64,000 nt of DNA from Halocaridina rubra. Lineage: Eukaryota > Arthropoda > Malacostraca > Decapoda > Atyidae. The notes under the pieces were generated by a model that saw only the letters and a program-made list of their open reading frames with translations, did not search any database and was not told where the DNA came from. Shown in pieces: positions 1 through 64,000 of the stretch. The stretch covers positions 51,001 to 115,000 of the forward strand of contig JAXCGZ010022653.1 in NCBI GenBank assembly GCA_037179515.1, read 5' to 3'. The translations under genes and the position numbers were made by a program. Within the stretch, counting starts at the first letter, position 1; each line of letters starts with the position of its first letter.

Positions 1-1200
1 CTTGTATTAGTTCTTCCTTAGACAATGGCTGGTTCAGGACATCCTCCTGAACTTTAGGGGAAGGCAAGGATGACAATGTATTAGATGATTTAGACACAGC
101 GGGTTTAGCTTGAGCCCTTGTTACTGCACAAGAAGGAAAAAGATCAGGGGATTCGTCAAGAATTCTTGGAAGAAGATTATCAACAGTAGCAATGTTAGGT
201 ACGGTAAGAGTTCCAGCGAGATCATTTCCCAATAATAACTGAACTCCTTGAACAGGCAATTTACCATATTTGACAGCTACTTTTACATTTGACTTGAACA
301 GTGGGCACTCAAGATAAACTTGTGCAAGAGGATATGACATATGAGACTTTAAATCAGACAGTAGAACCTTCTCTCCTGTTAACTTATGACTCAGATTAGG
401 AATAGCATCATGGACTAAAATGGACTGAGCAGCCCCAGTATCTCTAAGAATAGTTATCGGGAATGCCCGACCCTTCGGGCTAAGTGCGACATGACCTGTG
501 AAAGTAAATGCATTAAGCACACTGGTCTGCGAGGAGCAAGAATTAGAAGCAGCAGGTTTAGTATTGGAATTTGTAGCAGTAAAACCCTTCTTTGAAACCT
601 GGCACCCTGGATGTTTACACTCTGCAATTGTATGTCCTACTTTCTTACAATAAACACAAACTAGCTGGTTTGAATTTGACTTATTTTCTCTCTGCCCATC
701 ACTCAATCTCCTTTGGGGATCATGAGAGTTAGATTTTACAAAAACACCACGATCCACCCCACGCACATTCCAGGATTCCAACTGTAAGGCCTGAGCATCT
801 GCCATTTCTGCCACCTTAAGAAGATCTGTTATATTGCTCACCTCTACATGTTTAAGTATAGGAAATGGTATTTTATTCTTCCATTCCTCCAAGACTATTA
901 CATTCACTAGTTCGGAATATGTAGTGACTGACATTTAAGGATTCTAACCACTTTTTGAATTGTCACATTTTCTCGGTGGCAGATTCCACATAGGCTTGAT
1001 ACTTAGCTTTAGTCATATTCCTATATTTCTGCCTATATCCTTCGGGTGTGATTGTATGTGCATGAAGTATTTGAGTTTTAACAAAATCATAGTCTTCCGT
1101 TTCATCCAAACAACTATAAACTCTCAGAGACTTTCCTGACAAGTTAGGACCTACAATGTCGATCCACCCTTCTTTTGGCCACTTCTGTTTAGTTATATTC
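1..1200 (-). pseudogene. Gag C-terminal part and aspartic protease of the LTR element
   Basis: The minus-strand reading starts near 1200 with gag capsid-like sequence (TPEGYRQKYRN near 1050-1010). A zinc knuckle of form CX2CX4HX4C follows at about 660-615 (CVYCKKVGHTIAEC), and then a protease with LRDTGAAQS at about 455-425 and LLLGNDLAG near 240-215. Gag packages the RNA and the protease matures the polyprotein. The frame is open from about 930 to the window edge. One frameshift near 935 breaks the link to the upstream gag part. The protease core looks complete, and the polymerase would follow outside the window. Confidence 0.75.
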
Positions 1201-2892
1201 TAACTATTATGAACACTTCCATTGTTACTAAAAAGTTTCCTGACTCTTGGAAAATATCACATGTAATACCTCTGCATAAAAAGGGGGACAGAGAAGATGT
1301 GACAAACTATCGCCCCATTTCCCTGCTACCCATTTTCTCTAAAATATTAGAAAAAATTGTTGCATGCAAACTTATGTCATATTTAGAATCAAATAGGCTA
1401 CTAACGATTAGCCAACATGGTTTCAGACCAAAACTCTCGACGGAAACTGCACTGCTTAAAGTTACGAATAGTATATATAATAATATAGATATGAAAAAAA
1501 TATCTTTACTAATTTTGTTAGACTTATCAAAAGCCTTCGACAGTGTAAACCATGAAATTCTTTTAAGTAAATGTATTAACTTAAATATTGATCCAAGCTG
1601 GTTTAGCGAGTATCTATCTAATCGTAAACAGTCCATACGTCTTAACAACATTATCTCTGTGCCAAAAGATGTATCATTTGGTGTTCCACAGGGATCAGTA
1701 CTTGGTCCTATCCTCTTCTTCGTTTACGTAAATGATCTATCTTCTTTCATTTCTGACTGTCTAGTCGTACAATATGCAGATGACACTCAACTACTCCTTA
1801 GTGGTGATATTAATAACCTCCCAGAGCTAACTTTAAGAGCAGAAAACACTCTGTCAAAAATTAAAACCTATTTCCAAGAAATTGGGCTGTTAATTAACGA
1901 AAGTAAAACACAGTACATATTTATTGGTTCAAGGTTCCACATAGCACAAATTCCAGAAAACACAACAATTAATTTTTGCGACAATATTATCACACCTAGC
2001 AAAACAGTCAAAAACCTAGGAATTCACTCTGATAACCACATGTTGTTTGATTCCCACATAGATAAAGTATGCAAAAAGGTTACAGGAACATTAATGTACT
2101 TATCACGTATAAAAGACAATTTTGAGACTACCACTCGAATAACTGTTGTTGAATCTCTAGCCCTAAGTCACATTAATTACTGCACAACTGTTTGGGGATC
2201 TACCACTAAGACTCAGATAAACAGAATACAGAAGCTTATTAATTTTGCAGCTCGAGTTGCCCTGGGAGGAATAAGAAAATATGACCACATCACACCAGCT
2301 CTCAATAAACTTGGGTGGCTGCGGGCAGAAAATAAGGGCGCTTATGCTATTTATGTTTTTGTATTCAAAATTTTGGAGCATCATTATCCTAGCTGGCTAT
2401 TTGATTTAAAAACAATCAGGGATATAAGGGGAACCAACACAAGACAGAGCAGTGAGCTCTTTATTCACAGAACAAACACAGAAGCAGGTTCAAAGATGAT
2501 CACTATCAGAGGGCCAACACTCTGGAATAATATTCCAGAGCATCTTAAAAATGCATCCTCCTTCACAGCTTTCAAAGGCAAACTATATAGTTTTCTTTTG
2601 GACAAATAGTTGCTGCTCATTAAGAACTAATTATTCTCATTGTAAGGAAACAAATATGGAAATGATGCCGATAATAACGATCCTGTATCTAGTGGCATGC
2701 TTACTACTTTATTATTAACATTATTGTTAACATTTTTATTACAGCATTATTATTTTCTATGAAAGCTACATTTAATTTAACTATATGTCTAACCCTCTTA
2801 TTTATTAGTTTAATTACATGTCTACTTATAAGTTACTATTAATGTTGAATAACCATTGTACAAAATGGAAATAAATGTTTTGATTTGATTTT
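1201..2892 (+). mobile_element. LINE-A copy 1, 5'-truncated, inserted in gag
   Basis: This non-LTR retrotransposon is truncated at the 5' end within the reverse transcriptase. Similarity to LINE-A copy 2 starts near 1201, matching 56949. Its 3' UTR (2610-2880) also matches copy 2 (58352-58720), and it ends with a tail like TGGAAATAAATG followed by a TTTGATTT-like repeat. It lies antisense to the host gag. No clear target duplication is visible. The RT type is CR1/L2-like; the exact clade is not resolved. Confidence 0.8.
1209..2609 (+). CDS. Reverse transcriptase, C-terminal part of LINE-A ORF2
   Basis: This 466-residue open frame holds most of a non-LTR reverse transcriptase, which copies element RNA into DNA at a nicked target. 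YRPISLLP lies at about 34-41, the first catalytic aspartate in LLDLSKAFDSVNH at about 103-115, GVPQGSVLGP at about 158-167 and the YADD catalytic box at about 189-192. A C-terminal region ends in SFLLDK. The endonuclease and the N-terminal RT part are missing through 5' truncation. The first ATG is an internal methionine, not the true start. There are no internal stops, unlike copy 2 at 55-58 kb, so this insertion is fairly young. Confidence 0.8.
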   Translation: MNTSIVTKKFPDSWKISHVIPLHKKGDREDVTNYRPISLLPIFSKILEKIVACKLMSYLESNRLLTISQHGFRPKLSTETALLKVTNSIYNNIDMKKISLLILLDLSKAFDSVNHEILLSKCINLNIDPSWFSEYLSNRKQSIRLNNIISVPKDVSFGVPQGSVLGPILFFVYVNDLSSFISDCLVVQYADDTQLLLSGDINNLPELTLRAENTLSKIKTYFQEIGLLINESKTQYIFIGSRFHIAQIPENTTINFCDNIITPSKTVKNLGIHSDNHMLFDSHIDKVCKKVTGTLMYLSRIKDNFETTTRITVVESLALSHINYCTTVWGSTTKTQINRIQKLINFAARVALGGIRKYDHITPALNKLGWLRAENKGAYAIYVFVFKILEHHYPSWLFDLKTIRDIRGTNTRQSSELFIHRTNTEAGSKMITIRGPTLWNNIPEHLKNASSFTAFKGKLYSFLLDK

Positions 2893-3560
2893 GATCATCA
2901 AATATTGGTACCATAGAAGAAACTGGAAAAATTGAAAGATACCTCTTTCTCCTTTATAGATAGTTGTATGTCCCTATGCTTACCAACCTGTTCCAACTCT
3001 TTCAATTTTGATTCTCTTTCTACTTCCAATTTTCTCGTTTCTACTTCTAATTTTAGTTCCCTTTCTCTCGTTTCTACTTGCAATTTTCTCGTTTCTACTT
3101 CCATTTTTCTTGTTTCTACTTCTAACATCAATTCCTTTTCTACTTCTAATTCCCTTTTTCTCAATTCTGCTTCCATTTTAATTTTTCTCGTTTCTACTTC
3201 CATTTTATACTGAAGTTCTAATCTATACTTCTCTAACTCTAGCGAAGAAGAGGGGTCAGTTTTTGGAGTGCCTGAAACAACTTATGAATCTCGTTTGGAT
3301 CAGAATCTTCCTCGGTATCCTCAGGTAATGAAACATATTCAGCAACTACTTCAAGAACACCTTGTTTCATTAAACGTTTCAAAACAAGTTCCTTAACTTT
3401 TTCCATAGTCACCTTTGAGGGGTGAGTTGGAGGAGTAATTTTATAATGTTCAGCAATCTTTAATCAATCGGATTTTCTGATCTCACTTACTTGATCCCAA
3501 GAGGGATGCTTCAAGAAAAATTATATATCAAGTTCTTTACTAGCCATGACGAATATTAAT
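2893..3560 (-). pseudogene. Gag N-terminal part with coiled coil
   Basis: The minus strand encodes a heptad-rich stretch full of METETRK-like units (about 3203-2930), typical of the coiled coil at the start of some Gypsy gag proteins. Upstream come VKELVLKRLMKQGVLEVV and an acidic segment. A start-like ATG gives MASKELDI near 3546, but stop codons follow at once and again about 20 codons later. LINE-A separates this part from the rest of gag at 1200. The GAA/GAG-rich coding strand also reads as a Ser/Thr-rich open frame on the plus strand, which I take as a shadow. Confidence 0.6.
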
Positions 3561-4244
3561 CAAAACTTAGGTAAAATAAAGCGAGGAAGCTCTGGGAAAA
3601 TACAGTAGCGATAGTCAAGCACGACCCCGGAATCTATGCTTTACTATACCCAAATACTTCGACACTAGAGTATTTATGACTTGTTAGGTAGAGATACTAG
3701 AAATTAGCATGAGTGATGGGATTATACGTATCCGGGTACTTGAGCAGAGTACATTGAAACTTGGATACTTGTGAGAGTACGTTGAATATTGATACTTGAA
3801 TAAAGAGACTTGAAAATATAAAGCACTCCAAAAAATTTAACTGATGATTCTTGAAAAAATCTAACGAGTCATTCCATACTGATTCATGAGATTAATTAAG
3901 TTAACAAAGTTAACGAGTCTTGGAAGAATGTATAGAGAACTACCGTTACCCTAAGTTCAAATTAGTGTTTACTTTTGCGGCTACCACGCAAGATAATGAG
4001 TATACACTAATGACCAACGATCATCTCACACTTGTTATGGTTATTACGATTTTTACTTCTTATAACAAAAGGCACAAACAATAATTACACACGCAAACAA
4101 TTTCTTTCACAAAAATAAAAACTCAAGAATACACTGTTCACTTTCCTGAAATCATAACACAATTGTTATAAAAAAACGGGAAAAAGGGAGAAGTTAATGT
4201 AATCTACTTTACTTTGAGCAAGGATCCTGGCAAGGTCGCCAATA
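3561..4244 (-). other. Leader of the LTR element, no gene
   Basis: This is AT-rich and non-coding. It lies between the LTR and gag of the minus-strand retrotransposon. Degenerate short repeats (TTGGATACTTG, GAGTACGTTGA) occur at 3720-3800. At 4228-4243 the minus strand reads TTGGCGACCTTGCCAGG just after the LTR end, where a tRNA primer-binding site is expected. Confidence 0.45.
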
Positions 4245-4970
4245 TATTACACCCAGGTGTGACTGGTAAATACCAAATTCAAGTTTTTCATGCCCGAGAC
4301 CAGGACTAATATATGACCATGTGGCAATGGATAAATGACTCGAAATTGTGAAGGGCATGGAAATAAGGTGAAAAATTTATAACAATTGTAATATCAATTT
4401 CACCTAATACAAAAGGAATTATAATCTGAGATTTTACAAACCTACAGATTAACAAAACAGACATAAATACATAACACTAATACATTCCTACAGATTAACT
4501 AAAACAGACCTAAACACTTTAATAATTAATATAAACCTACAGATAAAAAAAAACAGACAAAAACCAACATAGAATTAATAATGATAATTACTATAACTTT
4601 TAACTGACATCAAAAGTGAAAGGGAACCTGGGAGGAGAGCAATACACTAATACACAATAAAGAATTTACAATGCAAAAAACAATGAGTTCCAGGTGGAAG
4701 AAATGAAAAGGCCGGTCCGGGGAATATACTCCTGGAATGTCGTGATGATTGCTGGACTAGAACTGTACTCTTTTGCCGGTCTTCCTAATCGGGTATTTAA
4801 AGCCTTGGACAGTGGGGAGGTAAAGGGGCTAAGACGGTCAGCTGAAGTAGGGTCGAGGGTAAGGCCAGAAACTTCATTATGATTGGCTGTTTGAGGTGAA
4901 ATGAAGGCTGATTGGTTGAGCAGTGGAATATGAATTAAAAGGGTTAACAAACTTGTTTGGGGTTGTAACA
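4245..4970 (-). repeat. Probable 5' LTR
   Basis: On the minus strand the segment begins TGTTACAACC and ends GGGTGTAATA, an imperfect inverted pair of the kind that closes LTRs, about 726 bp apart. The putative primer-binding site follows directly. No second LTR is in the window, so the boundaries rest on the termini and on position alone. Confidence 0.5.
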
Positions 4971-5222
4971 CTCGGTCTTTTAACAAAGATAGTCATAATT
5001 TTGGTGGCTATATCCTTGTTTTATGGTCAACAAATCAATGAAAAGAGTAATAATTAACAATTCAACTCAAGTGATTATAATCAAAGAGCCACAAAACTAA
5101 AACAGTGTCAAAGTGACCTCTGGTGCCCAAACTTGAGCCCGAATATGACTCTGGGTTATCAATTAGATGCAGTGATGTTCTATATAATTAGGTTGAGGAG
5201 AACAGAGATGGCCACGAACTCC
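4971..5222. other. Flank between LTR element and hAT, no gene
   Basis: No coding signal is seen. The last 30 bases (5201-5230), joined to 14452-14453 across the hAT insertion, match 19300-19332 (see the direct-repeat entries). Confidence 0.5.
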
Positions 5223-5230
5223 CCCTAGAG
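5201..5230 (+). repeat. Direct repeat A (split by hAT, continues at 14452)
   Basis: The segment reads AACAGAGATGGCCACGAACT and continues to CTAGAG, then CC at 14452-14453. It matches 19300-19332 with about two differences. With the hAT removed, this copy lies about 100 bp upstream of the pseudogene start at 14560. Confidence 0.7.
5223..5230. repeat. Left target-site duplication of hAT (CCCTAGAG)
   Basis: CCCTAGAG directly precedes the left terminal repeat and occurs again at 14444-14451 directly after the right terminus. An 8-bp target duplication is the hallmark of hAT transposition. Confidence 0.9.
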
Positions 5231-5914
5231 CAGTGATTCTTAACCAGGGATGCTCACACCCCTAGGGGGTGCAAGACCGGTTCCTAAGGGGTGCGAGGAT
5301 GCCTATGAATAATTAAAGCTAAATATATTTTTATATACGTATTATAGTTTTAGTGAAAAAAAAACTTTTTGCTTCAGCAGTATTCTGAGATAGTGATAAA
5401 CCTAAAGTTCTAAACCTAATTTCCTAATGAAGTGGCAAAGTTGCAGCAGACTCGAGTACAGAGTACACATATGTGATTTGGATGGAAGAGGAAGGGACGC
5501 GTATAGGACACGTAGGTGACACAGAGAGAGGGAGGTTATCATCACGTCTCAGACCACACCACCCACCCGCACCATCAACATGCAGTCTTTTGCTTGAATG
5601 AGTTATGGTTTCCCTCTTTTAATAACCTTTTCTTATTGATACATATACAGTAGGGTGGAAAATTGGTTGTGTATTATTTCTGATTTTGGTTTCTTCACAT
5701 TTATTTAAATGGCCGATGGGCTGTTTATGTAACATAGATCATCACTGTAGCAGTGTAGACATTACAATTCTTTCATAGAATGTATTGTGATGGCTACAAA
5801 TGTACTGATTAAAACCACATATTTCAGTTTCTCCATCACATATATTGGTGACAATTCATAAAAAGAAGCAGACATCTATTCATGTATTATATATAATATA
5901 TGTGTATGTGTATA

Positions 5915-6712
<798 letters not shown>

Positions 6713-7355
6713 GTGATTACCTAATTGATTACCTAATTGTGTTTACGGGAAAGAGCCCAAAGCTCGTATCTTCCCGTCTCCTGATCGGTTCCATTTTATA
6801 CTTAGTGATACTTATCATACCTGTCCTTAAAACTATGGATTGAGATAGCATTAACTACCTCCTCGCTTAGCGAATTCAAATTATCAACTACTCTTACACT
6901 GAAAAAGTATTTCCTTACATCCTGCGAAGAAGTTTTCTTACGAAGCTTCAAAATATGACCTCTAGTTCTAGAGCCAGCCATATCAAAATATCGATCCCTA
7001 TCCACTCTATCATAACCATGAAGGAATTTAAAGACTGTCACCATATCCCCCCTCACTCTTCTAGCTTCGAGTGATGGTAAGTCTAATTCCCTCAGCCTCT
7101 TATCATAACTGAGATTGCGTACTTCTGGCACCAGTTTCGTGGCATGTCTTTGAACTTTTTCAAGCTTAGCTATGTGCTTTTTCAAGTGCGGATTCCAAAA
7201 GGGGGCTGCATATTCGAGTTTTGGCCTCACATAGTTTACATAAATATTTCTGAACATTTCCTTGTCCATGTGCCTGAAGGCTACCCTTACATTTGATAAG
7301 AATGCATATGCTGCCCTTACTATGCCATTTATATGTATTTCTGGAGACAAATCTG
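6713..7355 (-). mobile_element. 5'-truncated 3' end of CR1-like LINE
   Basis: The minus strand encodes the last 180 or so residues of the CR1-like ORF2, from SPEIHINGIVRAAYAF to [10 protein letters not shown], then the same short 3' UTR as the full copy next door. It ends in a direct repeat of about 14 bp (AATTAGGTAATCAC type). A few substitutions separate it from the neighbour. The element stops abruptly at 7355, where TATG repeats begin. Confidence 0.85.
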
Positions 7356-7486
7356 TATGTATGTATGTATGCCTGGATGCATGTATGTATGTATGTGATT
7401 ACCTAATTGTGATTACCTAATTGTGTTTACTGGAAAGAGCCCAAAGCTCGTATCTTCCCGTCTCCTGATCGGTTCCATTTTTAGAC

Positions 7487-10309
7487 TTAGTGATACTTAT
7501 CATACCTGTCCTTAAAACTATGGATTGAGGTAGCATTAACTACCTCCTCGCTTAGCCAATTCCAATTATCAACTACTCTTACACTGAAAAAGTATTTCCT
7601 TACATCCTGCAAACAGGTTTTCTTCCGAAGCTTCAAACTATGACCTCTAGTTCTAGAGCCAGCCATATCGAAATATCGATCCCTATCCACTCTATCATAA
7701 CCATGAAGGAATTTAAAGACTGTCACCATATCCCCCCTTACTCTTCTAGCTTCGAGTGATGGCAAGTCTAATTCCCTCAGCCTCTCATCATAACCGAGAT
7801 TGCGTATTTCTGGCACCAGTTTCGTGGCATGTCTTTGAACTTTTTCAAGCTTAGCTATGTGCTTTTTCAAGTGCGGATTCCAAAAGGGGGCTGCATATTC
7901 GAGTTTTGGCCTCACATAGGTTACATAAACATTTCTGAACATTTCCTTGTCCATGTGCCTGAAGGCTACCCTTACATTTGATAAGAATGCATATGCTGCC
8001 CTTACTACGCCATTTATATGTATTTCTGGAGACAAATCTGCCAATATGTTTACTCCTAGATCTCTCTCATTTTCTGTCTCCTGAAGTTGTACTCCAGCCA
8101 CCGAGTAGTCAAGCTTGGGCCTTCTTGCACTTGTACCCATTCTCATTACCTTACATTTTGAGGTATTGAATTTCATTAGCCACTTTTCTGACCACTCATG
8201 CAGATTATTTAGATCCTCCTGAAGTTCTCTACCATTGTTCTCGTTTTTTACTTTCTTCACAATCTTTGCATCATCTGCAAACATATTCATGAATGAATTT
8301 ACAGACTCTGGTAGGTCATTTACATATACAAGGAACAAAAGTGGCCCTAAAACTGAACCCTGTGGAACTCCACTACTAACTCTTCTCCATTCAGACACTG
8401 AGTGTCTTACTCTAACCCTCTGTTCCCTTCCTTCTAAGTAAGTTTTTATCCATTCCAAGACATTTCCACCTATTCTAGCCATTGATTGCAGCTTCCTAAT
8501 AAGTCTCCCATGTGGAACAGTGTCAAACGCTTTCTGGAAGTCTAGGAATATGCAATCTGCCCAGCCCTCTCTTTCCTGTAAGATTTGGCTTACCTCATCA
8601 TAAAATTCTAATAAGTTTGTTACTGTTGATCTTCCTTCTCTGAAGCCATGTTGCCTCACTGACAAAAAGTTGAAGGATTCCAAGTGAAGAGAGATATGTT
8701 TCCTTAGTAGTTTCTCCATAAGTTTGCAAACTATGCTGGTCAAGGAAACTGGTCTATAGTTCAGAGCCGTATCCCTCCTTCCCTTTTTGAAGATAGGTAT
8801 CACATTTGCTTGTTTCCAGCATCTTGGAATCTCCCCCGACTCCAATGACTCCTTAAATATGATACTTAGTGCCACTGATATTGTGTTTGCGCATTTTTTA
8901 AGCACATGAGGGGATATGTCATCAGGACCTGTAGCTTTATGAACATCTAAATTCATCAGCGCTTTGCATACCTCTGTGGCTGTAAGGTTGATGTTCTCTA
9001 ATACCGGCCCTTGAGCTTCTATCACTGCAATCTGAGGGGGTGGGGTATTTTCTACTGTAAATACTGACTGAAACTCCTTGTTCAATTCTTTGCAGATCTC
9101 TTCGTCCGTCTCAGTGATGCTTCCATCCGCTCTCTTTAGCCTTAAAACCTGTTCTTTTACCTTCAGTTTTCCTCTGATAAAGCTGTGGAAAAGCTTGGGA
9201 TTTTCTTTAGCCTTCCTGGTGATGTCCCTCTCATAATCTTTCTCTGCCTCTCTCCTTTTACTTAGGTAGTCATTTCTTGCTCTTTTGTAGGTTTGCCAGG
9301 CATTTATGTTTTTTCTCCTCCTATACCTTTTCCAGCATTTGTCTCTCCACTCCTTAGCTCTTTTACACCCATTATCGAACCATTTCTCTCTGGCATGAAT
9401 TACACCTACTTTGGTGACAGGTATGCAGCAATCTACTATCCTCCCATATTTCTCACAAAAGATGTCATACATTTCTTGTACAGATTTGTTGTAAAATAAG
9501 GTTCTCCAGTCAATAACTGCAAAAAGCTCATTCATTTTGATGTAATCTCCTTTCTGATAGTTCCTCCTCATGTCCTCAGTGCCTCTACTCTCAGGAAGAA
9601 TGTCTTCAATGATATACTCCATCAACAACACACAGTGGTCACTCTTTCCAATTGGTGGTTCATACTCAATATTTTCAATATCCAACACATTATCTGTGAA
9701 CACCAGATCAAGTAGTGATGGCTCATCCCCACCCCTGGCTCTTGTTGGTTCCATTACATGTTGGTGTAGGATATTCCCTTGTACGCAATCTAGGAATCTT
9801 GCCCCAAAGGAGTCCTCACCACTGTGTGGGTCAAGATTTATCCAATCTATCTCTTTATGATTAAAGTCTCCCATAATCAAAATCCTACATTTTTTCTCCC
9901 GCGCCATGTTAACAACTGAGTTTATGACTTCAATTGTACCTATATGACTTTCCTCATAAATTTCAAGCCTATTTTGGTTCCTTGGTGGGTTGTATACAAC
10001 AGTTATTATAATGCTCTCTGACCCAGTATTTATGCGAGCAACAAGAAATTCCCTGAACTCACTTTCTATAGCCAAGTTTATCTCTTCAACTTGAATCCTC
10101 TCACTTATGAGCAGTGCTATCCCTCCACCAGTCCTCTCAGATCTTTCGACCCTTAGTATTCTGAAGCCCTTAGGAAAAACTGTGACACTGTTTATGTCCT
10201 CACTCAACTTAGTCTCTGTAATTGCTACTATATCTGCCTTACTGTTGTGAATCCTATCTTTTAATTCTACTGCCTTACCAGCTAATCCATCAGCATTTGT
10301 GTATAACAA
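7487..10309 (-). CDS. CR1-like LINE ORF2: endonuclease and reverse transcriptase
   Basis: The frame has 940 residues. An apurinic/apyrimidinic-type endonuclease covers about 1-230: YTNADGL at 3-9, ITETK at 30-34, GDFNH at 147-151 and SDH at 223-225. A basic linker at about 310-370 follows. The reverse transcriptase covers about 430-760: NYRPVSLTS at 517-525, LDFQKAFD at 589-596, GVPQGSVLGP at 647-656 and FADD at 677-680. A C-terminal domain ends in DRYDKYH. The endonuclease nicks DNA and the RT primes on the nick. The start is uncertain: 10309 is a TTG, and the frame stays open upstream into ORF1, in a different phase. All catalytic motifs are present. Confidence 0.92.
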   Translation of the reverse strand: MLYTNADGLAGKAVELKDRIHNSKADIVAITETKLSEDINSVTVFPKGFRILRVERSERTGGGIALLISERIQVEEINLAIESEFREFLVARINTGSESIIITVVYNPPRNQNRLEIYEESHIGTIEVINSVVNMAREKKCRILIMGDFNHKEIDWINLDPHSGEDSFGARFLDCVQGNILHQHVMEPTRARGGDEPSLLDLVFTDNVLDIENIEYEPPIGKSDHCVLLMEYIIEDILPESRGTEDMRRNYQKGDYIKMNELFAVIDWRTLFYNKSVQEMYDIFCEKYGRIVDCCIPVTKVGVIHAREKWFDNGCKRAKEWRDKCWKRYRRRKNINAWQTYKRARNDYLSKRREAEKDYERDITRKAKENPKLFHSFIRGKLKVKEQVLRLKRADGSITETDEEICKELNKEFQSVFTVENTPPPQIAVIEAQGPVLENINLTATEVCKALMNLDVHKATGPDDISPHVLKKCANTISVALSIIFKESLESGEIPRCWKQANVIPIFKKGRRDTALNYRPVSLTSIVCKLMEKLLRKHISLHLESFNFLSVRQHGFREGRSTVTNLLEFYDEVSQILQEREGWADCIFLDFQKAFDTVPHGRLIRKLQSMARIGGNVLEWIKTYLEGREQRVRVRHSVSEWRRVSSGVPQGSVLGPLLFLVYVNDLPESVNSFMNMFADDAKIVKKVKNENNGRELQEDLNNLHEWSEKWLMKFNTSKCKVMRMGTSARRPKLDYSVAGVQLQETENERDLGVNILADLSPEIHINGVVRAAYAFLSNVRVAFRHMDKEMFRNVYVTYVRPKLEYAAPFWNPHLKKHIAKLEKVQRHATKLVPEIRNLGYDERLRELDLPSLEARRVRGDMVTVFKFLHGYDRVDRDRYFDMAGSRTRGHSLKLRKKTCLQDVRKYFFSVRVVDNWNWLSEEVVNATSIHSFKDRYDKYH

Positions 10310-10311
10310 TC

Positions 10312-11391
10312 TTAATGAGGCCCCATCCCCTGATCTTCTGTCATTATCTTCTTTATCTCCCCTTGGTCTGGAAGTATTCCGTAACGAAAAGTTTTCTTCT
10401 CTTCTTCATTTCTTTCATCATTTAACCTTCTTGCCTCTTGCAACAAGTTTTTGATCTTTCCCATCTCTTCCTGTGTTCTGTATCGTCTAATGAACACTTC
10501 TTTGCATTCTTGAAGGTCTTTTAGACTTTTTTTTCTCAACAATATTTCCCTACATGTCTCCCCTCTCTCAAAGGTTACTTTTGTTGGTCTCGGCTTTCCT
10601 TCCCTCGAATATTTACCTAGTTGGTGTATGTTTACAATATCCTCAGGACCACATACTACTCCAAGCTTTCTTATCAGTTCTACAACGTTAGCTTTATTTT
10701 CTTCAAGTCTCCCCTGCCATGTTGGCTCCTGGGATTCACTTATGCCTGAGATTACCACTGTCTTCTCCTTATCAAGTGCCTGTCTGATGAGTGGGTTTGC
10801 CCTTTCCATCACAATGTCTTTCATTTTTTCGATTACTGTCTCTTTATAGTCAACTGTTTGTATGTTTTCCAGTGCCACCACCTTTACAGCCTCTTTTACT
10901 GCCACATTCCCCTTTAGTGCATCAGCAAAGGACGTTTTCATGGCATCATTTTCCATATTCAGCTCCTGGAACTCTTTTCTGAACTGTTCAATGTTTTCCT
11001 TAATCTGAACATTCCAAGCAGCAATCTCGTCTCTCTCAGAAGATAGCAGTGAACTAACATCTAATTCCTTTAGGTTGTCATTTAGCTGTTTGTTTTTATC
11101 TTCTTGATTAGAAATTCTAGATTCTAGTTGACTCTTTTCCCCTTCCAGCTTCTTTATTCTTTTTTCTAGTTCCTTTCTCTCCTGCCCTTGTGCTTTATTT
11201 GCTTCCTCCAAAGATCTTATTTGTTCTCTGAGTGTTTCATTCTCTTTAATTTCTCCATCCATATTCCGAATTTTATCATCAAGGCTTGTAACCATTTCCT
11301 CTAACTTCTTGATTCTCTGTTTAAGTCCTCTGATGACTACCCCTTCTCCCGACCCATGGGTGGGAGAGGTTTGGGACAGAGATGGCTTCAT
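10312..11391 (-). CDS. CR1-like LINE ORF1 protein (coiled coil, RRM-like)
   Basis: The protein has 359 residues. A long coiled coil occupies about 20-160 (LKQRIKKLEEMVTSLDDKI and similar heptads). The C-terminal half has VVISGISESQEP, HQLGKYS, RPTKVTFERG and a basic segment with EVFIRRYRTQEEM, the pattern of ORF1 RNA-binding (RRM-like) domains in L1/CR1/L2 elements. Such proteins trimerise and coat the element RNA. The ATG at 11391 is the first good start. The stop (TAA) overlaps the open frame of ORF2, which is read in the minus-one phase. No zinc knuckle or PHD domain is seen. Confidence 0.85.
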   Translation of the reverse strand: MKPSLSQTSPTHGSGEGVVIRGLKQRIKKLEEMVTSLDDKIRNMDGEIKENETLREQIRSLEEANKAQGQERKELEKRIKKLEGEKSQLESRISNQEDKNKQLNDNLKELDVSSLLSSERDEIAAWNVQIKENIEQFRKEFQELNMENDAMKTSFADALKGNVAVKEAVKVVALENIQTVDYKETVIEKMKDIVMERANPLIRQALDKEKTVVISGISESQEPTWQGRLEENKANVVELIRKLGVVCGPEDIVNIHQLGKYSREGKPRPTKVTFERGETCREILLRKKSLKDLQECKEVFIRRYRTQEEMGKIKNLLQEARRLNDERNEEEKKTFRYGILPDQGEIKKIMTEDQGMGPH

Positions 11392-11470
11392 TTTTATGTT
11401 CTCCCTCTCACAGAATATAGAAAGAAGACGAGAAAGAGGAAAAAAGAAAAGAAAAAGAAAAGAGAAAAAC

Positions 11471-14182
<2,712 letters not shown>

Positions 14183-14443
14183 GTTGCTGTGCAGTGCAGG
14201 CAAAATAATGTAATTTTATTTTTATTAATATGTACTCTGGATTTTTGTTATAAAAAAAATGTAAGCTATATGAATGAAGATTAAATAAAAATAAAACGTG
14301 GTTGTGTTATTAATACACATCACATCAACTTTGTATTTTTAGCATTTTTTTTTTTGTATTTCAGCAATCGGGGAGGGAGGGGTGCGAGAACTGACTGCTG
14401 ATTTGAAAGGAGTGCATATACCGAAAAAGGTTTAGAACCACTG

Positions 14444-14451
14444 CCCTAGAG
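14444..14451. repeat. Right target-site duplication of hAT (CCCTAGAG)
   Basis: This is an exact copy of 5223-5230, directly after the right terminal repeat. It proves that 5231-14443 inserted as a unit. Confidence 0.9.
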
Positions 14452-14559
14452 CCAGGAGAAGGTTGTGGATCTGTGAAAGTAAAGAAAAGTAAATGTCATT
14501 CATAATGTTTTATTTAACATTTCAGAATAAGTCTATAGAATCCTAATCAGCCATTAATA

Positions 14560-17500
14560 ATGGAATCCATTCAACTTTCAAGTCAAGTCACGTCAAGTCC
14601 TGAAGCTGTTATGTATGACAAGGGAAGGTGTGCCATGTGTCAAGGGGCATCACAAGAGAAATTGGTCAGCACATCCAATGGCTGTAAACGAGTACGGGAG
14701 GCTAGCAAAATATGAAATGACCTTGTAGCAAAACACATTAAACTACTTCCAACCAATAGCGACTTTTTCTACCATGTTTCAAATAAGTCTTACCAGAAGT
14801 ACACCCATGCAATCTTGTTAAAAAACTCAAAGAAAGAAACCCATCACAATCCTCACATGAAACTGGCAGTCCAGATGGGAGTTTGACTCGTTCTCACTTA
14901 GCTGTGCATTCACCTCCAAATCCTGTGGATTCCAAAACTGTGACCTTTTCAAACTGTACTATATGTGGCAATAATCCATACAAATGCGACTTCTTGAAGT
15001 TCTGTATTTGTAAGTCAAATCGTGTCACCTCATTCTTAAAAGAAGCAAACTTCTTCCAGGATGATATCTTTTGTGACCTCCAGGATGAGCATGCGGTTTT
15101 TGGAGCTGATTTGTACTACCTCAAAAATTGCATGACAAAATACCTCCACAAATTTGAGTGTGCTCAAAGTTCAACTCGTGAACCACAAGAGACGAACCCC
15201 AAGCAACATGCATGGAGTGATATTGTGTCTGAGTTAGAAGTGGGGCTAAAAATTGGCAATGGTTATGAACTCTCTTCAATTAGAGACCGAATGAATAGAG
15301 TTGTAGATGATGAGCATCAATTTCGAAATAGAGATGTGAATGTGTTTCTGGTGAGACAGTTTGGAAGTACTATTGATTTTACATATCCTGATGAGGTTCG
15401 CAATTCTTTCATGGTTTACAGTGTGCCACGTAACAGAGCAGAGGTTTTGGCAGAGTGTGTTTGATGTATTGACCCCATACAAGTGTGTGCCAGTATGATG
15501 AGACAAAGTCTTAACATTTATGACTTTGATTTAGATGATAGATTTGGGGATGCTGAAGATCTGAAACAGGTATACTGCAGTATGAAAATACCTGAACCAA
15601 TTGTTCGGTTTTTTGGATATCTCTACAATTTCAACCCTTTGACATACCCCAAAGCAGCTGAAGCTGCAATGATGAAAGTAGACAATGCAGATGAAGATAA
15701 TGATGAAGAATTAGATGATGCAGATGAATCTGAGAATGATGAAAATCAAGAAAATAAAACTTGTGAACAAACCGCTGGTGGTTCCCAATCTACTCAACGA
15801 TGCAGAAAGATCCAAGCTCTGTTCCAGACCATGTACTATGTACATCATCATGACAAAAGGCAAACACCAATGCATATAATGAATGCTGAATCAGCTCACA
15901 GTCTTGGAAGTGTAGGAAAAATCCTTACCACCATCTTGAACTGCCAAGAGCTCGCATTAATTTATGCAGAATTATTGTGATATCAATATGACATTGCTGC
16001 CTACACTACACAGCAGAACGAGCAGACTGTGGCATTACCAGCCCATTTTGATCCTGGAGAATTCACGTCAGCAGATGTTGATAACTGGGATCACGAAAGA
16101 GCTACTGTATCTGAGCATGATGCAAGTGTGTAATTTATCAGGACAAGCCCAGTTCCAAGCTACTTAAGCCAAAACAATTTGATACTGTGGTTGAGCATGG
16201 CCCACAAATGCTTAAGGAAACCCTACCCTGACAGATACTTCAAGAGTCTGCAGCACCAGTGAAACGACCGGACCTTCCAAGTTCATTTAAGGGCAACGAG
16301 GAGCGCTACAAATCTGATATCAGAACCAATATCTTAAGTGAGCTGAAGAAAAGCACTCTTACTGGAAATGCAATAGTGAGTAGAAGATCCTTGGAGGAGT
16401 TCCATATGTCGTCATCCAATCTAGTCAGTGATCTGAAGAATTTTGTAGAGGCAAGATTTTCCTCAAATTAGAACTTCCAATTCTGGTGTCAGCTTCTGGC
16501 ACGGCATGAAATAACTCTTGATCTGTTGTGAGCTGACCGAGAAAGATTATGGCAGTTGCATCTTGATGCTATGCAACGTGCACTTTGCAATTTTGCTGCT
16601 TTGGATTCCACTAATTATCTTCGATTGGGTATAGTGTATCTAGAGGATGCAAGAAACCTACCTGAAACAGCCCTACAGTTTTTAAAAACTTCTCTGAGGG
16701 ACATTTTTTCTCAATTAAGGACAGACCAGGGTGTTTCTCAGCAGTTGGTGGTGATCAGAAGCTTGAGCAGACGATCGACCTCTCATCAAAGTGCAGTGAT
16801 GGTGTTATTGGACATGCAAAACAGAAGCAATATATCCCTCAATGGAATTTAATCTACCATGAAATGATGGCTGTGAAAAACTTGCACCGAGAATATGCTG
16901 GTGTCCATGAGAGCAAGTCTGAGGCATGGCACCATTATGAATCATCACTGGCAACCACAAACAGACAAGAAGGACACGTCCAAAATATGATGAAGTTTAT
17001 TGAAGATAGAGGGTCACCATTCTCAGCAGAGCTGACAAAGCAAGTGATGACAAAAAAAAAATCAAAGAGGATGTCCAGAATGCATCTGAAAAAGGCAAGA
17101 GGAAATACCAGGCTTTCACAGTGAAAGGATATTCAACAAAACTGTCCAACTGAGAGACACCATTCTCAGAGGGAACCTCAAAACCATGATCTCCATCAAA
17201 GCTAAACCCAAGAAAACAGTCAAGAAAGTGATCAGAGCCATGAATATGATTGAATAATCAATTGAAGTAGCTAGAGATAGAGGTCTCGATATAGACGTTC
17301 TTCTGACATATGATGTTGTACCTTCTCCCATGCTGTTTGGTAATAATGGGCTCATGACCAAACCATATAAGAGCCAACTCATTCGTGAATTAGAGGAAAC
17401 CCTCAAGCCAGATGAGTATTGCTACCAGCATAAAGCTACCTCAACCTTCCTTATTGATGTCATGGCAACAATCCACAGAGTGCCTCTATCTGGACTCACA

Positions 17501-18687
17501 AGTTTCTTTGATCTGCTTTCAAAGCTTGCAGAAATGAATGACATGTATCATCACTATAGCAGATGTGATTACATATTTGTCATTTACAGTGACAACCCAT
17601 CAATGAAAGATACAGAGAGGTTGCGGAGATGCAGCACAACTCCAGTAGTACTTAGCTCAGTTGAGCTCTCAGCACTAATTTCCAAGGACATGACATCATT
17701 CTGGCCATCAAGTCAAAACAAGTGCAGTTGGAAAAACTAATCTATGGATACTTGCGTGAAAGGCCTTCAGATATGCATGGAGAGCTGACCATTCTCAGCC
17801 AGCTATGCATGGACAGTAATGAATGGCAGTGCATAAAGGTCCACAATGGAATAGAAGACAGATTGCAGCACCTGCAGTCCCAAGTTGAAGAGGTAGATCT
17901 CCATATACCCATGCACGTGCTAGATTGTCTCTGAGCAGGTTACAAAACATGTGTTGTTTTATCCAACGATACTGGTGTAATAGTTGCCCTGTTATTTCAA
18001 TTGACTACCTGTCTTCAAGAGGGTTTTCAGGAACTGTGGGTAAGGGCGGGGGAGAGGCAACACTACTCGTTTTGTCCATCTTCACATTTTGCATGTAAGA
18101 TTCGGCCCTCGTATGTGCACAGCACTTCCAGCACCAGACAGTCTCTCAGGATGTGACATCACCAGTAAAATAGGCACAAAGAAAGCAGCTCTCAAGCCAA
18201 ACCTGTGGCTCACTTGCAATGATTTGGCGCAACAGCTCCACTAGTTTCTTCATTGATCCAGCAGGCAGAAGAGTACTTGATGCATGTCATAGATGCTGGA
18301 AACAAGTCCAGCAATTTTGTCCAACTTTGAGCACATCAGTTTCACTTTTCAAAGTCAGCTTCACACCAGAATCTGCCACCGACAACTCAAGGTTTGACAC
18401 CTCTCATTTACCGTGCATTTTTCAGTGCATATACCACCAAGCATGTCCTTGACAGGTAGTTCCACATAGGAACAGCAGATATAGATCAACTAGATTATGA
18501 TTTTGCACATGGGAATGCTAATCTTCTTCCTTCGACATCTTGGAGATCTTTGGAGCCATGTTGGAGTGTTGTGTGTCATTGCGGCAAATGTGCTCACATA
18601 ACTTGTCCTTGTCTTGTATCGATGGTAAAATGCAGCGTGTTCTGCAAGTGTCAGAAGACAGATAACTGTAGCAATCCTCAAAACTGA
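14560..18687 (+). pseudogene. Decayed large multidomain gene: CxxC motif, FEN/PIN-like region, CXC-like tail
   Basis: I recognise this as a repeated invertebrate protein family without a named function. Pieces in order: MESIQLSSQV start; CAMCQ at 14629; CTICG with CICK near 14960-15010; TPMHIMNAESAHSLGS near 15870; LPAHFDPGEF and DNWDHERATVSE at 16035-16120; WQLHLDAMQ near 16550; TFLIDVMATI at about 17443; FVIYSDNPSMKDTERLRR at 17572-17628; EEVDLHIPMHVLDC at about 17887; VVLSNDTGVIVALL at 17950-17991; LSGCDITSKIGTKKAAL at 18143-18193; a cysteine-rich end (CHCGKCAHITCPC, CKCQ) to the stop at 18685. The acidic motifs in this order resemble FEN1/XPG nucleases (inference). Many frameshifts and stops make it non-functional. 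About 1,370 codons originally. Confidence 0.7.
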
Positions 18688-19299
18688 TCTGATAAACAAT
18701 AAAAACCATAATGAAGAGATTTATCAGATATATCAATTGAAAATTGTTCTTACAATCAGAAACTAAGCTTTAAACTGAGAAGGATTCAGACAGGGAAAAG
18801 AAAAGGATATCGAGGCCCAGGAGAAAGAGAAGAAAAATAGAAATAGATCCCCACTATGGAGCTGGAGAGCACTAAATAACTCATATCTTGGCTAAGGGAA
18901 GACACTGCTGAGCTTGGGAAGGGGCTCACTCCTGGTAAAAACAAACCCCAAGTCTATGTTGCCCTGCTCCCGAGGATGCCCCAGGGGTGAGGTTTCTTGT
19001 AACCAGTAAAGGCCCAAAACTCCAGAATTACAGCCATGAAAAGAGTACCAGATGACTGGATGCATTCTTATTTATGTGTGACCATACTATAGGCTAATGC
19101 ATGTGCATATTTCATCAGTTATGCACATTATATCAGTGGAAATACAAGGAGAAACTTTAACTTGCGTTGCCCGCACAGTTTGGCGGCTATTTTGAAAAGC
19201 GCCCTATATAGCAAAAGTTAGGGAAAGTCAGAGCGATCATCCAAATTTTTCTGGAAGCCCTTGATGTGTAGAACAAGAAAATCATGGTTGATTGAGTAA
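18688..19299. other. Downstream region of the pseudogene, no gene
   Basis: Non-coding. It lies between the pseudogene stop and direct repeat B. GC content is moderate at 18870-19010. No motif is recognised. Confidence 0.5.
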
Positions 19300-19332
19300 A
19301 ACAGAGATGACCACGAACTCCCCACTAGAGCC
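19300..19332 (+). repeat. Direct repeat B
   Basis: It begins AACAGAGATGACCACGAACT and continues to CTAGAGCC. It is about 94 percent identical to repeat A (5201-5230 plus 14452-14453). The two copies are on either side of the 14560-18687 pseudogene. Confidence 0.7.
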
Positions 19333-20097
19333 TAGAATAGACTATTTTATAATGCTAGAGACACCAAGTCTAGCCATCGTGATTTGGTATATTAAATTGG
19401 ATGTTAAATTCCTTAATCTTTAAGAAGGAATGGATAATCTTTTAGACGTTGTCACCCTCTCTTAAAATAAATAGCAGATTCATTATAAATCCGTTTGAAT
19501 GAGAACTGTCCCACTAATCTTTGGGAATACTAAATCAATATATGACAACCATATAAGGGAATTTTCTTCTGAAACCTATTGGTCAATTTATTTCCTCAAG
19601 AACGCTTCTCCCATAAATTCGATGCATTTTTTTTTCATACTAATTCATAATTAGATTAAAAGTGTGTTTTCAAATATTTCTTCCATAACTGCACTTAATA
19701 GATTATATAAAACAATACTTATGCTCTTTAGTACTGATATTTGAATTTCTCATAAAACTGTGCTAACAAACGAGCTTTCTTTTTCAAGTGGTCACATGAG
19801 AATAATCCTAGATTTATTTTTTGCTGCAGTTAACTATAGTAAATTTAATTCAGTGGTGACAGTATACTATCCATTTGACACTTGTTTATTTACTAATGAA
19901 AGACAGTTAAATAACATATGCTTATTTAAACCAATTCATAAATCAAATTTTTTTTATTAATGAAATTATTTATGTAATATGTATATCCACTAAGAGTAGG
20001 TGACCAGATTAGGTCACGAAATTGATAAGCACTTTAAATATTTTTCACAGTGTTTCTTTTTTGGGCCTTTTCCCACCGTATATCCACTATATACAAA
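19333..20097. other. AT-rich non-coding DNA
   Basis: No gene, RNA or repeat family recognised. Confidence 0.5.
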
Positions 20098-20942
<845 letters not shown>

Positions 20943-21066
20943 AGATACATACATACATACATACATACATACATACATACATACATACATACATACATAC
21001 ATACATACATACATACATACATACATACATGGATGCATAAATACATACAAACATGCATACATACAT
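20943..21066. repeat. (ATAC)n microsatellite
   Basis: Pure ATAC repeats run to about 21030 and then continue with point changes. Confidence 0.95.
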
Positions 21067-21125
21067 ATATAGTTATTTACGTCGGTATAAAGATGGATAC
21101 TAGAAAGATAGATAGACAGATGAAA

Positions 21126-21222
<97 letters not shown>
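21126..21222. repeat. (GA)n microsatellite
   Basis: GA dinucleotides with a few single-base breaks (GAAGAGAGGAG near 21187). Confidence 0.95.
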
Positions 21223-21224
<2 letters not shown>

Positions 21225-21402
21225 AAAGTATTATATCGTGTTTTAACTTAAAAGGGATTCACATAATAGACCTTTGAATGCACAATGGATTTTTAAAGAG
21301 ATATTTAGGAAACTCATAAACTCCCCTTCTTTTGTAGTGGGTAAAGAGGTTTGACGTTTTCCTATATTATATGTGATAGGTTTAATTATTAAGATGGTAA
21401 AT

Positions 21403-22162
<760 letters not shown>

Positions 22163-23850
22163 TTCTTTTTTATGAGTGCTACACAGGGATGGGCAAACGA
22201 AATTGCCCTCATCTGGCCATGGAATAAGGGAATTAGGGAATGACAAACAATTGGAAGAGTACAAGCTGGAAGAGTAGTCAAAGTTATGGATATCTAGAAG
22301 TATAGTAGACTCTACCCTGATATGAAGATAGATCAGCTCTTTGAAGGAAGATAGGTCATAGGAGTTTGAGATTACAAAAGAAAGAAGAGAGTTCCAGAGT
22401 ATTGTTGGAAGGAAAGTAGCAGTGACTGCAACTACCATTTCATCAAATACAATCTCAACCCAGAACGTGTGCAATGATGTCACTTGGCGTGCAATACGCG
22501 GCCTTGCCAGTTGAGGAGGGATTCAACTTGTCAACTCATCAGAGCAGCGATGCAAGTAGCTTCGATAGAAAAGAGAAAAAGATGATAGCTTCCGGTGAAG
22601 AGCAGAGAATCGAGAATAAAAGTAAAAGAATCGTTGATGAGTCTGATGGCCTTATTTTCAACCCTATTAAGGAGATAAGTGTAAGAAGAAGCACTCCATA
22701 TGTGAGAGCAGTATTCTTAGCTGGGAAGGATAAAGCTTTTATAGATTATTAGTAACTGAAAAGCGAAAAAGCATTGGCGATAGGAATTCAGCACTTCCAG
22801 TGTCTTAGTTACAGCTTTATAGCAGTTTTGATTATATGACCCTTTCAAAACACGTTAGAAGTTTTCTGAATTTCCAATATGTATAAAGAATTGAGATGAT
22901 AAATGTCGTTGCTTTCGAAAATAATGGGGCTTTCCGGAAGAGAAGAAGATAAAGAAATATCCAGAACTCGAGTCTTGGAAACATTAAATTTAACTAATAT
23001 TTTTGGTGCTCAACTCAGATACTCTTTGTAAATCGGACTTAGAGTTAAAGAAAAAGTAAAACAAAATTAATTTTGAACAGCAGACGAAGGTAGAGAGAAA
23101 AAAAAAAACAGATGAAACATGCAAGGTAGAAACGTCGGCAAAGGCATGGAAAAAAGAGGAGGATATGGGCTAGAAAATATGATTGATGTTGAGAAGGAGC
23201 AGAGTAAGTGAAAGAACAGAACCCTGTGGAAAACCCCTTGTAAATGGGAATGATCTAGATGTTACGCCATCAACAATCACAGATATAAAAACAATCAGAA
23301 AGAAAGCTTGAAATCAGAGAATAGAGAGACAGGGTAAAGCCATAAGTGGGAAGCTAGGCTAACAGAGTCTTGTGCCACACTCTGTCAAAAGCCTCAGAGA
23401 TAATAAGGGCGACGACAAAGGATATCCACTGTCCTTCAGAGAAGACAACCATACATGGGTGAGAAAAGACAGGAGGGTACCAGCGGATCTTGCCTTGTGG
23501 GAGCTGCATTGGTGCCTTGTGGGAGCTGTATTGGTGCTCAGAAATAAGCGAGTTAGATGCAAGATGTTAAAGAGATGAGAACTTAGGAGAGTTTCGAATG
23601 TATTAATGACAGCAGATATTAAGGCAAATTGTTAGTAGTTGGAAGAAATAGACAGCTCACTCTTCAAAAAGAACCGGCTGACCTAGAGGGTGCTTCCAAG
23701 ATTAATGATAAGAACTGCTTGAGGGGATGAGGTGAAAGAAACAGCAAAGCACAGTAGACAGTTCATTTCCAAACTCCATAAGGAGCCTTTCAGGGATACC
23801 AGAGGATTGGGATACCTTGTTCGTCTTCAGATAGTGAAGAACCCTTTATG
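22163..23850 (-). mobile_element. LINE-B copy 1, 5'-truncated and decayed
   Basis: This minus-strand jockey-like LINE fragment matches the 3' half of LINE-B copy 4 (59821-61535). It runs from the 3' T-rich terminus (ACACAGGGATGGGCAAAC style) to the RT region for LKTNKASGPDG, where it stops at a (TA)n array. Frameshifts break the RT, and only short frames are open. The conserved GVPQGSV and FADD regions are degraded near 23140-23230. Confidence 0.75.
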
Positions 23851-23857
23851 TATACAA

Positions 23858-30092
<6,235 letters not shown>

Positions 30093-30180
<88 letters not shown>
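30093..30180. repeat. (TA)n microsatellite
   Basis: TA array directly after the RTE tail. Confidence 0.95.
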
Positions 30181-30182
<2 letters not shown>

Positions 30183-30789
30183 CAAATAAACTCGTTAGCA
30201 TATATGAACACATGAATCATGAATTACCCAACCAGGGCTCGAACCTAAGGCACATAATTACTGTGCCAAGGTGCTACCAACTACACCATTGAATGTCTAA
30301 AAAAGAAGCCAACCTCAAAGCTATCTGCTTTGTTAGAAACGAATGCATTCTTTCCGAATGCCCTCTTGTTCATATTACATCTTCTCCCAACCTCACTCAT
30401 GGCTTCGTTTTCGCGTTTAATTCAAATCCAAATCTATATAGGCATTAATAATAATCAAATAAACAAAATAGCATATGTGAAAACATGAATTGAATTATAT
30501 TTTATCCAACCGCGACTCAAACAAGGCACTACCAACTACACCACAGAAGGTCCAAAAGAGAAACCAGCCTTGAAGCTCTCTGCTTTGCTAGGAATGAGCT
30601 CATTTTAATTCAATGCCTTTGTGTTCATATTGCAGTTTCGCCCAACTCGTTAGTAGCTTTGTTTTCACATTTAATTCAAATCCCAATCTGTATTGGTATT
30701 AATAATAATCACATAAACACATTAGCATATTTGAAAACATGAATCATATTTTACCCAACCCAGACTCGAGTTCCCGGGTGGGTAAAATT
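30181..30789 (-). repeat. Tandem repeats with tRNA-like head, period about 255-273 bp
   Basis: CATATNTGAANACATGAAT recurs at 30199, 30472 and 30726, marking two and a half units. On the minus strand unit 1 contains a tRNA-like head: an A box in TGGTGTAGTTGGTAGCACC (30293-30272) and a perfect B box GGTTCGAGCCC (30246-30236). In unit 2 the stretch between the boxes is deleted. This is a SINE or SINE-derived satellite. Confidence 0.6.
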
Positions 30790-30792
30790 TGA

Positions 30793-31516
<724 letters not shown>

Positions 31517-31535
31517 TCACAGGATCTCTGTCCCC

Positions 31536-32578
31536 TTACTTGGATATCCATGGTAATTCTAGAGCTAATACATGCCCCACGACTCCGACCGCCAGGGAGG
31601 AGTGCTTTTATTAGATGCAAACCAATCAGGCTTCGGTCCGCCACACGGTGCTGATTCTGAATAACTTTGAGCAGAGAGCACGGTCACAGCGCCGGCTCCC
31701 GTTCTTTCGAGTTTCTGCCTTATCATGCTGTGGATTGTAGGCCAAGCGCCTACTATGGCTGTTATGGGTGACGGAGAATCAGGGTTCGATTCCGGAGAGG
31801 GAGCCTGAGAAACAGCTACCACATCCAAGGAAGGCAGCAGGCACGCAAATTACCCAATCCCGGCTCGGGGAGGTAGTGACGAAAAATAACAATGCGGGAC
31901 TCATCCGAGTCTACGTAATTGGAATGAGCAAACTTTAAATCCTATAGCGACAACCCATTGGAGGGCAAGTCTGGTGCCAACAGCCGCGGTAATTCCAGCT
32001 CCAATAGCATATATTAAAGTTGTTGCGGTTAAAAAGCTCGTAGTTCGAGTTCCGTTCCGGACTGGCCGGGGAAGTCACCGCCTGGTGCCTCCCCACCATC
32101 CTCCGAACAGGTCTTTTTCGAAGCCCCGCCGGTTCTACGCCGGGGTGCTCTTTACCGAGTGTCTCGTGCGGCCGGCAAGTTTACCTTGAATAAATAAGAG
32201 TGCTCAAGGCAGGCTACTCTTCAAACCTATGCCCGAAAGATAACTGCATGGAATAATGAAAGATGATCTCGGTCTCATTTCTGATTGGCTCTGGGGACCG
32301 AGATAATGATTAGAAGAGACTGTCGGGGGCATCCGTACTACAACGCGAGAGGTGAAATTCTATGACCGTCGTAGGACGAACAACAGCGAAAGCATTTGCC
32401 AAGAATGTCTTCATTGATCAAGAACGAAAGTTAGAGGATCGAAGGCGATCAGATACCGCCCTAGTTCTAACCCTAAACGATGCTGACTAGCAATCCGCCG
32501 TCGTTATTCCCATGACGTGGCGGGCCGCTCCTGGGAAACCTCTAGTCTTTGAGTTCCGGGGGTAGTATGGTTGCAAAA

Positions 32579-32611
<33 letters not shown>

Positions 32612-33073
32612 TCAGGAGTGGAGCCTGCGGCTTAAATTGACTCAACACGGGAAACCTCACCAGGCCCAGACACTAGCAGGATTGACAGATTAAGAGCTCT
32701 TTCTCGATTTGGTGGGTGGTGGTGCATGGCCGTTCTTATTTGGTGGAGTGATTTGTCTGGTTAATTCCGGTAATGAACGAGACTCTGGCCTACTACATAG
32801 TCGACGTGGTGGCATGGCCACGGTTGAAACTATCTTCTTAGAGGGATGAGCAGCAAGTGCAGCTGCAGGAGAGTGAGCAATAACAGGTCTGTGATGCCCT
32901 TAGATGTTCTGGGCCATACGCGCGCTACACTGAAAGGGTTAGCGGGTCTTCCTTCTCCGAGAGGAGTGGGAAATCGCTGCAAAACCTTTCATGATTGGGA
33001 TTGGGGCTTGCAACTGTTCCCCATGAACGAGGAATTCCCAGTAAGCGCAAGTCATCAGCTTGCGTTGATTAAG
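31536..33073 (+). rRNA. 18S (small-subunit) rRNA fragment, truncated, probably a pseudogene
   Basis: Universal 18S blocks appear in order: GGTAATTCTAGAGCTAATAC (31551), GCCGCGGTAATTCCAGCTCC (31984), AGAGGTGAAATTCT (32348), GATCAGATACCGCCCTAGTT (32448), AAACTTAAAGGAATTGACGG (32581), GAGCAATAACAGGTCTGTGA (32875), CGCGCTACACTGA (32921) and GAACGAGGAATTCCCAGTAA (33025). About 150 nt of the 5' end and about 150 nt of the 3' end (the TACACACCGCCC region) are missing. Many normally invariant bases are changed. There is no ITS, 5.8S or 28S. I read it as a stray decayed copy, not a working gene. The order and spacing are arthropod-like. Confidence 0.85.
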
Positions 33074-33176
33074 CCAAGGATGTCTTCATTGATAGGTTAG
33101 TTTTACTCAAATCATTCCAGGTTTGGATGTGGAGCTTGGCCGCGAAAGCATGTGTCAAGAATGCTGCATTGATCAA
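33074..33176 (+). repeat. Repeated pieces of the 18S central region
   Basis: The 18S block near 32397 (GCCAAGAATGTCTTCATTGA) recurs as CCAAGGATGTCTTCATTGAT at 33074 and in altered form (GTCAAGAATGCTGCATTGAT) near 33151, with preceding GCGAAAGCAT in the last case. These are extra partial copies after the truncated 18S end, a sign of rearrangement. Confidence 0.55.
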
Positions 33177-33202
33177 GTGTCCTGTGTGGCGGGCATAATA
33201 TC

Positions 33203-34031
<829 letters not shown>

Positions 34032-34035
<4 letters not shown>

Positions 34036-35906
34036 TGATTGAAGCATTAGAGTGTTGTACTTATATCCCACAAAACTTCATACCCTTTTAAGATATCAGA
34101 AATCAAACACTGGTATTGATAGACTGGATTTGACATCTATTAGTGTTTCAGATGTGCAACTGCCTTGCCCCAAGCCTCCAAGGATTTTATACTTCTGCCA
34201 GAATTTATATTTATGCTGAATTAAGGCCTGTGCTTTAATCTTGTTACTCGCTGACTGATTTCCTGCTGACGCTGTCTGACAATTGCCAACTCAGTGAAGG
34301 CTGACAAGAGACTGGCCTTAGATTAACTGTTGACTTACTCAAGACTATCTCAGGAATGGTTCGAGATCACTCTATTTAAGTCTTTTAAGTGCTTATGAGG
34401 AGGGGGGCCAATAAGGCTCTTTGGTCTATACTAGATGAATTAAAATAAATTTATATATGTACAGTGATTCTTATTGGGTTACAGCATGTTTGCTTGAGCA
34501 TGGCATGATTATGGTTGTTAATTTTGATATGGCTCATAAAACTTATAAGTTGTAGAAAACACATGAGATTATTACGGTTATGGTGCCCCATCTCTGTCGC
34601 CCAGGCCTATGGGAATGGGTTAGTGTGGCATTTATGACATGGATGATGGCCAAGAGACATTCACAATTTAGTTGGGCATCGTCACGATAATTCGTCATGC
34701 AAGCCGGTTACTATTTTCCATGTCCTTTCTACTGGATACTTGTCATGAACACTTACCCTAAGAAGGGGCCAGATACCCTTGGATGATGCCCAAGTCGCCT
34801 GTGCATATTGGGTGGGTTTCGCCATGGTATTTCATTATGCAAAGAGCTATTTACCCCTGACACTTTCCACAGTCTAAACAAGAAACATTTTTTCATTTAA
34901 ACATTAATTGATCATCTGGCTAAAGATTGGAAATCATTACACACTTTTATTCAAATGAAAATTTATGCTTCCTATGCAACCTACTTCTGAGGGCATTGGA
35001 GCTTTTCTTATAATTAAGACAATGAAATATCAAATTATTTTTAAATGTTATTCTGTTGGTGGCTACTATTTCTGGTTGATCGTATCTCTTTGGCTTTTCA
35101 TCCCTTAGTACGTGCATGCCGTAGTATTTCTTTCTTCTCCAACGTATTTGCCTGGGATGATTGTATCAGGTAGTCACACAGCAGCCCCTGACAACCTTCC
35201 AGTATACCGCTGGATATTGAAGGGTATTCTGCATACTTCTAACACCTTCCCTTCACTTAGCTCCACTCTTGTGGTGGTGTCTCCTCACACTTCCCTCTCA
35301 GGAATAACACCAGGAGGACCAGTCGCACAATGCAACCATGCTCTGCAATCAGAGACACAAAAAGTAAACCTGACCAGAAAGGGCTTACATGGCAGTCGCA
35401 AATACAATTATAGCTGAAATTCTGTCAGTGCACGAGCACTAGGCCTATGCACGCACACAGCCGAGATATCAAGCATGCTCTGTATCTGCAATTGCTTGCT
35501 ATTCTGTTATAGATAATGGGAAGTGAAGCATAAGAACTTGCAATCTGGGGCAACAAAACGATGTACAGTGCAAAAGCTAGGACAGAGGATGTTAGTAAAG
35601 TTATAATCATTATTCCAAGAGACATTGGAAGGTTACCGAGTGTTCAATTAATTAACTAAAAGAGTTATCGGTTGCAAATAGCAGAATGTAGCTCTACTAA
35701 AACTTTCTGGAAAGCTTGTCAGTAACAAGATAAAAAGTAGAATGGTAAATGAGATATTAAGAAGAATATCAATACAAACAATAATGAATTAAATAATAAT
35801 AAGCAATGCTAATTATCCTAGAAATATAATAATTGAAACAATAGAAATAAAAAAAATCATCAGGGCAGTGATTATTAGGAACTTAATAATAATAAGAGCA
35901 GTAATA
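34032..35906. other. Non-coding DNA, no gene recognised
   Basis: This is the longest stretch without a recognised element. Two segments, 34643-34720 and 34783-34860, look like a degenerate direct repeat (TGGATGATGNCCAAG, CAT/TATGCAAGCC-like ends). A 101-codon open frame at 35112-35417 has no motif that I recognise. Confidence 0.4.
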
Positions 35907-36133
35907 GCCTTCTGGCTAGTACAGTGGTAATGCGCTGGCCTCGCATTCACAAGGTTGACAGATCAGTTCCCGTTCAGGACAGAGAGTTTAAGCTGTTTAC
36001 TGGGAAGGTTACCGCTGTGACTGAACACCACAGTGGGGGGTTGAGGCTTGCACCGGCTGACGCCCGCCAGAGCAGGGGCGATGCCTCTGATAGGAGGACT
36101 AAAACCGCAAACTTTAACTTTAATCTTTAACTT
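35907..36133 (+). mobile_element. SINE-1, tRNA-derived, copy 1
   Basis: The tRNA-like head has A box TGGCTAGTACAGTGGTAAT and a B-like box in AGATCAGTTCCCGTTC. The body AGAGTTTAAGCTGTTTACTG and CACCACAGTGGGGGGTTG is shared with copies at 51677-51868 (-) and 55369-55570 (+). Its 3' end differs from the other two (CTTTAACTTTAAT), then (AAT)n. Confidence 0.8.
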
Positions 36134-36341
<208 letters not shown>

Positions 36342-39300
36342 CTTCTTCTTCGTCTACATCTTTTCCCACTTTTATGTGGGGTCGATGTTTCTGACCAGTT
36401 TTCTCCATTTGTTTCTGTCCCATACCTCATCACCCAACAAACCCATCCACCTATGCTTTGGTCTCCCTCTCCTTCTCCTACCCTGTATATCCATTTCCAT
36501 CACCCTCCTCCCAACATACTGTTCATCCCTCATAACGACATGACCATACCATCTTAGTCTACTTTCTTGTATCTTATCTGATATTTCTCTAACTTTTGAA
36601 GTACCTCTAATTAACTCGCTTCTGATCTTATCATTTCTTGTCACTCCACACATCCATCTCAACATCCTCATCTCTGCCACATCCAGTTTTTTCTCTTGTG
36701 TCTTCTTTATTGCCCATGTCTCTGCTCCATACATCACTGCAGGTCTCACAACTGTCTCATGCACTTTACCCTCAACTTAATCCCTATTCTCCTGTCGCAC
36801 AGCACCACAGACACTTTCTTCCAGTTCTTCCATCTCACTTGTATTCTGTGGGTTATTTCTGACTCTAGGTCACCATCCTCTGCTACTGTTGATCCCAAAT
36901 ACTTGAACTTTTCAAGTCTTTTCAACACCTTCCCCTGCAACTTGACCTCCCCATCCTCATCATCTCTCAACCTCAAGTACTCTGTCTTCTTCCAGCTGAT
37001 TTTCAGTCCTCTATCCTCCATCACTCTTCTCCACTGCTCAAGCTTCTCCTCCACTACCATTTGTCTGTTGCTAAACAGTACAACGTCATCTGCAAAGAGA
37101 ACACACCATGGAGATTGATCTCTAATACCCTGGGTTACTACGTCCAAGACCAGATCAAATAGATATGGACTCAAAGCAGACCCTTGATGCAGACCATCAT
37201 GTACTGAGTGATTTTTCGTCAAGCCCACACTGCTCTTAACATTTGCCTCTGCCCTCTCATACATATTTTGGATGATTCTTACATATTTCTCGGGGACTCC
37301 ATTTTCTCTAATACACCTCCACACCTCTTGACGTGGTACTCGATCATATGCCTTTTCCAGGTTAATAAAGACCATAAGCAGTCCTTTCTGTTTCTTCCTA
37401 TGCTTTTCCATCATTTGTCTCAAGGCAAATATGGCATCCACTGTCCCTCTTCCAGGCATGAAGCCAATCTCTTCATCCCTAATTGTCGTTACCTTTCTGA
37501 GTCTCCTCTCCATGATCTCCCATATCTTCATAGTATGTCTTAACAACTTTATACCTCTATAGTTTCCACACTCCTGAATGTCTCCCTTCCCTTTATAGAT
37601 TGGGATGTTTAAGCTTGCTCTCCATTCCTCTGGCATCTTTTCCTGACTAAAGATCTTATGCATTAAGTCCCCACAAGATATCTATGCCTTCCTCTCCAAG
37701 ACTCTTCCATACCTCCACTGGCATCTTATCAGGTCCTGCTGCCTTTCCATTTTTCATTTTCCTTACTGCACGCTCTACCTCTTTTCTAGCCACTCTTGTT
37801 GTAACTGCTTCATTTGGAAGCCCATCTTCAAATACTGCTCTTGGGTTCTCTTAATTTAGTAATCCTTTAAAATAAGTTTCCCATCTGCTTTTTATTTCAT
37901 CCTCTTCTGCTAGAACTACTCCATAGTTATCCTTTATTTGTCTTACTTGGGTCAAGTCCTTCTTTGCAGCATCTCGGGCCTTGGCAATTTGCCATATTTT
38001 CTTCTCTCCTTCTGGTGTTTCCAACTCTTCATAGACTTCATTCAATTTCTCAGCCTTTGCTTTTGCTACTGCTCTCCTTGCCTCATTCCTTGCTTGCTTG
38101 TACTCTTCTTTATCCTTCTCCAGGCCTGATAAATCTGCCTTTTTCTTAGCTTCTTTCTTGTTCTTCACCCATTCTTGCACTTCCTCATTCCACCACCATG
38201 ACTCTTTATCATTTGAGAGTTTCCTTCCTGATGACTTGCCAAGTACCTCCTCACCAACCCTCAAAATCACCTTACTATTCTCTGTCCACCATTCTTGTAC
38301 ATCTTCATGCAACCTTATCTCTTCCAACACTCTTCCCTTAAATTTAGCTCTCAGCTCTGCATCTTTCAATCTCCACCACTTTATCTTTGGGTCCGTCCTC
38401 AGCTTCTTACTTTTCCTACATTTCCTGAGCCTGCAATCACTTACTACTAGACTATGTTGCATTGCTACACTCTCCCCATTTATTACTTTACACTTGCTAA
38501 TCTCCTTCAGATGGTCTCTCCTACACAACAATAAATCTATCTGACTCTCCCCTTTCACCACTACTGTATGTAATCAATCTGTTTTCCTTTTTCTCAAAGA
38601 ATGTGTTGACCAATGCCAGGTTAAATGTCACTGCAAAATCAATCACTATCTCTCCCCCCTCATTTCACTCACCCACCTCCAGCCCCCATGAACTCTACCT
38701 ATCCCAGCACTCCCAATTCCCAAATGGCCATTAAGATCTCCTCCTAAAATTGCTCTCTCCCTTATAGGAATTGCTGTAAGCTCCTGGTCCATCTCCTCCC
38801 AAAATGCATCCTACACCTCCGCTGCACAACCAGTTTGTGGGGCATAGGCACATACCACATTGACTACTGATTTTCCCAATCCCAGCCTTAAACTCATAAT
38901 TCTGTCACTCTTCCTATTCACACCAAGGAAGCTTTCCTTCATGTCTTTGGATAGTATTATTCCTACCCCATTCCTCCCTTCCTCATTAGAACAATTTGCA
39001 ACCCTCACCCTGTTCCCTTACCTTATTTCCTTTCCACCTGGTCTCCTGCACACACAGCACTCCAATTCTCCACCTTTCCATCAGGTCCACCAATTCTCGT
39101 CACTTCCTAGTCATCGTCCCCACATTAAGAGTGCCCACCCGCAGCTCCACCTCTGACACTCTCCCTCAAACTTGCCTCTTTAACCCAGCCTGCCCATGAC
39201 TGGCTAGCCCTTGCTGTCTTTCCGGAAGGGTCAGGCGAAGCCCCAACGTGTCGATTAAGGGACACGCCCTAGTATGGTGATTATTCTCGTTATCGGTACT

Positions 39301-39426
39301 GGCCATATTTTGTTTTTGGCAAAAATTTCATGGCTGGATGCCTTTCCTGATGCCAACCCTCCCCATCTACCCGGCATGGGACCAGCACCAAGTTAAGGCT
39401 GGCTTGCCCCCTCAGTGGCTGGGTTA
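36342..39426 (-). pseudogene. RTE-like LINE, almost full length, copy 2
   Basis: On the minus strand: a 5' region containing GGAAAGGCATCCAGCC (39340s), as in RTE 5' ends; an endonuclease start VGTLNVGTM near 39145; the endonuclease with GGDLNGH near 38740; the RT with MPEEWRASLNIPIYKGKGD, FINLEKAYDRVPR, LHQGSALSPYLF and the catalytic FADD in VLFADDVVLF (37664-36746); a C-terminal part with RPAVMYGAETWA and GRPKHRWMG. Frameshifts and stops near 38570, 38800, 37850 and 36760 break it. It ends GATGTAGACGAAGAAGAAGA before the AAT array. Confidence 0.82.
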
Positions 39427-39465
39427 TATAATAATAATAATAATAATAATAATTATAAAAATGAA

Positions 39466-39548
<83 letters not shown>

Positions 39549-39562
39549 TAATAATAATAATG

Positions 39563-39638
<76 letters not shown>

Positions 39639-39640
39639 TA
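39427..39640. repeat. (AAT)n microsatellite with a marker interruption
   Basis: It contains AATTATAAAAATGAAAATAA at 39451-39470. The same interruption occurs in the next array at 43191-43210, which ties the two LINE-D units together as a duplication. Confidence 0.97.
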
Positions 39641-43428
<3,788 letters not shown>

Positions 43429-46400
43429 ATTCATCTATTTACCTTGGCTGTTTTCACCAATTTGGGGGTAGCTAACATAAAAAAAAAAGAAACAATAAGG
43501 GGATTACATTGCTCTATGGCATTGACGAGGGAGCTAGCCACCGTTCAGATGGTTCTGCTGGAGTGCCATAGCCCATCCTCCCGGCTCTTTCTCAACCTGT
43601 GTCACTTCATAATGCCAACTCCCATACTGCCCCTACCACAGGGCTACCTCTGTAAGATACAGCCCCGTGGTAACAGCAGATGCCAATCGCTCGCCACTCA
43701 TTCTTATTACTAGCACACTCACTTGCATCCCTCACATCCATCCTCCTATCATACAGAACTCTCTTTACATCATCCATCTACCCAAACCTAGACCTCCCTC
43801 TAGCATTTTTCCCATCAACTCTCACATTTATCACCTTTTTCAGCAGTCTTTCATCATCCATCCTCTCCACATGGGCAAACCATCTAAGAACATTTATATC
43901 TATTCTTGCTGCCAATTCTCTCCTCACACCCGTTCTTGCTCTCACTACTTCATTCCTAACCCTATCCAACCGAGATACACCACTCATACTCCTCAGGCAT
44001 TTCAACTCAAACACATTCAGTTTCCGTCTCTCACTTACTTTCATACCCCATAACTCTGATCCATCCATAACAGGTAGAACAACCACTTTCTCATACAAAA
44101 CTCTCTTAACATTCATTTCCAACCCTCTATTCTTCATCACTCCTTTCAACGCACCCAACACTTTTCATTCTTCATTCACTCTGTGACATACTTCTGCTTC
44201 CACTCCACCATTTGCAGCTATAACCGAGCCTAAGTACTTAAACTGATCTGATCAACTTCCTCAAGTGTCTCTCCATTTAACATAATATTCAATCCAACAC
44301 CATTCTCATTTCTTGTACACCTCATAACCTTACTCTTTCCCACATTCACTCGCAACTTCCTTCTCTTGCACACCATTCCAAATTCTGACACTAACTGACA
44401 CAGCTTCTTCTCTGAATCTGCCACCACCACTGTATCATCTGCAAACAGCAACTGATTCAGCTCCCACTCTTTATCATCCTCATCTATCATTCTCAAAACT
44501 CGACCTCACACTCGCTCATTCACCTCTCTTACGACTCCATCAATATACAAATTGAACAGCTATTGTGACATTACACATCCATGTCTCAGTCCCATACTCA
44601 TTGAAAACCACTCATTCACTTCATTCCCTACCCTAACACAAGCTCTACTGCCCTCGTACAATCTCTTCACTGCTTGCAACAGTCTACTATCAATTCCATA
44701 TAACCTCAAAACATTCCATATTGCCTCTCTATCAACTCTATCATACGATTTCTCCAGATGTAGAAATGGAAAATACACATCCTTATCCATTGCTAAATAT
44801 TTCTCACATTACTGCCTAACTATAAAAATTTGATATATACAACTTCTACCTCTCATAAAACCACTCTGCACTTCCGAGATCACATTTTCTGTCTTATACC
44901 TAAATGTATTTATCAGTATCCTACCATACACTTTTCCTACCACACTGAACCAACTTATATCCCTAAAATTACTGCATTCATACACATCTCCCTTACCTTT
45001 GTATAATGGCACTATACAAGCAATCACCCATTCTGCTGGCAATACTGACAATATAAAGCATATATTAAACACTCTCACTAAGCATTCCAATGCAGTCACA
45101 CCCGTTTCTTTCAACATTTCCGCTCTCACACCATCCATTCCAGGTGCATTACCTGCTTCCATTTCATCCATTACCCTTTTCACCTCCTCTCTTGTAATCT
45201 GTCTCTCATATTCATCTCTCATTACTGGCACTTGAACACCCCCACTGCCACTATAGCTGCCTCTCTATCTTCCTCAACATTCAGCAACCACTCAAAATAT
45301 TCTGCCCATCCTTTCCTTGCCTTATTCCCTCTTAACATTTGTCCATTCCCATCTTTCTCTGTCTATTCCATCCTCGATCCACCCTTCCTTACTCTCTTCA
45401 CTTCTTTCCAAAACTTCTTTTTATTCTCCTCATATGACCTAATACAATTCTGTCCCCATCTAACATTTGCCAACCTCTTCTCTTCCTCTACTTTACTCTT
45501 GGTTTCCCCATTTTTCTCCCGGTATCTTTCATATTTATCCCTAATGTTACACTGCAGTCCTTCCTCAAAAGCCCTCTTTTTCTCTTCCACCTTCATTTTC
45601 ACCCCTTCATTCCACCACTCGCTGCCCCTCCTCAAGCCGCCTCCAACACACCTCTTTTCATACATCACTTGCATGGCCCACAAAACATTCTTTCATCAAC
45701 CCCCATTCCTCCTCTAACTCCCCAACCTCTCTTTCTTTCACCCTGTCATATGCCACTTTCAACCTGTCTTGATATTCCTGTCTCTTCTTTTGATTTTTTT
45801 TTTTCAATTCTTCCACCTTCACCACTTCCCTTCTACATCCTTCCACTATTTCCCCACTCTTTTGCTAGAGGCTAGTGCCTCTGAATATAGTGTACATATT
45901 TATTCCTGTATGTATACTAAATATTTGGCAATAAAATCTATGACAATCTATGACTACCACTTTTGCTTCAATCATAAAACGATCAGACATCCCAGCAGCC
46001 ACACCCCTAAATGCATGCACAACTTTCACTCAACCAATCATTCTTTATGCTTCTAACACATAATCCATTAATGCTCTTTCTTTCACTCTTCCATTTGCCA
46101 CTCTCATCCATGCATACTTATATATTAACTTCTTGAAAAAACTATTACCTATCACCAACTCTTGCTCCACACACATATCTAACAGTCTCTCGTCACTCTC
46201 ATTCCCACCTGGTACCCCATACTTTCCTACAACACCCTCTACCTTTCCATCACACATTTTTACATTCAAGTCACCCAACACAACTACATAGTTCCTTCTA
46301 CTCAGACCATCCACATACCTAGTTAACTCATTCCAGAATTCATCCCGCTCTTCCTCACTTCTCTCATATCCTGGCCCATATGCACTAACAAAAGCCCAAC

Positions 46401-46847
46401 ATTCCCTACCCATCCTAGCCCTCACCCACATCAGACTAGATGGCACTTCTTTCCATTCCAGTACCTTATTTACCATCCATTCACTCAGCAAAAATGCCAC
46501 ACCTTCTCTCGCTCTCCCTCTTTCTACCCCAGACACCTTACTTGTAACCTCACCAAATGCCACTTCTCCTTTTCCTTTCATCTTCGTCTCAAACAATACC
46601 AATACATCCATCCTCCTCCTACCAAGCATATATCCAATCTCATATCTTTTGCTCGCTGTCGTACTACAGCCACACACGTTTAGACACCCCAAAGCTAGAG
46701 TTTGGGGAGAAGTTACTCTCCCCTCTACTCTCCTTCTTTGACGTCTCGCGGGATTTTAATACAAGGGGAGGATTTCCAATCCCCTCGCCTCGTCCACTTT
46801 TAGTCGCCTCTTACGACATGCAGGGAATATGTTGGGGCTATTCTTTA
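43429..46847 (-). pseudogene. LINE-D copy 2, tandem duplicate of copy 1
   Basis: Same order and nearly the same sequence as copy 1, offset about 3.79 kb. The endonuclease is at 46692-46045, the linker region at 45683-45363, the RT pieces at 45231-44809, 44790-44560 and 44496-44230, and the C-terminal part at 44161-43778. The segment with FADD (88 residues) is identical in both copies. The stop after CVMSQ is shared, so the element had already decayed before it was duplicated. Confidence 0.85.
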
Positions 46848-46852
46848 ATAAT

Positions 46853-46890
<38 letters not shown>

Positions 46891-46903
46891 TAATAATAAT
46901 AAT

Positions 46904-46941
<38 letters not shown>

Positions 46942-46954
46942 TAATAATAATAAT

Positions 46955-47036
<82 letters not shown>

Positions 47037-47038
47037 GT
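46848..47038. repeat. (AAT)n then (ATT)n microsatellite
   Basis: AAT with ATTAAT variants to 46990, then ATT to 47036; the switch makes an inverted pair. Confidence 0.95.
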
Positions 47039-47843
<805 letters not shown>

Positions 47844-48026
47844 TGTTGGGTTTCTATGTCCATCAATGAAGTTGTCAATGGCCTCCCAACATGTCAACCC
47901 CTTATCCCTAAATAGCCTAGAGGAGTGGTTGAGGTGTGTGTGGATCGTGGTGAATGCGCATTTCTTGGCTCGGCTCCCCTCTTTACAAGGGGGAATGAGG
48001 CATGTTTATATGTATGTTTGTATATA
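47844..48026. other. Spacer, no gene
   Basis: About 180 bases of non-repetitive sequence between AAT and ATT arrays; nothing recognised. Confidence 0.5.
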
Positions 48027-48225
<199 letters not shown>

Positions 48226-48783
48226 CTCCTCTCCTGGTCGGGAATCGGACCTGTAAACTTTCGTCTTGAGCAACACAGCTTAGTCCACTACACCACAGAG
48301 GTTGCATAGAGAGGGAACTGAGGTATTTTGTCGATACCATACAGTCAGAGGGACACCACTTCGACCATTATTCTCCGTTTTGCACCTCTCCCCTACCCAC
48401 CAGTATCAGTGAACACATTTAATTCTCCTTCTTAACACCCAAGGCTAGCTACATGAAACAAAGGTAATGCAATTACACATTTAAAATGCTATCAAATAAT
48501 CTCCCTTCCTTGTCGGGAATGAAACCTGTGAATTCTAGTCTAGAGCAACAAACCTTAGACCACTTCACCACAGTGGTTGTATAAGAGAGGGAACTGGGAT
48601 ATCTTGCTGATACCACATTGACAGAGGGACACCTTCGTGACCATTATTCTCCATTTTATCCCCCTCCCAAACCCACCGGTGGCCAGTGAACACATTTAAT
48701 TCACCTCCTCAACACACAAGGCTAGCTATATGAAGCAAATGTAATGCAATTATGAATTTAAATTGTTATCAAATAATCTTAGT
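48226..48783 (-). repeat. tRNA-headed tandem repeat, two minus-strand units (about 272 bp)
   Basis: Each unit on the minus strand has a tRNA-like head with A box TGGTGTAGTGGACTAAG and B box GGTCCGATTCCCGACC, then a body with GATTATTTGATA, CTAGCCTTG, GAATTAAATGTG, AATGGTCAC and CCCTCTCTTATACAACC. Heads lie at 48236-48306 and 48508-48578. Confidence 0.7.
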
Positions 48784-49153
48784 TCACTGCACCACCTTTG
48801 TGGTGTAGTGGACTATGCTGTGTTGCTATACACTAGAGTTTGCAAGTTCGATTCCTGACCAGGAAGGGAGATTATATGATAAATTTAAAAATGCGTGATT
48901 GCATTACATATGTTTCATGTATCTAGCCTTGGGTGTTGAGGAGGAGAATTAAATGTGGCCACTAGTGGAATGAGGATGGGGGTAAAACGGAGAATAATGG
49001 TCACACAGGCATCCCTCTTCCCGTGTGGTATTATCAAGATATCCTAATACCCTCTCTCATACAACCTCTGTGGTGCAGTGGACTAAGCTATGTTGCTCTA
49101 GACTAGAGTTTGCTGGTTCAATTTCCGACCAGGAAGAGATATTATTTGATAAC
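48784..49153 (+). repeat. tRNA-headed tandem repeat, plus-strand units
   Basis: Same repeat as 48226-48783, opposite strand. Heads are at about 48795 and 49068 (period about 273). The B boxes are GTTCGATTCCTGACC and GTTCAATTTCCGACC. The second unit is cut by LINE-B copy 3 at 49154. Confidence 0.7.
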
Positions 49154-52799
<3,646 letters not shown>

Positions 52800-52995
52800 A
52801 ATGTAATGCATTTGACTTAGGAAGAGAATTAAACGTGTTCACTGGCCACTTTTGGATTTGGAGGGGGGTGAGTAAAATTAGGATAATAGTCGCAGTGGCA
52901 TATCTCTTTCTGTGTGGTATCAACAAGATAACCCACCTCTGTGGTGTAGTGGACTAAGATTCGCAGATTCTATTTCCGACCAGGATGGGAAATTA
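52800..52995 (+). repeat. tRNA-headed tandem repeat, remainder and next head
   Basis: This is the rest of the unit cut at 49153 (GAGAATTAAACGTGTTCACT and GTGTGGTATCAACAAGAT), followed by another head (CCTCTGTGGTGTAGTGGACT) at 52937. Confidence 0.65.
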
Positions 52996-53040
52996 TTTGA
53001 TAGCATTTACTATGCGTAATTGCATAATATTTTTTTCATT

Positions 53041-53978
<938 letters not shown>

Positions 53979-54061
<83 letters not shown>

Positions 54062-54115
54062 TTATCTATCTATCTATTTATCTGTCTATCTATTTCTTTA
54101 TCTATTGTCTTTTTA
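53979..54115. repeat. (CT)n(ATCT)n microsatellite
   Basis: CT to 54026, then ATCT tetramers with point changes. Confidence 0.95.
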
Positions 54116-54239
54116 ATGCATATGTAATTTACGTATTAGATACGATATCAAGAATGAAATTCGGATGTAAATTGGGTATACTCTTATATGCCGTGAATAT
54201 ATTAGCATATGCTGATGATATATGTCTGATTGTGCCGTG

Positions 54240-54477
54240 TAAGGCTACGTTTCCACTAGGCTGCAAAACGCTGCTTCTGTTTTTCGCAGCCTCTGCCTGA
54301 GTTTAGGTGATACATGTAATCCTATGGAGCTGTTTCCACTAGAGGCTGCGTTTCGCAGCTGCGAAACGCAGCCTCTAGTGGAAACAGCTCCAAAGGATTA
54401 CATGTATCACCTAAACTCAGGCAGAGGCTGCGAAAAACAGAAGCAGCGTTTTGCAGCCTAGTGGAAACGTAGCCTTA
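54240..54477. mobile_element. Near-perfect 238-bp palindrome (foldback/MITE-like)
   Basis: Arms 54240-54358 and 54359-54477 are reverse complements with one mismatch (CTATGG against CAAAGG) and no spacer. The ends read TAAGGCTACG ... CGTAGCCTTA, so TA on each side could be a target duplication. GTTTCCACTAG occurs near the outer end and again near the centre of each arm. It is non-coding. A transposon of foldback or MITE type is likely; the superfamily is unknown. Confidence 0.7.
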
Positions 54478-55048
54478 TAGTAGTCTTCAGCTGTTGTTGA
54501 ATTATTAGATGAATATACTTAATGACTTAGAATTGATTATTAATGCTAATAAGGCATTTTTTTGTTATTTTTAGAATCTTTGGCATTTTTAAAGCAGCAG
54601 ATAATATCCCTGTGATCCGTATGTAGATAAGAATATAAGTATTTAGGGTTTAAGTTCAAAGTTGCATAACTTTAATAGTATAAAAAATGTGAAAAGAGTT
54701 TTAATGAGCAATTTTATGCTGTGATCCGTAAGTTTTATTTTGTAGACGCCAATATTTTAGCATTTTTATTCAAGACATACTGCACAAGTTTTTACTTTAT
54801 GGAATTATGGCATGACATGACAGGATGCTCACAAATAAAATAAATGTCATTGTTTTTCTTAAGGTAATGAGAACAATTTATTGGCAATCTACTCCTAGAG
54901 AGAATGCCTTCATGCATTATGTGACTCAGAAAGTTTAGTAGTAATTAACTGGTATTATATTAATGGCTTTAAAATTTATGCTCTATAGGTTTCAGAAGTC
55001 AGGAGTTGTTAATATTCTAAATATGATATTACCCCTTGTAAGGTTTCT
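54478..55048. other. Non-coding DNA, upstream limit of LINE-A copy 2 unclear
   Basis: AT-rich, nothing recognised; part could be the 5' region of LINE-A. Confidence 0.4.
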
Positions 55049-55357
55049 ATGCTTATAATATTAAGAATTATCATCTTAAGCTATGTAAAAAGTTGCACTG
55101 TAATTCTACAGAATAAAGATAACTTACACTCACCTAGGCATACAAACTTTGGGAAGGCCCGATCATACCATGGCACATACTCAATTCAGTGTTACCCATC
55201 CAACGGCAGGTACAGACACCAGGATCCATGGGTTAACCCCAAATCACACTATAATGATGAATTCCCAGCAGAATCACACAGTCGAAACAAATCATGGACA
55301 AACCCAAGAACAAACTACAACTATGACTATGGATACTACCCTGATGAAGCATGGTAA
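55049..55357 (+). pseudogene. Probable C-terminal part of LINE-A ORF1
   Basis: An open frame ends NYNYDYGYYPDEAW and its stop overlaps the ORF2 frame in another phase, the same arrangement as in the CR1-like element. It is rich in Tyr, Asn, His and Ser and basic overall, which could fit an RNA-binding protein tail. No domain is recognised. The placement comes from position only. Confidence 0.4.
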
Positions 55358-58351
55358 GAATGTACTAGCCTGCTGGCTAGTACAGTGGTAACGCGCTGGC
55401 TTCGCATTCACAAGGTCGAAAGATCGGTTCCCGTCCAAGACCGAGAGTTTAAGCTGTTTACTGGCAGGAACTGCTGTGGTTGGACACCACAGTGGGGGGT
55501 TGGGGCTTGCCATGGCTGACGAATACCCATTGTATTGAAATGGAAATAAAGTTTGTTTGTTTTGTTTGTTTGTTCTAGCTCATTTTGAGGAAATAATTAT
55601 GCTAACAAAAGACTACAACATACACATCCTCTGTGTATGTGAAACTTGGATTCCTCCTACAACTGAAAATAAATATGTGATTATCCCAGATTATAAAATA
55701 TTTCGCAATGACCATGGCCGAGGGGGTGGGGTCTGTATTTATGTTACAAATAATCTTAGTTCATCAGAAATAACCAAAGGTCTAGAAAAAACTGAAGAGC
55801 TCGAAGATTTATGGATCACTATGCAGTATCAGAAACTTCCATCTTTCATAGTAGGGTGTGTTTACCGTCACCCTAAAGCACCTTCCAGTTCATTCAGTCA
55901 TCTGCTAGAAACATTCAGAAATATCTGTGTGCGCCATAAACCCGTATACATACTTGGTGGCTTTAATGATGACTTGCTCTCAGCAGATAACAAAATGAAA
56001 AGGGTGATCAACACTGGGAAGTTAACACAAATAGTGACAAAATCGACCTGCATAACCCCTAACTCTAGGACTCTAATAGATCTGATAATAACAAATAAAG
56101 TGGCAAGTATACCCTATTGGGACGTAGTTCCCTTCCCAGTTGCAAATAACGAGCTCAACATTGCTATGCTAAACATAAACAAGCCAAAAAGGAAACCTCT
56201 CTTCAAGACATTCTGGTGTCTAGAAAATTATTTTCTTGATATGTTTTGTGAAGCCTTAATCAACAACACAAATGTACTTAATAGTATTGTAAACACAGAT
56301 AATATCGATTTGCAATTTGAGATTCAAACAAAAGTCTTCCGTGAATGCTTAGATAGTTTTGCACCCATTGTAACAAGGAAAATAACCCGCCCCTCAACCC
56401 CCTGGCTAACTAATGACATCAAAGAGGCAATGCAAATCAGAAATCAAATACAAAAAGAGCTAAAAATAAATATATATGATATGATTCTCAGTGAACGTTA
56501 CAAAGCAGAAAAGAAACGTGTCAGATCTCTCATCAATGTGAGTAAAAAGACTATTACAAAAACAATTTAATGACTCTAGACATGATACAGCGGCAACATG
56601 GAGAGTGATAAGAAGTATGATACCAAATGAAAAGAGTACCTCAGAAAGTTATGAAAATATTACGGAGTTGAAAAGCAAAGCGGAAAACTTTAAAAACTAT
56701 TTTGCTAACGTTGGCAAAAACACAAATGAGAAAACACAAGAAAACATCAACTCAGTGAATGTGAGTAATTACTTAAATGTCAATTTTTCCAATGTAAGCA
56801 CAAGAGAGTACTTCAAGATAAATCCTATCGATTGTCTACCCTAATTTTTACCATAAAGAGCCTAAGAAAATCTGGCTCTTATGGTCCAGATGGTATATCA
56901 TTTCAGTTCATTAAAAATACTCTACCCATAATTGTATCTTATATTGTAACTATTATGAACACTTCCATTGTTACTAAAAAGTTTCTTGACTCTTGGAAAA
57001 AATCACATGTAATACCTCTGCATAAAAAGGGGGACAGAGAAGATGTGACAAACTATTGTCCCATATCCCTGCTACCTATTTTCTCTAAGATATTAGAAAA
57101 AATTGTTGCATGCCAACTTATGTCATATTTCAAGTCAAATAGACTATTAGCTATTAACCAACATGGTTTCAGACCGAAACTCTCGACGGAAACTGCACTA
57201 CTAAAAGTTACGAATAGAATCTATAATTACATAGATATGAAAAACATCTCTCTGCTTGTATTATTAGACTTATCAAAAGCCTTCAACAGTGTAAACCATG
57301 AATTTCTTATAAGTAAATGTACTAGCCTAAATATTGATCCAATCTGGTTTAGAGAGTATCTATCTAATTGCAAACTGTCTATACGTCTTAAAAACATTAT
57401 CTATGCCAAAAATGTATCATATGGTGTTCCATAGGGATCAGTACTTGGTCCTATCCTCTTCTCCATTTACGTAATCGATCTATCTTCTTTCATCTCTGAC
57501 TGTCTAGTCGTACAATATGCAGATGACACTCAACAACTCCTAAGTGGTGATATTAATAATCTCCCAGAGCTAACTTTAAGAGCAGAAAACATTCTGTCAA
57601 AAATTAAAACCTATTTTCAAGAAATTGGACTGTTAATTAACGAAAGTAAAACACAATGCATGTTTATTGGTTCAAGGTTCCATATAGCACAAATACCAGA
57701 AAACACAACAATTAATTTTGCAGCAATATCATTACACCCTGCAAAACAGTCAACAACTTAGGAATTCACTTTGATAACCACATGTTGTTTGATTCCCACA
57801 TAGATAACGTATGCAAAAAGGTTACAGGAACATTTATATACTTATCACCTATAAAAGACAATTTTGAGACTACCACTCGAATAACTGTTGTTGAATCTCT
57901 AACCCTAAATCACATTAATTACTGCACAACTGTTTGGGGAGCAACCACTAAGACTCAGATAAACAGAATACAGAAGCTTATTAATATTGCAGCTAGAGTT
58001 GCTCTGGGAGGAATAAGAAAATATGACCACATCACACAGGGTCTCAATAAACTTTGGTGGCTGTGGGCAGAAAATAAGGTCGCTTATGCTAATTATGTTT
58101 TTGTATACAAAATTTTGGACCATCATTATCCTAGCTGGCTATTTTATTTAAGAACAGTCAGGGATATAAGGGGAACCAAAACAAGACAGAACAGTGAGCT
58201 CTTTATTCAGAGAACAAACACAGAGGCAGGTTCAAAGATGATCACTATTAAAGGGCCAACACTCTGGAACAGTATTGCAGACCATCTTAAAAATGCATCC
58301 TCCTTCGCAGCTTTCAAAGGTAAACTATATAGTTTTCTTTTGGACAAATAG
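55149..58351 (+). pseudogene. LINE-A ORF2: endonuclease and reverse transcriptase, broken
   Basis: With SINE-1 and one target duplication removed, the frame reads KNVL then AHFEEIIM and continues into the endonuclease (ILCVCETW, GGGVCIYV, YILGGFNDD where GDFN is usual, LIDLIITNK). The frame shifts near 56560, continues to 56844, then the RT is at 56832-57434 (SYGPDGISFQF, LLDLSKAFNSVNH, YGVP, a stop where GVPQGS continues), with YADD near 57520, another frameshift near 57720, and the C-terminus to SFLLDK at 58351. The loss of Asp in AFNS and the stop make it inactive. Confidence 0.82.
55369..55570 (+). mobile_element. SINE-1 copy 3, nested in LINE-A ORF2
   Basis: The head has GGCTAGTACAGTGGTAACG and GATCGGTTCCCGTCC. 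The body has GTTTAAGCTGTTTACTGGCA and ACACCACAGTGGGGGGTTGG. The tail is TGAAATGGAAATAAAG then GTTT repeats. TGTACTAG (55361-55368) and TGTTCTAG (55571-55578) border it as an 8-bp target duplication with one change. Confidence 0.88.
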
Positions 58352-58739
58352 TTGCTGCTCACACATAAACTAAACTTATTGATTTCATGCAATTTTCCCT
58401 AACACTAACCTCTATATGTAAACTGATGTCGACTTCTCTGTTCTCTTAGTTAAGAACTAATTATTCTCATTGTAAGGTAAGCAAATATGGTGATGATGCC
58501 AATAATAACGATACTGTATCGAGTGTTATTTTTACTACTTTATTATTATCATCATTGTTAACATTTTTATTACGGCATTATTATTTTCTAGGAATGCTAC
58601 ATTTAATTTACCTGTATGTATTACCCTCTTACTTATTAGTTCAATTACATATCTACTTATAAGTTACTTTTAATTTTAGAGGAATAACCATTGTACAAAA
58701 TGGAAATAAATGTTAGTTTGTTTGTTTGTATGTTTGTTT

Positions 58740-58774
<35 letters not shown>
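58740..58774. repeat. (CT)n microsatellite
   Basis: Short CT array after the LINE-A GTTT tail. Confidence 0.95.
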
Positions 58775-58778
<4 letters not shown>

Positions 58779-58896
58779 GCATAAGTGCTCTCCCCCCCTT
58801 CCGATTAAAACATATTATCTAAACAGTGAATAAATAGATCTTAGGATAATTACTTCACTTACTATTGAAATGTCTCATTGGTGAGTCATGGAACTG

Positions 58897-59092
58897 TATT
58901 CCGGTTTTACGTCACGGATTCCCTTATCAACCAAGGGCTAGGACGGTTGCCTTCTTGCGAAGGGCTTGTTTTGGCAAATGTAATCCTTACGCTGAGTGCA
59001 TGCCTTTGCTAACCTCAGACCGTGATGGGGCGCGAACCCTCGACCTGACGCCTCAGAGTCGGAGACGCTACCGACTGAGCCACGGCGACTAC
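58897..59092 (-). mobile_element. SINE-2 copy 3 with 12-bp target duplication
   Basis: The minus strand starts with the tRNA-like head (GTCGCCGTGGCTCAGTCGGT, B box GGGTTCGCGCCCC) and ends ACGTAAAACCGGAATACAG-like. AGTCATGGAACT occurs at 58885-58896 and 59093-59104, a perfect 12-bp duplication, so the element limits are exact. Confidence 0.9.
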
Positions 59093-59104
59093 AGTCATGG
59101 AACT

Positions 59105-59836
<732 letters not shown>

Positions 59837-60303
59837 AAGAGTGTGACACTGGGACAGGCAGAAACTGCCCTCATCAACAAAGGCCCGGGCATGAGAAAAT
59901 ACCAAGACGAAAGAAAAGAAAAAGGTTAAGGGCAAGGCAGAGATGAGGTACTGTCACACAAAGGAAAACGACAGACAGAAAAAAACAGTCAAAGTAAAGA
60001 GGACCCAGAGATATGGAGGACTAGGCGCTGGGATGACGATAGATCTGCTTTTTGAAGGATGAAAGGTCATAAGAATTAGGAAAGACAGAAGGGGGAAGAG
60101 AGTTACAGAGTCTGGAGGTAGATGGGAAGAAGCAGTCGCTACACCGACCAATCCGCGAGCTACAAATCTCCACACAGTACCTGTGAGATGAGGCCGCTTG
60201 GCGAGTGCTACGCGGCCTCGGCAGTGGAGGAGGGATGCAACTCGACAACTCATCAGAGCAGCGATGGAAGTAGTAGCGATAGATAAGCGAAAGGGAAGAT
60301 ACC

Positions 60304-62241
60304 TTACGGCGAAGAGAGAGAATCCAGGTTAGAAGTAAGAGAAGGATCATTAATGAGTCTGACTGTCTTAGATTCAACCCTATCAAGAAGATAAGTAAAG
60401 GAAGAAGCACCCCAGATGTGTGAGAAGTATTCTAAGCAGGGGCGGATAAGACCTTTGTAAATTTTAAGTGACTGCAATGAGGAAAAGTAATAACGAAAAC
60501 GAAACAAAACCCCCAATTTTATGGATGAAGATTTAGAAATTTGGAATATGTGATTCCTCCAAGACAAGTTAGAGTCTATATGGATTCCTAATATATTGGT
60601 AGAGTTAAGAGGGTAAATTTCATTAGTTTCGAAGACAATAGGTTTATCAGGAGGAGGAGAAGTAGATAAAGAGATAGCCAGAAACTGTGTCTTGGAGGCA
60701 TTGAATTTAACTAAATTTTGAGTGCTCCATTCAGATACTCTCTGCAAATCGGAGTTAAGAGTAGAAGAAAGAGTGATACGAGACTGATCACGAGTAACAG
60801 ATGAAGGTTGTGAAGAAAAGGCAGAGGAAAGGTGAAGGGTAGAATCATCGGCAAAGGCATGAAGAAGAGAGGAAGATGGGAATTGTAGAAGATCATTGAT
60901 GAAGAGAAGGAAGAGAGTAGGTGAAAGAACAGAGCCCTGTGGAACACCACTGGAAACAGAGAAAGGGCTAGATGTCGCGCCATCAACAACTACAGGTATA
61001 GAACGGTCAGTAAGAAAACTGGAAATCAGAGAACAGAAAGAAGGGGTAAAGCCATAGGCAGGGAGTTTGGCCAACAGAGCCTTGTGCCAGACTCTGTCAA
61101 AAGCCTTAGACATATCAAGGGCGACGACAAAGGATTCCCCATACTTCCTCAGAGAAGATGACCATACATGAGTATTATAGGACAGGAGATCACTAGTGGA
61201 TCTTGCCTTGCTGAAACTGTACTGGTGATCGGTGATAAGTGAGTTAGATTCAAGGCGTTTCAAGAAGTGAGCATTGAGCAAAGTTTCGAAAACTTTAGCA
61301 ATAGAGGAGGTTAGAGCAATAGATCGGTAGTTAGAAGGAATAGAGCGGTCACCCTTCTTAGGAACAGGTTGAACTAGAGCATGCTTCCAAGATGAAGGAT
61401 AGATACTGGTTGACAGAATGAGGTGAAAAAGATGGCAAAGCACGGGAGCCAGTTCATCTGCAAACTCCTTAAGGAACCTTGTAGGGATACCATCGGGACC
61501 AGATGCCTTGTTTGTCTTTAGTGAGCGAAGAACCTTATGAACTTTGCGTGAAGAAAGGATAAGGGAGGGCATTGGCTTAGAGAGGGGAAAAGACTGAGGA
61601 ACAGGTGTGCTGGAATCGTTGATAGAAGAGTTGGCAGAAAAATGAGAGCCAAAGAGAGTGGCTTTGTCAGTGGGAGAGCAAGCTATAGAACCATCAGAAC
61701 GAATGAGAGGGGGAAAGTTTGAGTTACAGAAGTTTTTGGAGAGGTTTTTGGCTAAGGACCAGAAGCATTTGTCAGTGGGAGAGGAGTTAAGGTCATTAAC
61801 TTCCCTTCTTATAAAGGAAGCCTTAGACCTTCGAATCTGAGCTGTACAGCGATTCCTAGCTATAATAGAAGCACAGCGAGATAAATCGGAAGGAGAGGCT
61901 TGGTAAGATCGGTGAGCCTGATTCCTAGCCTGGATAGCCATGGAGCAGGCACGGTCAAACCAAGGTTTAGGGGGAGGGAAAGTTTTTGTAGAAGAGGGGA
62001 TGTATGCCTCCATTCCCGCGGTCATGATCTCGGCAACTTTTACAGCTACCCGATCAGGGTTGCAGGACCGAAAGCAGTAGTCATCACATGGAAAGCCAAA
62101 AAGAAAGTTACGCAAATTTTCATATTGGGTTCGCTCGAAGTGCCAAAGGCGGCGTTGAGTAGGAGGGATTGGTGGTGGGGGAGCGAAAATGGAAGATACA
62201 GAGATCATGAAGTGGTCAGATTTACCAAGAGAGGAAAGCAC
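60304..62241 (-). CDS. LINE-B reverse transcriptase (645-residue open part)
   Basis: This is the open part of ORF2. LGKSDHFM (the last endonuclease motif) is at 5-12. A Cys/Ser-rich linker follows. The RT then has NKASGPDGIP at 244-253, NYRSIALTS at 304-312, ALDMSKAFDRVWHK at 374-387, GVPQGSVLSP at 432-441 and FADDS at 463-467. The upstream endonuclease ([21 protein letters not shown] at 63089-62384) and the downstream C-terminus (PPPLPRPRSTR, to about 60021) are in other frames, so about three frameshifts make it a pseudogene despite an intact RT core. The first ATG is internal. Confidence 0.82.
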   Translation of the reverse strand: MLSSLGKSDHFMISVSSIFAPPPPIPPTQRRLWHFERTQYENLRNFLFGFPCDDYCFRSCNPDRVAVKVAEIMTAGMEAYIPSSTKTFPPPKPWFDRACSMAIQARNQAHRSYQASPSDLSRCASIIARNRCTAQIRRSKASFIRREVNDLNSSPTDKCFWSLAKNLSKNFCNSNFPPLIRSDGSIACSPTDKATLFGSHFSANSSINDSSTPVPQSFPLSKPMPSLILSSRKVHKVLRSLKTNKASGPDGIPTRFLKEFADELAPVLCHLFHLILSTSIYPSSWKHALVQPVPKKGDRSIPSNYRSIALTSSIAKVFETLLNAHFLKRLESNSLITDHQYSFSKARSTSDLLSYNTHVWSSSLRKYGESFVVALDMSKAFDRVWHKALLAKLPAYGFTPSFCSLISSFLTDRSIPVVVDGATSSPFSVSSGVPQGSVLSPTLFLLFINDLLQFPSSSLLHAFADDSTLHLSSAFSSQPSSVTRDQSRITLSSTLNSDLQRVSEWSTQNLVKFNASKTQFLAISLSTSPPPDKPIVFETNEIYPLNSTNILGIHIDSNLSWRNHIFQISKSSSIKLGVLFRFRYYFSSLQSLKIYKGLIRPCLEYFSHIWGASSFTYLLDRVESKTVRLINDPSLTSNLDSLSSP

Positions 62242-62383
62242 AGAATAAGAGTAGTTTGAAGGGCTAAAAGTAAAAAATAGGTCAAGAGTGTTTGCAGCAT
62301 GTTCGTGACGATCAGGAATGCCAGTAGGATGTTTGATAATTTGCTCCAGATCGTGAGTAATAGAGAAAGCAAGTTAGCCTCGC

Positions 62384-63089
62384 TTACTCCCACATCAGTG
62401 TGAGAAGTAGGAGCCACTCACTGTGGTGTACATTGAAGTCTCCAATGTAGAGAACTTCGGCATGTGGGTGAGAAGATAGCAAGGACTCATGGCACGAGGA
62501 GAGATATTCAAAGAAAGACACAAACTCGGTGGAGTTTGGAGAACAGTAGCAGAAGCAAAGGATGATAGTGGTAGTGGAGAGATAGACTTTTAGCCAGAGA
62601 ACAGCAAAGTTCAGGAGATTCAAGGTCCATGAGCCTCACAGTAGGAGTGTTAATGTTACAGTAATCACAGACTCCACCTTTGGAACGAAAACGAGTATAA
62701 TACAGATTATAGTGGGAGATTTGGAAAGGGTCAGTGGAAGCATGTATAGACAACTGGGTTTCAGATAGGAGGAGGAGGGTAGGGAGGAAAGTGCCCAAGT
62801 GCTGTTCCACAGATGAAAGATTAGAGTTCAGCCCACGAATGTTTGAATAGTGAAGCGTGAGAGAAGCAGATCTATTGGGAGGAGCAAGGTTAAGAGCAGA
62901 ACCATTACTACCCCCAGGCGTGTCTGCCCTCAAGCCAATGGTGAAGTCAACACGATCCCCGGAGATTCCTCGCACCCCACTATGCCGGGTACTTGGGGCC
63001 ATTACTTGTGAACTTTCCATAATTAATGACAAAATGTGAGAAAAGGGAAAGTAAAAGAGATAGATGTGCAGAATGTTGTGACTAGTCAA
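62384..63089 (-). pseudogene. LINE-B endonuclease, frameshifted
   Basis: Pieces of the AP-type endonuclease: [39 protein letters not shown], then after a frameshift near 62610 [17 protein letters not shown] and YIGDFNVHHSEW. A second break near 62400 separates it from the RT frame. The N-terminal MESSQVMAPSTRHSGVRG may be the true protein start. Confidence 0.7.
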
Positions 63090-63259
63090 ATGTAATGGAA
63101 TAGCAAGAGATGTGTAATGAATATGCCAGAATATTCAGTGCAGATGTAGGCATGAGGAAAGAACCGTCGTTAAGGAAGACTCAACCTGGAACTGTCTGGA
63201 CCAGTCCTAGTTGCATCCTAATACCTTCAGTTGTAGTCTTTCAACAGGCGGCTGGTGCC

Positions 63260-64000
<741 letters not shown>

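Follow-up and report, generated by a model that had tools for sequence, protein, structure and literature searches.

What is the broken gene at 14560-18687 of the window (the whole 64,000-nucleotide stretch analysed here, G000:C19422:51001-115000 in a 1.18-Gb assembly), and does it belong to the host or to a mobile element? A sequence-only reading had proposed a decaying FEN/PIN-like nuclease with a CXC-like tail, acting either as a mobile element enzyme or as an anti-transposon factor. Our analysis points to a dead copy of an Academ-type DNA transposon, most likely of the AcademX lineage, a reading to which we assign a probability of about 0.8.

A broken gene with transposase-like and nuclease parts

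The five peptides quoted in that reading are real and lie on the plus strand in the order given, scattered over frames between limits that agree with the gene. Dividing the gene by eye into nine segments gave eight frame changes and ten premature stops. A read-through of these segments, with an X at every break, retrieved 15 related proteins, 6 of them at E = 0 and eight of them 1562-1603 residues long; the relative P0001 shares 60% identity with the read-through in its best local stretch. Aligned to the window, P0001 joins the broken frames piecewise over 14560-18678 in nine matches (eight at ≤3.7e-10, one short match at E 0.34). Because the read-through finds these relatives and P0001 aligns along the gene, the peptides are not a product of chance.

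One gene encodes all the parts: a pair of CxxC...H...C modules comes first, followed by an RNase H-like part, then a nuclease of FEN1/XPG type and, last, a tail rich in cysteines (Table 1). The RNase H-like, predicted transposase part had been left unnamed, although its DNWDHE block had been listed; it holds a conserved D, D and E (P0001 D496, D675 and E929), and the block seems to be its first catalytic motif. Weak fold matches link the core to the hAT transposase Hermes, ISCth4 and RAG1, all with an RNase H-like core and a helical insertion before the Glu. This likeness was seen at the level of fold, and hAT target duplications measure 8 bp, whereas those of the present element measure 3-4 bp. 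The decay described earlier is real but extends further, as about 207 residues of the transposase part, including the second Asp, are also absent from the window gene.

Regarding the nuclease, the earlier proposal is supported: the predicted fold of a relative resembles FEN/EXO1/XPG, and seven nuclease acids, judged by alignment position, are conserved across 34 relatives, both in keeping with the FEN/XPG superfamily. Fold, seven acids and the GCD...GTKKA region are common to this protein and FEN1, XPG, EXO1 and GEN1 (and XRN2). Here, in contrast, the nuclease is fused behind a transposase-like part, and its distance from those enzymes is too great for PDB sequence searches, which returned nothing convincing. 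The window copy retains five of the seven acids; in the comparison of genomic copies its D1400 position shows as R owing to a wrong-frame match, whereas the P0001 alignment gives D. One loss, D to G at 17974-17976, had been recognized, but D to V at 17579-17581 is a second. The Asp of 'FVIYSDNP', previously equated with that of FVFDGK, aligns elsewhere; a V occupies the position in question, where all 34 relatives carry D.

The tail cysteines are kept in 28-31 of the 34 relatives. Of 29 relatives scanned with Pfam, one (P0041) exceeded the curated cut-off for Tesmin/TSO1 CXC (PF03638; 29.5 bits, cut-off 23.5), which lends the CXC-like label partial support.

Table 1. Positions in the window of the element, its gene and the insertion that interrupts it
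Feature	Position	Strand	Basis
Element 5' untranslated part, from about element base 342	4970..5230	+	93.8% identity to L009 5' end, unbroken across insertion junction
hAT-type transposon in the element's 5' untranslated region, foreign to the element	5231..14443	+	15-bp inverted ends, 8-bp duplication, homology across junction
Remainder of element to 3' end	14452..19339	+	3' boundary common to other copies
Broken transposase-nuclease gene	14560..18687	+	Read-through, relatives, P0001 alignment, conserved residues
First CxxC of a CxxC...H...C module	14629..14640	+	C19 and C22 each in 28/34, 6 gaps
Second-module CxxC	14955..14966	+	C126 and C129 each in 31/34, 3 gaps
DNWDHE block with the first transposase Asp (P0001 D496)	16080..16097	+	34/34 in alignment of relatives
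Internal deletion junction (lost: P0001 577-783, with second Asp D675 and H704)	16321..16331	+	P0001 alignment
DQKLE block with transposase Glu (P0001 E929)	16753..16767	+	34/34 in alignment of relatives
Nuclease acid 1 (P0001 D1167), kept	17456..17458	+	Alignment of relatives
Nuclease acid 2 (P0001 D1208), V in window	17579..17581	+	Alignment to P0001 and relatives
Nuclease acids 3 and 4 (P0001 E1312, D1314), kept	17890..17898	+	Alignment of relatives
Nuclease acids 5 and 6 (P0001 D1338 kept; D1340 to G)	17968..17976	+	Alignment of relatives and genomic copies
Nuclease acid 7 (P0001 D1400), GCD motif, kept	18155..18157	+	P0001 match in frame 2
Cysteine-rich, CXC-like tail	18570..18678	+	Read-through, Pfam, P0001 match, alignment of relatives
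3' terminal inverted repeat	19175..19339	+	165 bp length from L009; last 74 bp aligned directly in window

Copy number, terminal repeats and target duplications

The genome was searched with a 160-residue piece (window 17258-17740), yielding at least 112 matches from 138 candidates, with some copies giving more than one match and identities ranging from 86% (excluding self) down to 28%. In most of 20 copies fetched for comparison, homology stops sharply about 710-730 bp upstream of the start codon, and those reaching their 3' end mostly stop about 650-665 bp past the stop. Copies with the least damage measure 6.0-6.1 kb, and their inverted repeats reach about 163 bp. Individual measurements were 6123 bp with repeats of 163/165 bp (L009), 5069 bp with 162/163 bp (L012), 5786 bp with repeats aligning over bases 8-163 (L014) and 6043 bp with repeats aligning over bases 7-60 only (L018). 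With the repeat end as query, 40 scored matches were obtained among 122 candidates.

Both ends could be compared in ten copies (L009, L012, L014, L018, L020, L026, L027, C2238, C16227 and the window copy). Perfect target duplications flank six of them (five of 3 bp, one of 4 bp), as against 1 of 90 mismatched pairs; L014 is inserted in an AT repeat, and for L018 and C2238 the ends were placed by eye. The remaining four are L020, with divergent ends, L026, whose 5' end may come from another insertion, C16227 (CAG/TAG) and the window copy (ATC/GAC). The element is mobile, and its many copies, its terminal inverted repeats and the duplicated target sites bear out the earlier suggestion of a mobile element enzyme.

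A partial terminal repeat in 3'-end orientation also lies inside the 5' region in 12 of the 20 fetched copies and in the window copy, where it occupies 5193-5230 plus 14452-14453; elsewhere, it is found about 160 before the start codon. Maybe this internal repeat is a second predicted binding site for the element's protein. A 41-bp direct repeat around the gene was considered as a long target duplication and rejected, as it consists of the 3' terminal repeat and the partial copy in the 5' region.

Decay of the family and the host-gene alternative

Frame breaks, lost acids and the state of the fetched copies all agree with the decay proposed before. The longest gene-strand open frame among the 20 loci measures 625 residues. 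When L026 was compared with the window copy and with nine of the other 19 fetched copies (ten sequences in all), the differences amounted to about 6-12%, with no excess of substitutions at codon position 3; the compared copies therefore carry no trace of selection after they were inserted. Conservation among the 20 copies was 20/20 for nuclease acid D1167, 17/20 for D1208 and, for the other five nuclease acids, 13/18, 14/18, 11/17, 14/17 and 16/16; for the transposase acids it was 10/17 (D496), 16/19 (D675) and 17/20 (E929). One genome match, on contig C19627, is listed with a 2774-residue open frame that contains a stop, and the genome may hold an intact copy elsewhere.

These data bear on whether the gene could instead be a host gene or anti-transposon factor whose copies arose by ordinary duplication. 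The occurrence of this large protein in distant animals, namely in fish proteins and a sea anemone record, would fit such an origin. Against it, the gene is enclosed by terminal inverted repeats and target duplications, none of the 20 loci has a gene-strand frame above 625 residues, and the substitutions lack a third-position excess. A host origin is thus extremely improbable, and the defence role raised in the sequence-only reading was discarded on the grounds of repeats, duplications and decay, the gene sitting inside a transposon's own repeats. Scanning virus, phage and prokaryote collections for patterns of short peptides, 2-6 per scan, yielded no relatives, nor did a tblastn search of P0012 against phages. 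The 'hypothetical protein', for which there was no Pfam model, now belongs to a transposon whose ends and target duplication are known and whose nuclease has structural support; animal gene models built in this way should rather be classed with transposon genes than counted as host genes.

Probable assignment to AcademX

The combination of transposase and nuclease is probably the architecture already known as the AcademX lineage, in which the nuclease goes by the name XPG. PMC10045372, which cites Kojima 2020 for this lineage, describes target duplications of 3 or 4 bp for AcademX and 9 or 10 bp for AcademH, and states that this difference seems tied to their encoded nuclease and helicase. The present element agrees with AcademX in its duplications, in a nuclease beside the transposase and in terminal inverted repeats, found in its main family and in a second one. 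Duplications of 9 or 10 bp, judged by eye, do not fit the flanks of the six duplicated copies, and the Pfam matches of the 29 relatives, a scan covering the encoded protein, include no helicase model. The CXC-like tail and the repeats of about 163 and about 500 bp were found here, and the likeness drawn to AcademX covers the three traits above.

An unnamed DNA transposon superfamily that gained a FEN/XPG nuclease independently and merely resembles AcademX would be a different explanation, which we regard as unlikely. It would suit the absence of any Pfam or NCBIfam model covering the family in the proteins scanned; no Pfam model reached its cut-off in ten window pieces and six relatives. It would also suit the match of DUF6589 to three of the 29 relatives at E ≤ 0.01, with P0020 slightly under that model's cut-off (the remaining Pfam matches involved one member apiece and were disregarded), and an AcademX assignment drawn from printed descriptions. 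Both the nuclease and the 3-4-bp duplications, however, are AcademX features according to PMC10045372, and PMC10294476 gives an average length of 5565 bp for curated Academ elements from bivalves. Other transposon lineages with added nucleases are described in PMC9587614.

A possible role for the nuclease

In our reading, transposition would proceed by cut and paste using DDE chemistry, with the nuclease handling the second strand, hairpins or flaps. The zinc and CXC modules would bind the repeat ends, and the DDE part would cut the 3' ends and then join them to the target. The nuclease's task would be to cut the 5' strand, left by the transposase, at the ends of the element, or to remove flaps or hairpins arising from excision or integration. 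More tentatively, excision may be split by strand, the transposase serving the 3' ends and the nuclease the 5' ends or hairpins, thereby setting the 3-4-bp duplication.

In Tn7, TnsB and TnsA divide the labour between a transposase and a second, unrelated nuclease. The idea of such a pairing is shared, but TnsA is of restriction-enzyme type and Tn7 is a bacterial system with two separate proteins. If the strand split is true, the present element would be a eukaryotic TnsB/TnsA counterpart built from a flap-endonuclease.

A second family in the same genome (L030, L031, L033 and L034; P0017-like) has inverted repeats of about 500 bp, as measured in L030 and L031. Two copies of this second family, L029 and L032, which are 90.7% identical over 2900 columns, share the loss of P0017 residues 513-1049, that is the transposase core, and keep the nuclease sequence. 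The fish protein models P0014 and P0015 likewise lack most of the transposase part and keep the nuclease sequence. Possibly, both pairs are non-autonomous forms retaining the nuclease.

Such forms would fit a nuclease that is a captured passenger or regulator with no role in cutting the element out, a view compatible with the other parts of the AcademX explanation. Yet the seven acids are about as strictly kept as the DDE acids across 34 diverse relatives, which argues for a needed activity; a passenger or regulator role is improbable. The present findings make the part played by a flap-type nuclease inside a transposase a directly testable question.

Later insertions and other features of the window

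The element occupies 4970-5230 and 14452-19339 of the window, with a 346-bp 5' piece (C19422:47020-47365) located 3,981 bases before the window and corresponding to L009 element bases 1-346. Since the 5' end thus lies outside, terminal repeats within the window alone did not rise above shuffles. The element resumes at window 4970 with element base 342, a 5-bp overlap with the outside piece. The intervening insertion of about 8.6 kb has ends that look alike by eye (L035 from about 466 against window about 4243-4969) and appears to resemble an LTR retroelement.

The 9.2-kb hAT-type insertion has similar inverted 15-bp ends adjoining an exact 8-bp duplication (5223-5230 / 14444-14451), which repeats the last 8 bases of the upstream element part; taken singly, neither the inverted-end pattern nor the duplication is rare. 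Its putative hAT/ZBED name reflects our reading of its open frames. As both insertions split the element, the element is older than either. Within the hAT-type element, a 972-residue open frame on the minus strand (7487-10405) was labelled LINE-like by eye. Finally, of the Rfam matches listed for the window, just one reaches the gathering score: it covers the whole eukaryotic small-subunit rRNA model (31417-33117, plus strand, 1167.5 bits), lies near long simple repeats and represents either an orphan copy or an assembly feature.
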